The notes under the pieces are model-generated. The model was given only the letters and a program-made list of their open reading frames with translations, had not been told where the DNA came from and did no database searches. The position numbers and the translations under genes were made by a program. A stretch of 64,000 bases of DNA, taken from positions 2,418,001-2,482,000 of the forward strand of contig NZ_JACCFH010000001.1 in NCBI RefSeq assembly GCF_013410775.1, in the 5' to 3' direction. Shown here piece after piece: positions 1-64,000 of the stretch; position 1 is the first letter of the stretch, and each line of letters opens with the position of its first letter. The stretch is from Sphaerotilus montanus. Lineage in GTDB: Bacteria > Pseudomonadota > Gammaproteobacteria > Burkholderiales > Burkholderiaceae_C.

Positions 1-3000
1 AGAACGTTTCCAGGGCCTTGTTCAGTGCCTGGCTGTACTGGCGGTGCTCGGCGTTGTCCCGGCGGGTCAGCATGTGCATCTGCGGTGTTGAGCCGATGAT
101 CAGCGCGGGCAGCCATTGCTTGACATCAAAGGTGCCATGGATGAGCGCGTTGGCGTACTGCTCGGCATCGGCTGCCGCTGGCCAGCCGAGCAGCGCGGCG
201 AGCCGGGCCGGGGCTGCCTTCTGGCGGTCGGCCCATTCGGCAGGGCTGTCTGTGGCCAGAGGAATCTGCGCCGAGTCCACATCGTGGATCACCAGGGCAG
301 CATCGGCCTTCGGTGCAGCGGGGCCAAACCAGACATCGAGGTAGCCGCTGGCGAGCATCGACAGCCCCGGAACCTGGGTCACCAGCAGAAGGGCCTGGTG
401 TGGCGGACACAATTCGAACAGCAGCCGCATCTGCTGTTGCAGCGCCGGTGATGGAATGTCGACGTGACGCAGGACGATGATCATGGCTGGCGCCGAGCGT
501 TTGCGCAGCGACTCGAATCGGCGTGGTGCGTAGATCTGTCGCCGCAGCCAGTGGCGGCGGCATCGTTCCGAATGGACGAGGCGGTGCCAGCGCGAACTTG
601 GCTCGATGGCTGAAGCAAGGATCTTTTCGAGACGTGGTACTGTCTTCGACAGTATTTTGCCTAGCCATGTCAGCAGAGGCAGGAGTCCGATGCGCAGACT
701 CGCTGGCAGGGTGCGGATCAGCAGTAGCAGGAAGACCAGTAAGTACGCCGTTGTGCCGAGCGCCAATTTTGCGCGATGAGCTTTGAGCCAAGCGGTGTCC
801 TGCAGGTTGGTCAGAATTTTCTGGCCGAGTTGGCGTAGGTGTACGCCTGACAAATCCGGCGCGCTGACGAAGGCCGGATCAATCAAGTAAACCAAACCGG
901 CGACAACCAGCAGTGTCATCACTGCCATGACCAGGAGGGCAGCTAGAAAATATGCGGCCGGCATGAAGAGCAGGCTTTCCAGAACTGCGGCTCCGCGTTG
1001 CCACCACCGTGTGCGGTCGGCCAAGAGGTGTTGCTCGATGAAGTCGATCGCCGCAGCGTTGGAACTGGTCTGCTCCTGCGCACCGGCCAGATCGAAGATG
1101 CGCACACGCACATCGGCTGCCGAACTGCCTGCAGGCAGGGCTGATGCCATGTCGTCACGGCGCGCGGCGATGTCTTCCAGCCAGTGGTCCAGGGCTGGGT
1201 CGTTTGCACTGACGACGCCTGCGAGCCAGTGAGGGGCGATGGCGATATCCCCGTCTTTGGTTACCTTCCTGCTGCGCGCCTGTTGCAGTTTTTGACCAAA
1301 CAGTGGCATCAGGGCGGTTAGCGCCGCGAGGCCGGGGGCAGGGGGCCGTGGGCTGCGCCACCAGTGGCTGTCTTGAGCAGCGATGCCGCGGATCGCGACT
1401 GAGGCAATGGTGCGGGTGACTTGGTAGACGCGCAGCGATCGGGGAGGCGTCTGTGACGTGCTCGCACTGGATGCCGGTGGTTGGGCGATCAGTACAGGCT
1501 GTGTCGGACTGCCGGGTTTGTGATGCCAGAACTGGTCGAAGCAGCCTTGGCAGCCGCCGGAGAGAAGGAAATCTGCCAGTGCTGCCGTTTGGGCCACTGC
1601 TGCGGGTTGCCCGGTAGCGGCGAGGTTGGCGATGTGCAGGGCTTGCGGGCTGTGTGTGTCTGCCGAAGCGATTGGCTCAGGCGTGCCGGTCGCGCCATTG
1701 GCCCAGACAATGTTGCCTTCGGAGTGACCGATGTTGGCAATCAGCGCAATGCCGGATTGCTTGTTGTGATGGCATCGATTGCCAATGACGTCCACTTCGG
1801 ACGCACAGTCAGGCAAATTTTGGTCTCGTTCAATACTGATGCCGCTTAGTGTGCGATTGCCCCAGCAGTCGTTTTTTACTACGCGGCCTTGGCTAGAAAA
1901 AAAGATAATTCCTGCTTGCTTATTATCGTGGCATTTGTTGCCTATGACATCCACTTCGGATGGGTGTGTGGGCGACTTTGGGTCGCGTTGAATGAGAATG
2001 CCACTGTGAGTGCGACTTCCCCTGCAATTATTGTTTTCTATGCGGCCGCGACTGGAGAAGAATGCAATTCCGGACTGTTCATTTTTGTGGCAAATATTGT
2101 CAGTGACGGCTACTTCTGATGGTTGTTCTGGAGATCTTTTGTCTCGCTGAATCATAATGCCGCTGAAGATGTGACTGCCCGAGCACTCATTTTTTTCTAT
2201 GAGGCCGTGACTGGAGAAAAATGAAATCCCGGCCTCCTGGTTTTTTCGGCATGTGTTACCAATTACATCCACTTCGGACGCATATCCAGGTGAGTTGTTA
2301 TCGTGCTCAATAGAAATGCCGGTTGTTTTATTTTTCCAGCAGGCGTTATTTTTTGCGAGGCCCTCGCTGGAAAGAAATGTTATTCCGGCTTCCGTATTTT
2401 CATGGCATCGATTACCGATGACTTCCACTATGGAGGGTTGCTCGGGTGATTTTTTGTCGCGCTGAATGATAATGCCGCTGAGGGTTTTATTTCTCCAGCA
2501 GTCATTGTCTTCTACGCGGCCTTGGCTAGAGAAAAATACAATCCCACTGTCTTTGTTATTATAACATCGATTGCCGATAACCTGTGCTTCAGAAGGTTCT
2601 TTCGGTGAATAATTGTCGCGTTCAATGTTTATCCCGCTCAGTGTCTGATTTTCCCAGCAGGTGTTATTTTTCACGAGGCCCTTGCTGGAAAGAAAGACAA
2701 TTCCAGCCCCCTTGTTTCCATGGGATTTGTTGCCGATGACATCCACTTTAGATGGGTGCTCGGGAGACTTTTTGTCTCGCTGAATGATGATGCCACTGAG
2801 GGTGCGATTGCCCCAGCAGTCGTTGTTTTCTGCACGACCCTTGCTGGAACAGAAAATAATTCCAGCTTGCTCATTCTCTTTACATCGATTGCCGATGACA
2901 TCTACTTCGGATGCGCAGTCAGGTGACTTTGTGTCTCGTTCAACGTTGATGCCACTGAGGGTACGATTGCCCCAGCAGTCGTTGTTTTCTGCACGACCCT

Positions 3001-4084
3001 TGCTGGAAAGGAAAATAATCCCCGCTTGCTTATTCTCGTGGCACCGATTGCTGATGACATCAACTTCAGATGGGTGCTCTGGAGATTCTGGGTCTCGCTG
3101 AATGATGATGCCACTGAGGGTGCGATTGCCCCGGCAGTCGTTGTTTTCTGCACGACCCTGACTGGATAGAAATATAATTCCAGCTTGCTCATTCTCGTTA
3201 CATCGATTGCCGATGACATCTACTTCGGATGCGCAGTCAAGTGACGTTGGGTCTCGTTCAATGCTGATGCCGTTCCGTGTGATGCTGCCCCAGCAGTCGT
3301 TGTTTTCTACCCGGCCTCGGCTGGAAAAAAATACTATTCCAGACCCCTTGTTGTCATGGCACTGATTGCCGATTACTTTTGCTTCTGAGGGTTGCTCCAG
3401 TGATTTTGTGTCTCGCGAAATACTAATTCCGCTGGTTGTGTGGCTGCCAGATAATTTATTGTTTGTAATGATGCCGCATGTGGAGAAAAATGCTAGGCCA
3501 CTCTGAAGTGTATTATGGCACTGATTGTTATTTGCTATAATTGCAGGTTCTGACCCAGTGGATGGTCTACATTGACGGGCAAATACTCCTATATTTCCAT
3601 CTTCAATATTATTGGAATCAATTGAGCCATCGGATAGCTCGAATTTAATGCCGGCGCCCCAATTATCAGCTTCCGGTCGGCAAGCCCGTACATGATTGGC
3701 ATGGATCTCGATGTCTGTCGAATGCTCAACCAGAATGCCGTTGTCAGCAAGGATGTTTCCGTCTAGCTCGCATCCCTTGATCAGTACACGCGCAGCATGA
3801 CGCACCGCAATCAGCGTCGATGTAGGTACAGTCACCCGCAGTTTCAGTGCAAGAATCTCGACATCGGCTGTCCCCTCGGTCTGCAGCACAGGGCCGGCAC
3901 CGTGTCCGATCAGTTCTGTCTTGCCACTGCCGACCAGACACACCCCGGACGGAACGTGCAGCGTCGTGTCCCCCTCGTAGACACCGTTGCCCAGTTCGAT
4001 CCGGTCGCCCGGGGCTGACCGTCCGAGCAGACGTTCCAAGCCGCTCCATCCGGCCGAGGCCGGGCATACCTGAATTCTTGACAT
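1..4084 (-). CDS. Giant right-handed beta-helix repeat membrane protein, 3' end beyond window
   Basis: Read by hand: the frame starting with ATG at 4084-4082 stays open to the left edge, giving at least 1361 residues with the stop codon outside the window. Residues 1 to about 90 look like the capping start of a pectate-lyase-type helix (GNGVYEGDTTLHVPSGV). Residues from about 180 to 790 are tandem 53-residue units with the core VIGNRCxxNxxAGIxFxSS, then ENNDCWGNRTLSGI. A Pro/Ala/Ser-rich linker follows. Two hydrophobic segments lie near residues 1040-1069 and 1104-1145. A C-terminal domain from about 1190 begins with MIIVLRHVD, which looks like an NTPase core strand, but no Walker A motif is visible. 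There is no signal peptide, so both ends are probably cytosolic (inference). A GGAGGG ribosome site supports the start. It lies 87 bases downstream of icmF on the same strand. I do not recognise its function. Confidence 0.85.
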   Translation of the reverse strand, partial: MSRIQVCPASAGWSGLERLLGRSAPGDRIELGNGVYEGDTTLHVPSGVCLVGSGKTELIGHGAGPVLQTEGTADVEILALKLRVTVPTSTLIAVRHAARVLIKGCELDGNILADNGILVEHSTDIEIHANHVRACRPEADNWGAGIKFELSDGSIDSNNIEDGNIGVFARQCRPSTGSEPAIIANNNQCHNTLQSGLAFFSTCGIITNNKLSGSHTTSGISISRDTKSLEQPSEAKVIGNQCHDNKGSGIVFFSSRGRVENNDCWGSITRNGISIERDPTSLDCASEVDVIGNRCNENEQAGIIFLSSQGRAENNDCRGNRTLSGIIIQRDPESPEHPSEVDVISNRCHENKQAGIIFLSSKGRAENNDCWGNRTLSGINVERDTKSPDCASEVDVIGNRCKENEQAGIIFCSSKGRAENNDCWGNRTLSGIIIQRDKKSPEHPSKVDVIGNKSHGNKGAGIVFLSSKGLVKNNTCWENQTLSGINIERDNYSPKEPSEAQVIGNRCYNNKDSGIVFFSSQGRVEDNDCWRNKTLSGIIIQRDKKSPEQPSIVEVIGNRCHENTEAGITFLSSEGLAKNNACWKNKTTGISIEHDNNSPGYASEVDVIGNTCRKNQEAGISFFSSHGLIEKNECSGSHIFSGIMIQRDKRSPEQPSEVAVTDNICHKNEQSGIAFFSSRGRIENNNCRGSRTHSGILIQRDPKSPTHPSEVDVIGNKCHDNKQAGIIFFSSQGRVVKNDCWGNRTLSGISIERDQNLPDCASEVDVIGNRCHHNKQSGIALIANIGHSEGNIVWANGATGTPEPIASADTHSPQALHIANLAATGQPAAVAQTAALADFLLSGGCQGCFDQFWHHKPGSPTQPVLIAQPPASSASTSQTPPRSLRVYQVTRTIASVAIRGIAAQDSHWWRSPRPPAPGLAALTALMPLFGQKLQQARSRKVTKDGDIAIAPHWLAGVVSANDPALDHWLEDIAARRDDMASALPAGSSAADVRVRIFDLAGAQEQTSSNAAAIDFIEQHLLADRTRWWQRGAAVLESLLFMPAAYFLAALLVMAVMTLLVVAGLVYLIDPAFVSAPDLSGVHLRQLGQKILTNLQDTAWLKAHRAKLALGTTAYLLVFLLLLIRTLPASLRIGLLPLLTWLGKILSKTVPRLEKILASAIEPSSRWHRLVHSERCRRHWLRRQIYAPRRFESLRKRSAPAMIIVLRHVDIPSPALQQQMRLLFELCPPHQALLLVTQVPGLSMLASGYLDVWFGPAAPKADAALVIHDVDSAQIPLATDSPAEWADRQKAAPARLAALLGWPAAADAEQYANALIHGTFDVKQWLPALIIGSTPQMHMLTRRDNAEHRQYSQALNKALETF
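1720..3555 (-). repeat. Tandem 159-bp coding repeats (53 residues each)
   Basis: Eleven units can be aligned by the first base of their conserved Val codon: 3376, 3217, 3058, 2899, 2740, 2581, 2422, 2266, 2107, 1948 and 1789. Spacing is exactly 159 except for one 156-bp unit (2422 to 2266), which has lost a codon. A more diverged unit precedes the block, and the last unit decays into the linker. Units 1-8 alternate between an ERD type and a QRD type, so the true period is often 318 bp. Neighbouring units share identical stretches of about 45 bases (for example near 2804-2848 and 2963-3007), which suggests fairly recent duplication or gene conversion. Confidence 0.9.
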
Positions 4085-4093
4085 CTCGTTGTG

Positions 4094-4099
4094 CCCTCC
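4094..4099 (-). promoter_or_regulatory. Ribosome binding site of the beta-helix gene
   Basis: On the minus strand GGAGGG lies 9 bases before the ATG at 4084. This near-ideal Shine-Dalgarno sequence decides the start. Just upstream, 4101-4120 holds CTGCAG copies either side of an 8-base AT-rich spacer. No U-tract terminator is visible between icmF and this gene, so read-through from icmF is possible. Confidence 0.7.
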
Positions 4100-4171
4100 G
4101 CTGCAGCAATATATCTGCAGATCGAGGCGCGCACGAGTCCCGGGCGTACCGGGATTAGTTCAGGGGATCGC

Positions 4172-7100
4172 TCACATGCTCCGCCGGTATTGTCCCCCCA
4201 CCTCGAACAACGCCCCCGTGATCTGCCCCAGCGAGCAAACCCGCACCGCGTCCATCAACACCTCGAACACATTCGCATTGTCGATCACCGCCTGCTGAAG
4301 CCGCTTCAGCATCGCGGGCGCCTGGGCCGCATGGCGCGTGTGGAAATCGTTCAGCCGCGCGAGCTGCGACGCCTTCTCGTCATCGGTGGAGCGCGCCAGC
4401 TCGATCGTCTCCGGAATCTCGTCGCCCTTCGGGTTGCGGAAGGTGTTGACGCCGATGATCGGGTACTCGCCGGTGTGCTTGAGCATCTCGTAGTGCATCG
4501 ACTCTTCCTGGATCTTCGAGCGCTGGTAGCCCGTCTCCATCGCGCCGAGCACGCCGCCGCGGTCGGCGATCTTCTCGAACTCGGCCAGCACCGCCTCTTC
4601 GACCAGCTCGGTCAGCTCGTCGATGATGAACGCGCCCTGGTTCGGGTTCTCGTTCTTCGCCAGGCCCCACTCGCGGTTGATGATCATCTGGATCGCCATC
4701 GCGCGGCGCACCGACTCCTCGGTCGGCGTCGTGATCGCCTCGTCGAAGGCGTTGGTGTGCAGCGAGTTGCAGTTGTCGTACACCGCGATCAGCGCCTGCA
4801 GCGTGGTGCGGATGTCGTTGAACTGGATCTCCTGCGCGTGCAGCGAGCGGCCCGAGGTCTGGATGTGGTACTTCAGCTTCTGGCTGCGGTCGTTGGCGCC
4901 GTACTTGTCGCGCATCGCCACCGCCCAGATGCGGCGGGCGACGCGGCCGAGCACGGTGTACTCCGGGTCCATGCCGTTCGAGAAGAAGAACGACAGGTTG
5001 GGCGCGAAGTCGTCGATGTGCATCCCGCGCGCCAGATACGCCTCGACGAACGTGAAGCCGTTCGACAGCGTGAACGCGAGCTGGCTGATCGGGTTCGCAC
5101 CCGCTTCGGCGATGTGGTACCCGCTGATCGACACCGAGTAGAAGTTGCGCACGTCGTGGTGGACGAAGTACGAGGCGATGTCGCCCATCACCTTCAGGCT
5201 GAACTCGGTCGAGAAGATGCAGGTGTTCTGGCCCTGGTCTTCCTTGAGGATGTCGGCCTGCACCGTGCCGCGCACATTGGCCAGCACCCACGCCTTGATC
5301 TTCGAGGCTTCGTCGTCGGTCGGGTCGCGGTGGTTGTCGGCCTTGAACTTGTCGAGCTGCTGGTCGATGGCCGCGTTCATGAACATCGCCAGGATGCTCG
5401 GCGCCGGGCCGTTGATCGTCATGCTCACCGAGGTCGTCGGGCTGCACAGGTCGAAGCCTGAATAGAGCACCTTCAGGTCGTCCAGCGTCGCGATGCTCAC
5501 CCCGGAGTTGCCGACCTTGCCGTAGATGTCCGGACGCGGATCGGGGTCGGCGCCGTACAGCGTCACCGAGTCGAAGGCGGTGGACAGGCGCTTGGCGGGG
5601 ATGCCCTCGCTCACCAGCTTGAAGCGGCGGTTGGTGCGGAAGGCGTCGCCTTCACCCGCGAACATGCGCGTCGGGTCTTCGCCTTCGCGCTTGAACGCGA
5701 ACACGCCGGCCGTGAACGGGAAGCTGCCGGGCACGTTGTCCAGCATCAGCCACTTCAGCAACTCGCCGTGGCACTCGTAGCCGGGCAGGGCGACCTTGCG
5801 GATCTTGTTGCCGCTCAGCGTGGTGTGGATCAGGTTGGTGCGGAGTTCCTTGTCGCGGATCTTCACGACGTATTCGTCACCGGCGTAGGCGCGCTGCATC
5901 TCGGGCCACATGGCCAGCAGCTTCTTCGCGCTGGGGTCGAGCCGGGCTTCGCGTTCCTCGGCCAGTTCCGTCAGGGCCTCGACACCGCGGTTCTTGGCCG
6001 GATTGGACTGCTTGAACATCAAGGCGCTGGCGCGCAGCTGCTGGATCTCGCGGGCAAGCGTGGCCTGCTGGCGGACCCGGGCCTTGTAGCCGCGCACGGT
6101 GTCGGCGATCTCGGCGAGGTAGCGGGTGCGGGCGGCCGGGACGATGGGCGTCTGGTGCGTGCTGTGGCGGGTATTGACCAGCGGCAGGCGGCCTTCGGCA
6201 AGCTGCAGGCCTAGCGCACCGAGGCGGACCTTGAGCGCCTGGTAGAGCGCCGTCACGCCGTCGTCGTTGAAGCGGCTGGCCATCGTGCCGAACACCGGCA
6301 TCTGGTCGGGCATCACGGTGAAGGCTTCGCGGTTGCGCTGCACCTGCTTGGCGACATCGCGCAGCGCATCCGCCGAGCCCTTGCGGTCGAACTTGTTGAT
6401 GGCGACGAACTCGGCGAAGTCGAGCATGTCGATCTTCTCCAGTTGGCTGGCAGCGCCGAACTCGGGCGTCATCACGTACATCGGCACGTCGACGAAGGGC
6501 ACGATCGCCGCGTCACCCTGGCCGATGCCGGAGGTCTCCACGATGACCAGGTCGAAGCCGGCGACCTTCGCGGCGGCCAGCACCTCGGGCAGCGCGGCCG
6601 AGACTTCCGAGCCGGTGTCGCGCGTGGCGAGGCTGCGCACGTAGACGCGCTGGCCGTTCGACCACGGGCCGGTGGCGTTCATGCGGATGCGGTCGCCGAG
6701 CAGGGCGCCGCCGCTCTTGCGCCGCGACGGGTCGATGCTGATGACGGCGATGCGCAGCGCGTCGTCCTGGTCGAGGCGGAAGCGGCGGATCAGCTCGTCG
6801 GTGAGGCTGGACTTGCCGGCGCCGCCGGTGCCGGTGATGCCGAGCACGGGGGTCTTGCTTGCCTTCGCCGCTTCATGCACGGCGGCGACCACGCCCGCGT
6901 CCGCCTTGCCGTTTTCCAGCGCGGTGATGAGCTGCGCCAGCGCGCGCCAGGCGGCTTCGGTGTGGCCCTGCAGCGCGGCGAGGTCGGTCGGCGCGTAACT
7001 CGACAGATCCTGGTCGCAGCGCATCACCATCTCGCCGATCATCCCGGCAAGCCCCATGCGCTGGCCGTCCTCGGGGCTGAAGATGCGCACGCCGTGGCTG

Positions 7101-7462
7101 CTCAGGTCGCGGATCTCGGCCGGCACGATCACGCCGCCGCCGCCGCCGAAGACCTGGATGTGCGCGCCGCCGCGCGCCTTGAGCAGCTCGACCATGTACT
7201 TGAAGTACTCGACATGGCCGCCCTGGTAGGAGCTGACCGCGATCCCCTGCACGTCTTCCTGCAATGCGGCGGTGACCACTTCATCGACCGAGCGGTTGTG
7301 GCCCAGGTGGATCACCTCGGTGCCCATGCCCTGCAGGATGCGCCGCATGATGTTGATGGCGGCGTCGTGGCCGTCGAACAGGCTCGCGGCGGTGACGAAA
7401 CGCACCTTGTTCGTCGGGCGGTAGCTGGCAAGGGCCTTGTGGTCGGCGGACAGGTCGGTCAT
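4172..7462 (-). CDS. icmF: Fused isobutyryl-CoA mutase (IcmF)
   Basis: Adenosylcobalamin-dependent interconversion of isobutyryl-CoA and n-butyryl-CoA, in a form that carries its own G-protein chaperone. All three parts are visible in 1096 residues. The N-terminal B12-binding domain has the lower-axial-ligand motif DGHDAA (His32). The MeaB/MeaI-like GTPase has Walker A GTGGAGKS at 211-218. The C-terminal acyl-CoA mutase barrel runs from about residue 550 to the end. The length matches known IcmF proteins. It is transcribed alone or with the downstream beta-helix gene, and divergently from nrtA. A perfect palindrome 48 bases upstream is a likely operator. The IcmF assignment is firm, but related fusions act on other branched acyl-CoAs, so the exact substrate is inferred. 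Confidence 0.95.
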
Positions 7463-7509
7463 CAGGGGACTCCGTTCGGGGCATCAGGACGTGGACGCTG
7501 ATTGTCCAT

Positions 7510-7529
7510 TGACGTTTACGTAAACGTCA
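7510..7529. promoter_or_regulatory. Perfect 20-bp palindrome, candidate icmF operator
   Basis: TGACGTTTACGTAAACGTCA is a perfect inverted repeat 48-67 bases upstream of the icmF start. The ACGTTTACGTAAACGT core resembles, from memory, the operator of branched-chain amino-acid catabolism regulators (MerR-family LiuR type), which would suit an acyl-CoA mutase. No regulator gene is adjacent, so the identity is inference. The site could also influence the divergent nrt promoter. Confidence 0.7.
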
Positions 7530-7613
7530 GTTGGGGGGAACCCGCGGGATCTCGGCGTTTCATGCATCGAGATGTGTCTGGTCCGCCCTGTTTCGGTGCA
7601 TTTCGGCCCGATC

Positions 7614-7630
7614 TGCGTGCCGATGGTGCG
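7614..7630. promoter_or_regulatory. Possible NtrC-type enhancer site
   Basis: TGCGTGCCGATGGTGCG resembles the NtrC consensus TGCACCA-N3-TGGTGCA. The right half matches 6 of 7 and the left half about 4 of 7. Its centre is about 76 bases upstream of the start site predicted from the sigma-54 element. One degraded half makes this tentative. Confidence 0.4.
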
Positions 7631-7671
7631 ATGCAGCATCGCCAGACCTGTTGTACAGGGCAGAAACAGGC

Positions 7672-7687
7672 TGGCACGGTCCCTGCA
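7672..7687 (+). promoter_or_regulatory. Sigma-54 promoter of the nrt operon
   Basis: TGGCACGGTCCCTGCA fits the RpoN consensus TGGCAC-N5-TTGCA, with GG at 7673-7674 and GC at 7685-7686 exactly ten bases apart. Transcription would begin near 7698, leaving a leader of about 155 bases before nrtA. A nitrogen-regulated promoter agrees with a nitrate-type importer. Confidence 0.75.
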
Positions 7688-7744
7688 ATACCTTCTGCGA
7701 GTCTCCGGCCACGGGGGCTCACTAGGTGGGACATTTTGGACAAC

Positions 7745-7817
7745 GGCGTCCGATCGTCCCGATTCTTCCGGTGCAAGCCGGGGGGTCGGATCAACGATCG
7801 TGACGCCGCTTTTTTTT
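7745..7817 (+). terminator. Leader hairpin plus T-tract (candidate attenuator) before nrtA
   Basis: GGCGTC (7745-7750) pairs with GACGCC (7802-7807), and CGATCGT (7751-7757) pairs with ACGATCG (7794-7800), with one bulged T. Eight T residues follow at 7810-7817, so this has the form of an intrinsic terminator placed between the promoter and nrtA. The loop holds CCGG-N6-CCGG. An alternative pairing, TCCGA (7749-7753) with TCGGA (7786-7790), would break the terminator stem. Nitrate-assimilation leaders in other proteobacteria are controlled by antitermination proteins (NasR, or NasT with an ANTAR domain). The same logic here is inferred. Confidence 0.7.
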
Positions 7818-7854
7818 GCCCGAATCGGCCCCCGCGGGGCCCGGAGAACTGCAC

Positions 7855-9108
7855 ATGACGACGCCCCTGTTTCCTGTCAACCCGTCTCGACGCGACTTCC
7901 TCCAGCGTGCCGCCGCCGTGACGGCCGCAGGCAGCGCGGTCGCCTTGCCCGGCGGTGCCTGGGCCGCCGGCTCGGACGCCCCCGAGAAGAAGGAAGTCCG
8001 CATCGGCTTCATCCCGCTGACCGACTGCGCCTCGGTCGTGATGGCCTCGGTGATGAAGTTCGACGAGAAGTACGGCATCAAGATCATTCCGTCCAAGGAA
8101 TCGTCCTGGGCCGCCGTGCGCGACAAGCTGGTCAATGGCGAGCTGGATGCGGCGCACGTGCTCTACGGTCTGGTCTACGGTGTCCACCTCGGCGTGAGCG
8201 GCCCGAAGAAGGACATGGCCGTGCTGATGACCCTCAACAACAACGGCCAGGCGATCACGCTGTCCAAGAAGCTGGCCGACAAGGGCGCGGTCGATGGCGC
8301 CGGTCTGGCCAAGGTCATGAAGGCCGAGCCGCGTGAATACACCTTCGCGCAGACCTTCCCGACCGGCACCCACGCGATGTGGCTGTACTACTGGCTGGCC
8401 TCCAACGGCATCAACCCGATGTCGGACGCCAAGGTCATCACCGTGCCGCCGCCGCAGATGGTGGCCAACATGCGCGTGGGCAACATGGACGGGTTCTGCG
8501 TCGGCGAGCCCTGGAACCACCGCGCCATCATCGACGGCATCGGCGTGACCGCGACCACGACCCAGGACATCTGGAAGGACCACCCCGAGAAGGTCCTGGG
8601 CTGCACCGCCGAGTTTGTCCAGAAGAACCCGAACACGGCGCGCGCCATGATCATGGCGGTGCTGGACGCCAGCCGCTGGATCGACGCCGGCCTGCAGAAC
8701 AAGATGAAGATGGCGGAGACGATCGCCGAGAAGTCCTACGTCAACACGTCGGTCGACGCGATCAACCAGCGCATCCTGGGCCGCTACCAGAACGGCATGG
8801 GCAAGACCTGGGACGATCCGAACCACATGAAGTTCTTCAACGACGGTGCGGTGAACTACCCCTACCTGTCGGACGGCATGTGGTTCCTGACCCAGCACAA
8901 GCGCTGGGGCCTGCTCAAGAGCGACCCGGACTACCTCGGCGTGGCCAAGGCGATCAACCAGACGGCGCTCTACAAGGAAGCGGCCGCGCAACTCAAGGTC
9001 AGCGTGCCCAAGAGCGACATGCGCACCAGCAAGCTGGGTGATGGCGTGGTGTGGGACGGCTCGAATCCGGCCAAGTACGCCGCGTCTTTCAAGATCAAGG
9101 CGGCCTGA
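7855..9108 (+). CDS. nrtA: Nitrate-type ABC transporter substrate-binding protein (NrtA/CmpA family)
   Basis: Periplasmic anion-binding component of an ABC importer, 417 residues. The N-terminus has a twin-arginine signal (SRRDFLQRAA, then a hydrophobic run to GGAWA). The mature part opens with VRIGFIPLTDCASVVMA, typical of NrtA-like nitrate, nitrite or cyanate binders. I chose ATG 7855, which has GGAG 8 bases upstream. An in-frame TTG at 7816 falls inside the leader T-tract and is unlikely. It is the first gene of a three-gene operon with permease and ATPase downstream. No nitrate or nitrite reductase is in the window, so nitrate is the family's usual ligand, not a proven one. Confidence 0.88.
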   Translation: MTTPLFPVNPSRRDFLQRAAAVTAAGSAVALPGGAWAAGSDAPEKKEVRIGFIPLTDCASVVMASVMKFDEKYGIKIIPSKESSWAAVRDKLVNGELDAAHVLYGLVYGVHLGVSGPKKDMAVLMTLNNNGQAITLSKKLADKGAVDGAGLAKVMKAEPREYTFAQTFPTGTHAMWLYYWLASNGINPMSDAKVITVPPPQMVANMRVGNMDGFCVGEPWNHRAIIDGIGVTATTTQDIWKDHPEKVLGCTAEFVQKNPNTARAMIMAVLDASRWIDAGLQNKMKMAETIAEKSYVNTSVDAINQRILGRYQNGMGKTWDDPNHMKFFNDGAVNYPYLSDGMWFLTQHKRWGLLKSDPDYLGVAKAINQTALYKEAAAQLKVSVPKSDMRTSKLGDGVVWDGSNPAKYAASFKIKAA

Positions 9109-9159
9109 GCGGGCGCCCTGGAGGCCACCGCCATGTCCCACCCACCTCAGGAGATTTCG

Positions 9160-10071
9160 ATGAACGCCATGACCTTGCCCCTGTCGGCCAGCGTCGCCCC
9201 CGATGACACGGTCCGTGCCGTGCCCGAGGCCCCGGCTCCCGTGGTCGACGTTGCCGCACAGGCCCGGCTCAAGGCCCAGGTGGCGGCCATGGCGCGGGCC
9301 CAGCGTCTGAAGACGATGGCGCGCTTCGCCGCACCGCTGCTGGGCTTCCTCGTGCTGCTGCTGGTCTGGCAGGCGGTGGCCCACAGCGGCGACAAGCAGC
9401 TGCCCGGCCCGGTCCCGGTCTGGCACGCGGCGGTCAAGCTGTTCTCCGATCCGTTCTACGTCAACGGCCCGAACGACCAGGGCATCGGCTGGAACGTGCT
9501 GTCCTCGTTGCAGCGGGTGGGCGTGGGCTTCGGTCTGGCGGCGCTGGTGGGCATCCCGCTGGGCTTCATGATCGGCCGCTTCGACTTCCTGAACCAGATG
9601 CTCGACCCGATCATCAGCCTGCTGCGCCCGGTGTCGCCGCTGGCCTGGCTGCCGATCGGCCTGATGGTGTTCAAGGCGGCCAACCCGGCGGCGATCTGGA
9701 CCATCTTCATCTGCTCGATCTGGCCGATGGTCATCAACACGGCGGTGGGGGTGCGGCAGGTGCCGCAGGACTACCTCAACGTCGCCCGTGTGCTGAACCT
9801 GTCGGAACTGACGATCCTGCGCAAGATCCTGTTCCCGGCCGTGCTGCCCTACATGCTGACGGGCGTGCGGCTGGCGGTGGGCACGGCGTGGCTGGTGATC
9901 GTGGCGGCCGAGATGCTGACGGGCGGGCAGGGCATCGGTTTCTGGCTGTGGGACGAGTGGAACAACCTCAACGTCGCACACATCCTGATCGCCATCTTCG
10001 TCATCGGCGCCGTGGGCGTGGCGCTCGAAGCGCTGCTGGTGGCCATCGCCCGCCGCTTCGACTATTCCTGA
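9160..10071 (+). CDS. nrtB: Nitrate-type ABC transporter permease
   Basis: Inner-membrane permease of the importer, 303 residues with about six membrane segments and a binding-protein-dependent transport signature region. The segment VFKAANPAAIWTIFICSIWPMVINTAVGVRQVPQDYLNVAR is conserved in NrtB. The start at ATG 9160 is preferred because AGGAG lies six bases before it. An upstream in-frame ATG at 9133 would add nine residues and has no comparable site. It follows nrtA by 51 bases and precedes the ATPase gene by 29. Confidence 0.9.
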   Translation: MNAMTLPLSASVAPDDTVRAVPEAPAPVVDVAAQARLKAQVAAMARAQRLKTMARFAAPLLGFLVLLLVWQAVAHSGDKQLPGPVPVWHAAVKLFSDPFYVNGPNDQGIGWNVLSSLQRVGVGFGLAALVGIPLGFMIGRFDFLNQMLDPIISLLRPVSPLAWLPIGLMVFKAANPAAIWTIFICSIWPMVINTAVGVRQVPQDYLNVARVLNLSELTILRKILFPAVLPYMLTGVRLAVGTAWLVIVAAEMLTGGQGIGFWLWDEWNNLNVAHILIAIFVIGAVGVALEALLVAIARRFDYS

Positions 10072-10100
10072 CTCCCTGAGCCTTCGAGAGGACCCGCACC

Positions 10101-10940
10101 ATGAGCACCACCTCCCTGGACGAGCGCAGCCAGCGCTTTCTGCGCATCGAGAACGTCGGGATGTCCTTCCCGACCAAGAAGGGCACCTTCGTCGCGCTGC
10201 GCGACGTGAACCTGGACGTGGCCCGCGGCGAGTTCATCACCATGATCGGTCACTCGGGCTGCGGCAAGTCGACGCTGCTGAACCTCGTGGCCGGCCTGAC
10301 GACGCCGACCTCGGGCGTGCTGCTGCTCGACGGCCGCGAGCTGAAGGGCCCCGGCCCGGAGCGCGCGGTGGTGTTCCAGAACCACTCGCTGCTGCCCTGG
10401 ATGACCTGCCAGGAGAACGTCGGTCTCGCGGTGGACCGTGTGTTCGGTGCGACCGAGTCGAAGGCGCAACTGCGTGACCGCGCGCTCGCCGCCCTCGACC
10501 TCGTCGGCCTGACCCATGCCAAGGACAAGCGGCCTGGCGAGATCTCCGGCGGCATGAAGCAGCGCGTGGGCATCGCCCGGGCGCTGGCGATGGAGCCGAA
10601 GATGCTGCTGATGGACGAGCCCTTCGGAGCGCTGGACGCGCTGACCCGCGCCAAGCTGCAGGACGAACTGATGAAGATCGTCGCCACCACCGGATCGACC
10701 GTGATGATGGTGACACACGATGTGGACGAGGCGGTGCTGCTGTCCGACCGCATCGTGATGCTGACCAACGGCCCGGCGGCGACGATCGGCGAGGTGCACC
10801 AGGTGCCGCTGCCGCCGGTGCGCGAGCAGTTCCGCCCGCGGCTGGAGATGGCCCACAACGCCGATTACCTGCGCGCCCGCGAGGCGGTGCTCGAATTCCT
10901 GTACCACAAGCAGGCCCATGTGGAGAAGGACGCGGCCTGA
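10101..10940 (+). CDS. nrtD: Nitrate-type ABC transporter ATP-binding protein
   Basis: ATPase that drives the importer, 279 residues. Walker A is GHSGCGKST near residue 50, the ABC signature is SGGMKQR, Walker B is MLLMDEPFGALD, and the switch His is in MVTHDVDEA. The opening (NVGMSFPTKKGTFVALRDVNLDVARGEF) is characteristic of the nitrate-specific ATPase subfamily. There is no C-terminal binding-protein-like extension, so it is the short NrtD/NasD form and not NrtC. It is the last clear member of the operon. Confidence 0.9.
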   Translation: MSTTSLDERSQRFLRIENVGMSFPTKKGTFVALRDVNLDVARGEFITMIGHSGCGKSTLLNLVAGLTTPTSGVLLLDGRELKGPGPERAVVFQNHSLLPWMTCQENVGLAVDRVFGATESKAQLRDRALAALDLVGLTHAKDKRPGEISGGMKQRVGIARALAMEPKMLLMDEPFGALDALTRAKLQDELMKIVATTGSTVMMVTHDVDEAVLLSDRIVMLTNGPAATIGEVHQVPLPPVREQFRPRLEMAHNADYLRAREAVLEFLYHKQAHVEKDAA

Positions 10941-10972
10941 GGTCCCGCCCAGTTGAATCCGGTTGTACTGAA

Positions 10973-11647
10973 TTGAAACAGCTGTGTTGCAACTGGGCAG
11001 CGCAAGGTGAAGATTTACAGTCACAATTCCCACGTGGTGAACCAGCGATTCCGTTGATTTCTTCACCACGATTGCGAGGGACGACCTTGGGGATTCCGTG
11101 CAAGACGGCTGCTGGACACGCCGAACTGGCATCGCAGGACTGTCGGTTGTCCAGGCGGCACCGCGTGCTGCTGCTGCTGGTGGACGGCGAGCGTTCGCTG
11201 GACGAGGTGGTGCAGCTCGGACGCCAGGTGGGCGTGCCCCGCAGCTACATCGACGAGCTCTTTGCGCTCGGTCTGATCGTCATCGGTCCGCCAGTGGCGC
11301 AGGCGATCAGCGAGTTCGCCGCGTTCGGACCCGACCTGGCTCCGACCCGGCCAGGTGGTGTGGGCGACACCATCGGCCTGGGTGGCCCGATGGGCAACAC
11401 GGAACTGGCGCAGCTCGATGCACAGGACTCCAGCCTGGCGCAGGCGCGGGTGGCGGTGCTGCAGGTGCTGCGCGCCAACGCCCCCGTTTCCGGGATGGTG
11501 ACGATGATCAGGGTACGGCGTGTGCGGTCTCGCGCAGAATTGCGGGCCTTGCTGCCCGAGGTCCAGGCTCGACTGAGCCGCTCGCGGCCGCTGGTCGAGG
11601 CGCGGCAACTGATGCAGCGCGTCGAATCCCTGCTGGCGGTCGGCTGA
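10973..11647 (+). CDS. Unrecognised protein with a winged-helix-like segment
   Basis: I do not recognise this gene. The frame opens at TTG 10973 (224 residues); TTG 11087 is another possible start and would give 186 residues. A segment near the middle (RHRVLLLLVDGERSLDEVVQLGRQVGVPRSYIDELFALGLIVIG) looks like a small helix-turn-helix or winged-helix fold. The C-terminal third (LAQARVAVLQVLRANAPVSGMVTMIRVRRVRSRAELRALL) is helical and charged. It sits 33 bases after nrtD and 48 bases before coaX. The many rare-looking residues before about position 40 suggest that the true start is internal. Confidence 0.5.
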   Translation: MKQLCCNWAAQGEDLQSQFPRGEPAIPLISSPRLRGTTLGIPCKTAAGHAELASQDCRLSRRHRVLLLLVDGERSLDEVVQLGRQVGVPRSYIDELFALGLIVIGPPVAQAISEFAAFGPDLAPTRPGGVGDTIGLGGPMGNTELAQLDAQDSSLAQARVAVLQVLRANAPVSGMVTMIRVRRVRSRAELRALLPEVQARLSRSRPLVEARQLMQRVESLLAVG

Positions 11648-11695
11648 CGGTCGCCGGTCGTCTCCCATCCGTAGCGTCGTCGTGGTCGTGCCTGC

Positions 11696-12469
11696 ATGAG
11701 TTTCCTTGTCATCGACATCGGCAATACCCGTCTCAAGTGGGGGCTCTACGCCGCCCCCCGGCCCGGGGCCGAACTGCTGGCGCATGGTGCGTCATTCCTT
11801 GAAACCATCGACCGCCTGGCCGACGACGAGTGGGCGCGCCTGCCCCCGCCCACGCACATGCTGGGCTGCGCGGTGGCGGGCCTGGCGGTGCGCCGGCGGG
11901 CCGAAGAGCAGCTGGACCTCTGGGATCTGGAGCCGCGCTGGGTGGTGTCCCAGCCGGCGGCCTGCGGTGTCACCAACGGCTATGACCATCCCGCCCGCCT
12001 CGGCTCGGACCGCTGGGTGGCGATGATCGGCGCGCGGGCGCGGGTGCTGGCCTCCGGGCCGCCGCGGCCGGCGCTGGTGGTGATGGTGGGCACGGCGGTG
12101 ACGGTGGATGCGCTCGACGCCGAGGGCCGCTTCCTGGGCGGGCTGATCCTGCCGGGCTTCGGGCTGATGCTCAAGGCGATGGAGTCGGGCACTGCCGGTC
12201 TGAAGGTGCCGACCGGCGAAGTCCGCGAGTTCCCGACCAACACCAGCGACGCGCTGATGAGCGGTGGCACCTACGGCATCGCCGGTGCGATCGAGCGCAT
12301 GCACCGCCATCTCGTGCAGCGTTGCGGCGAGTTGCCGGTGTTGCTGATGAGCGGTGGCGCCGCCGTCAAGCTGGCGCCGGAGACCGATCTGCCGTTCGAG
12401 CTGACCGACACGCTGGTCTTCGAGGGCCTGCTGCAGCTCGCGGCGGCCGGGTCGCTTCAGGGCGGCTGA
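11696..12469 (+). CDS. coaX: Type III pantothenate kinase
   Basis: First step of coenzyme A synthesis: ATP-dependent phosphorylation of pantothenate in the cytosol. At 257 residues it is full length. The ASKHA-fold phosphate motifs are visible: [12 protein letters not shown] with Asp7, and [10 protein letters not shown] followed by GGLILPG. The C-terminal glycine-rich MSGGAAVKL is also typical. In many relatives birA lies directly upstream, but here the unrecognised gene takes that place. The 3' end overlaps the convergent channel gene by 13 bases. Confidence 0.95.
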
Positions 12470-13239
12470 TCCAGACGGCGCCGCAGCGACTGCAGTTCGT
12501 CGTGCGTGGCGCGCAGCTCGGCGCGCAGCTGGCCGATCTCGGCATGCAGGTCGCGCAGGATGTCGTGCTCCATGCGCCGCTCCGAGGACTCGACCCACAT
12601 GGCCGCGATCGAGGCCGTGACCAGCGACAGGATGCCGAAGCCCAGCAGCACCACGAACACGGCGAACACCTTGGACGCTGGTGTGCTCGGCACCACGTCG
12701 CCATAGCCGACGGTGGCGGCGGTGGTGAAGGCCAGCCACAGGCCGTCCGCCAGCGTGGGGGTGCGTGGCTCGATCCACCAGAAGCCCGCGCCGCACAGCA
12801 GCAGCACCAGCACCGCCGCGCCCAGCAGCGACGGCAGGCTGTCGCGTGCCAGCAGGTGCTGCAGCAGCCACATCATGTGCAGCAGGGTCAGCAGCGCGGT
12901 CAGCAGGCGCAGCGTCAGTGCGAACGACGAGGTCGAACTGGGGGGCAGCACGGCCGCCAGCAGCAACCCGGCGATCAGCGTCCACACCAGCCAGCGGCGC
13001 ATCCGGGTGGCCATGAGCACCCGCCGCAGGGCGATCCGCAGCACCATGGCCAGCGCCGCGAGGACATAGGCCGCCGCGGCCAGCAGCGAGCGTTCGCCAG
13101 TGAGCATCTCCAGATAGAACGCCGGGATCGTGGCGATCAGCGTGCCCAGGATGAACCAGCGGTCCGGGTCCCGCAGCACGCGCAGTGGCAGGCTGCCCGA
13201 GTGGGCCCGCAGGGCAGAACGGAGGCGTTGGGCAGGCAT
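12457..13239 (-). CDS. Voltage-gated-type potassium channel
   Basis: Inner-membrane ion channel of 260 residues. The selectivity filter TVGYGD is at 176-181, between the last two membrane helices. About four more hydrophobic segments precede it, so the layout is six-segment. The fourth segment carries only a loose cluster of basic residues ([15 protein letters not shown]), so true voltage sensing is uncertain. The C-terminus (residues 215-260) is a charged helix likely to form a coiled coil. ATG 13239 is chosen because upstream sequence in this frame looks non-coding. Confidence 0.88.
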
Positions 13240-13289
13240 CCGGTCAGCGTAGCAGAGGCCCGGTCGGCCAGCACGGTGCCGGTCCGTGT

Positions 13290-15404
13290 TCAGGTTCCAG
13301 GCGAGGGTACCAGGGCCGGTTGTGCGTGCAGCCAGCGCTGCATCTGCGGCACGGTCAGCGGCGCGCTGATGATCATCCCCTGCAGGTGATCGCAGCCTTG
13401 CCCGACCAGGAAGGCCCGCTGTGCCTCGGTCTCCACGCCTTCGGCGACCACGCTCAGGCCGAGGCCGCGGGCCAGCTGGACGATGGCGCTGGCGATGGCT
13501 GCCGATTCGCGCTGGTGCGGCAGCTCCTGCACGAAGGAGCGGTCGATCTTCATCGTGTCGATCGGCAGCTCCTTCAGGTGGCTGAGCGAGGAGTAGCCGG
13601 TGCCGAAATCGTCCACCGAGAGCTTCACGCCCAGCGCCCGCAGCTGCTGCAGCCGCGCGCAGACCTGCGGCACGTCGTCCATCAGCATGCGCTCGGTGAG
13701 TTCCAGCTCCAGCCAGCCGGCGGGCAATCCGGTCTCCGCCAGCAGGGACTGGATCGAGGCGACGAAGTCGGGCGCCTGGAACTGCAGCGTCGAGAGGTTG
13801 ACGGCCACGGTGAGCGGCCAGCCGGCGTCGTGCCACAGGCGTGCCTGGCGGGCGGCTTCGCGCAGCACCCAGGCGCCGATGGGGACAATCAGCCGGTGCT
13901 GTTCGGCCAGGGCGATGAACTCGTTCGGAGCCAGCAGTCCGCGCTGCGGATGCTGCCAGCGGATGAGGGCCTCGACGCCGACCGGGTGCCCGTCGCACGC
14001 ACGCACCTGCGGCTGGAACAGCAGCGCGAACTCGTCGTGGATGATGGCGTGGCCCAGCTCGCCTTCGAGCATCAGCTTGTCGTAGGCGGTGGTGGCCACG
14101 GCCGGCTCGAAGAAGGCGAAGGTGGCGCGGCCGCGGCCCTTGGCGACGTGCATCGCGGCATCTGCATGCTTGATGAGCACGTCGGGCGTGTCACTGTCCT
14201 GCGGATAAAGCGCGATGCCGATCGAGGGGGTGACCGAGATCGACTGGCCTTCGACCGTCACCGGTGCGCCCACCGCTTCGAGCAGCTTGCCGGCCACGCG
14301 GACCACCGCATCGCGGTCGCGCACGCCGGGCAGCAGCACCATGAACTCGTCGCCGCCGAAGCGGGCGATGCGGTCGGTGCTGCGCACGCACTGGCACAGG
14401 CGCTGGGAGATGGTCTTGAGCAGCGCGTCGCCACGGGTGTGTCCCACGGAGTCGTTGACGCGCTTGAAATGGTCCAGGTCGATGAAGAGCAGGGCGAGCT
14501 GGGTGTCGGAGGCGCGCGCGGCGACCATCAGGTGGTCGAGCTGCGCCAGGAAGGCGGCGCGGTTGGGCAGGCCGGTGAGCGCGTCGTGGTGGACGAGGTA
14601 GTGCAGCCGGGCCTGGGTGGCGTGGCGGTCGCGGATGTCGCGCACCACGGCCATGCGCATCGGTTCGCCGTGCTGCATGGTGCCGCGGTCGATCACTTCG
14701 ACGGGGATGCGCGTGCCGTCCTGGTGGACCACGCTGGTCTCGAAGGTGACGTCCTGCTGGCCGTCGAGTTGCCGGACGGTGCGGGTGTGGTGCTCCGGCG
14801 CGATCAGCATCAGGGCCGGACGGCCCAGCAGATCATGCAGCGACAGGCCGACCAGCTCGCACAGGGCGGGGTTGGCGTCGTCGATGTGGCCGTCGCGGTG
14901 GAAGAAGATGCCCTCGACGCCGGCCTGCAGGAACTTGGACAGGCGTTCCTCGGATTCGAGCAGCGCGCGCTCGGCGGCATGGTGGCGGCTCTGGTCGACG
15001 ATGAGCACGTAGACGCCGGAGCGGCGGCCCTGCGGGTCGAGGTGCGGCGTGAGCGTGACCTCGACCCACAGGCGCTGGCCATCGCGCAGGGCCAGCGGCT
15101 GCTCCAGCGTGAGGGCCTGACCGTCCTGCAGGGTACCGGTCAGTACGTGGGAGAGCTGGGCGACCAGTTCCGGCTGCAGCACATCGGCCAGCGCCCGTCC
15201 CAGTGGGGAGCGCGCCGGGTCGCACAGGCCCTGCATGAAGGTCCGGTTGGCATAGGTGCAGAGCTGCCGCGGACCATCGAAGTAGGCCATCATGACCGGC
15301 GCACTGTCGGCCAGGCGGCACAGCTTGTCCCGGTCCTGCCCGGCGTCGAGCGAGCCTCCCCCCGGGGAGGTGTGGTCAGCAGGGGGACTGGTGGGCAGGG
15401 GCAT
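13290..15404 (-). CDS. PAS-GGDEF-EAL cyclic di-GMP protein
   Basis: Bifunctional candidate for making and degrading cyclic di-GMP, 704 residues, soluble. Two PAS-like sensor regions occupy roughly residues 25-260. The GGDEF domain is intact (RFGGDEF), with an inhibitory RxxD site (RSTD) five residues before it. The EAL domain keeps EALIRW, ELTE and DDFGTGYSSL, so both activities look possible. The start is ATG 15404; a longer frame to 15452 is Cys/Arg-rich and unlikely. It lies downstream of hslU on the same strand, 78 bases apart, and is probably separate from it. Confidence 0.92.
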   Translation of the reverse strand: MPLPTSPPADHTSPGGGSLDAGQDRDKLCRLADSAPVMMAYFDGPRQLCTYANRTFMQGLCDPARSPLGRALADVLQPELVAQLSHVLTGTLQDGQALTLEQPLALRDGQRLWVEVTLTPHLDPQGRRSGVYVLIVDQSRHHAAERALLESEERLSKFLQAGVEGIFFHRDGHIDDANPALCELVGLSLHDLLGRPALMLIAPEHHTRTVRQLDGQQDVTFETSVVHQDGTRIPVEVIDRGTMQHGEPMRMAVVRDIRDRHATQARLHYLVHHDALTGLPNRAAFLAQLDHLMVAARASDTQLALLFIDLDHFKRVNDSVGHTRGDALLKTISQRLCQCVRSTDRIARFGGDEFMVLLPGVRDRDAVVRVAGKLLEAVGAPVTVEGQSISVTPSIGIALYPQDSDTPDVLIKHADAAMHVAKGRGRATFAFFEPAVATTAYDKLMLEGELGHAIIHDEFALLFQPQVRACDGHPVGVEALIRWQHPQRGLLAPNEFIALAEQHRLIVPIGAWVLREAARQARLWHDAGWPLTVAVNLSTLQFQAPDFVASIQSLLAETGLPAGWLELELTERMLMDDVPQVCARLQQLRALGVKLSVDDFGTGYSSLSHLKELPIDTMKIDRSFVQELPHQRESAAIASAIVQLARGLGLSVVAEGVETEAQRAFLVGQGCDHLQGMIISAPLTVPQMQRWLHAQPALVPSPGT

Positions 15405-15482
15405 GGGAGTCGATGATACCGACCGCCATCTTCTCGTCCGACAACTGCACACCCCCGTGTTCCGGGGTGGCGGCCCCTGGTG

Positions 15483-16847
15483 TCAGAGGATGTACCGCGA
15501 CAGATCCTCATTGCCAGCGAGGGCGCCTAGGCGTTTTTCCACCTCTGCTGCATCGATGGAGATGGTCTGACCGGCCTGCTGCGGCGCGTCAAACGATATC
15601 TCGTCCAGCAGCCGCTCCATCACGGTTGCCAGCCGGCGTGCGCCGATGTTCTCGGTGCGCTCGTTGACGCCGTGGGCGGTCTCGGCGAGGCGGCGGATGG
15701 CGTCGGGGGTGAACTCCAGCGTCACGCCCTCGGTGGCCAGCAGCGCCTGGTACTGCTTGATCAGGCTGGCGTGGGTGCTGGAGAGGATGGCCTCGAAGTC
15801 GTCCACGCTCAGCGAGGACAGCTCGACCCGGATGGGGAAGCGCCCTTGCAGCTCCGGGATCAGGTCGCTCGGTTTCGACAGGTGGAAGGCGCCCGACGCG
15901 ATGAACAGGATGTGGTCGGTCTTGACCATGCCGTGCTTGGTCTTGACGGTGGTGCCCTCGACCAGCGGCAGCAGGTCGCGCTGCACGCCCTGGCGCGACA
16001 CGTCGGCGCCCTGCGACTCGCTGCGGCTGGTGACCTTGTCGATCTCGTCGAGGAAGACGATGCCGTTCTGCTCGGTGTTGTGCAGCGCGCGGGTGACGAT
16101 CTCCTCGTCGTTGACCAGGCGCTGGGCTTCCTCGTCGATCAGCAGGCGGCGCGCTTCGGCGATCGTGAGCTTGCGGGTCTTGCGCTTGCCCTGGCCGAGC
16201 TGCGAGAACATGCCCTTGAGCTGCTCGGCCATGTCTTCCATGCCGGCCGGGCCCATGATCTCCACCGCCTGCCGCGCCTCGGCCAGGTCGATCTCGATCT
16301 CCTTGTCCTCCAGCGTGCCTTCGCGCAGGCGCTTGCGGAAGGTCTGGCGCGCGGCGCTGTCGACCGGTGCGGGCGCCGGAGCCGGGGCTTCTCCGAAACC
16401 GAAACCCAGACCGCCGGATGCTGCCGGACGTGCCGGCGGCACCAGCACGTCGAGGATGCGGTCCTCGGCGGCGTCTTCGGCGCGGTGGCGCATCAGGGTG
16501 ACCTGGCGCTCGCGCTCCAGCTTGACGGCGCTTTCGACCAGGTCGCGGATGATGGTGTCGACGTCCTTGCCGACATAGCCGACCTCGGTGAACTTGGTGG
16601 CCTCGACCTTGATGAACGGGGCGTCCGCCAGCCGGGCCAGCCGGCGGGCGATCTCGGTCTTGCCGACGCCGGTCGGGCCGATCATCAGGATGTTCTTGGG
16701 CGTGATCTCGTGGCGCAGCGTGGCGTCGACCTGTTGCCGGCGCCAGCGGTTGCGCAGCGCGATGGCGACGGCGCGCTTGGCGGCGTGCTGGCCGACGATG
16801 TGGCGGTCGAGTTCGGAGACGATTTCCTGCGGGGTCATGGCGCTCAT
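15483..16847 (-). CDS. hslU: ATP-dependent protease ATPase subunit HslU
   Basis: AAA+ unfoldase that feeds substrates to HslV, 454 residues. Walker A is GPTGVGKTE and Walker B is [11 protein letters not shown]. The inserted I domain lies between about residues 110 and 230 and carries a Pro/Ala-rich stretch ([10 protein letters not shown]) typical of the group. The C-terminal tail ends RYIL, the segment that docks into HslV. It follows hslV by 13 bases on the same strand, the classic two-gene operon. An alternative start three codons in (ATG 16838) is possible. Confidence 0.97.
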
Positions 16848-16860
16848 GGTCGGTTCCGGC

Positions 16861-17403
16861 TCAGTCGAGCGTCTCGATGGTGTGGGACTGGTTGGTGTAG
16901 ATGCACAGGTCGCCCGCGATCTCCAGCGAGCGCTTGACGATGTCGGCCGGTGCCATCTCGGTGTGCTGCAGCAGCGCGCGGGCCGCGGCCTGCGCGTAGG
17001 CGCCGCCCGATCCGATCGCCACGATGCCGTGCTCCGGCTCCAGCACGTCGCCGTTGCCGGTGATGATCAGCGAGGCGGTGCGGTCGGCCACCGCCAGCAT
17101 GGCTTCGAGCTTGCGCAGCACGCGGTCGGTGCGCCAGTCGCGGGTCAGCTCGACGGCGGCGCGCACGAGGTGGCCCTGGTGTTTTTCGAGCTTGGCCTCG
17201 AAGCGCTCGAACAGCGTGAAAGCGTCGGCCGTGGCCCCCGCGAAGCCGGCCAGCACCTGATCGCGGTGCAGCTTGCGCACCTTGCGCGCGCTGGACTTGA
17301 CGATGATGTGGCCGAGCGTGACCTGGCCGTCACCGCCGATGGCCACGGTGTTGCCGCGGCGCACGCTGACGATGGTGGTGCCGTGATAGGACTCGGTGGA
17401 CAT
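16861..17403 (-). CDS. hslV: ATP-dependent protease subunit HslV
   Basis: Proteasome-like peptidase of 180 residues that forms a double hexameric ring with HslU. The N-terminal nucleophile is expected at Thr9, exposed after cleavage of the eight-residue propeptide MSTESYHG (mature start TTIVSVRRG). GDGQVTLG and the [15 protein letters not shown] motif are family hallmarks. The spacer upstream to the STAS gene is only 69 bases, with no heat-shock promoter visible in it, so a promoter may lie further upstream. Confidence 0.97.
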
Positions 17404-17472
17404 GGAGAAAGGTTTCCTGTGAAGGGGCTGGCACGTGCTGCTGCGCGGCCTGGCCCGGGGATCAGCGCCTGG

Positions 17473-19239
17473 TCAGAAGTTCCGGACCGTGACGCGGGCG
17501 TGTTCGCTGATGCCCATGGCGCCGCAGAACAGCGCCACCAGGCGGTGGGCGTCGACGAAGCTGACGTTGCGCCCCTCGGCGTGGCGCGACAGCACCCAGT
17601 TGAGCAGATCGCCCGCCGCGATGAAGTCGATGCGGATCAGGCGTGTGCACGAGACCTGGATCAGCGTCGACTTGCCGATCTGCTGGTCCATGCCCTTGAG
17701 CAGGTTGCCGATGTCGCCGATGAGCTGGCCATTCAGCTCGACGGTGGCCACCTCCAGCAGACCTTCGTCCGGTGTCTGCGACTCCATGAAACCGGTGAGC
17801 ACCTCGGCGACGCCGGAAACTGGAGCCACCGTCCGGCCGGTCTCGTCGGACAGGCGCAGCACGCAGCGCGATGGGCTCCACGACGGCGGCGAGACCTCGT
17901 AGGTCAGGCAGTAGTCGATGGCGACCTGGTCGAAATCGAGCGCCCGGTGGGTCAGGCGCAGGGCTTCGAGGCGCAGCATCCAATACGCCGGATCGGCGTC
18001 GCGCACGCCGGTCGGTGACAGGTCGGCCAGCAGCGTGAACAGCGAGTCGCCGCCGAGCCAGCACATCTCGATCGGCTCGTCGGCCCAGTCCTTCAGCAGG
18101 CGGTGCAGCGCGCTGGCCGCCTGCGCGTCGATGTGGCGCGTGTGGCGCCAGTCGAGCACCCAGGGCAGCGGCATCTGCAGCAGTTGCGAGCGCAACTGGG
18201 TGACAGCGTCGGGATCGATGAAATCAGGCGCCACCCAGCCGACCGTGCCGTCGAACTGGCTGTTGCCGCGCTGGGTGGGGCGTGCCCGCTCGCTGGCGAC
18301 GGCGTCCGCCACCAGCCGTGGCAGCGAATACCACTGCGGCGGTGACCAGCCGAAGCGCTGGGTGTAGTCCAGCGCCAGCGACTCGAACTTGAGTTGCTGG
18401 CCGGTCGCGCGGTAGAGGTCGAACAGGGCGTACCAGGTCTCGGCATGCTGGGCGCGCGGCCCGCTCAGACCGATCAGGCTGTGCAGCGAGCGTTCGCACA
18501 GGTCGAAGTCGGCGTTGGCAAAGGCGATCACGGACTCGTCGAGGTCCGGATCGTGGGCCAGTTCGGTCACCTCGATGCTGTGGGGCGACGCGTCGTCCAT
18601 CGGGCCATGGACACTGCTGACGCGGGCGGGCGGCAGGCGCGAGGCCTCGGGGGGCAGCGGCCGCAGCGAGAGGCCGCGGGCATCGTGGCCGGTCAGCTCC
18701 GATTCCATCTGCATCGGCATCGTCGGCTTGAAGGCATCCGAGAGCTGGGGATGTGCCGCCATGACCTGCGGTGCCGTCGTTGCGCCGAAGAAGGATTCGG
18801 TGCGCGCGACCGGGGCCTGACGGCCCACCGTGGCCGCGGCATTGCGGCGGGGTGCCGATCCGTTGGCTTCGCTGACCATCTGGCGCTCGATCGCGTCGAT
18901 CTTGTCCTTGACGTCGTCGCTGTCCGGACGGGTGGCGTAGCTGTCCTGGCTGCGGACCTCGGAGTCGTCGAGGTGGGACAGGCCGTCGAGTCCGGCCAGT
19001 CCTTCGCCCGTCAGCCCTTCCCGGCGGATCTTGCGCAGCGTGTCGAACTCGCGCTTGCGCACGAAGTCGTTGCGCCGCTTGCGCTCGATCATCGCCTTGA
19101 GTTCCGACTTGGCGTGGTCGTCTTCCTTGCTGTCCGTGCCGGCCGAACTCAGGTCTGCCCAGTCGGTGGTCGGGTTGAGCGCGAAGCGCACCACCTTGCG
19201 GAAAAAGCCGCTCTTGGGAGGGTCCTTGGGATCAGCCAT
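17473..19239 (-). CDS. STAS-domain protein with disordered N-terminal half
   Basis: Cytosolic protein of 588 residues. The N-terminal 170 residues are highly charged, low in hydrophobics and probably disordered (MADPKDPPKSGFFRKVVRF). The middle holds a helical TPR-like stretch (HSLIGLSGPRAQHAETWYALFDLYRATGQ). The C-terminal part has two STAS/MlaB-like modules: LQMPLPWVLDWRHTRHIDAQAASALHRLLKDW, and the last 100 residues beginning VATVELNGQLIGDIGNLL. STAS modules usually mediate protein-protein switching. The location between dksA and hslVU is shared by relatives, from memory. The specific role is unknown. Confidence 0.75.
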   Translation of the reverse strand: MADPKDPPKSGFFRKVVRFALNPTTDWADLSSAGTDSKEDDHAKSELKAMIERKRRNDFVRKREFDTLRKIRREGLTGEGLAGLDGLSHLDDSEVRSQDSYATRPDSDDVKDKIDAIERQMVSEANGSAPRRNAAATVGRQAPVARTESFFGATTAPQVMAAHPQLSDAFKPTMPMQMESELTGHDARGLSLRPLPPEASRLPPARVSSVHGPMDDASPHSIEVTELAHDPDLDESVIAFANADFDLCERSLHSLIGLSGPRAQHAETWYALFDLYRATGQQLKFESLALDYTQRFGWSPPQWYSLPRLVADAVASERARPTQRGNSQFDGTVGWVAPDFIDPDAVTQLRSQLLQMPLPWVLDWRHTRHIDAQAASALHRLLKDWADEPIEMCWLGGDSLFTLLADLSPTGVRDADPAYWMLRLEALRLTHRALDFDQVAIDYCLTYEVSPPSWSPSRCVLRLSDETGRTVAPVSGVAEVLTGFMESQTPDEGLLEVATVELNGQLIGDIGNLLKGMDQQIGKSTLIQVSCTRLIRIDFIAAGDLLNWVLSRHAEGRNVSFVDAHRLVALFCGAMGISEHARVTVRNF

Positions 19240-19290
19240 GTCTGGAGGTACGGCTGGACACGGGCGGGGTGATCAGCAGGGCCCGTGTGC

Positions 19291-19764
19291 TCAGTCGCCG
19301 AAGAGTTTTTGTTTCAGTTCCCTGCGCTGCTGCGCTTCCAGCGACAGTGTAGCGGTCGGGCGTGCCAGCAGGCGGCCCAGGCCGATCGGTTCGCCGGTTT
19401 CATCACAGTAACCATAGTCACCGGATTCGATGCGACTCAGCGACTGGGTGATCTTCTTCAGCAGCTTGCGCTCGCGGTCACGGGTGCGCAGCTCCAGCGC
19501 GTGCTCTTCCTCGATCGTGGCGCGATCCGCCGGATCGGGGACGATGGACGTGTCCTCGCGCAGGTGCTCGGTCGTCTCGCCGGCGTTGGCCAGCAGGTCG
19601 TCCTTCTGTTTCTTCAGGCAGGCGCGGAAGAAGTCGAGCTGCTGCTCGCTCATGTACTCGCTCTCCGGCATGGCCATCAGCTCGGCGTCCGTCAGGTCGC
19701 GTCCTGCTTTGGTCTTCCAGGCGTTGGCGAGGGTCGGGTCGTTCTTGGGATCGTTCTGGGGCAT
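19291..19764 (-). CDS. dksA: RNA polymerase-binding transcription factor DksA
   Basis: Binds the secondary channel of RNA polymerase and, with ppGpp, adjusts rRNA and amino-acid promoters. At 157 residues from ATG 19764, the coiled-coil tip acidic residues are kept (Asp77 and Asp80 in PDPADRA), as is ELRTRDRERKLLKKI. The globular end has only one of the four zinc-binding cysteines of the E. coli protein: it reads GYCDETGEPIG, then ARPTATLSLEAQ. It should therefore fold without the usual Cys4 zinc site. A TTG at 19782 could add six residues. Confidence 0.95.
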   Translation of the reverse strand: MPQNDPKNDPTLANAWKTKAGRDLTDAELMAMPESEYMSEQQLDFFRACLKKQKDDLLANAGETTEHLREDTSIVPDPADRATIEEEHALELRTRDRERKLLKKITQSLSRIESGDYGYCDETGEPIGLGRLLARPTATLSLEAQQRRELKQKLFGD

Positions 19765-19902
19765 GGGAGACTCGGGTGGCAATCAAGGGTGAAATCGTGG
19801 CGGCCACCTGTCAGGGCCGATTCCGGGCGCGCGGATTGTATCCACCTCAGCCTGCCAGTGCCTGATGGGCACTGGCCAGGGTGTGACCCGATGTGCGTCG
19901 AC

Positions 19903-20964
19903 TCACACCAGGCATTGCGCCAGCCCTTGCTGGAATACGTCGCCCGGCAGGTCGATGCCGATGAACACCATCTTGCTCTGGCGTTTCTCGCCGGGCATCC
20001 ACTTCGGGCCCAGGTCGCTGCCCATCAGCTGGTGCACGCCCTGGAAGATGACCTTGCGCTCGGTGCCCTTCATGTTCAGCACGCCCTTGTAGCGCAGCAT
20101 GCGCGGGCCGTAGATCTGCACGATGGAGCCGAGGAAGTCCTCCAGCTTGGCCGGGTTGAAGGCCTTGTGCGAGCGGAAGACGAAGGACTTGACGTCGTCG
20201 TCGTGGTGATGGTGGTGCGGGTGGTCGCAGTGTTCGCCGGGGGCGTGGTCGTGACCATGGTGGTCATGGCCATGGTCGCCGTGTCCGTGGCCTTGGTCGG
20301 CGGCGGCGAGGAACTCCGGGTCGATCTCCAGCTTGGCGTTCAGGTTGAAGCCGTGCAGGTCGAACACCTGGGCGATCGGCACCTCGCCGAAGTTCACGCG
20401 GCGCTGCGGGGCGCGCGGGTTCATGTGCTTCAGGCGGTGCGACAGCGCATCGAGTGCGGCCTCGTCGACGAGGTCGGCCTTGCTGATGAAGAGCTGGTCG
20501 GCGAAGCCGATCTGGCGGCGTGCTTCCTGGCGGTCGTCGAGCTGCTTCTGGGCATGCACGGCATCGACCAGCGTCAGGATGGAGTCGAGCAGGTAGCTCT
20601 CGGCGACCTCGTCGTCCATGAAGAAGGTCTGCGCCACCGGGCCCGGATCGGCCAGCCCCGTCGTCTCGATCACGACGCGGTCGAAGGTGAGTTCGCCCTT
20701 GCGGCGCTTGGCGGCCAGGTCGGACAGCGTCGAGCGCAGATCCTCGCGGATCGTGCAGCAGACGCAGCCGTTGCTCAGCTGGATGATCTGCTCCTCGGTG
20801 TCACCGATGAGGATGTCGTTGTCGATGTTCTCTTCGCCGAACTCGTTCTCGATCACGGCGATCTTCTGGCCATGGGCTTCCGACAGGATGCGCTTGAGCA
20901 GCGTCGTCTTGCCCGAGCCGAGAAAGCCGGTGAGGATGGTGGCGGGGATGAGGCCTGTGGACAT
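19903..20964 (-). CDS. CobW/ZNG-type metallochaperone GTPase
   Basis: G3E-family GTPase of 353 residues thought to deliver zinc or another metal to client enzymes. Walker A is GFLGSGKTTLL near residue 17. The metal-binding motif CVCC is at about residue 68. A loop of alternating His, Gly and Asp (GHGHGDHGHDHHGHDHAPGE and on to HHHHHDDD) lies before the C-terminal CobW domain. It is transcribed divergently from corC; the spacer shows no obvious Zur-type palindrome. The metal is not determined by sequence. Confidence 0.93.
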   Translation of the reverse strand: MSTGLIPATILTGFLGSGKTTLLKRILSEAHGQKIAVIENEFGEENIDNDILIGDTEEQIIQLSNGCVCCTIREDLRSTLSDLAAKRRKGELTFDRVVIETTGLADPGPVAQTFFMDDEVAESYLLDSILTLVDAVHAQKQLDDRQEARRQIGFADQLFISKADLVDEAALDALSHRLKHMNPRAPQRRVNFGEVPIAQVFDLHGFNLNAKLEIDPEFLAAADQGHGHGDHGHDHHGHDHAPGEHCDHPHHHHHDDDVKSFVFRSHKAFNPAKLEDFLGSIVQIYGPRMLRYKGVLNMKGTERKVIFQGVHQLMGSDLGPKWMPGEKRQSKMVFIGIDLPGDVFQQGLAQCLV

Positions 20965-21146
20965 GGGTGAGCGCGGAATGGTGGGCGAGAGGCAAGGGGG
21001 TAAAAACGGATTGTCGAATGTCTGTCAAGCCCCTGGGTGTGTCAAGGCATCCGTGGCCCCCGCTGCTGCGGCTCCGGACCTGCCCGGATCCTCGGTGTCA
21101 CCGTCATCGGGTATTCTCGCCACATGACCACTACCGGCACCTGACC

Positions 21147-22034
21147 GTGTCCGAACCCCAGCAGAGTTACCGTTCCGGCCGTGAGCCCGGACGGGTTGCT
21201 CAACAGGATCACCGCACGTTGTTCGAGCGGGTGATCGAATTCATCTCGCCGGGCCCTGACTCGCGCGACGAACTCATGGAGACGCTGGCCGACGCCGAAA
21301 AGCGCGAGCTGATCGACCCGGAATCGCGCTCGATGCTCGAAGGCGTGCTGCGCATGGCCGACCTGACGGCCGGTGACGCGCTGGTGGCGGCGCCCCGGAT
21401 GGACCTGCTCGACATCGCCTCGACCTACGACGAGGTGCTCGCCACCGTCATCGACACCGGGCACTCCCGGTTCCCGGTGTTCGAGGGCGAGCGCGACAAC
21501 ATCATCGGCGTGCTGATGTCCAAGGACCTGCTCAAGGTCCAGCGCTCGCCGGACCTGCACCTGCGCACGCTGCTGCGGCCGGCGCTGTTCGTGCCCGAGT
21601 CGAAGGGCCTGAACGAGCTGCTGCGCGACTTCCGCTCCAACCGCAACCACCTGGCCATCGTCATCGACGAGTTTGGCGCGCTCGCCGGCCTGATCACGAT
21701 CGAGGACGTGCTGGAGGAGATCGTCGGCGAGATCGAGGACGAGTTCGACGACAAGGTCAACGAATCCGGTCTCTACACGCTGGCCGATGGCAGCTGCCGG
21801 GTGCCGGGGGATGCGTCGATCGAGGCCATCAACGCCCACTTCGCGATCGACCTGGCCGAGGAGGGCATCGAGACCATCGGCGGACTGGTCGCGCACCGCA
21901 ACGGCCGGGTGCCGCGGCGTGGCGAGATCGTGGATGTCGGGCCGCTGCGCTTCTCGGTGATGCTGACCCGGGGCGGGGCGGTGCGCTGGTTCAAGGTGGT
22001 GCGCCTGTCGCTGGACGAGATGGCCGGTGGCTGA
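21147..22034 (+). CDS. corC: CorC/HlyC-family CBS protein
   Basis: Two CBS domains (about residues 65-185) followed by the transporter-associated CorC_HlyC domain (about 200-290), 295 residues. Family members are linked to magnesium/cobalt efflux and membrane-protein support. There are no membrane segments, so this is the short cytosolic form. The start is taken as GTG 21147 (VSEPQQSYRS), which matches relatives; upstream in-frame sequence is Cys/His/Pro-rich and non-coding in character. The stop overlaps the GTG start of lnt by 8 bases, so the two are translationally coupled. Confidence 0.9.
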   Translation: MSEPQQSYRSGREPGRVAQQDHRTLFERVIEFISPGPDSRDELMETLADAEKRELIDPESRSMLEGVLRMADLTAGDALVAAPRMDLLDIASTYDEVLATVIDTGHSRFPVFEGERDNIIGVLMSKDLLKVQRSPDLHLRTLLRPALFVPESKGLNELLRDFRSNRNHLAIVIDEFGALAGLITIEDVLEEIVGEIEDEFDDKVNESGLYTLADGSCRVPGDASIEAINAHFAIDLAEEGIETIGGLVAHRNGRVPRRGEIVDVGPLRFSVMLTRGGAVRWFKVVRLSLDEMAGG

Positions 22035-23556
22035 GGCGGCGGCTGCGCGCAGGCGCCTGTTTGCACTGGTGGCGCTTGCTCTGCTTGCCGGCGGCGCGCA
22101 TGCCTGGTCGATGGCGCCGGTTGCGCGAGGATGGCTGCAACTGCTGTCAGTTGCTGCGCTGCTTGCCTTGGCTTGTGCGGTGCCGCCACCACGGGCCTGG
22201 CTGGTGGGCGGTGCCTTCGGGCTGGGGTGGCTGGGCGGCACGTTCTGGTGGCTGTTCATCAGCATGTACCGTTACGGGCACCTGCCGGCCTGGCTGGCGG
22301 CACTGGCCGTCGCGCTGCTGGCCGCCTTGCTGTCGGTCTATCTGGCGCTGGCCGTGGCGCTGTTCGTGCGCTGGAAACGCGACCAGCTCGGCCCCGACCT
22401 CCTGCTGTGGGGGGGGCTGTGGCTGCTGGCCGAACTGGCGCGGGCGCAGCTCTTCACCGGGTTTCCGTGGGGCGCGGCTGGTTACGCACATGTGGATGGG
22501 CCGCTGGTGGCGCTGGCGCCCTGGGTCGGCGTGTACGGCATCGGGGCGGTGGCCGCGGGGCTGGGCCTGCTGGTGCAACGGGGTCTGGCGATGCCCGGTG
22601 TGCTTCCGCGGCTCGGCGCGTTGGCGGTCACGGGCGCGCTCGTGCTGCTGCCGACCTGGACGGGCGGCGACTTCACCCGTGCCCGCTCGGTCCTGTCGGT
22701 GACGCTGCTGCAGGGCAATGTGCCGCAGGACGAGAAGTTCGAGTTCAGCCGCCTGCCCGACACGCTGGACTGGCACATCAAGGCGCTGCTGGCCTCCAGG
22801 GCCGATCTGGTGATCGCGCCCGAAACGGCCATCCCGCTGCTGCCGGCGCAGTTGCCGCCGGGCCTGTGGGAGGGGCTGCAGAACCACTTCGCGCAGGGCC
22901 GCACCTGGGGGCTGGTCGGTGTGCCGCTGGGCGATGCGGAACAGGGCTACACCAACTCCGTGGCCGGATTCAGTGCCGGGGCCGCAGCCAGAGCGCCTGT
23001 CTACCGCTACGACAAGCACCACCTCGTGCCCTTCGGCGAGTTCATCCCGCCGGGCTTCCGCTGGTTCGTGGACATGATGCAGATGCCGCTGGGGGACTTT
23101 GCCCGCGGCCCGCTGGTGGCTCCATCGTTCGCGGTGGGGTCCGAGCGGGTGGGGCCGAACATCTGCTACGAGGATCTGTTCGGCGAGGAACTGGCGGCGC
23201 GGTTCGTGGATGTGGCAACGGCGCCGACCGTGCTGGCCAACGTCAGCAACATCGGCTGGTTCGGCGAGTCGGTCGCGGTGGACCAGCACCTGCTGATCTC
23301 GCGCATGCGCACGCTGGAGCTGCAGCGGCCGATGGTGCGCGCCACCAACACGGGCGCCACGGTGGCGATCGACCACCGCGGCGTGGTGACGCACCGGCTG
23401 GCGCCGCATGTGCGCGGCGTGCTGGAGGCGCAGGTGCAAGGCCGTGAAGGCACGACGCCGTTCGCCTGGTGGGCGGGACGGTTCGGGCTGTGGCCACTGT
23501 GGGCGCTGGCCCTGGGCGCTGTCGCCGTGGTCGCGCGCCGCCGGACGTCGAACTGA
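22027..23556 (+). CDS. lnt: Apolipoprotein N-acyltransferase
   Basis: Inner-membrane enzyme that adds the third acyl chain to lipoproteins, 509 residues. Six or so membrane segments fill residues 10-210, then a periplasmic nitrilase-like domain, then a last membrane helix near the C-terminus. The catalytic triad is visible as Glu266 (APETAIP), Lys330 (DKHHLVPFGEF) and Cys380 (NICYEDLFG). It begins at GTG 22027 inside the corC stop region. corC-lnt is a widespread gene pair. Confidence 0.95.
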   Translation: MAEAAAARRRLFALVALALLAGGAHAWSMAPVARGWLQLLSVAALLALACAVPPPRAWLVGGAFGLGWLGGTFWWLFISMYRYGHLPAWLAALAVALLAALLSVYLALAVALFVRWKRDQLGPDLLLWGGLWLLAELARAQLFTGFPWGAAGYAHVDGPLVALAPWVGVYGIGAVAAGLGLLVQRGLAMPGVLPRLGALAVTGALVLLPTWTGGDFTRARSVLSVTLLQGNVPQDEKFEFSRLPDTLDWHIKALLASRADLVIAPETAIPLLPAQLPPGLWEGLQNHFAQGRTWGLVGVPLGDAEQGYTNSVAGFSAGAAARAPVYRYDKHHLVPFGEFIPPGFRWFVDMMQMPLGDFARGPLVAPSFAVGSERVGPNICYEDLFGEELAARFVDVATAPTVLANVSNIGWFGESVAVDQHLLISRMRTLELQRPMVRATNTGATVAIDHRGVVTHRLAPHVRGVLEAQVQGREGTTPFAWWAGRFGLWPLWALALGAVAVVARRRTSN

Positions 23557-23583
23557 CCCTGCCGCGTCCAGCGTGCGGGTGGA

Positions 23584-24714
23584 TCAGCGCGCTGCGGGCG
23601 GACTCTGTGTCCACCGCCGTGCGGCTGCTTCCACCACTTCCGACAACTGTGCATCCTGCGCCCGCTGCCGCCGCAGCCACTGCGCATCATTGCCTTCGCC
23701 GAGCGACTCGCGCAGCAGCTGGCACGCCTCCCACGACTTCAGATCGACCGCGTGGGTCTCCACCCGCGCCAGCGTGCGCACGATGTCGTCGCGCAGCTTG
23801 CCGCGTGCCTTGGTCTGCGGATTGACGATATCGCCCTGCAGCCCGAAGCGGCAGGCCTGGAAGCGGTTGTAGGTGTAGACGAGGTAGTCGTCCTCGACCG
23901 GCTCGAATGGCCGCTCCTCGATCAGGTAGCGGCAGATCGCCTGCAGGTAACACGCCAGTGCCGCCGCCTTCTCCACCGTCAGCGGCGTGTCGCACACGCG
24001 CAGTTCGATCGTGCCGTACTCGGGCTTGGGGCGGATGTCCCAGTAGAAGTCCTTCATCGACTGCACGACGCCGGTGGCGGTCATCTTGTCGAAGTACGCA
24101 CCGAACTCGTCCCAGCTCCGCACGAACGGCGCCCGCCCCGACAGCGGAAACGCGAACACCGAGTTCAGCCGTGCCGAGTCGAAGCCGGTGTCGTGCCCCT
24201 GCACGAAGGGCGACGAGGCCGACAGCGCGATGAAGTGCGGGACATACCTGGAGAGCGCGTGCAGCAGCCACAGCGCGTCGTCGCCGTTCGGGCAGCCGAC
24301 GTGGACGTGCTGGCCGAAGACGGTGAACTGCTTGGCGAGGTAGCCGTAGAGGTCGCTGATGTAGTGGAAGCGCTCGCCGGGGTAGATCTGCTGCTCGCTC
24401 CAGTGCTGGAAGGCGTGGGTGCCACCGCCGGCGATCTCGATGTTCAGGCGCCGCGCCGCGCGCACGAGCTGGTCGCGCATGTCGCGCAGCTCGGCCACCA
24501 GCGGGCCGTGTTCGCGCTGGATCGAGGTGCCGATCTCGATCATCGAGCGCGTGATCTCGGGCTTGATGTCCCAGGCGCCGGTGTGGCGGGCGGTCTCGCG
24601 CAGCAGGTCCTGGGCCTGCGGGATCAGGTCGTGGTCGTGCGTGGAGATGAGCTGCAGCTCCAGCTCGACACCGATGGTCAGCGACTCGGAGGTGGTGAAG
24701 TCCTGCAAAGACAT
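23584..24714 (-). CDS. ybdK: YbdK-type carboxylate-amine ligase (GCS2 family)
   Basis: Glutamate-cysteine-ligase-like ATP-grasp-related enzyme of 376 residues. The opening [12 protein letters not shown], the conserved GQHVHVG and the ending region RACRFGL-type segment ([13 protein letters not shown]) identify the GCS2 family. E. coli YbdK has only weak gamma-glutamylcysteine synthetase activity, so the physiological substrate is open. A GGAA site precedes ATG 24714. It lies 30 bases downstream of the antiporter gene on the same strand, probably in one operon. Confidence 0.9.
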
Positions 24715-24744
24715 GGGCGGGTTCCTCGGGGCGTGCGGTGGGCG

Positions 24745-26055
24745 TCAGCGGGACGGGGGCGTGCAGGTTTCGCGCGCGACCGTGCACAGGCCGAGCTGCA
24801 GCCAGACCGGCCCGCTCAGCTGCATCAGCGTCAGCGCGATCAGCAGCGCCTGCAGCAGGGTCGATTCCGGCAGCGGCAGTGCGCTCGGCCAGCCCAGCGT
24901 GTTGCCGGTCAGCAGCACCGTCAGGCTGGAGGCCGGCTGCAGCGCCAGACCCAGTCCGAGTGCCTGCCGCCAGCCCAGGCCGCTGGGCCGCGCCAGCAGG
25001 AGCACCGTGCCGGTCTTGGCGAGAAAGCGCGCGCCGATGATGGCGGCGACCAGCGGCAGCAGGTCGACCAGACCCTCCAGCGTGGACAGCAGCCCCAGCG
25101 TCACCAGCAGCAGCAGCGTCAGCGCCGCGCCGCCGCTGCCGAGCTGCGGCTCGACCTGCAGCCGGTGGCCCATCCGGCTGCGGGCCACCATGCCGGCGAT
25201 GAGCAGGGCCAGCAGCGGCGAGAAGGTGTACTGCGCGGCCAGCATCGCGGCCAGCACCACCAGCGCGAGCTGCAGTGCCGCCAGCCCGCTGCCGTGGATC
25301 TGCCGACTCAGCCGCTCCAGCAGCAGACCGCTGACGGCGCCCAGCAAGTAGGAGCCGCACAGCGTGTAGAGCGCGCCGGCCAGGGCCGGCTGCCATTCGA
25401 AACCGCCGGAATCCAGCGTTGTCAGCACCCGCCACCCGGTCAGCGCCAGCACGGCGCAGACGGTGTTCACCGCCGTCATCATCAGCAGCCGCTCGCTGAC
25501 CTGACCGCGCGGCTTCAGTTCGTTGAGCACGGTCATGGTGATCACCGGCGAGCTGGCCATCGCCACCGCACCGGCCAGTGCCGCCGACGACAGCGAGACG
25601 TCCAGCCACACCAGCACCGCGGTGACGGCCACGCCGGTGACCAGCGCCTCGGCCAGGCACTTGACGGTCAGCCACGGGTTGTCGATCAGCCAGCGTGGCC
25701 GGATGCGGCTGCCCAGCTCGAACACCAGCAGGCCGACGGCCAGATCGAGCAGCGGCTTCCACGGGTCCAGCTCGGCGCGCACCACCAGACTCAGTGCCAG
25801 CGGACTGGCGAGGGCGCCGACCAGCATCGCGCCCAGCGCGCGCGGCAAGCGTGTCATGCGGTGCACGGCCTCGCCGGCCAGCAGCGCGACGATCATCAGC
25901 ACCGCCAGTCCCATGATCGGATCCGCGCCGCGCAGGGCCTCGATCGGCCAGTGCGCCAGTTCGCTGCCCAGGGTGCCGAGGTTGCCCAGGCCGAACCCGC
26001 CAGCGCTGCCGGAGGTCAGCAGGTCCAGGGGAAATGACACATCGGTCTTGCTCAC
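24745..26055 (-). CDS. Cation/proton antiporter (CPA2-like)
   Basis: Polytopic inner-membrane protein, 436 residues, about twelve hydrophobic segments. Conserved features include LLDLAVGLLVFELGSRI and GAVAMASSPVITMTVLNEL, typical of sodium/hydrogen-exchanger family unwound helices. There is no cytosolic regulatory (TrkA-N) domain. It is first in a two-gene minus-strand operon with the ybdK-like gene. A perfect 8-2-8 palindrome lies 66 bases upstream of its start. The transported ion cannot be told from sequence. Confidence 0.85.
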   Translation of the reverse strand: MSKTDVSFPLDLLTSGSAGGFGLGNLGTLGSELAHWPIEALRGADPIMGLAVLMIVALLAGEAVHRMTRLPRALGAMLVGALASPLALSLVVRAELDPWKPLLDLAVGLLVFELGSRIRPRWLIDNPWLTVKCLAEALVTGVAVTAVLVWLDVSLSSAALAGAVAMASSPVITMTVLNELKPRGQVSERLLMMTAVNTVCAVLALTGWRVLTTLDSGGFEWQPALAGALYTLCGSYLLGAVSGLLLERLSRQIHGSGLAALQLALVVLAAMLAAQYTFSPLLALLIAGMVARSRMGHRLQVEPQLGSGGAALTLLLLVTLGLLSTLEGLVDLLPLVAAIIGARFLAKTGTVLLLARPSGLGWRQALGLGLALQPASSLTVLLTGNTLGWPSALPLPESTLLQALLIALTLMQLSGPVWLQLGLCTVARETCTPPSR

Positions 26056-26120
26056 ATCCGGTCTCCTCGGGGCCGCTGGTCAAGGGGCTTGGTAGTTGGT
26101 TACACGCGGTACATTTGCGA

Positions 26121-26138
26121 CATATTTCACGAAATATG
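26121..26138. promoter_or_regulatory. Perfect 8-2-8 palindrome in divergent spacer
   Basis: CATATTTC-AC-GAAATATG lies in the 224-base spacer between the antiporter gene (minus) and the ABC-F gene (plus). It is 66 bases upstream of the antiporter start. It is AT-rich in a GC-rich setting, which suits a dimeric repressor site. The regulator is unknown. Confidence 0.6.
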
Positions 26139-26279
26139 ACGTGTCTGGTCGCAGTGTACCGACCGGCCGCGCCGGCACGGTAACAACGTGATGTGACGTG
26201 CGTGGGTCGCCCGCACACGGTGATCCCGGCCGCCGGACGCCCGGGGCCGATAATGGTCGATTCTTGTCAGAACTCCCCC

Positions 26280-28166
26280 ATGGCCCTCCTTACCCTTCTT
26301 GACGCCAGCCTCGCCTACGGTCACGTGGCGCTGCTCGACCACGCTGCGATGTCGCTGGAGGCTGGCGAACGCATCGGCCTCATCGGACGCAACGGCACCG
26401 GCAAGTCGTCGCTGCTGAAAATCCTCGCCGGCCTGGAGCTGCCCGACGACGGCACGCTGCAGGTGCAGGCCAATGTGCGCCGCTACTACGTGCCGCAGGA
26501 GCCGCAGTTCGAGCCGGGCATCAGCGTGTTCGACGCGGTCAGCGTGGGCGTGGCCGAAGCCAGGTCGCTGCGCGAGCGCTACGAGGCCCACGCCGAGGGC
26601 GATGACCTGGATGCGCTGCAGAGCCAGATCGAGGCGGTCGATGGCTGGACCTGGGAGCAGCGGGTGGACGAGACACTGGAGCGGCTGAAGCTCCGGGCGG
26701 ACCAGCAGGTCGACGCCTTGTCCGGCGGCCTGCGCAAGCGGGTGGCGCTGGCGCAGGCGCTGGTGGCCGCACCCGACGTGCTGCTGCTGGACGAGCCGAC
26801 CAACCACCTGGACCTGGAATCCATCATCTGGCTGCAGGACCTGCTGATCTCGTTCCGCGGCGCGGTGCTGCTGATCACCCACGACCGGGCGTTTCTGGAT
26901 GCCGTCAGCACGCGCATCCTCGAACTCGACCGCGGCCAGATCCGCAGCTATCCGGGCAGCTTCACCACCTATGAAGCGACCAAGGCCCGCGAACTCGAAG
27001 ACGAGGCGCTCTTCAACGCCCGCTTCGACAAGCTGCTGGCGCAGGAAGAGGTCTGGATCCGCAAGGGGGTCGAAGCCCGCCGCACCCGCAGCGTCAGCCG
27101 CATCAACCGCCTGACGGCCCTGCGCGACCAGCGCGCCGCGCGGCGCGACGTGGTGGGCAAGGTGCGGCTCGAAGTCGATGCCAGCTCGCGCAGCGGCAAG
27201 ATCGTCGCGGAGCTGGAAGGTGCCACCAAGGCCTATGGCGACCGCACCATCGTGCGCGGCTTCACCGGCACCATCCTGCGCGGCGACAAGGTCGGTCTGA
27301 TCGGGCCGAACGGCGCCGGCAAGACGACGCTGCTGAAGATGATCCTCGGCGAACTCGCGCCCGACAGCGGCACGGTCAAGCTCGGCACGATGCTGCAGGT
27401 GGCGTACTTCGACCAGATGCGCGAGGCGCTGAACCTCGACGCCACGCTGGCCGACACCATCAGCCCGGGCAGCGAGTGGATCGAGATCGGCAACGCACGC
27501 AAGCACGTGATGAGCTACCTCGGGGACTTCCTGTTCTCGCCGGCGCGGGCGAATTCGCCGGTGCGCAGCCTCTCGGGCGGCGAGCGCAACCGGCTGCTGC
27601 TGGCGCGCCTGTTTGCGCGGCCGGCCAACGTGCTGGTGCTCGACGAGCCGACCAACGACCTCGACATCGAGACGCTGGAGCTGCTGGAAGACCTGCTGCA
27701 GAACTTCAAGGGCACCGTGTTCCTGGTGAGCCACGACCGGCGCTTCCTCGATGCGGTGGTGACCAGCACCATCGTCAGTGAAGGCGATGGCAACTGGCGC
27801 GAGTACGAAGGCAGCGTCGAGGACTGGCTGCTGCAGTCGCAGCGCGCCGCCGCGCTGGCCGCCAAGGCCGCGCGCAATGCCCCCGCACCGGCGCCGGTGA
27901 AGGCCGCGGTGGCGGCTGCGCCGGTCGCGGCGCCCGCCGTCGCCAAGCGCAAGCTCAGCTACAAGGAACAGCGCGAGCTGGACGAGCTGCCCGCCCGCCT
28001 CGCGGCCCTCGAAGCCGAACAGGCCGCGCTGAACGAGGCCCTCGCGGGCACCGCGCTGTACGCGGGGCCTGCTGACAAGGTCGCCGCCGCGCATGCGCGC
28101 CATGCGGCGATCGACGACGAGCTGCTGGTGCTGATGGAGCGCTGGGAGGCGCTCGAAGCGCGCTGA
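26280..28166 (+). CDS. uup: ABC-F family ATPase (Uup-like)
   Basis: Soluble tandem ATPase of 628 residues that acts on ribosomes rather than in transport. The first cassette has GRNGTGKSS and LLLDEPTNHLDLES; the second has GPNGAGKTT and LVLDEPTNDLDIET. A basic linker with ARRTRSVSRINRLTALRDQR lies between them. The C-terminal Ala/Pro-rich tether leads to a coiled coil (YKEQRELDELPARLAALEAE), which is the Uup hallmark. ATG 26280 is chosen because relatives start MALLTL; the frame extends upstream only through non-coding spacer. Confidence 0.93.
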   Translation: MALLTLLDASLAYGHVALLDHAAMSLEAGERIGLIGRNGTGKSSLLKILAGLELPDDGTLQVQANVRRYYVPQEPQFEPGISVFDAVSVGVAEARSLRERYEAHAEGDDLDALQSQIEAVDGWTWEQRVDETLERLKLRADQQVDALSGGLRKRVALAQALVAAPDVLLLDEPTNHLDLESIIWLQDLLISFRGAVLLITHDRAFLDAVSTRILELDRGQIRSYPGSFTTYEATKARELEDEALFNARFDKLLAQEEVWIRKGVEARRTRSVSRINRLTALRDQRAARRDVVGKVRLEVDASSRSGKIVAELEGATKAYGDRTIVRGFTGTILRGDKVGLIGPNGAGKTTLLKMILGELAPDSGTVKLGTMLQVAYFDQMREALNLDATLADTISPGSEWIEIGNARKHVMSYLGDFLFSPARANSPVRSLSGGERNRLLLARLFARPANVLVLDEPTNDLDIETLELLEDLLQNFKGTVFLVSHDRRFLDAVVTSTIVSEGDGNWREYEGSVEDWLLQSQRAAALAAKAARNAPAPAPVKAAVAAAPVAAPAVAKRKLSYKEQRELDELPARLAALEAEQAALNEALAGTALYAGPADKVAAAHARHAAIDDELLVLMERWEALEAR

Positions 28167-28187
28167 CCGTCGATCAGGCGGTTGGCC

Positions 28188-28604
28188 TCAGGCGGCCAGG
28201 GCCATCGTGCGCTGGGTCAGCGTGTGGTGCCAGTGCACGAAGGCGGTGGAGAGCATCATCGCCTCGCTGTCGGCCACGTGGCGGTCGGACTCGATCACCG
28301 TGCGGCAGATGTGCATCAGCTCGGCGCACAGGCCCGGGTGGTCGATTTCGGCCAGCAGTCCGCGGACCAGGTGCGGGTCGATGTGGCTGTTGTTCGACCA
28401 GACCATCGGCGACTGCACCAGGAGGTCTTCGCACAGGCCATGCATCACCTCGCGGAAGGCTTGCCCACTGAGGCCCAGGCGTTCGGCGACGCCGTGCAGC
28501 TCCAGTGCGTCGATCTCGACCAGACTCAGGTGTCCGTCGGCCAGCAGGGCCAGGGCGACGACACGGGCGGCGGCTTCAGGGCTGTTGCGGGGGTAGCTGC
28601 GCAT
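28188..28604 (-). CDS. TerB-like protein
   Basis: Small all-helical cytosolic protein of 138 residues. The segment VALALLADGHLSLVEIDALELHGVAERLGLS has the acidic DGxxxxxEID pattern of TerB/DjlA-type domains, which may bind divalent metal. The start is ATG 28604. It is convergent with uup (21-base gap) and divergent from the LysR-type gene. The function is unknown; a tellurite link cannot be inferred from this fold alone. Confidence 0.7.
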   Translation of the reverse strand: MRSYPRNSPEAAARVVALALLADGHLSLVEIDALELHGVAERLGLSGQAFREVMHGLCEDLLVQSPMVWSNNSHIDPHLVRGLLAEIDHPGLCAELMHICRTVIESDRHVADSEAMMLSTAFVHWHHTLTQRTMALAA

Positions 28605-28709
28605 GGAAAGGTCCTCGTGGTGGTTAGGAGAAGTCGCACCATGGCGACGCGACAGGCACAGCTTAGGTGGCGATACGCTGCGGAAAAACCAGCGAATTCC
28701 TGAATTCAA

Positions 28710-28726
28710 GTTCGTAAAATACGAAC
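28710..28726. promoter_or_regulatory. LysR-type box directly before the NhaR-like gene
   Basis: GTTCGTA-AAA-TACGAAC is a perfect 7-3-7 inverted repeat ending one base before the ATG at 28728. It contains the T-N11-A pattern of LysR-family sites. Its position suggests that the regulator blocks its own expression and may control the divergent TerB-like gene. Confidence 0.65.
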
Positions 28727-28727
28727 C

Positions 28728-29693
28728 ATGAGCCTCGACTTCAGCTACCGGCATCTCTACTACTTCTGGGTGGTCGCCAAGGAGGGCGGCCTCTCGCGGG
28801 GTGCCGAGCGGCTGGGGGTGGCGGTGCAGACGGTGAGTGCGCAGGTGCGCGAACTGGAGCAGGCGCTGGGCCACGCGCTGTTGCAGCCAGCCGGCCGAGG
28901 CGTGGCGCTCACCGAGGCGGGGCGTGCGGCGATGCTGCAGGCCGAGCAGATCTTCCAGCTCGGCGCGGCGCTGCCCGACCGGGTGCGTGATGCGGCGACC
29001 GTGCCGGTGGTGCGGCTGGCGGTGGGGGTGGGCGGCGGGCTGCCCAAGCTGGTGGTGTGGCGGCTGCTGCGGCCGGTGCTGGACGAGCCGCACCTGCGGT
29101 TGCAGATCCGCGAGCAGGACTTCGAGCCGATGCTGGCCGATCTGGCGCTGCACCGGCTCGATGTGGTGCTGGCCGACCGCGCCGCCCCACCACAGCAGGG
29201 CCTGCGGCTCTACAGCCACCGGTTGGGCGGATCGCCAGTGGGCTGGTATGCACCACCGGCCTGGCAGTCCGTGCTGCGCGACGATTTTCCCCGCGCACTG
29301 GCCCGCGTGCCGGTGCTGCTGCCGACCCGCTCCGCCACGATGCGGATCGCGCTCGACCAGTGGTTCGAGCGCGAGGCCCTGCACCCGCAGGTGGTCGGCG
29401 AATTCGACGACAGCGCGATGCTCAAGACCTTCGGTGCCGGCGGGATGGGCGTGTTCCCGGCTGCCGACTGGGTGCACGACGATCTGGTGGCGCGCTACGG
29501 CGTGTGCCGTGTCGGGGGCAGTCCGGGTGTGGAGGAGCCGTTTTTCGCCATTGCGGCCGACAAGCGCATCCAGCATCCGCTGGTGCAGCGGCTGTGGCCC
29601 GAGCCCGCCGGGGACGGACGCGCTCAGCGTGCGGAGAGCAGGACCTTGATGTCCGCCGCCAGATCCGCCGGCGGCGTGGCGTGGCGGACGTAG
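28728..29693 (+). CDS. LysR-family regulator, NhaR-like
   Basis: Transcription factor of 321 residues. The N-terminal winged helix (FSYRHLYYFWVVAKEGGLSRGAERLGVAVQTVSAQVRELEQALG) is very close to the NhaR opening, with the effector domain after residue 90. NhaR proteins respond to sodium and control antiporter genes. The nearest antiporter gene here is 2.7 kb away, so the link is only suggestive. Its 3' end overlaps the convergent sco gene by 70 bases, so the last 20 or so residues (RTLMSAARSAGGVAWRT) may be a poorly conserved tail. Confidence 0.85.
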   Translation: MSLDFSYRHLYYFWVVAKEGGLSRGAERLGVAVQTVSAQVRELEQALGHALLQPAGRGVALTEAGRAAMLQAEQIFQLGAALPDRVRDAATVPVVRLAVGVGGGLPKLVVWRLLRPVLDEPHLRLQIREQDFEPMLADLALHRLDVVLADRAAPPQQGLRLYSHRLGGSPVGWYAPPAWQSVLRDDFPRALARVPVLLPTRSATMRIALDQWFEREALHPQVVGEFDDSAMLKTFGAGGMGVFPAADWVHDDLVARYGVCRVGGSPGVEEPFFAIAADKRIQHPLVQRLWPEPAGDGRAQRAESRTLMSAARSAGGVAWRT

Positions 29694-30247
29694 AGCCGCA
29701 CCTGCCCCTGCGGATCGAAGACGAATGACGCCGCGGTGTGGTCCACCGTGTAGCTGGACTCCGTCTTGCCCGGGACCTCGCGGTAGAAGATCTTGAATTC
29801 CTTGGCGGCGGCGGCGGTTTCCTCTGGCGTGCCGCGCAGCCCGACCCAGTTCGGATTGAAGGCGCCGACGTAGGCCTTCAGCAGTGCGGCAGTGTCGCGC
29901 TTCGGATCGACCGTGACGAAGACGCCGACCAGCTTGTCGCCGTCCGGGCCGAGCAGGCGCTGGGTTTCCGCCAGGTTGGTCAGCGTGGTCGGGCAGACGT
30001 CCGGACACTGGGTGTAGCCGAAGAAGACGACGGCGACCTTGCCCTTCAGGCTGGAGAGCTGGAAGGGCTGGCCGCTGGCGTCGGTCAGCGCGAGCTGGCG
30101 GGCGTATTCGGCGCCGGTGATGTCGAGCGACTTGAAGCTGGGGGCGGGGGTCTTCTCGCAGCCGCTCAGCGCGCCGAGCAGGAGCAGGCTGGAGGCGAGC
30201 AGCGCCAGGCGCCGGGCGGGCCGGTGGAGTCGTGCGGGAACAGTCAT
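29624..30247 (-). CDS. sco1: SCO1/SenC copper chaperone lipoprotein
   Basis: Periplasm-facing copper chaperone for the CuA centre of cytochrome oxidase, 207 residues from ATG 30247. A lipoprotein signal ends in LSGC with Cys30. The copper ligands are CPDVC at 81-85 and His170 in VDHTAASF, on a thioredoxin fold. It is the last gene of the surf1-ctaA-ctaB minus-strand run, 8 bases after ctaB. Confidence 0.95.
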   Translation of the reverse strand: MTVPARLHRPARRLALLASSLLLLGALSGCEKTPAPSFKSLDITGAEYARQLALTDASGQPFQLSSLKGKVAVVFFGYTQCPDVCPTTLTNLAETQRLLGPDGDKLVGVFVTVDPKRDTAALLKAYVGAFNPNWVGLRGTPEETAAAAKEFKIFYREVPGKTESSYTVDHTAASFVFDPQGQVRLYVRHATPPADLAADIKVLLSAR

Positions 30248-30255
30248 GGTCACAG

Positions 30256-31170
30256 TCACAGCCAGGGCTTCAGGTAATGATCGACCAGCAATGCCGCGAA
30301 CAGCAGCGACAGGTGCCAGATCGAGAAGCGGAAGGTCTCGCGGGCGAGGGCTTCGGAGTATGCGCGGCGCAGGCGGATCGCGTAGTGGATGAAGCGCCCG
30401 CCCAGCACGATGGCGGCGGCGAGGTACAGCCAGCCGCTCATGCCCTGCACGAAGGGCAGCAGCGTCGCCGCGAACAGGATGAAGGTGTAGAGCAGGATCT
30501 GCAGCCGCGTGAACTCGTTGCCGTGCGTCACCGGCAGCATCGGCAGGCCGGCGCGGGCGTAATCCTCGGCGCGGTAGAGCGCCAGCGCCCAGAAGTGCGG
30601 CGGGGTCCACAGGAAGATGATCAGGAACAGCGCGATCGCCTCCGGCCCGACCTCGCCGGTCAGTGCCGCCCAGCCCAGCACCGGCGGCATCGCACCCGAG
30701 GCGCCGCCGATGACGATGTTCTGCGGCGTCATCGGCTTGAGGATCACGGTGTAGATGACCGCGTAGCCGACGAAGGTGCCGAAGGTCAGCCAGGCCGTCA
30801 GCGGGTTGACGCGGAAGTACAGCAGGGCCATGCCCGCTCCGCCCAGCACGGCCGAGAACAGCAGCGCCTGCGCCTGGCTCAGGTCGCCGTTGGCGGTGGG
30901 GCGCCAGGAGGTGCGCTTCATCCGGGCGTCGATCTTCTGCTCGATCAGGCAGTTGAAGGCCGCTGCGGCACTGGCCACGAGCCAGATGCCCACGCTGGCG
31001 AGCACGGCCGTGACGACGTCGGCCCAGCGCGGCAGGCCCGGAACGGCCAGCAGCATGCCGATCGCCGCGCAGAACACGATGAGCTGCACGACCCGCGGCT
31101 TGGTCAGCGCGACGTACTGGCGCCAGCGCGACAGGCGCGGCGTGGTCGGGGTGAGGGTGGTGGCGTTCAT
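30256..31170 (-). CDS. ctaB: Protoheme IX farnesyltransferase (heme O synthase)
   Basis: Membrane prenyltransferase that attaches farnesyl to heme b, the first step to heme A, 304 residues. The Asp-rich prenyl-diphosphate site is [15 protein letters not shown], followed by about eight membrane segments and the conserved [16 protein letters not shown] 31170 overlaps the ctaA stop by 4 bases. It works with CtaA to supply heme A to the neighbouring oxidase. Confidence 0.96.
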
Positions 31171-32354
31171 CGGGACAGGGCGGCGGACGGGAGGTGGGAA
31201 GACGCCGGCGAGGCGGGAGCGGCGGAAGAAGCGGGCGATGTGGCGACAGCGCGGGGGCGGTGTGCCAGCAGCGCCGCCAGCAGCGTCACCAGTGCGGCAG
31301 CACCGCCGGTGTGCGCCACGGCGGCCAGCAGCGGCCAGTCGAGCACGATGTTGGACAGGCCGGTCAGCGTCTGCAGCAGGGCGACGGCGAGCAGGCCGCG
31401 GGCGTAGCGCGGGGCTGGCCGGCGCAGCGCCGCGATCAGCAGGCCGAGCGCGGTCAGCACGACGAGCGCGCCGATGCGGTGCGTGATGTGGATGGCGGTG
31501 AGTGCCGTGAAGGGCAGGGCGCTGCCATCGGCCTGCACGCCCAGGCCGCGCTGCAGGGTGAACCCGGCGCCGAAGTCCATCGGCGGCCACCACTGGCCCT
31601 GGCAGGTGGGCAGGTCCTGGCAGGCCAGCACGGCGTAGTTGGTGCTGACCCAGCCGCCGAGTGCCACCTGCACGGTGACGAGGCCGAGGACCGCCCAGAC
31701 CGCCCCGCGCACGCGCCCGGACAGCCTGGGGGCCTGAGGGGCGTGCCGTTGCGTCTGCACGGCCAGCAGCGCGAGCAGGCCGATGCCGCCGAGCAGGTGG
31801 CCGGTGACGATGGCGGGGTAGAGCTTCATCGTCACCGTCAGCGCGCCGAATGCGCCCTGCAGGCAGACCCAGACGAAGGTGAGCGTGGCCCAGCCGGGGC
31901 TGATCTGCCGGGCCTGTGCCGGGTCGCTGCGCTGCAGGCGGCGCATGGCCAGCGCACTCCACACCATCAGCACGGTCAGCAGCGCACCCACACCGGTGGC
32001 GAGGTAGCGGTGGACCATTTCCACCCAGGCCTTGCCGTGGGTCACGGGCCCGTCGGGCAGGGCCGTCTGGGCCTGTGTGATCTCGTGGCGCGCACCGAGC
32101 GGACTGGCGTTGCCATAGCAGCCCGGCCAGTCCGGGCATCCCAGGCCGGAGTCGGTCAGCCGCGTGAAGGCGCCGAAGAGCACGAGATCGAAGGTGAGGA
32201 AGAGCGTGACGAGCGTCAGTGCCCGCAGCCGCTGCGGGGTGGAGGCGCCACGGTGGCGCCACGCCAGCCAGGCCAGCGGCAGCGTGGCCAGCCCGATGGC
32301 CACCAGCGCCATCTGCGCCAGCGGGCCGAGGTCGATCAGGTCGGTCGGGTTCAT
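31167..32354 (-). CDS. ctaA: Heme A synthase
   Basis: Eight-helix membrane oxidase that converts heme O to heme A, 395 residues. Conserved features are [22 protein letters not shown], the heme-ligand histidines in EMVHRY and ITHRIG, and the second-half Cys pair [13 protein letters not shown]. The C-terminal 35 residues are an Ala/Ser/Pro-rich tail beyond the usual end. It follows the SCO-like gene by 13 bases. Confidence 0.95.
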
Positions 32355-32367
32355 GGCGGTGGCTGGC

Positions 32368-33102
32368 TCAGCGTGCGAGACCCGGCGTGGTGGTCACCGG
32401 GCCCACGATGGCCGGATCGCGTCCGGCACGGTCCCACGAGGTGGAGGCGCGCAGCACGCGCTCGACGTCGCGCTTGACCTTGGCCGGCTCGAAGGCCACC
32501 GGGAAGCGCATCATCCACACCCCCATCGGATCGACGAGGTAGAGGTGCGAGGACAGGGGCTCGCCCGGGGCTGGCCTGAGCCAGCGGGCCACCGCCTCGC
32601 GGGGCGCGCGCAGCACGCTGGCTTCGGCCAGCGCCGGCAGCAGATCGGCCCGCGGCGGGGTCTCGCCCGTGACGATCCAGACGCGGTCCAGCCGGTCCTT
32701 TTCGCGGCCGAGCGTCTCGCGCAGCTGGCGCTGGGCGTAGAGCAGCTTCTCGCAGGTGCTGTCGCAGGCACCGTCGGCCACGACCACCAGCAGCCACTGG
32801 TCGCGCAGGCTGCGTGGCTCGACGGCCTGGCCCTGCAGGTCGGTCAGTGGCAGCGAGGCGGCGGGCGGGAGGTCGACTGGCGGCTGGATCAGCACGCCGT
32901 GTCCCGGCTGGCCGGTCGGCCGGATGACGTAGTAGGTGAAGTAGGACGCGATCACCGGCGAGGCGCAGGCCAGCAGGATCAGGGCCATCTTGATCCGGCC
33001 CACGCGGGTGCGGGCCGCTGCGTCCGGGTCGGCCGATGGCGTGGGCAGGTCGTGGACCGACAGGTTCAGCGGTTGTGCGGCGTTCGGAGCGTCATGCGAC
33101 AT
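32368..33102 (-). CDS. SCO-like membrane-anchored thioredoxin-fold protein
   Basis: Predicted cytochrome-oxidase assembly protein of 244 residues from ATG 33102. A single membrane helix (IKMALILLACASPVIASYFTYYVI) lies near residues 39-62. A thioredoxin-like domain with a Cys-x3-Cys pair (DGACDSTCEKLL) follows, at the position of the copper site in SCO proteins. The conserved histidine of true SCO proteins is not obvious. It sits between surf1 (11-base overlap) and ctaA, a place where many Burkholderiales have such a gene. Copper or redox transfer is inferred. Confidence 0.75.
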   Translation of the reverse strand: MSHDAPNAAQPLNLSVHDLPTPSADPDAAARTRVGRIKMALILLACASPVIASYFTYYVIRPTGQPGHGVLIQPPVDLPPAASLPLTDLQGQAVEPRSLRDQWLLVVVADGACDSTCEKLLYAQRQLRETLGREKDRLDRVWIVTGETPPRADLLPALAEASVLRAPREAVARWLRPAPGEPLSSHLYLVDPMGVWMMRFPVAFEPAKVKRDVERVLRASTSWDRAGRDPAIVGPVTTTPGLAR

Positions 33103-33835
33103 GGGAAGCAGCCTGCCTGCGCGGGCGGATGAGTTGATACCAGACATACAGGCCCGCGATCAGGGCGCTGAGGGCGAACCACTGGACGGCGTAGCCGTGG
33201 TGCTTGTCGACACCGACCGCCGGGGCGGACCAGTGGCGCAGCAGGCCATCGTCCGGAGGTCCTTCGGTCTGGAGCAGCGCCACCGGGCGCAGGCTCAGGC
33301 CGGACTCGCGGGCGGCGGCAGCGATGTCGAGATTCTGACGGATGGGGCCGGTTTCGAGGCCGCCGAAGTCGAACAGCCTCGACGGGGTGGGGATGATGCG
33401 GGCGACGACGGTCACGGCCTCCGTGTCCGGCGTCTTCACCGGGGGCAGGTCTTCGCGGCGCAGGGCATGGCGCGGGACCCAGCCGCGCTCCACGAGCACG
33501 GCGGTTCCGTCGGCGAGTTGCAGGGGGGTCACGACGTGGAACCCGACCCGGCCGTCCATCGGCCGGTTGTCGAGGAACAGCGTCGCGCGCGCCACCCAGC
33601 GGCCTTGCAGCCGGATGCGGCGCTGTGTCTGGGCATCGACCTCGTCGGGGTGGCGCGCCAGATCGGCGGCGGTCAGTTCCGGCAGTTGCCGGCGTGCGTC
33701 CAGCAGCGCCTGCCGTTCGATTTTCCGGTCCGCCCGATCCAGTTGCCACACGCCCAGACGCGCCGTGCCGGCCACCCCGACGACGGTGGCCAGCAGGATC
33801 AGCCAGCGCTGGTGGCGGTGTCGGGGCAGGGTCAT
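33092..33835 (-). CDS. surf1: SURF1-family oxidase assembly protein
   Basis: Membrane protein that helps insert heme A into cytochrome oxidase subunit I, 247 residues. There are two end helices (ILLATVVGVAGTARLGVWQLDRA near the start, VQWFALSALIAGLYVWYQLI near the end) with a periplasmic beta domain between. LGVWQLDRADRK and the late GYAVQWF are SURF1 hallmarks. ATG 33835 is chosen; a longer frame would run into the divergent DUF2909 gene. Confidence 0.92.
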   Translation of the reverse strand: MTLPRHRHQRWLILLATVVGVAGTARLGVWQLDRADRKIERQALLDARRQLPELTAADLARHPDEVDAQTQRRIRLQGRWVARATLFLDNRPMDGRVGFHVVTPLQLADGTAVLVERGWVPRHALRREDLPPVKTPDTEAVTVVARIIPTPSRLFDFGGLETGPIRQNLDIAAAARESGLSLRPVALLQTEGPPDDGLLRHWSAPAVGVDKHHGYAVQWFALSALIAGLYVWYQLIRPRRQAASHVA

Positions 33836-33878
33836 GGAGATGCGTGCAGGCAAGGGGGTGGTGGAATAATCCGGCTTC

Positions 33879-34103
33879 ATGAAAATCATCATCGCGCTGG
33901 CGTTTGTCGCCATTCTGGCCGCCCTGGCGTCGGCTGGCCTCTTCATGATCAAGCGCGCACCGGAAGGCCAGCAGGCCGCCAAGGGGCGCATGGCCCGGGC
34001 ACTGGCGATCCGTGTCGGCCTCTCGGTCAGTGTCTTCCTTTTTGTGCTGCTGAGCTACGCGATGGGCTGGATCGAGCCGACGGGTCTGCCGGTCGGTCGC
34101 TGA
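33879..34103 (+). CDS. Twin transmembrane protein (DUF2909 family)
   Basis: Small membrane protein of 74 residues with two hydrophobic helices (IIIALAFVAILAALASAGLFMI and VGLSVSVFLFVLLSYAMGWI) joined by a short basic loop. It is the only plus-strand gene inside the oxidase block, lying between coxC and surf1. Relatives occupy the same place, from memory. The function is unknown. A strong terminator follows the stop. Confidence 0.8.
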   Translation: MKIIIALAFVAILAALASAGLFMIKRAPEGQQAAKGRMARALAIRVGLSVSVFLFVLLSYAMGWIEPTGLPVGR

Positions 34104-34112
34104 AGGCAACAA

Positions 34113-34134
34113 AAAGAGCGCCGAAGCGCTCTTT
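34113..34134. terminator. Bidirectional intrinsic terminator
   Basis: AAAGAGCGC-CGAA-GCGCTCTTT forms a perfect 9-bp stem with a four-base loop. The A/T ends serve as U-tracts in both directions. It separates the DUF2909 gene (plus) from the end of coxC (minus). Confidence 0.9.
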
Positions 34135-34173
34135 CTTGTTTCAGGCAGGTGCCGGAGACCCGGCGCCACGCCA

Positions 34174-35055
34174 TCACATCCAGTAGACGATGAAATACAG
34201 GCCCAGCCAGACCACGTCCACGAAGTGCCAGTACCAGGCCGCGCCTTCGAAGCCGAAGTGGCGCTCGGGCGTGAAGTGGCCCTTCATCAGGCGGATGGTC
34301 ATGACCAGCAGCATGATGGTGCCGACGAACACGTGGAAGCCGTGGAAGCCGGTCAGCATGTAGAAGGTCGAGCCGTAGATGCCCGAGGACAGCTTCAGGT
34401 TCAGCTCGGAGTAGGCGTGCGCGTATTCATAGCCCTGGCAGAACAGGAACACCGTGCCGAGCAGCACGGTGATCCACATCCAGCCGATGGCCTTGGCGCG
34501 CTGGTTGGCGATGAGCGCGTGGTGCGCGATCGTCAGCGTCACGCCCGAAGTCAGCAGCAGGCCGGTGTTGATCGTCGGCAGCGGCCACGGCCCCATGGTC
34601 TGGAACGGCTCGACGATGCCGGCCGGCGAGCCGGTGGCCCCCGCGCCGGAACTCGGCCAGATGCCCTTGAAGTCGGGCCACAGCAGCGCGTTTTCCAGGC
34701 TGCCCAGGCTGGGCACCGACTGGGTGCGGGCCCAGTACAGCGCACCGAAGAAGGCGGCGAAGAACATCACTTCCGAGAAGATGAACCAGGCCATGCTCCA
34801 GCGGTGCGAGACGTCGACGCGGTCGCTCAGCATGCCGGCTTCGGCTTCTCCCGCGGCTTCCCCGAACCACTGGCGCAGCACGAAGACTGTCCACAGCAGG
34901 CCGAACAGCAGCGCGTACGCCCCCCAGCCATGGCCGTTGACCCACTGGCCTGCGCCCAGGATCACGAAGAACAGGCCGATCGAGGTCATCACCGGGTGCC
35001 GCGAGGGCGCCGGGACATAGTAGTAAGGCGTCACGCCTTTGGTTGTTGCCGACAT
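34174..35055 (-). CDS. coxC: Cytochrome c oxidase subunit III
   Basis: Seven-helix core subunit of the aa3/caa3 oxidase, 293 residues. It is recognised by YYYVPAPSRHPVMTS at the start and the conserved FHGFHVFVGTIMLLVMTIRLMKG and WYWHFVDVVWLGLYFIVY at the end. A strong AGGAG site precedes ATG 35055. It closes the coxB-coxA-small-ctaG-DUF2970-coxC operon. Confidence 0.97.
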   Translation of the reverse strand: MSATTKGVTPYYYVPAPSRHPVMTSIGLFFVILGAGQWVNGHGWGAYALLFGLLWTVFVLRQWFGEAAGEAEAGMLSDRVDVSHRWSMAWFIFSEVMFFAAFFGALYWARTQSVPSLGSLENALLWPDFKGIWPSSGAGATGSPAGIVEPFQTMGPWPLPTINTGLLLTSGVTLTIAHHALIANQRAKAIGWMWITVLLGTVFLFCQGYEYAHAYSELNLKLSSGIYGSTFYMLTGFHGFHVFVGTIMLLVMTIRLMKGHFTPERHFGFEGAAWYWHFVDVVWLGLYFIVYWM

Positions 35056-35115
35056 GAGTTGCTCCTGGAATCCGTGTCGCGAATGTTGTGGTGTGTGTTG
35101 TCTTGTGAGACTGGC

Positions 35116-35352
35116 TCAGCCCGCGATCCAGCGGACCAGCAGCACCAGCAGGCCGACAAACAGCGCTGCGCTGAGCAGGCCGGCCAGGATGATGTGCACG
35201 GGATTGAGCTGGTTGACGTCGTTCTGGTGGTCAGCCCCGCGGCGGATGCCGAAGAAGGACCAGGCCACGGCCTTCATGCTTTGCGCGAACGAACTCTTGC
35301 GCCGTACCGCGTCGCGCAGGTCGTTCGCCGAGGTGCGCTGCGGCTCGGTCAT
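35116..35352 (-). CDS. DUF2970 small membrane protein
   Basis: 78 residues with a soluble basic N-terminal part (SFAQSMKAVAWSFFGIRRG) and one C-terminal membrane helix (IILAGLLSAALFVGLLVLLV). It overlaps the ctaG stop by 4 bases and precedes coxC, so it is co-translated with oxidase genes. This family is found in betaproteobacterial oxidase operons. An assembly or stabilising role is inferred from position only. Confidence 0.85.
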   Translation of the reverse strand: MTEPQRTSANDLRDAVRRKSSFAQSMKAVAWSFFGIRRGADHQNDVNQLNPVHIILAGLLSAALFVGLLVLLVRWIAG

Positions 35353-35972
35353 GAACCGGCTCCCTGTGGCAGCACCTGGGTTGCTGCGCCAGTGACCGGC
35401 GCGGGCGGGGTCTTGGCGCCGACCTCGAAGAAGGTGTAGGACAGGGTGATGGTGTTCACGTCCCTGGACAGCTTCGGGTCGATCACGAACACCACCGGCC
35501 ACTTCTTCGACTCGCCCGGCGCGAGCGTGTACTCGTTGAAGCAGAAGCACTCCAGCTTGTTGAAGTGCGCCATGGCCTGCTTCGGGGCATAGCTGGGGAT
35601 GGCTTGTGCCGACATCGTGCGGTTCTGGACGTTGCGGAACTCGTACATCACCGTGGTCACTGCGCCGGGATGGACCTGGACGGAGGACTGTGCGGGCTTG
35701 AAGTCCCACGGGCCGCGCGCGTTGGCATCGAACTCGACCGTGATGGTGCGGCTGGTATCGACCTGGGTGTTGAAGGTGCCCGGCCCGGACCTGCCGCTGA
35801 CCAGCAGCTCGCTGCGGCTGAGGATGTTGATCCCCAGCGCCTCGCAGATCGATTCGTACATCGGCACCAGCGCGTAGCCGAAGCCGAACATCACCGTGGC
35901 GATGACACACAGCTTGCCCAGCATGCGCTTGTTGTCGCGCTGCAGGCGGGCGTCCTTCGGCGTGTCGCTCAC
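35349..35972 (-). CDS. ctaG: Cytochrome c oxidase assembly protein CtaG (Cox11)
   Basis: Copper chaperone for the CuB site of subunit I, 207 residues. One N-terminal membrane helix (LCVIATVMFGFGYALVPMYE) is followed by an immunoglobulin-like domain carrying the copper motif CFCF in KLECFCFNEYTL. The start is GTG 35972, overlapping the stop of the preceding small gene by 4 bases. Confidence 0.95.
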   Translation of the reverse strand: MSDTPKDARLQRDNKRMLGKLCVIATVMFGFGYALVPMYESICEALGINILSRSELLVSGRSGPGTFNTQVDTSRTITVEFDANARGPWDFKPAQSSVQVHPGAVTTVMYEFRNVQNRTMSAQAIPSYAPKQAMAHFNKLECFCFNEYTLAPGESKKWPVVFVIDPKLSRDVNTITLSYTFFEVGAKTPPAPVTGAATQVLPQGAGS

Positions 35973-36091
35973 GGGTGGGCTCCCGAGAGCAGCACCACCC
36001 GGGCCATGAACCCGACGAAGAACACCAGCGCCACCGTGGCCAGGATCAGCCCGAGTCGCACGTTGCTGCGTCGTTTTTCTTCGTTGTTCAT
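35969..36091 (-). CDS. Cytochrome oxidase small assembly protein
   Basis: A 40-residue protein with a charged start (MNNEEKRRSNVRLG) and a single membrane helix (LILATVALVFFVGFMARVVLL). It is placed between coxA and ctaG and overlaps the latter by 4 bases. Similar tiny proteins sit at this spot in many betaproteobacteria. The assembly role is by association. Confidence 0.8.
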   Translation of the reverse strand: MNNEEKRRSNVRLGLILATVALVFFVGFMARVVLLSGAHP

Positions 36092-36111
36092 GGCGGGTTG
36101 TCCTTGGTCGA

Positions 36112-37752
36112 TCAGAACTTCAGCACCTTGGTGGCGGTGACGTCCAGCGTGGGCGGGGTCTCGAAGGTGTGGAACGGGGCCGGCGACGGCACTTCCCACT
36201 CCAGGCCTTCGGCGGCTTCCCACGGCTTCTGCGGGGCCTTGGCACCCTTGCCGCGCATCATCGGGACGACGACGAACAGGAAGAAGTAGACCTGCATCAG
36301 ACCGAAACCGAGCGCGCCGATCGACGCGATCATGTTGAAGTCGGCGAACTGCAGCGGGTAGTCGGCGTAGCGGCGCGGCATGCCGGCCATGCCCAGGAAG
36401 TGCATCGGGAAGAAGGTGATGTTGAAGGTCACCAGCGAGCCCCAGAAGTGGAACTTGCCGCGGCCTTCCGAGTACATCACGCCGGTCCACTTCGGACCCC
36501 AGTAGTACACGCCGGCGAACATCGCGAACAGCGAGCCGGCCACCAGCACGTAGTGGAAGTGCGCCACGACGTAGTAGGTGTCCTGCAGGTTGATGTCGAT
36601 CGGGGCCATCGAGAGGATCAGGCCGGTGAAGCCGCCCATCGTGAACACGAAGATGAACCCCACGGCCCACAGCATCGGGGTTTCGAAGGTCATCGAGCCG
36701 CGCCACATCGTCGCGATCCAGTTGAACACCTTCACGCCGGTCGGCACCGAGATCAGCATCGTCGCGTACATGAAGAACAGCTGGCCCGTCAGCGGCATGC
36801 CGGTCGTGTACATGTGGTGGGCCCACACGATGAACGACAGGATGGCGATCGACGCGGTGGCGTACACCATCGACGCATAACCGAACAGGCGCTTGCGGGC
36901 GAAGGCCGGGATGATCTGGCTGACGATGCCGAAGGCCGGCAGGATCATGATGTAGACCTCGGGGTGACCGAAGAACCAGAACACGTGCTGGTACATGATC
37001 GGATCACCGCCGCCGGCGGGGTTGAAGAAGCTGGTGCCGAAGTGGCGGTCCGTCAGCGTCATGGTGATCGCACCGGCCAGCACGGGCATGACCGCGATCA
37101 GCAGGTAGGCGGTGATCAGCCAGGTCCAGACGAACATCGGCATCTTCATCAGCGTCATGCCGGGAGCGCGCATGTTCAGGATGGTGACGACGATGTTGAT
37201 CGAGCCCATGATCGACGAGGCGCCCAGGATGTGCATCGCGAAGATGCCGGCATCCATCGACGGGCCCATCTGCAGCGTCAGCGGCGCATAGAGCGTCCAG
37301 CCGGCAGCGGGGGCACCGCCGGGCATGAAGAAGCTCGCCACCAGCATGATCGCGGCGGGGATCATCAGCCAGAAGCTGAAGTTGTTCATCCGCGCGAAGG
37401 CCATGTCGCCGGCGCCGATCTGCAGCGGGATCATCCAGTTCGCGAAGCCGACGAAGGCCGGCATGATCGCGCCGAACACCATGATCAGCCCGTGCATCGT
37501 GGTGAACTGGTTGAACAGCTCGGGGTTCACGAATTGCAGACCCGGCTGGAACAGCTCCAGTCGGATCAGCAGCGCCAGCACGCCGCCGATCATCAGCATC
37601 GTGAAGGCGAACAGCATGTACAGCGTGCCGATGTCCTTGTGGTTGGTCGCGAAGACCCAGCGACGCCAGCCGTGGGGAGCGTGGTGGTGGTCGTCATGGG
37701 CATGGTCGTCATGCCCGTGACCGTGACCGCCCGGATGGAGAACTGCGCTCAT
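36112..37752 (-). CDS. coxA: Cytochrome c oxidase subunit I
   Basis: Catalytic subunit with heme a and the heme a3-CuB centre, 546 residues, twelve helices. The heme ligand region FTMMHGLIMVFG-type (QFTTMHGLIMVFG), the CuB/cross-linked His-Tyr segment FWFFGHPEVYIMILP, and HHMYTTGM are all present. An N-terminal His/Asp stretch (HGHGHDDHAHDDHHHAPHG) precedes the first helix and may bind metal. It lies 30 bases after coxB. Confidence 0.98.
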   Translation of the reverse strand: MSAVLHPGGHGHGHDDHAHDDHHHAPHGWRRWVFATNHKDIGTLYMLFAFTMLMIGGVLALLIRLELFQPGLQFVNPELFNQFTTMHGLIMVFGAIMPAFVGFANWMIPLQIGAGDMAFARMNNFSFWLMIPAAIMLVASFFMPGGAPAAGWTLYAPLTLQMGPSMDAGIFAMHILGASSIMGSINIVVTILNMRAPGMTLMKMPMFVWTWLITAYLLIAVMPVLAGAITMTLTDRHFGTSFFNPAGGGDPIMYQHVFWFFGHPEVYIMILPAFGIVSQIIPAFARKRLFGYASMVYATASIAILSFIVWAHHMYTTGMPLTGQLFFMYATMLISVPTGVKVFNWIATMWRGSMTFETPMLWAVGFIFVFTMGGFTGLILSMAPIDINLQDTYYVVAHFHYVLVAGSLFAMFAGVYYWGPKWTGVMYSEGRGKFHFWGSLVTFNITFFPMHFLGMAGMPRRYADYPLQFADFNMIASIGALGFGLMQVYFFLFVVVPMMRGKGAKAPQKPWEAAEGLEWEVPSPAPFHTFETPPTLDVTATKVLKF

Positions 37753-37782
37753 GGGTAGTGATCCTCTGGTGTGTCGTCTTGG

Positions 37783-38955
37783 TTACTTGCGGGCAGCGAC
37801 CACTTCGGCCGGCTGGACGATCTGCTCGGTCTTGTTGGACCAGCTGTTCTTGGTGTACGTGATCACGGCGGCGATCTCGGTGTCCGAGAGCTGTTTCCAT
37901 GCCGGCATCGCACCATTGTTCTGGCCATGCAGCAGCACCGCGATCTGCTTGCCCTTGTCGGCGTCGAGCACGACCGGCGAGGCGTCGAGCGGCTTGATCG
38001 GGCCGGCACCCTTGCCGTTGGCCTGGTGGCAGGCGGCGCAGTTGTTGGCGTAGACCTTCTCGCCGCGGGCGATCAGGTCGGGCAGCTTCCATTCCTTGGC
38101 CGGATCGTCGGCCAGGGCGGCGAGCTTCTTCTTCTCGCCGGCCACCCAGGTGGTGTATTCCGCGTCGGTCACGACCTTGACGTGGATCGGCATGTAGGCA
38201 TGTTCCTTGCCGCACAACTCGGCGCACTGGCCGTAGAAATCGCCGGTGCGTTCTGCACGGAACCAGGTGTCGCGCACGAAACCGGGGATCGCGTCCTGCT
38301 TGACACCGAAGGCCGGAATCATCCAGGCGTGGATGACGTCATTGGCGGTGGTGATGATGCGGATCTTCTTGCCGACCGGCACGACCAGCGGGTTGTCCAC
38401 CTTCAGCAGGTAGTTGTCCCCCTCGGGCTTGCCCGCGTCCGACATGGCGCGCTGGGTGGTGTCGAGCGTCTGCAGGAAGCTGATGCCTTCGCCTTCACCC
38501 TTCAGGTAGTCGTAGCCCCATTTCCACTGGTAGCCGGTGGCCTTGATGGTCACGTCGGCGTTGGTGGTGTCCTTCATGGCGACGACGGTCTTGGTCGCCA
38601 TGGCGCCCATGCCGATGACGATGACGAAGGGCACGATCGTCCAGGCGATCTCGACCGCGATGCTCTCGTGGAAGTTCGCCGGCTTGTGGCCCTTGGACTT
38701 GCGGTGCTTGATGATGGAATAGAACATCACGCCGAACACGGCCAGACAGATCACGCCGCAGATGACCATCATCACCACGTGCAGCCAGTGCTGTTCGGCG
38801 GCGATCTGCGTGGCGGGCGTCTGGAAGTCCATCTGACGCACGCCCGGGCCACCCGGCAGGTCATTCACTGCCAGCGCCACGGTCGTGGCCATGGAAGCAC
38901 ATGCAGCCAGACTCCACTGGCTCGCATGGCGCCACAGAGCTTTCTTCATCATCAT
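37783..38955 (-). CDS. coxB: Cytochrome c oxidase subunit II with fused cytochrome c (caa3 type)
   Basis: 390 residues. A signal-like start and two membrane helices are followed by the CuA domain (CAELCGKEHAYM, Cys244 and Cys248). A C-terminal c-type cytochrome has CAACH at 306-310 and a likely Met ligand in GAMPAW. The fused heme lets the enzyme take electrons from soluble or membrane donors without a separate docking cytochrome. Three ATG codons in a row (38955, 38952, 38949) open the gene. Two FNR/Anr-type boxes lie about 150-180 bases upstream. Confidence 0.97.
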   Translation of the reverse strand: MMMKKALWRHASQWSLAACASMATTVALAVNDLPGGPGVRQMDFQTPATQIAAEQHWLHVVMMVICGVICLAVFGVMFYSIIKHRKSKGHKPANFHESIAVEIAWTIVPFVIVIGMGAMATKTVVAMKDTTNADVTIKATGYQWKWGYDYLKGEGEGISFLQTLDTTQRAMSDAGKPEGDNYLLKVDNPLVVPVGKKIRIITTANDVIHAWMIPAFGVKQDAIPGFVRDTWFRAERTGDFYGQCAELCGKEHAYMPIHVKVVTDAEYTTWVAGEKKKLAALADDPAKEWKLPDLIARGEKVYANNCAACHQANGKGAGPIKPLDASPVVLDADKGKQIAVLLHGQNNGAMPAWKQLSDTEIAAVITYTKNSWSNKTEQIVQPAEVVAARK

Positions 38956-39048
38956 CTGCGCTCTCTTTCTCTACCAGATCGGGGCCGGCGGGCCACCGTG
39001 GACATAGTGTCTTGCCTGTCTGCAAACATGCCCCACCAGCGCCGATCC

Positions 39049-39072
39049 GTCATCCGGAAGAGTCCGGATGAC
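39049..39072. other. Perfect 10-bp hairpin without U-tract
   Basis: GTCATCCGGA-AGAG-TCCGGATGAC forms a perfect stem and tetraloop in the 276-base spacer between the methyltransferase gene and coxB. No T-run follows on either strand. It may be a terminator needing other factors for the methyltransferase transcript, or a structured leader of coxB. Confidence 0.55.
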
Positions 39073-39098
39073 AGGAGGGGAAGGCCAGCGGGTGTGGA

Positions 39099-39112
39099 TT
39101 GATCAACATCAG
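39099..39112. promoter_or_regulatory. FNR/Anr-type box 1 upstream of coxB
   Basis: TTGAT-CAAC-ATCAG matches the oxygen-sensing FNR/Anr consensus TTGAT-N4-ATCAA at 9 of 10 positions. It is 32 bases (about three helical turns) from a second such box, and about 150 bases upstream of the coxB start. Confidence 0.6.
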
Positions 39113-39130
39113 CCATGATCCTGAATTTCT

Positions 39131-39144
39131 TTGATCTGGATCAT
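39131..39144. promoter_or_regulatory. FNR/Anr-type box 2 upstream of coxB
   Basis: TTGAT-CTGG-ATCAT matches the FNR/Anr consensus at 9 of 10 positions. Both neighbouring genes run on the minus strand, so coxB is the likely target. Two boxes on the same helix face suggest oxygen-dependent control of the oxidase operon. Confidence 0.6.
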
Positions 39145-39231
39145 TGCAAAAGCTATCGAGCAATCTGTGAATTTTAGGTGCGGATATCGACACGGGGCAA
39201 TGTTTCGCACGGCGTGGTGTCTGTGCTGCAC

Positions 39232-40146
39232 TCACTCGGTGCGCCCGGGGTTGCGCTGGCGCGTCATTTCGCGCATGGCGTCCAGCGAAATCTCGGTCTG
39301 CGCCTGCATCCGTGCCCGGGTGACCGGACGGAACGCATGTCCGTAGATGATCTCGAAGCCCAGGTGCAGCCGCCCGTCGGCACCGGTCAGATGCTGTGTC
39401 AGGGCGGCGTCCAGTTTGCGGCGCCAGTCACGGCTGCGCAATCCGGGTTGACGCGCAGGTGCGGTGTTGCAGCCGAGTCCGCGCAACTCGGCCAGCAGCG
39501 CCGCGGGGTTGTCCCAGGTCAGCGTCAGGCGCTCCATGTCCATGACCGGATCGGCGAATCCGGCGTGCACCAGTTCGTCGCCCAGGTCGTGCATGTCGAT
39601 CCACGGGCTGCCCGGCGGGCCCCAGCCCAGGTCGGCATAGACCGCGCGCAGTTCCTTGAGCGTGTCCGGTCCGAAGCACGAGAACATCAGGAAGCCGTCC
39701 ACCTCCAGTGCCGCGTGCCAGCGCGACAGCAGTGCGGGCAGGTCGTCGATCCAGTGCAGCATCATGTTCGCCCACAGCAGCTCGGCGGTGGGTGGGGCCG
39801 CGGGCCCCTCGGCCCGGGCTGGCTGGCCGATCAGGCGCTGCCACCAGCGGGGGGCCGTGCCCGTGCCGGGGGCTTCGGGCAGCGGCTGGTCATCGCAGCC
39901 GCAAGGCAGGAGGCGTGCCTGCGGATACTGTGCCTTCAGCAGGGTGGCGCTGCCCGAGGTGGGGCTCCACCAGTCGATCACCCGGGTGGGCTGGCGGCGC
40001 ACCAGCGACAGGCGATCGGCCATGCGGCGGGCGATCTCCTCGTGCAGCCAGGGCGCGGCGTGGCCGGTGGCGCGTCGGAGGTGGCGTTGCAGCGCGGCGG
40101 GGTCGATCCGGGGCGTGCGGCGGGCGGTGGGAGTGGATTCGGCCAT
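39232..40146 (-). CDS. BioC-like SAM-dependent methyltransferase
   Basis: Cytosolic protein of 304 residues resembling malonyl-ACP O-methyltransferase. ANMMLHWIDDLPALLSRWHAALEVDGFLMFSCFGPDTLKELR is the conserved BioC core. The expected SAM-binding glycine motif near residue 57 reads VIDWWSPTSGSATLL, without the usual GxGxG. It may therefore be diverged or inactive. No biotin genes lie nearby. It is divergent from comF with a 28-base spacer. Confidence 0.75.
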   Translation of the reverse strand: MAESTPTARRTPRIDPAALQRHLRRATGHAAPWLHEEIARRMADRLSLVRRQPTRVIDWWSPTSGSATLLKAQYPQARLLPCGCDDQPLPEAPGTGTAPRWWQRLIGQPARAEGPAAPPTAELLWANMMLHWIDDLPALLSRWHAALEVDGFLMFSCFGPDTLKELRAVYADLGWGPPGSPWIDMHDLGDELVHAGFADPVMDMERLTLTWDNPAALLAELRGLGCNTAPARQPGLRSRDWRRKLDAALTQHLTGADGRLHLGFEIIYGHAFRPVTRARMQAQTEISLDAMREMTRQRNPGRTE

Positions 40147-40174
40147 GGTGGTGGAACTGTATAGTCAGCCGCAC

Positions 40175-40939
40175 ATGGCGTTTCTTTCCTCCCGGCCCGT
40201 TCTCGCCTGGCGTGCCTTCGCGGCGGCCTGGCGCTGGTCGCCTGGTTCCGCCTGCCAGGTCTGCGCCACCTGGCAGCGCGACGCGGTCTGCTGCGATTGT
40301 CAGCGCCGGTTCCGCCACACGAGGCGCCACCGCTGCCGCTGCTGTGCGGCACCGCTGGCAAGCCTGAGCGAGGTCTGCGGCCGCTGCGTCCTGCGTCCGC
40401 CGGCCTTCGACCAGACGCTGGCGGCGCTCGATTACGCCTATCCCTGGGACGGGCTGATCACGCGCTTCAAGTTCGGTGGAGCCTGCGAGCTGGCGGGGCC
40501 GCTGGCGGATCTGATGAGCGACGCGCTCTGGACCGCCGCGGAACAGACCGGATTCGAGCCGCCCGACGTGCTGCTGCCGGTGCCGCTGTCCGCCGCCCGG
40601 CAGCGTGCGCGCGGCTACAACCAGGCGTGGGAGCTGGCCCGCCGCGTCGGTCCGGCGCTGGAGGTGCCGGCCCAGGCGCGCTGGGTCGAGCGGGTGCTCG
40701 ACACGCCGCACCAGACCGGCCTGCCGCGGGCCGGGCGCCTGCTCAACCTGCGCGGCGCGTTTGCGGTGACAGCGGCGGGCCGGGCTGGTCTGGCGGGCCG
40801 CCGGGTGGCGATCCTCGACGACGTGATGACGACCGGTGCGACGCTGGATGCGCTGGCCGCGACCGTGCGCCGGGCCGGCGCCACGGCGGTGCAGAGCTGG
40901 GTGCTCGCGCGCACGGTGAGCGATGATGCGGCCCCCTGA
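40175..40939 (+). CDS. comF: ComF-family phosphoribosyltransferase-like protein
   Basis: 254 residues. An N-terminal zinc-ribbon with Cys pairs (CQVCATWQRDAVCCDC, CRCCAAPL, CGRC) is followed by a type I PRTase domain with the PRPP motif VAILDDVMTTGAT. ComF proteins are needed for DNA uptake in competent bacteria and occur widely elsewhere. Start ATG 40175 is divergent from the methyltransferase gene; trmL follows 27 bases later. Confidence 0.9.
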   Translation: MAFLSSRPVLAWRAFAAAWRWSPGSACQVCATWQRDAVCCDCQRRFRHTRRHRCRCCAAPLASLSEVCGRCVLRPPAFDQTLAALDYAYPWDGLITRFKFGGACELAGPLADLMSDALWTAAEQTGFEPPDVLLPVPLSAARQRARGYNQAWELARRVGPALEVPAQARWVERVLDTPHQTGLPRAGRLLNLRGAFAVTAAGRAGLAGRRVAILDDVMTTGATLDALAATVRRAGATAVQSWVLARTVSDDAAP

Positions 40940-40966
40940 CCGTCCGCTGTTCCGCTACGCCGCACC

Positions 40967-41437
40967 ATGTTCCGCATCGTCCTCGTCCACCCCGAAATCC
41001 CGCCCAACACCGGCAACGTGATCCGGCTGGCGGCCAACACCGGCTGCGCGCTGCACCTGGTCGAGCCGCTCGGCTTCTCGATGGACGACAAGCTGCTGCG
41101 CCGCGCCGGGCTCGATTACCACGAGTACGCGCCGGTGCGCCGGCATGCCTCCTGGGACGCGCTGATCGCCGATTGCGCGCCGGACCCGACCCGGATGTTC
41201 GCGCTGACCACCCGCGGCAGCCGGCCGTTCGCCGAGGTGGCGTGGCAGCCGGGCGACTGGCTGGTGTTCGGCTGCGAGACGAGTGGGTTGCCACCGGCCT
41301 TGCGCGACACGTTTCCGGCGGATCAGCGCGTGCGCCTGCCGATGCGGCCCGAGCAGCGCAGTCTCAACCTGAGCAATGCGGTGGCGGTGACGGTGTTCGA
41401 GGCGTGGCGCCAGAACGGCTACGGCGGGGCGGTCTGA
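40967..41437 (+). CDS. trmL: tRNA (cytidine(34)-2'-O)-methyltransferase
   Basis: SPOUT-fold enzyme of 156 residues that methylates the wobble ribose of leucine tRNAs. The knot motifs are visible: PEIPPNTGNVIRLAANTGCALHLVEPLGF, VFGCETSGLP and LNLSNAVAVTVFEAWRQ. The length is typical. It is convergent with gpsA, with the two stop codons adjacent. Confidence 0.95.
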   Translation: MFRIVLVHPEIPPNTGNVIRLAANTGCALHLVEPLGFSMDDKLLRRAGLDYHEYAPVRRHASWDALIADCAPDPTRMFALTTRGSRPFAEVAWQPGDWLVFGCETSGLPPALRDTFPADQRVRLPMRPEQRSLNLSNAVAVTVFEAWRQNGYGGAV

Positions 41438-41438
41438 A

Positions 41439-42422
41439 TCAGCTTTCGGCGCGGGCGCCGCGCTGCATCAGCGCCTGCACGGCCTGCTGCGGGGTCCACT
41501 CGCCCTGCAGCACGGCCACCACGGCGCGCGTGATCGGCATCTCCACGCCCAGCGCCTGCGCCCGGTCGAGCACGGTGCGGGCGCTGTAGACGCCTTCCGA
41601 GACATGGCCCAGGTCTTCGAGGATGTGGGCCAGCGTCTTGCCTTCGGCGAGCTGCAGGCCGACGCGGCGGTTGCGCGACAGGTCGCCGGTGGCGGTCAGC
41701 ACCAGATCGCCCAGGCCGGACAGGCCCATGAAGGTCTCGGCCTGCGCACCCAGCGCCAGCCCGAGCCGGGTCATCTCGGCCAGTCCGCGGGTGATCAGCG
41801 CGGCGCGCGCGTTCAGGCCCAGCGCCAGTCCGTCGGCCATGCCGGTGGCGATGGCCAGCACGTTCTTCACCGCGCCGCCCACTTCCACGCCGACCGGGTC
41901 GGTGGAGGAATAGACGCGCAGCGTCGGGCCGTGCAGCGCGTCCACGGCCGCCTGGCGCAGCGCGGCGTCCTGGCTGGCGGCGACGAGCGCAGTGGGCTGG
42001 CCGCGGGCGACTTCGAGCGCGAAGCTCGGTCCGCTGAGCACGCCCGCGCGCAGGCCGGGTGCCGCCTGCCGGGCGATCTCGTGGCCGAGCAGGCCGGTGC
42101 CGGCTTCGAAGCCCTTGCTGAGCCAGAGGGTGGCGGTGCCGTCCGGCAGGCGCTGCAGCATCTCGCGCAGCGCGGCCGTGGGCGTGGCCACGATGACCAG
42201 CCCCGTCAGCCCCGCATGGGCGACGGCGCCGGAAAAATCCGAGGTGAGTGCCAGCGCAGCCGGCAGGGCCACGCCGGGCAGGTAGCGCGCATTGCACCGC
42301 GAGGCCGCGATCTCGCGGGCCTGGCGGTCGTCACGGGCCCAGAGGACCGTGGGGTGGCGGGTGGCGGCCTGCGCCGCCAGCGCGGTGCCCCAGGCACCGG
42401 CGCCGAGCACCGTGATCTGCAT
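41439..42422 (-). CDS. gpsA: NAD(P)-dependent glycerol-3-phosphate dehydrogenase
   Basis: Makes sn-glycerol 3-phosphate for phospholipid synthesis, 327 residues. The Rossmann motif [10 protein letters not shown] is at the N-terminus, with the catalytic-region [19 protein letters not shown] and [20 protein letters not shown]. It follows secB by 24 bases, the usual pairing. The glutaredoxin gene (grxC) often found with secB is absent here. Confidence 0.96.
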
Positions 42423-42446
42423 TGCGCGAACCTGCCTGTCAGCGGA

Positions 42447-42905
42447 TCAGCTGTTCAGCGCTTGCTGGCCTTGCTGCTGCTGGGCTTCGTACATGGCCTG
42501 GAAGTTCACTTCGGCCAGATGCACGGGCGGGAAGCCGGCGCGGGTGATCGTGTCGGCCACCACGGCGCGCAGGTAGGGATAGACGATGCCGGGGCAGGCG
42601 ATGCCCAGGATCGGCTGCATCTGCTCGGGGTCGATGTTGCGGATCTCGAAGATGCCGGCTTCCTTGGCTTCGCACAGGAACAGGGTGCGGTCGCCGAGCT
42701 TGGTGGTGACGGTGGCGGTCACGCAGACTTCGTAGATGCCATCGGCGACGGGGCCGACTTCGACGCCGAGGTTGATGTCCACGGCCGGCTGGCCCTGCTC
42801 GATGAGGATCTGCGGCGAGTTCGGCTGTTCGAGCGACAGGTCCTTCAGGTACACGCGCTGGATCTGGAACACGGGTTGTTCTTGCGTGTCGATTGCGTCA
42901 GCCAT
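42447..42905 (-). CDS. secB: Protein-export chaperone SecB
   Basis: Tetrameric cytosolic chaperone of 152 residues that keeps precursors unfolded for SecA. The core [21 protein letters not shown], the [10 protein letters not shown] segment and [32 protein letters not shown] are conserved. The C-terminus ends in a Gln-rich tail that may contact SecA. It is upstream of gpsA and divergent from the phosphatase gene. Confidence 0.97.
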
Positions 42906-43001
42906 GGTCGGGTTCTCGGTGGGGAAAAATCAATAAAACGCACGGGGTCGGTGCGGGTCGGCGGGAATATAGCAGCAGCGCTCCAGCGCATACTTGACCG
43001 C

Positions 43002-43679
43002 ATGGCGCACCTCACCCTCATCCGTCACGGAGAAACCGACTCGAACCGCGTCCACCGCTTCCAGGGGCAGATGGACGTGCCGCTCAACGCCACCGGCCTG
43101 CTGCAGGCCGAGCGGCTGGCCGAGCGGCTGGCCGAGGAACGCTTTGATGTGGGTGTGGTCAGCGACCTGTCGCGCACCCGGGCGACCGCCGCGCCGCTGG
43201 CCGAGCGGATCGGGCTGACGCTGCGGCAGGACGCCCGCTGGCGCGAGCAGCATTTCGGGGTCTTCGAGGGGCAGCAGGTCCCCGACATCCTTGACCTGCA
43301 CCCGGACCTCTGGGCCCAGTGGGTGCGGCAGGACGCCGACTTCGCGCTGCCCGGTGGCGGCGAGAGCATCCGGGCCTTCCACACGCGGGTCTGGTCGGCG
43401 CTGGATGCGCTGGCCGCCGCGCATGTCGGGCAGCGGGTGCTGGTGGTGACGCACGGCGGCGTGCTGGACATGGTCTGGCGCACGGTGCGCGGCCAGCCGC
43501 TGTCGAGTGCGCGGCAGTGCGCGATTCCGAATGCGGGCATCAACCGCCTGCACTGGCACGGCCCCGGGCGCGCCGAAATCGACGTCTGGGCCGACGATGC
43601 CCACCTCGCCGGCCTGCCGCCGCAGCCGTCGACGGTGTCGCTGAGCGTGCGTTACGGCGCGGGCGTGTCGGCGCCCTGA
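43002..43679 (+). CDS. Histidine phosphatase (phosphoglycerate-mutase-like)
   Basis: 225 residues. The catalytic signature LIRHGETDSN is near the start and the second histidine is in VVTHGGVLD. These enzymes are cofactor-dependent mutases or broad phosphatases; size and motif fit the GpmB/CobC-like group. ATG 43002 is chosen because upstream sequence is the secB promoter region. The 3' end overlaps the convergent thioredoxin-like gene by 28 bases. Confidence 0.9.
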   Translation: MAHLTLIRHGETDSNRVHRFQGQMDVPLNATGLLQAERLAERLAEERFDVGVVSDLSRTRATAAPLAERIGLTLRQDARWREQHFGVFEGQQVPDILDLHPDLWAQWVRQDADFALPGGGESIRAFHTRVWSALDALAAAHVGQRVLVVTHGGVLDMVWRTVRGQPLSSARQCAIPNAGINRLHWHGPGRAEIDVWADDAHLAGLPPQPSTVSLSVRYGAGVSAP

Positions 43680-44056
43680 ACCCGGTGTGCCGCGGCCAGC
43701 GCGGTGACCGGCCCGGCCAGCGCCGTGCGCACCGTGGCGCCGTCCATCGATCCGGACTGCGCGGCCTGCACCATCCGCTCCAGCGTGCCCGCGTGTGGCA
43801 TCACGGTGCCGAGGAACAGCGGCCGCGGTCCCTGCGCGCCCTTCAGCACCAGCAGCGTCGGGAAGTTCTCGATGTCCAGCGCCTCGTCGCCGAGGGTGTC
43901 GCTGTGGTCCTCGATGTCGATCCAGGCGAAGCGCACGTCCGGGTGCGCCTGCGCGACCTGCGCGAAGGTGGCGGCGTAGGCCTGGCAGGCGACGCACCAG
44001 CCGGCGCACAGGCAGGCGACGGTGAGCGAAGTCGGGGGCTCGGGTGGGACGGACAT
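43652..44056 (-). CDS. Thioredoxin-family protein
   Basis: 134 residues with a thioredoxin fold. The active-site pair is WCVACQAY in place of the usual WCGPC. The cis-Pro loop is NFPTLLV. There is no signal peptide, so it is cytosolic. It is divergent from the cytochrome c pair (69 bases), which may hint at shared control. The C-terminal 30 residues exceed a minimal thioredoxin. Confidence 0.85.
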   Translation of the reverse strand: MSVPPEPPTSLTVACLCAGWCVACQAYAATFAQVAQAHPDVRFAWIDIEDHSDTLGDEALDIENFPTLLVLKGAQGPRPLFLGTVMPHAGTLERMVQAAQSGSMDGATVRTALAGPVTALAAAHRVQGADTPAP

Positions 44057-44125
44057 GGGCCGCCAGTGTATCGACCGTCGCGTAGCATGTAGCGCATCCT
44101 CTTGGAACGTCCTGGACGAATTCAG

Positions 44126-44830
44126 ATGCCCGTGATCCGACTCTGCGCTGCCTGGCTGGCGCTTCTGGTGCTGCAAGGCGCACAGGCTGCCACCCCGGCG
44201 GCCGCCGCCGACACCATGACCGCCCGCGTCGCCGCCTGCACCGCCTGCCACGGCCAGGAAGGCCGCGCCACGCCCGATGGCTACTTCCCGCGCATCGCCG
44301 GCAAGCCCGCGGGCTACCTGTTCAACCAGCTCGTCAACTTCCGCGACGGCCGCCGCCAGTACCGCCCGATGACGCACCTGCTCGACCACCTGAGCGACGA
44401 CTACCTGCGCGAGATCGCCGAGCATTTCGCATCGCTGGAGGTGCCGTACCCGCCGCCGGCCAAGCCTGGGCTGGCCCCGGCGGTGCTGGCGCAGGGCCGG
44501 GCGCTGGTGCTCAAGGGCGATGCCGCACGCGACATCCCCGCCTGCGTGCGCTGCCACGGCGACGCGATGACCGGGGTAGCGCCGGCCATTCCGGGCCTGC
44601 TCGGCTTGCCGCGCGACTACCTGAACTCCCAGCTCGGCGCCTGGCAGGCTGGCCAGCGCCACGCCGCTGCGCCGGACTGCATGGCCAAGATCACCAGCAA
44701 GCTCACCTCGACCGACATCACCGCCGTCGCCGCCTGGCTGGCCGCGCAACCTGTGCCGGTGCCGTCGAAGGCGGTGGAGCGCTCGGCGCTGGCGCAGCCG
44801 CTGCCGACGGACTGCGGGGGTGTGCAATGA
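44126..44830 (+). CDS. Diheme cytochrome c (c4-like)
   Basis: Periplasmic electron carrier, 234 residues. A signal peptide (LCAAWLALLVLQGAQAA) is followed by heme motifs CTACH at 38-42 and CVRCH in the second half, each with the c4-type pattern IAGKPAGYLFNQL and IPGLLGLPRDYLNSQLGAWQAGQR. Start ATG 44126. Its stop overlaps the next cytochrome gene by 4 bases, so the two probably act as one electron-transfer unit. Confidence 0.9.
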   Translation: MPVIRLCAAWLALLVLQGAQAATPAAAADTMTARVAACTACHGQEGRATPDGYFPRIAGKPAGYLFNQLVNFRDGRRQYRPMTHLLDHLSDDYLREIAEHFASLEVPYPPPAKPGLAPAVLAQGRALVLKGDAARDIPACVRCHGDAMTGVAPAIPGLLGLPRDYLNSQLGAWQAGQRHAAAPDCMAKITSKLTSTDITAVAAWLAAQPVPVPSKAVERSALAQPLPTDCGGVQ

Positions 44831-46113
44831 AGCGCGTCCTCACCTGGGGCCTGGGCGGCCTGCTCGGTGTGCTGGCGCTGGGCGCGGCGGCGATCGCCTG
44901 GCTGGATGCGGCCGACGCGCCACCCTCCGCCAACCCGCGCCCGGTCGCGACCGACGCCGCGGCGATCGACCGGGGCCGCTACCTCGCGCAGGCCGGCAAT
45001 TGCGCCGCCTGCCACACCCGCCGCGGCGAGCCACCTTACGCGGGCGGCGAGGCGCTGGTCACGCCCTTCGGCACCGTCTATGGCGGCAACCTCACGCCGC
45101 ATGCCACCACCGGCCTGGGCGCCTGGAGCACCGACGACTTCTGGCGCGCGCTGCACCACGGCCGTTCCCGCGACGGGCGGATGCTGACCCCCGCCTTCCC
45201 CTATCCGCACTTCACGCAGGTCACGCGCGAGGACAGCGATGCGCTGTTCGCCTTCCTGCGCAGCGTGCCGGCGGTGGACCGGCCGAACACGCCGAACGCG
45301 CTCGCCTTCCCCTACGACACCCAGCTCGCGCTGAAGGTCTGGCGGGCGCTGTACTTCCGGCCCGGCACCTTCGTCGCGCAGCCCGCGAAATCCGCCGAGT
45401 GGAACCGTGGCGCCTACCTCGTCAACGGGCTGGGCCACTGTGCGGCCTGCCACGGCGCACGCAACGCGATGGGCGCGACGATCGCCGGCCGCGAATTCGA
45501 CGGCGCGCCGATTCCGGGGCAGGGCTGGTACGCCCCGGCGCTCACGCTCGCCGCCGAAGGCAGCGTCGCCGCGTGGCCGGTGGCGGACGTCGTGGGTCTG
45601 CTGCGCGACGGCGTGGCGCCGGGCACGGGCGCGGTCGTGACCGGCCCGATGGCCGAGGTCGTCGCCCGCAGCACGCAGCACCTCCGCCTGGCCGACGCGC
45701 AGGCGATGGCCGTGTTCCTGCGGGACCTGCCCGTGCACCCGCCCGAGGAGCCGCCGCGGGTGCGTCCCGCCGACGCCCGCACGCTCGACCGCGGCGCCAG
45801 GCTCTACGCCGACCACTGCGCCACCTGCCACGGCGAGCGCGGCGAGGGCCAGCCCGGCGCCTTCCCCGCGCTGGCCGGCAACCGCGCGGTGACGATGACG
45901 GACCCGACCAACCTCGTGCGCGTGATCCTGCAGGGCGGCTACGGCCCGTCCACCGCAGGCCGCCCGCGCCCGCACGGGATGCCCCCGTTCGGCCACCTCC
46001 TCGACGACGCCGACATCGCCGCCATCACCACCCATGTGCGCAGCGCCTGGGGCAACACCGGAACGCCGGTGAACCAGGTGCAGGTGGTGCAGCTGCGCGA
46101 AGGGCGTGATTGA
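44827..46113 (+). CDS. Triheme cytochrome c, alcohol-dehydrogenase subunit type
   Basis: 428 residues with an N-terminal membrane anchor (GLGGLLGVLALGAAAIAWLDAA) and three heme sites: CAACH twice and CATCH. The arrangement matches the cytochrome subunit of membrane alcohol or aldehyde dehydrogenases (AdhB-like), but no dehydrogenase gene is adjacent. It is coupled to the diheme gene. It may pass electrons from a dehydrogenase elsewhere to the oxidase (inference). Confidence 0.88.
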   Translation: MKRVLTWGLGGLLGVLALGAAAIAWLDAADAPPSANPRPVATDAAAIDRGRYLAQAGNCAACHTRRGEPPYAGGEALVTPFGTVYGGNLTPHATTGLGAWSTDDFWRALHHGRSRDGRMLTPAFPYPHFTQVTREDSDALFAFLRSVPAVDRPNTPNALAFPYDTQLALKVWRALYFRPGTFVAQPAKSAEWNRGAYLVNGLGHCAACHGARNAMGATIAGREFDGAPIPGQGWYAPALTLAAEGSVAAWPVADVVGLLRDGVAPGTGAVVTGPMAEVVARSTQHLRLADAQAMAVFLRDLPVHPPEEPPRVRPADARTLDRGARLYADHCATCHGERGEGQPGAFPALAGNRAVTMTDPTNLVRVILQGGYGPSTAGRPRPHGMPPFGHLLDDADIAAITTHVRSAWGNTGTPVNQVQVVQLREGRD

Positions 46114-46142
46114 ATGTGGTGAAGCATGGGATTTTCGCGCGA

Positions 46143-46159
46143 TGCCTCAATTTGAGGCA
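46143..46159. promoter_or_regulatory. 8-1-8 palindrome upstream of sdaA
   Basis: TGCCTCAA-T-TTGAGGCA is a perfect inverted repeat 98 bases before the sdaA start and 30 bases after the cytochrome stop. It is a candidate operator. It has no U-tract, so a terminator for the cytochrome genes is less likely. Confidence 0.5.
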
Positions 46160-46256
46160 ATCCAGGAAAATCCATGGCGTGACAATGACTTGCGAACACT
46201 CCGCACCGCTTGTGAACAACGTTATCCACAGGCTGCGGGGATAACCGGAGCCGGCC

Positions 46257-47654
46257 ATGGCTGTCAGTGTTTTCGACCTTTTCAAGATCGGCATCGGGCC
46301 GTCCAGCTCCCACACGGTCGGGCCGATGCGCGCGGCACGGCTGTTCACGCAGGGTCTGCTGCACGCGGATCTGCTGGATTGCGCAGCCCGGGTACAGGTC
46401 GATCTGTACGGCTCGCTGGGGGCCACTGGCCAGGGCCACGGCAGCGACACTGCCGTGCTGCTGGGCCTGGGCGGGCACGAGCCGGACACGGTGGACGTGG
46501 ACCTGATCCCGGTGCTGCTGGACGACTTGCGCCAGCGCCAGCGTGTGGTGCTTGACGGCACGCACCCGGTTGCATTCGACGAGGACCGCGATATCGTGTT
46601 CCACCGCCGCGCAACCCTGCCGCTGCACGCCAACGGCATGCGTTTCTCGGCCTTCGACGCGGCGGGGGCGGTGCTGGCCGAGCGGGTGTACTACTCGGTG
46701 GGCGGCGGCTTCGTCATCAGCGAGCAGGTCGCCGCGGACGGCCAGCGCCAGAAGCTGATCGCGCCCGACACCAGCGTGCTGCCGCTGCCGTTCCACAGCG
46801 GCGCTGACCTGCTGGTGCTGACGCAGGCGCACGGCTGCTCGATCGCCGAGGTGATGCGCCGCAACGAGCGCCACTGGCGGACCGACGCCGAAACCGATGC
46901 CGGTTTGCTGCGCATCTGGGCGGTGATGCAGGCGTGTGTCGAGCGCGGTTGCCGCACAGAGGGCACGCTGCCTGGCGGCTTCAAGGTGCGGCGGCGGGCG
47001 GCAGCGTTGTCGCGGGCGCTCGCGGCACTGGACGCGCGAGGGGCCAAGGCAGCCGATCCGCTGGTCGTGCTCGACTGGGTGAACCTGTACGCGCTGGCGG
47101 TGAACGAGGAAAACGCGGCAGGCGGGCGGGTCGTCACGGCGCCGACGAACGGAGCGGCCGGGATCATCCCCGCGGTGCTGCACTACTACGTCCGCTTCGT
47201 GCCGGGGGCGGACGAGCGGGGCGTCATCGACTTCCTGCTGACCGCGGCAGCGATCGGCCTGCTCTACAAGGAAAACGCCAGCATCTCGGGCGCCGAGGTG
47301 GGCTGTCAGGGTGAGGTCGGTGTGGCGTGTTCGATGGCGGCAGCGGGCCTGTGCGCGGTGCTGGGCGGCTCGCCGGAGCAGGTCGAGAACGCCGCCGAGA
47401 TCGGCATGGAGCACCACCTGGGCCTGACCTGCGACCCGGTGGGCGGGCTGGTGCAGATTCCTTGCATCGAGCGCAACGCCATCGCCTCGGTCAAGGCGAT
47501 CAACGCCGCGCGCATGGCCCTCTACGGCGACGGTACCCACCACGTCAGCCTCGACAAGGTCATCAAGACCATGCGCGAGACCGGGGCGGACATGCTGACC
47601 AAGTACAAGGAGACCGCCCGCGGCGGGCTGGCGGTCAACATCGTGGCGTGCTGA
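46257..47654 (+). CDS. sdaA: L-serine dehydratase (iron-sulfur type)
   Basis: Converts L-serine to pyruvate and ammonia, 465 residues in the single-chain form. The beta domain opens with [24 protein letters not shown]. The catalytic domain holds cluster cysteines in [39 protein letters not shown]. It is convergent with the oxidoreductase gene, 3 bases apart. Confidence 0.96.
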
Positions 47655-47657
47655 GCC

Positions 47658-48923
47658 TCAGTCGGCCAGCACGACACCCGCTTCCGGCAGCCGCACCTGG
47701 TTGTCCGTGCTGAACTGGTAGTCCTGGAACACGTGCTCGGCCGTGAGCAGCTGGAAGCGGCCGTCGGCGTGGCGGTGCGTCGTGTCCTTCAGGCGCCAGG
47801 TCAGCTGGCCGCAGGTCCAGATGTCGAAGTTGCGCATCTGCGTGCACAGGCAGGTCTTGTCCATCACCGAGATGCGCTTGGCGCCCGGGTGCGCCGCCAC
47901 TTCGCGGTTGTAGGACGTGATGTAGGCGCACTTGCCGTTGGCATCGAGCAGGTAGCCGTAGGCCTCGCAGTTCGGGCGGATGCCGTCGCCGATGCCCGGG
48001 CTCGACTTGATCATGCGCATCGGGTAGCCGGTCGGCGAGATCTGGTTGACCTCGATGTCGTCCTCGTCGGCCTTGAAGTATTCCTGCTTGACGTCGTCGG
48101 GCAGGCCGCATTCCTTGGTCACGGTGAAGCGGGTCGCCACCTGCACGCCGGCCGCGCCCATCTCCATGAAGCGCACCGCGTCGCTGCCGGTGAAGATGCC
48201 GCCGGCGGGCAGCACGGGGATGTCGAGCTGCTCGGCCTTCATCCAGGTCAGGATCTCGGCCACGATGGTGGCCAGGTCGTATTCGGCCCAGTCCATGCCG
48301 AAGCCGAGGTGGCCGCCGGCCAGCGGGCCCTCGACCACGATGTAGTCGGGCAGGCGGTTCAGGCGGGCGTTCTTCTTCAGGAAGAGCTGCAGCGCGCGCA
48401 GGCTGGACACGATGATGCCGAGCTTGACGTCGCGGAAGCGCGGGTGGTCCTCGATCAGCGCGAAGGAGCCCAGGTGCAGGCCGGCGGCGAGCGTGATGCC
48501 GTCGATGCCGGCGTCCATCGCGGAGGCCATGCGCACCTTCAGCGTCTCCTTCGGCGCGTTCATCGTCAGCTTTTCCATGCAGTTGATGAACACCATGCCG
48601 CTGCCCTGCTTGCGGGTCATGGTGCGCTCGACGTGCAGGCGCGTGGCTTCGGCGAGGTGGCCGAGGTCGAACTTGACGGCCGACTTGTCGGCGGACTCGA
48701 CGTTGAGCTTGTAGAGCGCCTGCTTGGCCTTGACGTACTTGGTCTTGTAGCGGCGGTCGGTGACCGTCTTGATCATTGCATCGGAGATGTGGCCGACACC
48801 ACCCAGACGCGCCGCCTCCAGCGCCAGATCGGAAGAGGAAATGTCCACCCCCATGCCGCCGACCATGATGGGCACCAGTTCGTGGCGGCCCATCTGCATG
48901 CGGAAGTCGTCCAGTCTTTTCAT
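47658..48923 (-). CDS. Nitronate-monooxygenase-like flavoprotein
   Basis: TIM-barrel FMN enzyme of 421 residues. The start (ELVPIMVGGMGVDISSSDLALEAARLGGVGHIS) and FNM-phosphate loop region VLPAGGIFTGSDAVRFMEMGAAGVQVATRF fit the NPD/nitronate monooxygenase family. It is about 80 residues longer than the usual enzyme. The extra C-terminal part has a cysteine cluster (KTCLCTQMRNFDIWTCGQLTW). The substrate is uncertain. Confidence 0.8.
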   Translation of the reverse strand: MKRLDDFRMQMGRHELVPIMVGGMGVDISSSDLALEAARLGGVGHISDAMIKTVTDRRYKTKYVKAKQALYKLNVESADKSAVKFDLGHLAEATRLHVERTMTRKQGSGMVFINCMEKLTMNAPKETLKVRMASAMDAGIDGITLAAGLHLGSFALIEDHPRFRDVKLGIIVSSLRALQLFLKKNARLNRLPDYIVVEGPLAGGHLGFGMDWAEYDLATIVAEILTWMKAEQLDIPVLPAGGIFTGSDAVRFMEMGAAGVQVATRFTVTKECGLPDDVKQEYFKADEDDIEVNQISPTGYPMRMIKSSPGIGDGIRPNCEAYGYLLDANGKCAYITSYNREVAAHPGAKRISVMDKTCLCTQMRNFDIWTCGQLTWRLKDTTHRHADGRFQLLTAEHVFQDYQFSTDNQVRLPEAGVVLAD

Positions 48924-49102
48924 CGCGTATGTCCTCGGGGCGGACCCCTGTAGTTCTCAAGCCTCTTCATCAGGCGCAGCCTGCCAGTGCAGTGTGACTG
49001 TGCCACGCCGTGTGCACGGTGCGTATTGTCATGGACTTGCCGCGTCAGTCTGGTGTGGTCGGTGTCTGGGGTCCGTACAAGTCCACGGCAACGGCAGGGT
49101 CT

Positions 49103-49143
49103 AATTTTATTGCCTGGTCAATCATTGACTGAGCAATAAAATT
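49103..49143. promoter_or_regulatory. Two concentric palindromes, MarR operator
   Basis: Outer arms AATTTTATTGC (49103-49113) and GCAATAAAATT (49133-49143) are perfect complements. Inner TCAAT-C-ATTGA (49118-49128) is centred on the same base, 49123. The whole ends 7 bases before the marR start, an ideal autoregulatory site. The 179 bases between 48924 and 49102 show no other clear signal. Confidence 0.8.
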
Positions 49144-49150
49144 TCTCCCC

Positions 49151-49675
49151 ATGAACACGATTGATTCCGCAGCGGTGCCGCGCCCGCCGATCTACACCGC
49201 CGAGACCTACCGCCCCGAGCGCAGCCTGGGCCTGCTGATGCGCCAGGTGCTGACCTCGATCCTGCAGGAGGCCGACCGCCGGCTGGACGTGCTGGACCTG
49301 ACCCACGCGCAGTGGCTGCCGCTGTTCCAGCTGCTGTGCCGGCCCGAGGACACGACCGCGGTGACGCTGGCGCGCGACCTGCAGGTCGATCCGGCGGGCG
49401 TGACCCGCGTGCTGGACCGGCTCGAAGCGAAGCAGCTCGTGCGGCGCGAGCGCTCCTGCACCGACCGGCGCGTGGTGAATCTGGCCCTGACCGACACGGG
49501 CCGCGCGGTGGCCGAGCAGGTGCCGCCGGTGCTGACGGAGGTGCTGAACCAGCACCTGCAGGGCTTCTCGGTCGAGGAATTCGAGCAGCTCATGGGGCTG
49601 CTGCGCCGGCTGCTGGCCAACGGGGAAGCGATGCGGGCGCCCGTGGTGGCCCCCCGCGACGAGGGCGCGGCATGA
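49151..49675 (+). CDS. MarR-family regulator of the efflux operon
   Basis: 174 residues. The winged helix is visible in LTHAQWLPLFQLL, TLARDLQVDPAGVTRVLDRLEAKQLVRRERSCTDRRVVNLALTDTG, including the wing with DRR. It is first in a four-gene operon; its stop overlaps the next start by 4 bases. By family rule it represses its own operon until an aromatic or lipophilic compound binds. The ligand is unknown. Confidence 0.93.
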   Translation: MNTIDSAAVPRPPIYTAETYRPERSLGLLMRQVLTSILQEADRRLDVLDLTHAQWLPLFQLLCRPEDTTAVTLARDLQVDPAGVTRVLDRLEAKQLVRRERSCTDRRVVNLALTDTGRAVAEQVPPVLTEVLNQHLQGFSVEEFEQLMGLLRRLLANGEAMRAPVVAPRDEGAA

Positions 49676-51156
49676 ACCGCCAGAACACGAGGACCCCGGT
49701 CGTCGGCGCGCTGGCGCTGGCGGCGGCGCTGGTGATGACCGGGTGCGCGAGCCCGGGCCGGCCGATTCCCGTGCAGGCCGCGCTGGCCCCGACGCAGCTC
49801 GGTCTCGCGGCCGACACCGGCGCACTCGCCGCTGGCGACGGCTGGTGGAAGGCGCTCGGCGACCCGGCGCTCGACACGCTGGTCGAGCGCGCCACGGCCG
49901 ACCACCCGAGCGTGCAGGCGGCCATGGCGCGGCTGGCGCGTGCGCAGGCCGCCAGCCATGGCGCCCAGGCCGGTGACGAGCCGCAGATCGGCCTGTCCGC
50001 CGACGCGACCCGCCAGCGCTACACCGCCAACGGCCTCGTGCCGCCGCCGATCGCCGGCAGCGTGCGCGACACCGGCACGTTGCAGATCGGCGGCACGTGG
50101 TCGCTGGACTTCTTCGGCCGCCACCGTGCCGCGCTCGCCGCCGCCGTTGGCCAGGAGCAGGCGCTGCAGGCCGAGCTGTCGGCCGCCCGGCAGGCCCTGG
50201 CCGGCGCCGTGACGCGCCAGTACCTCGCGCTGGCCCGCCTGCTGGCACAGCGCGACGTGGCCGACCGCACCACCGCGCTGCGCCAGCAGACGCTGGAGCT
50301 GGTGCAGCGCCGCGTGAAGGGCGGGCTGGACACCCAGGTCGAGCTGCGCCAGGCCGAATCCACGGTGCCCGATGCGCGCACCCAGCGCCTCGTGCTCGAC
50401 GAGCAGATCACCCTGGTGCGCCACGCGCTGGCTGCGCTGACCTCGCAGGCGCCGACCGCGCTCGATGCGCTGGCGCCGCGGCTGGACGCGCTGCAGGTGC
50501 CCGCGCCCGAAACCGGCCGCATCGGCACCGACTTGCTCGGCCGCCGCGCCGACATCGTCGCGGCGCGCTGGCGCGTCGAGGCCGCCATGCAGGGCGTGCG
50601 CGAGGCGCGGGCGCAGTTCTATCCCGATGTGCAGCTCAACGCCTTTGTCGGGCTGAGCGCACTCGGGCTGGACCGGCTGGTCCAGTTCGACAGCCGGCAG
50701 GCCGGTGTCGGCCCGGCGCTGCGCCTGCCGCTGTTCGACGGCGGACGGCTGCGGGCGCAGCTGCAGTCGCGCTCGGCCGATCTGGATGCGTCGATCGCGG
50801 CCTACAACGGCGCGCTGCTCGACGCAGTGCGCGAAGCCGCCGACGCGCTGACCAGCACCGCCGCCGTGCAGGCCCAGCGCACCGAGCAGGCCCGCGCGCT
50901 GCAGGCCGCCGAACAGGCCCACGACACCGCGCAGCGCCGTTTCGGCGCCGGGCTGGGCAACTACCTCGTCGTGCTGACCGCCGAGCAGCAGCTGCTGGCC
51001 CAGCGCCGCGCTGCGGTCGATCTGCGCGCCCGCGCCTTCGACACCCGGGTGCAGCTGATGCAGGCCCTCGGGGGCGGCTACACCGCGGCCAACCTCCCGC
51101 CGGACGCGCCGAACCTGCCCGACGCCGCACGCACGACGGCCCAGAACAACCAATGA
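49672..51156 (+). CDS. Outer-membrane efflux lipoprotein (NodT/OprM type)
   Basis: Outer-membrane channel of a tripartite pump, 494 residues. The signal peptide ends in VMTGC, giving a lipid-anchored Cys. Two OEP repeats follow, with conserved WWKALGDPALDTLVERA and LRLPLFDGGRLRAQL. ATG 49672 overlaps the marR stop. It pairs with the EmrA- and EmrB-like proteins downstream. Confidence 0.92.
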   Translation: MNRQNTRTPVVGALALAAALVMTGCASPGRPIPVQAALAPTQLGLAADTGALAAGDGWWKALGDPALDTLVERATADHPSVQAAMARLARAQAASHGAQAGDEPQIGLSADATRQRYTANGLVPPPIAGSVRDTGTLQIGGTWSLDFFGRHRAALAAAVGQEQALQAELSAARQALAGAVTRQYLALARLLAQRDVADRTTALRQQTLELVQRRVKGGLDTQVELRQAESTVPDARTQRLVLDEQITLVRHALAALTSQAPTALDALAPRLDALQVPAPETGRIGTDLLGRRADIVAARWRVEAAMQGVREARAQFYPDVQLNAFVGLSALGLDRLVQFDSRQAGVGPALRLPLFDGGRLRAQLQSRSADLDASIAAYNGALLDAVREAADALTSTAAVQAQRTEQARALQAAEQAHDTAQRRFGAGLGNYLVVLTAEQQLLAQRRAAVDLRARAFDTRVQLMQALGGGYTAANLPPDAPNLPDAARTTAQNNQ

Positions 51157-51169
51157 AAACGAGTTCCCG

Positions 51170-52420
51170 ATGAGCAACCCTGCGACTGACGTTTCCCCGA
51201 AGCCGACCGCGTCCGCAAACCCCCGCCGCCGCGCGCTGACCACCATCGCCGCCGTGGCCGTGCTGGCCGGCGGTGGTTACGGCGCGTGGTGGGCGCTCTA
51301 TGCCCGCCACAGCGAGAGCACCGACAACGCCTACGTCCAGGCCCGCGTGGTGCAGGTCACCGCGCTGGCCGGCGGCACCGTCAAGGCGGTCGAGGCCGAC
51401 GACACCGACCACGTCCGTGCCGGCCAGGTGCTGCTGCGGCTGGACGCGACCGACGCGAAGCTCGCGCTGGAGCAGGCCGAGGCCCAGCTCGCGCAGACCG
51501 TGCGCGAAGTGCGCCAGATCTACACTGGCAACGACACGCTCGGCACGCAGGTCGCCCAGCGCGAGGCCGATCTCAAGCGCGCCCAGGCCGATCTGGCCCG
51601 CGCGCAGGACGACGTGAACCGCCGTGCCCCGCTGGTCGAGAGCGGTGCGGTCGGCCGCGAGGAGTTCAACCACGTCACCGCGCAGCTCGCCTCGGCGCGC
51701 AGCGTGGTCGCCGCCGCGAAATCCGCGCTCGACACCGCGCACGAGCAGCAGCGCAGCAACGGCATCCTCACCGATGGCGGCAGCGTCGAGTCGCAGCCGC
51801 AGGTGCAGCGCGCCGCGGGCAAGGTGCGCGAGGCGTGGATCGCGCTCAAGCGCACCGAGCTGCTCGCGCCGGTCGATGGCCACATCGCCCGCCGCAGCGT
51901 GCAGCTCGGCCAGCGCGTGCAGCCGGGCACGCCGGTGATGTCGGTGGTCGATCTGCAGGGTGCCTGGGTCGATGCCAACTTCAAGGAAGGCCAGCTGCGT
52001 GCGCTGCGCCTGGGCCAGCCGGCGGAGCTGGTGGCCGATGTGTATGGCGACAAGGTGGTCTACCACGGCCGCATCGCCGGGCTGGGCGCGGGCACGGGTG
52101 CGGCGTTCTCGCTGCTGCCGGCGCAGAACGCCACCGGCAACTGGATCAAGGTGGTGCAGCGCGTGCCGGTGCGCATCGTGCTGGACCGGGCCGAGGTCGC
52201 GGCGCACCCGCTGCGGGTCGGGCTGTCGATGACCGTCACGGTGGACGTGGCCAGGCAGGACGGCGCCGTGCTGCCCGCCGTGGCGGCCACCGCGCACCCG
52301 GACCGCACCGAGGTCTATGACGGCCTGGAGCGCGAGGCCGAGGCCGACGTGCAGCGCATCATTGCCGCCAACCTCGGCCGTGTCGGCGTGGCGGCCTCGA
52401 CCGCCCGCAAGCCGGCATGA
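51170..52420 (+). CDS. emrA: EmrA-like membrane fusion protein
   Basis: Periplasmic adaptor of 416 residues with one N-terminal membrane helix (LTTIAAVAVLAGGGYGAWWALYA). The lipoyl half-motifs are ESTDNAYVQARVVQVTALAGGTV and ELLAPVDGHIARRSVQLGQRV, flanking a long coiled coil. It starts 13 bases after the channel gene and overlaps emrB by 4 bases. Confidence 0.93.
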   Translation: MSNPATDVSPKPTASANPRRRALTTIAAVAVLAGGGYGAWWALYARHSESTDNAYVQARVVQVTALAGGTVKAVEADDTDHVRAGQVLLRLDATDAKLALEQAEAQLAQTVREVRQIYTGNDTLGTQVAQREADLKRAQADLARAQDDVNRRAPLVESGAVGREEFNHVTAQLASARSVVAAAKSALDTAHEQQRSNGILTDGGSVESQPQVQRAAGKVREAWIALKRTELLAPVDGHIARRSVQLGQRVQPGTPVMSVVDLQGAWVDANFKEGQLRALRLGQPAELVADVYGDKVVYHGRIAGLGAGTGAAFSLLPAQNATGNWIKVVQRVPVRIVLDRAEVAAHPLRVGLSMTVTVDVARQDGAVLPAVAATAHPDRTEVYDGLEREAEADVQRIIAANLGRVGVAASTARKPA

Positions 52421-54000
52421 GCGCGCCCGCCGCGACCGCCGGCGCGGCACCCCACGCGCCACCCCCGCCGCTCGAAGGCGGCCAGCTCGCGCTCGGCACG
52501 CTGGCGCTGTCGCTGGCGACCTTCATGAACGTGCTGGACTCGTCGATCGCCAACGTCTCGCTGCCGGCGATCGCGGGCGACCTGGGCGTGAGCCCGTCGC
52601 AGGGCACCTGGGTCATCACCAGCTTCGGCGTGGCCAACGCGATCTCGGTGCCGCTGACCGGCTGGCTGACGCAGCGCTTCGGCGCGGTGAAGCTGTTCAC
52701 CTGGAGCGTGCTGCTGTTCGTGGTGGCGTCGTGGCTGTGCGGGTTCGCGCCGTCGCTGGAGGCGCTGATCGTGTTCCGCGTGATGCAGGGGCTGGTGGCC
52801 GGGCCGATGATCCCGCTGTCGCAGACGCTGCTGCTGTCGAGCTACCCGCGCACCAAGGCGGGCACGGCGCTGGCGCTGTGGGGCATGACGACGCTGGTGG
52901 CGCCGGTGGTCGGGCCGCTGCTGGGCGGCTGGATCACCGACCATGTGCATTGGGCGTGGATCTTCTACATCAACGTGCCGGTCGGGCTGCTCGCGGCTGG
53001 CATCACCTGGCGCATCTACCGCCACCGCGAGACGCCGACCCGGCAGCTGCCGATCGACACGGTGGGGCTGGCGCTGCTGGTCCTCTGGGTGGGCGCGCTG
53101 CAGCTGATGCTCGACAAGGGCCACGAGCTGGACTGGTTCCATTCGCCGACCGTGATCGCGCTGGCGGTGGTGGCGGTGTTCGGCTTCGCGGTCTTCGTCG
53201 CCTGGGAGCTGACGGACGCGCATCCGGTGGTCGATCTGCGGCTGTTCGCGCGGCCGAACTTCCTCTACGGCGCGCTGACGCTGTCGGTGGCCTACGGGCT
53301 GTTCTTCGGCAACATCGTGCTGCTGCCGATGTGGCTGCAGCAGTGGGTCGGCTACACCGCCACCTGGGCGGGCATGGCGATGGCGCCGGTGGGCGTGCTG
53401 GCCATCCTGCTGACACCGCTGGTGGGCAAGAAGGTGTCGGTGTGGGACCCGCGCTGGATGGCGACCGGCGCGTTCATCTGCTTCTCGCTGGTGCTGTGGC
53501 TGCGCAGCCGCTTCACGCTGCAGACCGACTTCGTCTCGATCCTGATCCCGACGGTGATCCAGGGCGCGGCGCTGTCGTTCTTCTTCATCCCGCTGACGAC
53601 GCTGACCTTGTCGGGACTGGACCCGTCACGGGTGCCGGCCGCGGCGGGGCTGTCGAACTTCGTGCGCATCACGGCCGGCGCGATGGGGACCTCGGTGGCC
53701 ACGACGGTCTGGCAGGACCGCGCGGTGATGCACCACGCCCACCTGGCCGAGCGGCTGAACGCGGGCGATCCGGTGACCGACGAAGCGCTGCGGTCGATCC
53801 AGTCCGGCGGTTTCAGCCTGGAGCAGGCGCTGGCGCAGATCGAGCGGCTCATCAGCCAGCAGGCCTACACCCGCGCGGCGGACGACGTGTTCCTGGTGTC
53901 GGCGGGGATCTTCCTGCTGCTGATTCCGCTGGTGTGGCGCACCTCCAGGCCGCCGCGGCTGGGCCGGGCCGCGCCGGTCGACGCGGGCGGGGCGCACTGA
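52417..54000 (+). CDS. emrB: EmrB-like DHA2 multidrug transporter
   Basis: Proton-driven major-facilitator exporter of 527 residues and 14 membrane segments. Motif A-like WLTQRFGAVKLF, motif C GMTTLVAPVVGPLLGGWITD and the opening LDSSIANVSLPAIAGDLGVS are typical. It is the last gene of the MarR operon and is convergent with the next gene (25-base gap). Confidence 0.94.
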   Translation: MSAPAATAGAAPHAPPPPLEGGQLALGTLALSLATFMNVLDSSIANVSLPAIAGDLGVSPSQGTWVITSFGVANAISVPLTGWLTQRFGAVKLFTWSVLLFVVASWLCGFAPSLEALIVFRVMQGLVAGPMIPLSQTLLLSSYPRTKAGTALALWGMTTLVAPVVGPLLGGWITDHVHWAWIFYINVPVGLLAAGITWRIYRHRETPTRQLPIDTVGLALLVLWVGALQLMLDKGHELDWFHSPTVIALAVVAVFGFAVFVAWELTDAHPVVDLRLFARPNFLYGALTLSVAYGLFFGNIVLLPMWLQQWVGYTATWAGMAMAPVGVLAILLTPLVGKKVSVWDPRWMATGAFICFSLVLWLRSRFTLQTDFVSILIPTVIQGAALSFFFIPLTTLTLSGLDPSRVPAAAGLSNFVRITAGAMGTSVATTVWQDRAVMHHAHLAERLNAGDPVTDEALRSIQSGGFSLEQALAQIERLISQQAYTRAADDVFLVSAGIFLLLIPLVWRTSRPPRLGRAAPVDAGGAH

Positions 54001-54025
54001 AGCGGCCCGCGCCGGGGCAGGCTGG

Positions 54026-56218
54026 TCAGACCGGCGCTTCGGCGGCCAGCAGCCGGTCGAATTCCTCGGCCAGCACCGGGCGGGCGTAGAGGTAGCCCTG
54101 CCCGTAGTCGCAGCTGGCGGCCAGCAGCAGGTCGTGCTGCGCCTGTGTCTCGATGCCTTCGGCGACGACCTTCAGGCCGAGCTTGTGCGCCATCATCACG
54201 ATGCCCTCGCACAGCGCCAGCTCCGGCGAGTCCGGCTGCAGGTCGCGCACGAAGGAGCGGTCGATCTTGATGTAGTCGATGTCGAAGCGGTTCAGGTAGG
54301 CCAGCGAGGAGTAGCCGGTGCCGAAGTCGTCGAGCGCGACCTGGATGCCGGCATCGCGCAGCTTGAGCATCTGGTCGAGCACCTGCGAGCCGGCCTCCAT
54401 CAGCAGGCCTTCGGTGATCTCCAGCACGACGCTGTGGCCGTCCAGTCCGAGTTCGCTCAGGTGCTGGCGCCAGGCGATCAGGTCGATCCGGCTGTTCTGG
54501 AACTGCAACGGCGAGACGTTGACGCTGACCTGGAACTGCGGCCGGTGCACGCGCCAGCGCGCCGTCTGGTGCATCGCTTCGTGGAAGACCCAGCTGCCGA
54601 GGGCGTGGATCATGCCGGTCGACTCGGCCACCGGGATGAACTCCACCGGGCTGACCACGCCGCGTGTCGGGTGGGTCCAGCGCACCAGCGCCTCGGCCTT
54701 GCAGATCCGGCCGCTGGCCAGCTCGACGATGGGCTGGTAGCAGAGGTGGAACTGCTGCTTCTCCAGCGCGGGGCGCAGGTCGGAGATCAGCCGCATGCGC
54801 TCCTGCGCGACCTGCTGCATCGAGGGCGTGAAGTACTGGCTGCGGTTGCGGCCCTGCTGCTTGGCGACGTACATCGCCTGGTCGGCATTCTTGAGCAGCC
54901 CGTTGACATCGTGGACGCCATCGGTCGGGTAGAGGGTGATGCCCAGGCTGCCCGAGACATAGGCCTGGTCCGAGCCCAGCGCGAAGGGCTCGCTCACCGC
55001 CTGCAGCACGGCCTGCGCCACCCGCGCAACCGACGATGGATCCGCCAGTCCGCCGAGCACCAGCGTGAACTCGTCGCCGCCGAGCCGCGCGACGATGTCG
55101 GTGCCGCGCACGCACTGCTGCAGGCGGTGTGCCGCTTCCTGCAGCAGCACGTCGCCCCAGGCGTGGCCGAGCGTGTCGTTGACCTCCTTGAAGTTGTCGA
55201 GGTCGAGCATCAGCAGCGCCATCGACTGTCCGGTGCCGTCGCTGCGGGACATCTCCTGCTGCAGCCGGGTGAGGAACATGTTGCGGTTGGGCAGGCCGGT
55301 CAGCGTGTCGTAGTTGGCCTGCTGCCAGATGAGGTCCTGCGCGCGCTTCTGCTGGGTGATGTCGCCGATGCTGCCGACCATGCGCAGCGGCTGGCCGTCC
55401 GGAGCCCGCTCGACGACGCGGCCACGGTCCTGCACCCAGAGCAGGCGGCCGTCCTTGCGGCGCATGTGGTGCTCCTGCAGGTAGGTGGAGCGGCCGGCGA
55501 GGCAGTCGTCGAGCGCGCGCTGGACGTCGGCCCGTTCCTCGTCCGGCACACAGCACCAGAAGTCGTCCAGCGTGCCGCTGAATTCGGCCGGGTCGTAGCC
55601 GAACAGCGTGTGCCAGCGCTGGCTCAGCGTGAGCCGGCCGCTGGGCAGGTGCCAGTCCCAGACGGCGTCTCCGGTGGCCTCCAGCGCGTGCAGCAGGCGC
55701 CGCTCGCTGTCCTCGGCGCGCATCTGCGCGCGGTGCAGGTCGGTGATGTCATGCGCGATCACGAGAATGCGGGGCAGACCGTCCGGGCCGGAGAAGGGTT
55801 TCTTGATCGAGCGGAAGTGGCTGATCTCGCCGGTGCGGGCATCCCGCGACTCCTCCAGCACGGTCTCGGTCTGGCCGCTGGCCATGATGGCCAGCACGTT
55901 CTGGCGCATGGCCTCTGCCATCTCGGGCGGCACGCCGAAGTCGCGGTCGAGGTGGCCCACGATCGCCTCGGGGGTGGTGCCATAGAACGCGGCCACTGGC
56001 TGGTTGGCCAGCAGGAAACGGCCTTCGTGGTCCTTCAGCAGGATCAGGTCCGGGCTTTCATCGAGCACGGTGCGCAGCAGCGCGGTCTGGGCCTCCAGGT
56101 CCGCCTCGGTGCGGTGCAGGCGATCGGCGAGCCAGCGCAACGAGCCATCGGCCGTGGAGGCTGCATGCAGGCACGTGCGGAGGGTCTGCATCGATTGGTC
56201 GTCCAGTGCTTCGGTCAT
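54026..56218 (-). CDS. PAS-PAS-GGDEF-EAL cyclic di-GMP protein
   Basis: 730 residues, soluble. Two PAS domains with PAC tails occupy about residues 45-165 and 170-295 (IAHDITDLHRAQ and VGSIGDITQQKRAQ). GGDEF is intact (ARLGGDEF) with an RGTD inhibitory site five residues before it. EAL is intact (AEALVRW, DDFGTGYSSL). Both activities are possible. It is the second such protein in the window and is not closely similar to the first in its sensor part. Confidence 0.93.
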   Translation of the reverse strand: MTEALDDQSMQTLRTCLHAASTADGSLRWLADRLHRTEADLEAQTALLRTVLDESPDLILLKDHEGRFLLANQPVAAFYGTTPEAIVGHLDRDFGVPPEMAEAMRQNVLAIMASGQTETVLEESRDARTGEISHFRSIKKPFSGPDGLPRILVIAHDITDLHRAQMRAEDSERRLLHALEATGDAVWDWHLPSGRLTLSQRWHTLFGYDPAEFSGTLDDFWCCVPDEERADVQRALDDCLAGRSTYLQEHHMRRKDGRLLWVQDRGRVVERAPDGQPLRMVGSIGDITQQKRAQDLIWQQANYDTLTGLPNRNMFLTRLQQEMSRSDGTGQSMALLMLDLDNFKEVNDTLGHAWGDVLLQEAAHRLQQCVRGTDIVARLGGDEFTLVLGGLADPSSVARVAQAVLQAVSEPFALGSDQAYVSGSLGITLYPTDGVHDVNGLLKNADQAMYVAKQQGRNRSQYFTPSMQQVAQERMRLISDLRPALEKQQFHLCYQPIVELASGRICKAEALVRWTHPTRGVVSPVEFIPVAESTGMIHALGSWVFHEAMHQTARWRVHRPQFQVSVNVSPLQFQNSRIDLIAWRQHLSELGLDGHSVVLEITEGLLMEAGSQVLDQMLKLRDAGIQVALDDFGTGYSSLAYLNRFDIDYIKIDRSFVRDLQPDSPELALCEGIVMMAHKLGLKVVAEGIETQAQHDLLLAASCDYGQGYLYARPVLAEEFDRLLAAEAPV

Positions 56219-56468
56219 GCGTGTCTCGCACGGTCGGGGGAGGGGCGTGGGAACAAGGGGTGTGGCCAGTCGTTATCGGCAGGCGCCAGGCAGACCGGAT
56301 GCCGGCGCAGCGAGGTGCGGGAATCGGTCACGAATTTCCGGCTGCGCACGGCGGCGGGCTTCAGGATTCAGAATTGACGGCCATGACCATCGAGCTTTCT
56401 GACTGCGGCCTGCCGCCGCCTTTGCATCCGTGTCCGTGTCCGCGTCTGCCTTTGCCTGGGCGGGCGTG

Positions 56469-57980
56469 ATGGACTTTGTCAATCTGCCACTGCTGGCCGT
56501 CTCGGCGCTGGTGTTCCTGAGCGTGCTGGCGGGACTGTTCTCGGCGCGCATCGGGTTCTCGTTCCTGCTGGTGTTCCTGGCCGCGGGCATCCTGGCTGGC
56601 GAGAACGGTCCGGGCGGCGTGCGCTTCGACGACGTGCGCCTGAGCTTCTGGGTCGGCAACGTGGCGCTGGCGGTCATCCTGCTCGATGGCGGCCTGCGCA
56701 CCTCGTTCGCCACCTTCCGCACCGGCTTGCGGCCGGCGCTGCTGCTGGCCACGGCCGGTGTGGTGCTGTGCGCCGGGCTGACCGCCGTGGCCGGGCGGCT
56801 CATCGTCGGGCTGGACTTGCCGGCGGCGCTGCTGCTTGGCGCCATCGTCGGCTCGACCGACGCGGCGGCGGTGTTCTCGCTGCTGCAGCGCTCCGGGGTG
56901 ACGCTCAACGAGCGCGTGGCCGCGACGCTGGAGATCGAGTCCGGCATGAATGATCCGATGGCCGTCTACCTGACGCTGGCCTTCCTCGCACTGCTGACCG
57001 GCGCTGGTGCAGCGCCGGGCGCGGCCAGTGACTCGGCGGCGTGGGCGATGGCCCTGTCCTTCGTCCGCCAGTTCGGCTGGGGGCTGGCGCTGGGCGTGCC
57101 CGGAGGGCTCGCGATGGCGTGGCTGCTGCGGCGGCTGGCACGGCTGGGTCTGGCCGGCGGGGCGCGGGCGCTGCTGCTGGTGTCCGGCGGGCTGGTGGTC
57201 TTTGCGGCCACGGGGCTGCTGGAGGGCTCGGGCTTTCTGGCGGTCTACCTGTTCGGCCTGATCGTGGCGAACCGGGCGGCGGCCGAAGCCGAGCCGGCGC
57301 TGGCCGCCATGGACGGCTACGCGTGGCTGTCCCAGGCGGGGCTGTTCCTGCTGCTGGGCCTGCTGGTGACGCCGAGCCGGCTGGTGGCCGACGCCGTGCC
57401 CGCGCTGGGCGTGGCGGCGGCGCTGATCGTGGTGGCGCGGCCGGTGGCGGTGTGGCTGTGCCTGAAGCCGCTGCGCTTCACCGGCGCGGAGATCGGCTTC
57501 ATCGCCTGGGTGGGGCTGCGCGGCGCGGTGCCGATCGTGCTGGCGCTGTTCCCGCTGCTGGCCGGGGTGCCGCAGGCGGCGCAGCTGTTCCATGTCGCCT
57601 TTGTCGTGGTGCTGGTGTCGCTGCTGCTGCAGGGCTCGACCATCGGCCTGCTGGCGCGCCGGCTGGGCGTGGCGCTGCCGGAGGCGCACGACGAGGCGCA
57701 CCAGCGCGCGGTGTACGGCGACTTCATGCTGGACGCGGGGCAGTCGGTCGGCGCGGTCTGCCAGTTCTACGGCCTGCCGGAGCCGGATCCCGCCGCGGGT
57801 CCGCCACAGGCCGCACTGGGGGCCTGGCTCGCTGCTGCGCTGGGCCGCCCGCCGGTGCTGGGCGATGGCGTGTGGCTCGGCCGGGCGCGGCTGAGCGTGC
57901 GGGAGTTGCGCGACGGGCAGATCCGCCGCGTCGGTCTGGTGCTGCCCACGGACCGCACCGACGCGGACGGCGGGACCTGA
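56469..57980 (+). CDS. NhaP2/CvrA-like potassium/proton antiporter
   Basis: CPA1-family antiporter of 503 residues. Twelve or so helices are followed by a cytosolic C-terminal domain of about 100 residues resembling the CorC-associated fold (GDGVWLGRARLSVRELRDGQIRRVGLVLP). Core motifs include GSTDAAAVFSLLQ and ESGMNDPMAVYLTLAF. ATG 56469 is preferred; a GTG at 56430 would add 13 residues from a run of GTGTCC-like direct repeats. Confidence 0.87.
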   Translation: MDFVNLPLLAVSALVFLSVLAGLFSARIGFSFLLVFLAAGILAGENGPGGVRFDDVRLSFWVGNVALAVILLDGGLRTSFATFRTGLRPALLLATAGVVLCAGLTAVAGRLIVGLDLPAALLLGAIVGSTDAAAVFSLLQRSGVTLNERVAATLEIESGMNDPMAVYLTLAFLALLTGAGAAPGAASDSAAWAMALSFVRQFGWGLALGVPGGLAMAWLLRRLARLGLAGGARALLLVSGGLVVFAATGLLEGSGFLAVYLFGLIVANRAAAEAEPALAAMDGYAWLSQAGLFLLLGLLVTPSRLVADAVPALGVAAALIVVARPVAVWLCLKPLRFTGAEIGFIAWVGLRGAVPIVLALFPLLAGVPQAAQLFHVAFVVVLVSLLLQGSTIGLLARRLGVALPEAHDEAHQRAVYGDFMLDAGQSVGAVCQFYGLPEPDPAAGPPQAALGAWLAAALGRPPVLGDGVWLGRARLSVRELRDGQIRRVGLVLPTDRTDADGGT

Positions 57981-57981
57981 C

Positions 57982-58551
57982 TCAGGTGCCCGTCGCCCGG
58001 CTGGCGGCCAGCACGACGCAGGTGGTCGTCGCGTGGGCATACAGCTTGCCGTCTGCGCCGACCAGCCGGCCTTCGGCAAAACCGACCTGGCGTCCGGCGT
58101 TGATGACACGCCCCTCGGCGCGCACCAGCCCGACCTGCGGCGTCAGCGCGCGGATGTAGCTAACCTTCAGCTCGGCCGTCGTGTAGCCGCGTCCGGCCGG
58201 CAGCGTGGTGTGGACCGCGCAGGCCACGCACGAATCGAGCAGCGTGGCGATCCAGCCACCGTGGATGGTGCCCATCGGGTTGGCGAAGCGGGCGTGCGGG
58301 CGGCCCTGCCAGACGAAGCGACCGTGTTCGAACTCGACCGGCCAGAAGTCCATCGTCTCGCCGATCGGCAGCGAGGGCAGCGCGCCACGGCCGACCGCCT
58401 CGAACCACTCCAGACCGCTCAGGTGGGCGATCTGGTCCGGGCGGGCGAGGCCGGTCGGGGCGAGGCGGGCACGCACGCGGGCCTCGTCGGCCTCCCAGCG
58501 GGCGAGGGTGGCGGCGGTGTCGTGGTGATCCTGGGGACGGTGGGTGGTCAT
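57982..58551 (-). CDS. PaaI-type hotdog thioesterase
   Basis: 189 residues with one hotdog domain: ANPMGTIHGGWIATLLDSCVACAVHTTLPAGRGYTTAELKVSYIRAL. The HGG motif and helix are characteristic of PaaI/HGG acyl-CoA thioesterases. A charged N-terminal extension of about 55 residues precedes it. It is adjacent to and convergent with the antiporter gene, with 1 base between the stops. The substrate is unknown. Confidence 0.88.
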   Translation of the reverse strand: MTTHRPQDHHDTAATLARWEADEARVRARLAPTGLARPDQIAHLSGLEWFEAVGRGALPSLPIGETMDFWPVEFEHGRFVWQGRPHARFANPMGTIHGGWIATLLDSCVACAVHTTLPAGRGYTTAELKVSYIRALTPQVGLVRAEGRVINAGRQVGFAEGRLVGADGKLYAHATTTCVVLAASRATGT

Positions 58552-58659
58552 GTGCGGGATCCTGGAAGTTCGGATCCGCAGCAGACCATGCGCTGTCATG
58601 ACCCGGCTGTCACGCTGGAGTCAGCGCCTGCCGCAGCGGGCTGCAGGCGCCGGCGAGTT

Positions 58660-59664
58660 TCAAGTCGTGGCACTGACCGGCTGGATCATCGCCACCGGTT
58701 CGGGCGCGAGCAGCGTGCCCTGGCGCAGCCCGCGCACGGTGCCCATGCCGAGACCGAACACCACCAGCGAGGTCAGTGCCAGCAGCATCGGCCCGAGCAC
58801 GGCCAGCAGCCCGCCCGGTGTGGCGAGCTGCACGGTCAGCCCGGCCAGCGCCGCCATCGGGAACGACAGCCCCCAGTGCGCGACCGTGAACGCCTGCGCG
58901 ACGATGCGCCGGGCCAGCGTGGCGGCCCAGAGGAAGCTGAACAGGGCCATGCCCCAGAGCATCCAGCCCAGCACGGGCGGTGCACCGAGCTGCAGCGCCG
59001 ACAGCCCGATCACCGCCGGTGGCGCGATCAGGATGAAGACCGACGGCATCAGCCGCTCCGGCCACAGCCCCTGCACGGCGATGCGCACCACCAGCAGCGC
59101 CAGCACCAGCGGCCAGAACAGCACGCCGATGCCGAACTGCGCGGCCGACCATTCGGCATGGCCGAGCGTGACCCCCGCCAGCGGCACCAGCACGTTGCCG
59201 ACCACCGGGATGATCAGCGCAGGGGTGACCACCTGCCACTGCAGCCCGCCGGCCTTGTTGCCGTTCCACCAGCGGCTGACGACCCACAGCGTCACGCCGA
59301 GCTGGCCCAGGCTGCCGGCCCACCAGAGCACGTTGGCGACCGCCCCCGCGCCGGTCAGGCCGACCGCGACCGTGGCCAGCAGAATCAGCGAGACCGGTAT
59401 CGTGGCCAGGAAGGTGTGGCGCACCGGGTGGGCGCGGTCGTCCTTCCAGGCGTCGGGGTGGCGCTGCAGCCGCACGGCGCTCGCGGTGGCCAGTGCCAGG
59501 AAGACGAGTGCTGCGAGTCCGCCGAAGACGACCGCGATGGTGCCGGTGACCTCGCCCATCAGCGGTGCGGCACGCAGCCACGCCAGCGACAGGCCGCACA
59601 GCCCCATCACGATCGAGAACCAGGCGGGCGAGAGGAACTTGAGCGGGGGCTGCGTGGAGGCCAT
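58660..59664 (-). CDS. TDT-family transporter (SLAC1/TehA-like)
   Basis: Ten-helix inner-membrane channel or carrier of 334 residues. The start LKFLSPAWFSIVMGLCGLSLAW and the middle MPSVFILIAPPAVIGLSAL are typical of the tellurite/dicarboxylate (TDT) family. ATG 59664 is used. It lies 19 bases after the rhodanese gene, so the two are likely co-transcribed. A sulfur-compound substrate would fit the neighbour but is speculation. Confidence 0.85.
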   Translation of the reverse strand: MASTQPPLKFLSPAWFSIVMGLCGLSLAWLRAAPLMGEVTGTIAVVFGGLAALVFLALATASAVRLQRHPDAWKDDRAHPVRHTFLATIPVSLILLATVAVGLTGAGAVANVLWWAGSLGQLGVTLWVVSRWWNGNKAGGLQWQVVTPALIIPVVGNVLVPLAGVTLGHAEWSAAQFGIGVLFWPLVLALLVVRIAVQGLWPERLMPSVFILIAPPAVIGLSALQLGAPPVLGWMLWGMALFSFLWAATLARRIVAQAFTVAHWGLSFPMAALAGLTVQLATPGGLLAVLGPMLLALTSLVVFGLGMGTVRGLRQGTLLAPEPVAMIQPVSATT

Positions 59665-59683
59665 GGAGCGGGTCGGTGGAGAG

Positions 59684-60064
59684 TCAGTCGAACGAGATCG
59701 GGGCGGGGCGGGCGACCTGACCGCCCTGGGCGACCCAGGCGTCGATGCCACCCGCCACCGACTGTACCGAGACATAGCCCATCTCGTGCAGCGTGCAGGC
59801 CGCCAGCGCGGCGCGGCCGCCGGTCTTGCAGTACAGGACGATCTTCAGGTCGCGCGGCTCGTAGGCGGGCATGCCCGAGAGCTTGAATTCCAGCAGGCCG
59901 CGCGGGATGTTGACGGCGCCCGGCAGGTGACCAGTGGCGTATTCGTCGGGCTCGCGCACGTCGAGCACCAGATCGGCATCCAGCAGGGAGGTGCTGGCGG
60001 CGGCGGGGGAAATTTCCGCGGTGCGGGCGCGGGCAGCGGCGACGAGATCGTGGGCGGTTTTCAT
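59684..60064 (-). CDS. Cytosolic rhodanese-like sulfurtransferase
   Basis: 126 residues, a single rhodanese domain. The substrate loop has the active cysteine in LYCKTGGRAALAA, with LVLDVREPDEYATGHLPGAVNIPRG upstream. There is no signal peptide. It is divergent from a second, exported rhodanese and upstream of the TDT transporter gene. Confidence 0.92.
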   Translation of the reverse strand: MKTAHDLVAAARARTAEISPAAASTSLLDADLVLDVREPDEYATGHLPGAVNIPRGLLEFKLSGMPAYEPRDLKIVLYCKTGGRAALAACTLHEMGYVSVQSVAGGIDAWVAQGGQVARPAPISFD

Positions 60065-60200
60065 GGAAGTGCTCCAGGGTTTGATGCCCCTTAGGGTAGA
60101 CGACTGCGGCCAGCGGCGCCAGTCCGGCCAGCCTTTCCGGCAGGCCTGTGCCATGACCTGCCACAGGGTGTTTGATACGGGTGGGTGTATAAAGCGGAGC

Positions 60201-60644
60201 ATGCATGATCTTGTTCGTTCTGTGGCCCCGCATGGGCCATCCCGGCGCCAGTTCGGCTGGCTGGGTGCGGCGCTGGCGCTGACGTGGCTGGTGGGGTGTT
60301 CGAATGCCGACGAAGCCGATGGCAAGTCGGTGAGCCTGGAGGTGGCGCGGGCCGAGCTGGCTGCAGGGCGCGTGCGCCTGTTCGATCTCCGCGAGCCGCA
60401 GGAGCACGCCACAGGCGTTGCACCGGGTGCGACGCTGCTGCCGATGAGCCAGCTGGGCGCGCGCCTGGCGGAGATTCCCCGGGACCCGGCCCAGCCTGTG
60501 CTGCTGATCTGCCAGACCCAGAACCGGTCGGGCAAGGTGGCGGCGGCGCTGCGGGAGCGGGGCTACACCCATGTGCACTACGTGCACGGAGGCATGGGCG
60601 GCTGGGCGGGCAAGGGCTGGCCCATGGTCGCTCCACCCCGCTGA
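60201..60644 (+). CDS. Exported rhodanese-like lipoprotein with twin-arginine signal
   Basis: 147 residues. The N-terminus shows SRRQFGWLGAALALTWLVGC, a twin-arginine motif followed by a lipobox, suggesting a Tat-exported lipoprotein. The rhodanese domain has LFDLREPQEHATGVAPGATLLP and active loop CQTQNRSGKVAAAL. The divergent spacer to the cytosolic rhodanese is 136 bases. Confidence 0.85.
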   Translation: MHDLVRSVAPHGPSRRQFGWLGAALALTWLVGCSNADEADGKSVSLEVARAELAAGRVRLFDLREPQEHATGVAPGATLLPMSQLGARLAEIPRDPAQPVLLICQTQNRSGKVAAALRERGYTHVHYVHGGMGGWAGKGWPMVAPPR

Positions 60645-60696
60645 TCCGCCCGCCCTGTCGCCACGGCGTTTCCCCTGATTTTCCGGACCGATCCCG

Positions 60697-61305
60697 ATGA
60701 GCCATTTCTGGAACCAGCGTTTTGCCGAACCCGGCTACAAGTACGGCACCGCGCCGAATGCCTTCCTGCAGGCCGAGTCGCCGCGGTTGCCACCCGGCGG
60801 GCGGGTGCTGGTGCCGGGGGACGGGGAAGGGCGCAACGGTGTCTGGCTGGCACAGCAGGGTCTGCAGGTCTGCTCGGTCGATTCGTCGCAGGTCGGGCTG
60901 GACAAGGCGCGCGCGCTGGCGGCCGGGCGCGGGGTATCGCTGGACATCGAGGCGGGTGATCTGGAGGTGTGGGCACCGATGCCGGGCACGTGGGATGCGC
61001 TGGTGCTGGTCTTCGTGCACCTGCCGTCGGCCTTCCGTGCAGGGGCCCATCGTCGGCTGGCGCGGGGACTGGCCCCGGGCGGCGTGGTGATCGTCGAAGC
61101 CTTCCATCCGGACCAGATCGGGCGCACCAGCGGCGGCCCGAAGGACCTCGACATGCTGTACACGCTGGCGCAGTTGCGCGACGACTTCGCCAGCCTGTGC
61201 GACGAGCTGGTCGGCTGGGAGGGCGAGGTGTTGCTGGACGAGGGGCCGGGGCACCAGGGCCCGGGATGCGTCACACGGTACGTCGGGCGACGGCGCGGCG
61301 GCTGA
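60697..61305 (+). CDS. Small SAM-dependent methyltransferase (TehB/TPMT-like)
   Basis: 202 residues. It opens FWNQRFAEPGYKYGTAPNAFL, typical of TehB/thiopurine-methyltransferase-like enzymes. The SAM motif is VLVPGDGEGRNGVWLAQQG. It follows the rhodanese lipoprotein by 52 bases. Family members detoxify tellurite or thiol compounds; the substrate here is not known. Confidence 0.85.
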   Translation: MSHFWNQRFAEPGYKYGTAPNAFLQAESPRLPPGGRVLVPGDGEGRNGVWLAQQGLQVCSVDSSQVGLDKARALAAGRGVSLDIEAGDLEVWAPMPGTWDALVLVFVHLPSAFRAGAHRRLARGLAPGGVVIVEAFHPDQIGRTSGGPKDLDMLYTLAQLRDDFASLCDELVGWEGEVLLDEGPGHQGPGCVTRYVGRRRGG

Positions 61306-61463
61306 GTGGATCCGCTGGGCGGCCTGAAGATGCTGATTCCCGCAGAATTGACCGGGGTTCTGCAGGCTCTTCGGGCCACAGGATCAGGTCGGGCTGTTGA
61401 TACTTCACTCAGCGTATTCCCGCATGCAGGGAACGCGTCGAGTCCTGTCGCTACGAGCCCACC

Positions 61464-63626
61464 ATGCCCCAATTCATCCGCAATCTTCGACTTTCGCGCA
61501 AATTTTTCCTGCTGAGTGTGGTCGCTGCGGGGGTGCTGCTGCTGCCGTTGTCGTACTCCGTGCGCAGCGTCGAGCAGGATCTGGCACGCGACCGGGCCGA
61601 GCTGGCGGGCATTGCGCCCTCCCGGGGACTGTTGCGCGTGGTCCAGCTCACCCAGCAGCACCGTGGCCTGTCCACTGCGGCACTGGGCGGCAAGACCGAT
61701 CTCGAATCCCAGCGCAGCGCCCGCCAGGCCGAGACCGAGCAGGCGGTCGAGGCGTTCGGTGCACTGCTCCCCCAGCTGGACGAGTCGCCGCGTCTGCGTG
61801 CGGAGTGGGAGCAGGTGGCTGGCGAGTGGCGTGCGCTGGCCAAGGATGTGGCGGGCCGCAGCGTGACGGGGCCGCAGAGTTTCGAGCGTCACACGGCGCT
61901 CATCAACCGCGTGCTGGAACTCCACGATCTGGTGATGGATACGTCCGGGCTGACACTGGAAGCCGATCCAGATGCCTACTTTCTCGCCGTTTCCACCCTG
62001 CAGAAGGCCCCTGTGCTGTCCGAACTGCTCGGTCAGTTGCGGGCCCTCGGGGCGCTCGCACTGTCCAGCCAGGCGATGACGCCCGACCAGAAGGCCCGCA
62101 TGCTCGTCCTGGGGCATCTGTCGCAACTCCAGTTGCGCGAGGTATCGCTCAATCTGGAGAAGGTCTTCGCCCTGGATCCGGCGGCCAAGGAGCGGCTGGC
62201 CGGCCATCTGGACCGTGTCCAGACTGCCACCGCCGCAGCGCAGAAGCTGGCGCGGGAACAGATCGTGGAGGCTGCGGCGCTGACCCTGGCCCCGACCGAC
62301 TATTTCAAGGCGATGACGGAATCGATCGACCAGGTCTACGGGCTGCAGCAGCAGGCCGGCGAGGTGCTGGAGGCGAAACTGACGGCCCGCATGCGGGAGA
62401 CCCGCCAGTTCGAGTGGCTTCTGGTCGGAACCTGTCTGTTGCTGAGCGCGCTGGGGATGGCGCTGGGTCGGACGGTGACACGTTCGATTTCGGATGCGGT
62501 CGAATCGGCGCGCGCCTCGGCCGTGCGCATTGCGGCCGGAGACCTGAGCAACGCGCCACCGGCCACTTCCAGCGATGAACTGGGCGAATTGATGACAGCG
62601 ATGGCGGCGATGCAGGCTTCGCTGATCCGGGTGGTGGGCAGCGTGCGCCAGAACGCCGACAGCGTGGCCACGGCCAGCGTGCAGATCGCCCAGGGCAATC
62701 TGGACCTGAGTGCCCGCACCGAGCAGCAGGCCAGTGCGCTGGAGGAAACGGCCGCCACGATGGACCAGCTCAACACGACCGTCAGCAACAACGCCGACAG
62801 TGCCCAGCAGGCCAACGCGCTGGCCCAGAGCGCCACCAGCATCGCGGTGCGCGGTGGCGAGATGGTGGGGCAGGTCGTGGAGAAGATGGACGGCATCAGC
62901 GCGGCGTCGCGCAAGATTGCCGAGATCATCGGCGTGATCGATGGCATCGCCTTCCAGACCAACATCCTTGCGCTGAATGCCGCGGTGGAGGCGGCGCGGG
63001 CCGGCGAGCAGGGCCGCGGCTTTGCCGTGGTGGCGGGCGAGGTGCGCTCGCTGGCCCAGCGTTCGGCCGCTGCGGCGCGCGAGATCAAGGGGCTGATCAA
63101 CGCCAGTGTCGAACGTGTCGAACAAGGCTCTGCGCTGGTCAACCAGACCGGGCGCACGGTCGACGAGGTGGTGGATGCCATCAAGCGCGTGAGCGAGATC
63201 GTGGCCCGGATCAGTGCGGCGAGCGCCGAGCAGAGTCTCGGTGTGCAGCAGGTGGGACAGGCCGTCAGCCAGATGGACCAGGTGACGCAGCAGAACGCGG
63301 CGCTGGTCGAGGAGTCGGCGGCCGCCGCGGAGGGACTCAAGCAGCAGGCCCACGATCTGGTGCAGGCGGTGGCGTTGTTCAAGCTCGGGAGCACAGGGGC
63401 TGCAAGCGCGGGCACCATGGCACATCTGCCGGTCGCGAACGACGCCTGGAGTGGCGCCGAGCGCCGCAGCGAGGACCGGGCTGGCAATGTGACCCGTCCC
63501 GATTTCGTGCAGAAGAAGACGGCCCAGTCGGTCCCGCACCAGCCGCCCTACGCGGCACCGGCCGTCCCTGCGCCACAAGAGGCTTCGCCCGAGCGTACTG
63601 GCACCGATGACTGGGAGCGCTTCTGA
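61464..63626 (+). CDS. Methyl-accepting chemotaxis protein
   Basis: Chemoreceptor of 720 residues. Membrane helices lie near residues 14-33 and 318-337, with a helical periplasmic sensor of about 285 residues between, then HAMP and a signalling domain with the tip IIGVIDGIAFQTNILALNAA. The sensor contains QLTQQHRGLSTAALGG, which resembles the NIT (nitrate/nitrite-sensing) motif. The protein ends DWERF, a CheR/CheB-type tether. The 158-base upstream spacer shows no clear promoter. Confidence 0.94.
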   Translation: MPQFIRNLRLSRKFFLLSVVAAGVLLLPLSYSVRSVEQDLARDRAELAGIAPSRGLLRVVQLTQQHRGLSTAALGGKTDLESQRSARQAETEQAVEAFGALLPQLDESPRLRAEWEQVAGEWRALAKDVAGRSVTGPQSFERHTALINRVLELHDLVMDTSGLTLEADPDAYFLAVSTLQKAPVLSELLGQLRALGALALSSQAMTPDQKARMLVLGHLSQLQLREVSLNLEKVFALDPAAKERLAGHLDRVQTATAAAQKLAREQIVEAAALTLAPTDYFKAMTESIDQVYGLQQQAGEVLEAKLTARMRETRQFEWLLVGTCLLLSALGMALGRTVTRSISDAVESARASAVRIAAGDLSNAPPATSSDELGELMTAMAAMQASLIRVVGSVRQNADSVATASVQIAQGNLDLSARTEQQASALEETAATMDQLNTTVSNNADSAQQANALAQSATSIAVRGGEMVGQVVEKMDGISAASRKIAEIIGVIDGIAFQTNILALNAAVEAARAGEQGRGFAVVAGEVRSLAQRSAAAAREIKGLINASVERVEQGSALVNQTGRTVDEVVDAIKRVSEIVARISAASAEQSLGVQQVGQAVSQMDQVTQQNAALVEESAAAAEGLKQQAHDLVQAVALFKLGSTGAASAGTMAHLPVANDAWSGAERRSEDRAGNVTRPDFVQKKTAQSVPHQPPYAAPAVPAPQEASPERTGTDDWERF

Positions 63627-63670
63627 GCCGCTGCATCGCGACAGAGGTCGCAGATGGGCCGTGCCCCCGG

Positions 63671-63958
63671 TCAGAAGTCGGTCGGGCGCAGCACGAAGGT
63701 GCTCTCGGCTCCTGAGGTGAACCGGCGCGAGACCGCTGCGGTGATGTGCTCGGCGTTGGTCACGAGCAGTTCGGAGAAGCTGGCGTTCCGGTGTGCGGGC
63801 TTGAAGCGGGCTCTGCACACGGATTCGCTCAGGTAGGCGACGACTTTCGTGTGGGCCAGACCGAACTGGGCCAGGCCGGCGGATTCATTGAGGTGGAAGG
63901 GCGTTCCGGGGTGGAGACTTGGGATGGGCTTGTCCTGGTGGGGGCAAAGAAAAACGGG
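63671..63958 (-). pseudogene. Start-less coding-like remnant
   Basis: The minus frame from 63958 to the stop at 63671 reads like real protein (for example NESAGLAQFGLAHTKVVAYL, ending RPTDF) and has mostly G/C third positions. It contains no Met codon, and its 5' end lies inside a terminator hairpin. It may be the 3' remnant of a lost gene. I do not recognise it. The rest of 63627-64000 shows no other gene. Confidence 0.35.
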
Positions 63959-63984
63959 TCAGGAGCCTGAGCACCTAACCCGTT
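63946..63984 (-). terminator. Intrinsic terminator for a minus-strand transcript from the right
   Basis: On the minus strand AACGGGT pairs with ACCCGTT, with an inner CAGG-CT-CCTG, and is followed by a T-rich run (TTTTTCTTT pattern). It would stop a transcript entering from beyond base 64000. Confidence 0.65.
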
Positions 63985-64000
63985 GATTTCCTGCTGAATT

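Follow-up and report, generated by a model that had tools for sequence, protein, structure and literature searches.

Bacterial immunity repeatedly makes use of sensors with repeat folds that are fused to NTPase switches. Among beta-helices, bactofilins are cytosolic and form scaffolds or polymers, a precedent for such a fold inside the cell, and in known contact-dependent systems long helices act as stalks. Tmn, a KAP protein that has two membrane domains, protects bacteria from phages by a mechanism that PMC11846954 describes as unexplored. A sensor role in defence systems is predicted for inactive STAND (iSTAND) modules, among them those found with MoxR-vWA and in BREX (PMC7159879, PMC8195603 and PMC12839542).

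The 1816-amino-acid protein analysed here (P0001) is like NosD- and AlgG-type helices (PF05048, PF13229) in helix fold and coil pattern, but differs from them in having no visible export signal, in its 53-residue two-coil units and in its fused membrane and C-terminal modules. Like KAP NTPases that have internal membrane segments, including Tmn, it is encoded by an accessory gene, and it would share with them two segments between its putative Walker A-like and B-like stretches and a similar spacing on the A side; on the other hand, it lacks their GK[ST] and DD.DR, gives no significant profile match and carries an 830-residue beta-helix in front. A propeller-KAP fusion in genome G221 (L056:4471-9186, a 1572-codon frame) likewise places a long array of repeats, nearly identical to one another, ahead of a KAP domain that contains membrane segments, although its repeats are YCF48/BNR propellers and its motifs are intact (AQWGRGKS and FIDDLDR; PF07693, 2.7e-25). 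The likeness to iSTAND modules would lie in a degenerate P-loop, a predicted sensor role and fast evolution, whereas there is no library match and no MoxR, vWA or BREX genes were noticed when the ORF lists around the two copies of the gene (16 kb of L002 and 20 kb of L062) were read by eye.

Reading frame, beta-helix and tandem repeats

The window is the whole 64,000-nucleotide stretch of Sphaerotilus montanus DNA that was analysed, and its features are collected in Table 1. A minus-strand frame at window positions 2-4084 is open for 1361 codons up to the window edge, as the sequence-only reading had claimed, and in the whole genome (G000:C1) it runs on without a stop to L002:8634-14084 (-). 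That reading placed the rest of the locus to the left of base 1; an extension does exist there, but it consists of 455 further codons of the same gene, which ends 1367 bases left of base 1. Purifying selection acts on the 53-residue units, and another genus has a homologue that covers the full length at 35% identity; a chance open frame is thereby ruled out and the frame is confirmed as a true gene. The G+C content is 50.2% in the helix part, 62.9% in the C-terminus and 69.1% in the remainder of the window.

Table 1. Positions of the gene, its parts and its surroundings in the window
Feature	Position	Strand	Remarks
In-window part of the ~6.1-kb insert	1..4171	.	Not present in G006 or G010
Residues 1-1361 of the 1816-aa gene	1..4084	-	In-window share; last 455 codons and stop at L002:8634-10001
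Right-handed beta-helix, residues 1 to ~830, including N-terminal cap	1595..4084	-	Pfam Beta_helix/NosD and AlphaFold2 model
Tandem array of ten 53-residue units (one has 52), residues 234-762	1799..3385	-	A degenerate unit comes next; each unit makes two helical coils
SGGCQGC, residues 842-848, after the helix	1538..1561	-	S, one G and both C common to the homologue (two-sequence alignment)
VSA[ND]xPALDxWL, residues 956-970	1175..1219	-	Putative Walker A site without GxxxxGK[ST]
VRVRIFDLAG, residues 992-1001	1082..1111	-	Best profile alignment is to the strand after KAP Walker A; score not significant
Hydrophobic segment 1, residues 1032-1076	857..991	-	Hydropathy
Hydrophobic segment 2, residues 1104-1135	680..775	-	Hydropathy
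PAMIIVLRHVDIPSPALQ, residues 1199-1216	437..490	-	Putative Walker B-like stretch
icmF-like mutase gene	4172..7462	-	Conserved neighbour fixing the insertion site; presumed identity, from its sequence

Pfam Beta_helix (2.4e-43) and NosD (4.1e-23) match the whole protein, and the part inside the window scores 151.2 bits against PF13229, the right-handed beta-helix family, whose curated cut-off is 25.9. The helix proposed earlier is therefore present, but it is nearer 810 residues long than the ~600 first suggested. A single-sequence AlphaFold2 model of residues 1-560 shows strands all along the repeats, with pLDDT <50 at residues 1-180. A Foldseek search returned no match at E <= 0.001; the best was AlgG (4nk6, E 3.4e-3), and helices of surface and tailspike proteins came next. 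Queries with the helix found only a NosD protein (G015) among 40 genomes and only a protease-like protein with a helix (G746) among 398. Two specific assignments were rejected, namely the NosD copper-insertion protein (subfamily model TIGR04247, 40.6 bits, cut-off 300) and the AlgG epimerase (equivalog model NF038177, 32.2 bits, cut-off 700). The DPH triplet, an epimerase motif, is absent from residues 1-830.

Cys and Asn positions are conserved among the 53-residue units. Nine of them were compared and gave a mean pS of 0.63 and a mean pN of 0.21, pN exceeding pS in 0 of 36 pairs, and the nine units of the homologue, the ninth being degenerate, gave the same 0 of 36. The units of P0001 are under purifying selection, and diversifying selection on the repeats was rejected for both proteins.

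Membrane hairpin and C-terminal region

By hydropathy, residues 1-60 contain no hydrophobic stretch (the highest mean over 19 residues is 0.78), in agreement with the earlier remark that no signal peptide is seen. Its suggestion that the helix may be held in the cytosol is plausible, because the 31 cysteines in residues 1-830, and the 36 in residues 1-770 of the homologue, would be unusual for a protein of the oxidising periplasm. A low-complexity linker and two membrane helices had also been predicted, and both are recovered, the former as a Pro/Ser/Thr-rich stretch near residues 858-885 of the translation and the latter as the two hydrophobic segments of Table 1, together a hydrophobic hairpin at residues 1032-1135.

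For the C-terminal ~1000 residues there is no matching model in Pfam, NCBIfam or PADLOC. The combination of parts is absent from all library models searched, in support of the earlier statement that the architecture resembles no family that its author could name. The C-terminal domain had also been called new; no library model fits it, but it may be a degenerate KAP/STAND-like module and not wholly new, a possibility suggested by the layout of its motifs and one that the profile test did not support. The two hydrophobic segments fall between the stretches tentatively assigned as Walker A and Walker B. The putative Walker A site precedes the first segment by 74 and 78 residues in the two homologues (KAP, 70-88), and the segments precede the Walker B-like stretch by 71 residues in P0001 and by 80 in the homologue, the latter lying outside the KAP range of 31-73. 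These ranges come from the 7 of 20 KAP domains that have a segment between the motifs, both motifs being present in 20 of the KAP set, which covered 28 of 30 loci (L054 and L055 were left out).

Membership of the KAP family was tested and failed, and the comparison is kept only in the sense that the protein may work like one. PF07693 gave no Pfam match at E <= 5. Neither P0001 nor the homologue has GxxxxGK[ST] or an acidic Walker B at the assigned places; the lone GK[ST] of P0001 belongs to the helix cap (residue 54), the homologue has none, and in the Walker B-like stretch the acidic pair is replaced (RHVD, and RGVD in the homologue). With hhalign the KAP profile scored 12.8 for residues 1140-1361, where 200 shuffles averaged 13.1 and the reversed control gave 12.9. 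For residues 1180-1330 the score was 12.9 and the average of 200 shuffles 12.3, so that both lie at chance level. The best alignments of two regions fall, in order, on the part of KAP domains around Walker B and on the strand that comes after Walker A, while residues 1500-1816 reach a higher score, 18.7, at an implausible place. A structural model of residues 846-1361 was too poor for use (mean pLDDT 42.5).

Homologue and insertion sites

The sole true full-length homologue among 379 genomes of the family is P0002 of G990 (PF13229, 5.2e-44), and the two proteins can be aligned to near their last residues (IEGLAxGxHG). When the C-terminus was used as query, these 379 genomes yielded the two proteins and two weak matches (G026, G993), and only P0001 itself was found in the 60 nearest genomes and in 399 genomes of the order. 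The 398 genomes of the phylum added seven short weak matches (E 1.2e-4 to 5.9e-3), treated as chance; the one inspected (L009) falls in unrelated genes. None of the 12 congeners of G000 carries the gene, and within its own genus G990 is the only one of 18 genomes to do so. The samples searched with the C-terminus overlap, so the counts are not additive; apart from the 18 genomes of the genus of G990, each sample includes G000. No relatives were found by pattern scans of genome and viral contigs, which required exact short peptide matches, nor by tblastn on plasmids and, with the C-terminus as query, on phages.

The insert in G000 is ~6.1 kb long (L002: ~8058-14171), consists of the gene together with a toxin-antitoxin-type pair, and lies between icmF and a phytase-like gene. 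Two genomes, G010 and G006, have an empty site, icmF being followed directly by the phytase-like gene (DNA identity 92.5% and 94.5%). A close relative, G004, has an icmF stretch of 1523 bases 96.3% identical to that of G000, and a Septu system starts directly after it (PtuA, 1.9e-87; PtuB, 5.1e-43); no other close relative shows a defence system there, and the contig of G004 breaks off within the Septu genes. The downstream stretches of 11 genomes, G000 included, thus comprise two empty sites, one Septu start, the G000 insert and seven others (L067, L069-L074), which match the G000 downstream DNA nowhere except for 26 nt in L074. A locus whose match lies at a contig start (L075, G005) and second matches (L076-L083 and others) were left out, and the longer stretches L085-L087 and L025 played no further part. 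The term hotspot refers to G000 and G004 alone, because the seven other stretches were judged from the starts of their longest ORFs only.

The G990 insert measures ~6.5 kb and contains the gene and a RES-type pair, at a place where G909 and G1117 have 183 and 375 nt. In these two of 14 other loci PPK2 adjoins urtA; the remaining 12 have no urtA within the 1.5 kb examined. The G+C content of the G990 gene (64.1%) equals that of its flanks (64.4%), so its composition is not unusual there. The two copies thus occupy unrelated sites, each beside a toxin-antitoxin-type pair, and the pairs differ. The pair in G000 is DUF4160/DUF2442, listed as the toxin-antitoxin pair dhiTA in PMC8198452; its toxin-antitoxin role is unsure, since E. 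coli stably maintained plasmids from which one or the other ORF had been deleted (PMC12724237). No neighbour gene common to the two copies was seen in the ORF lists, read by eye. The conserved partner set that was to be looked for did not appear, and the gene's behaviour is that of cargo travelling alone.

Proposed function and its alternatives

The insert with the gene and its toxin-antitoxin-type pair is absent from two congeners, the homologue behaves likewise at another site in another genus, and in a close relative Septu genes start at the same junction. We infer, with a probability of roughly 0.4, that the gene is a horizontally moving accessory conflict gene, most likely anti-phage, whose product couples a beta-helix sensor in the cytosol to a degenerate KAP/STAND-like switch embedded in the membrane. 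The protein would stay in the cytosol, held to the inner membrane by the hairpin with helix and C-terminus inside, and the stacked repeats would bind a ligand or a component of an invader. The C-terminal module would be a KAP/STAND-like NTPase domain with the hairpin between its former Walker A and B elements; presumably unable to bind NTP normally, it would relay the signal by conformation or oligomerisation, and the outcome may be membrane damage or growth arrest. The adjacent toxin-antitoxin pair probably stabilises the island and is not a participant. No recognisable effector domain was found. PADLOC 2.0.0, whose models do recognise Septu in G004 and the KAP fusion of G221, has no family for P0001 (E <= 5) or P0002 (E <= 0.1). 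The open library yielded no literature on a beta-helix with a STAND NTPase or with phage defence; printed work may exist. More specifically, the protein could represent a new class of single-protein immunity, with a cytosolic tandem-repeat beta-helix sensor and a membrane hairpin in an NTP-independent pseudo-KAP switch, swapped with Septu-like systems at a defence hotspot, its repeat array expanding per lineage, a version that we consider possible but doubtful.

All the mobility evidence would also serve a conflict gene in which the C-terminus adopts a new membrane effector fold unrelated to KAP/STAND modules, and the chance-level KAP profile match favours such a fold; since the strand, the hairpin and the Walker B-like stretch resemble KAP in order and spacing, we consider it unlikely. 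The regular solenoid with its conserved Cys and Asn positions, the purifying selection on its units and the hairpin would also suit a cytosolic, membrane-linked scaffold or polymer former that organises the envelope, modelled on bactofilins, as a niche trait on the insert. A sporadic gene at shifting sites with toxin-antitoxin-type pairs fits cargo better than a cell-structure gene, and ~1000 further residues would be left unexplained, making this explanation rather unlikely as well.

The nearest library families, NosD and AlgG-type, and the AlgG fold match point instead to a carbohydrate-active or adhesive envelope protein with a periplasmic or surface helix, as in NosD, AlgG, tailspikes and autotransporters. 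The missing signal-like stretch, the helix cysteines, the lack of DPH and a fold match that falls short of E 0.001 speak against this, and we judge it improbable. Least credible, and very improbable, is a stand-alone toxin or inter-bacterial effector: the helix could be a delivery stalk, as long helices are in contact-dependent systems, but Pfam shows no export domain, the two homologues align to near the C-terminal end with no swapping of tips, and the neighbouring small-gene pairs differ. A polymorphic toxin was dropped as a candidate, there being neither an export part nor a swapped tip.

If the reading as a beta-helix sensor on a degenerate KAP/STAND-like switch is true, the beta-helix joins the known sensor folds. 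A natural version without nucleotide-binding residues would show the membrane hairpin and the fold to be capable of signalling without NTP. With one gene, one homologue and two empty sites, the system is directly testable.

Gene extent and the repeated beta-helix

The sequence-only reading described a minus-strand frame open to the edge of the window (G000:C1:2418001-2482000 in the genome of S. montanus), and positions 2-4084 are indeed uninterrupted up to that edge. The leftward extension that it had called for, made by adding 10 kb, supplied 455 further codons and a stop, completing the gene at 1816 residues (product named P0001). From position 4172 to 64000 the window otherwise holds what appear by eye to be ordinary high-GC3 chromosomal genes, including a mutase, a nitrate-type transporter, HslUV and cytochrome oxidase.

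Features of the insertion sites and of a comparison protein (window position = L002 position - 10000)
Feature	Location	Strand	Match
Beta-helix gene (P0001)	L002:8634-14084	-	PF13229 2.4e-43, PF05048 4.1e-23
DUF4160/DUF2442 pair	L002:8110-8349 and 8333-8581	+	PF13711 4.3e-17, PF10387 6.6e-25
icmF-like mutase gene (named from its sequence)	window 4172-7462	-	
Septu system, PtuB then PtuA (G004)	L084:1545-3073	opposite to icmF	5.1e-43 and 1.9e-87
Propeller-KAP frame (G221)	L056:4471-9186		PDC-S20, QatA, PifA (PADLOC)

Residues 1 to about 830 form a right-handed beta-helix, within which residues 234-762 consist of ten units of 53 residues each (one of 52), with two coils per unit, directly followed by a degenerate unit; the DNA shows periodicities of 159 and 318. 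The only true relative found, P0002, is encoded in a genome of another genus of the same family (G990) and is 35% identical to P0001 over a full-length alignment, with the repeats, the hairpin and the C-terminus all in common. With nine units taken from each protein, unit identity is 62% inside P0001 and 64% inside P0002 against 48% across the two; each array was therefore expanded or homogenised independently, and the units are under purifying selection. Among nine real unit copies aligned, leaving out a hand-made composite in the first row, Cys 31 is present in all and Cys 9 in eight.

The best single-sequence AlphaFold2 model of residues 1-560 (mean 59.5, pTM 0.66) has strands all through the repeats. 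Its 10-residue block means lie between 57 and 92 after residue 200, while residues 1-180 stay below 50; the remaining four models average 29 to 52. Foldseek found nothing at E <= 0.001, and its top match, AlgG (E 3.4e-3, TM-score 0.27), shows a helix and no more.

Two insertion sites

In the congeners G010 and G006 a phytase-like gene directly follows the icmF stretch, while in S. montanus this gene (PF13449 3.3e-51) lies beyond an extra 6.1 kb that carries the helix gene and the DUF4160/DUF2442 pair, whose genes overlap by 17 nt on the strand opposite to the helix gene. This pair is listed as the Dickeya toxin-antitoxin system dhiTA (PMC8198452); plasmids lacking either ORF are described as stably maintained in E. 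coli (PMC12724237), which leaves it a putative toxin-antitoxin pair.

The insert of G990 occupies about 6.5 kb between PPK2 and urtA (named by eye) and carries the P0002 gene, a RES-domain gene (PF08808 9.2e-16) and a small gene without Pfam match, which we take to be the antitoxin of the RES-domain gene. In two of 14 other loci compared, those of G909 and G1117, only 183 and 375 nt are found at this position. One gene type therefore occurs at two unrelated sites, each with a toxin-antitoxin-type pair and each empty in relatives. Searches of 17 further genomes from the genus of G990 found no gene of the P0002 type, and the P0001 C-terminus was not found in 12 congeners of S. montanus.

The G+C content in S. 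montanus is 50.2% for the helix part, 62.9% for the C-terminal part and 69.1% for window 4201-64000; the G990 gene (64.1%) is no different from its flanks (64.4%). In the close relative G004 a Septu system starts 21 nt past the icmF stop, at the same junction, and the contig ends within PtuA; over 1523 bases the icmF sequence there is 96.3% identical to that of S. montanus.

Membrane hairpin and possible likeness to KAP NTPases

Two hydrophobic segments (residues 1032-1076 and 1104-1135) lie C-terminal to the helix, and no signal-like hydrophobic stretch is found in the first 60 residues. The 31 cysteines in residues 1-830 of P0001 and 36 in residues 1-770 of P0002 fit a reducing compartment. 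Positive charges in P0001 (3 in 26 residues before the segments, 4 in 28 between, then 6 in 40 and 12 in 37 after) weakly favour a C-terminal side inside; P0002 shows little contrast (4 in 26 ahead of the segments, 2 in 26 at either loop end, 3 in 26 behind them). From the start, the cysteines and the weak charge pattern we infer that helix and C-terminus are in the cytosol.

Residues 801-1816 of P0001 have no match at E <= 5 among Pfam, NCBIfam and PADLOC models. In both proteins the hairpin is preceded by VSA[ND]xPALDxWL, a stretch without GK[ST], and followed by R[HG]VDxPSPAxQ, which matches a Walker B strand in position and in pattern, except that its acidic pair is replaced. Spacing on the A side (74 and 78 residues) falls within the KAP range of 70-88, and on the B side (71 and 80) at the top of, or above, that of 31-73; these ranges come from 7 of 20 KAP domains, those in which the two motifs are separated by a hydrophobic segment. 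The 20 were drawn from 28 of 30 loci obtained by searching 200 genomes of the order, of which 44 had a KAP match. The top hhalign alignment of residues 1180-1330 falls on the KAP Walker B region, as do 13 of 200 shuffles, and that of residues 935-1030 on the strand after Walker A, as do 11 of 200. Since the scores are at shuffle level, and residues 1290-1500 score about equally (12.5) and 1500-1816 higher (18.7), at senseless places, the resemblance to KAP may serve as a lead and not as membership. For residues 846-1361 AlphaFold2 gave a model too poor for use.

In a comparable 1572-codon frame in G221, YCF48/BNR propeller repeats (nine Pfam stretches) lead into a KAP NTPase that is intact and carries membrane segments, and the PADLOC matches to its NTPase part indicate that the library sees KAP-type proteins with intact motifs. 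Two adjoining KAP-type frames of 462 and 1166 codons in G102 (L057) are a possible pair. A 773-residue protein of G746 (L024) ends in a beta-helix whose coils alternate and has, by eye, a signal-like start and a trypsin-like region.

A possible sensor and switch

Tmn, a KAP-family protein with two transmembrane domains, is described as acting in defence by an unexplored mechanism (PMC11846954), and KAP NTPases are included among diversified putative antigen sensors (PMC10907252); for several defence systems, inactive STAND modules have been proposed as the sensors (PMC7159879, PMC8195603, PMC12839542). The presumably cytosolic helix of P0001 could meet a ligand or part of an invader, and the signal would travel via a neck with a CxxC common to both proteins into a membrane-embedded degenerate switch, where assembly, or a shift of the hairpin, might lead to membrane harm or growth stop. 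Anatomy, homologue, both empty sites, the Septu genes at the shared junction and the base composition in S. montanus are direct observations; topology, C-terminal fold, ligand and outcome belong to the proposal. The helix gene is real, rare and mobile, with an architecture absent from all libraries searched, and P0001 is probably a new variant of the theme of repeat sensor plus NTPase-like switch in bacterial immunity.
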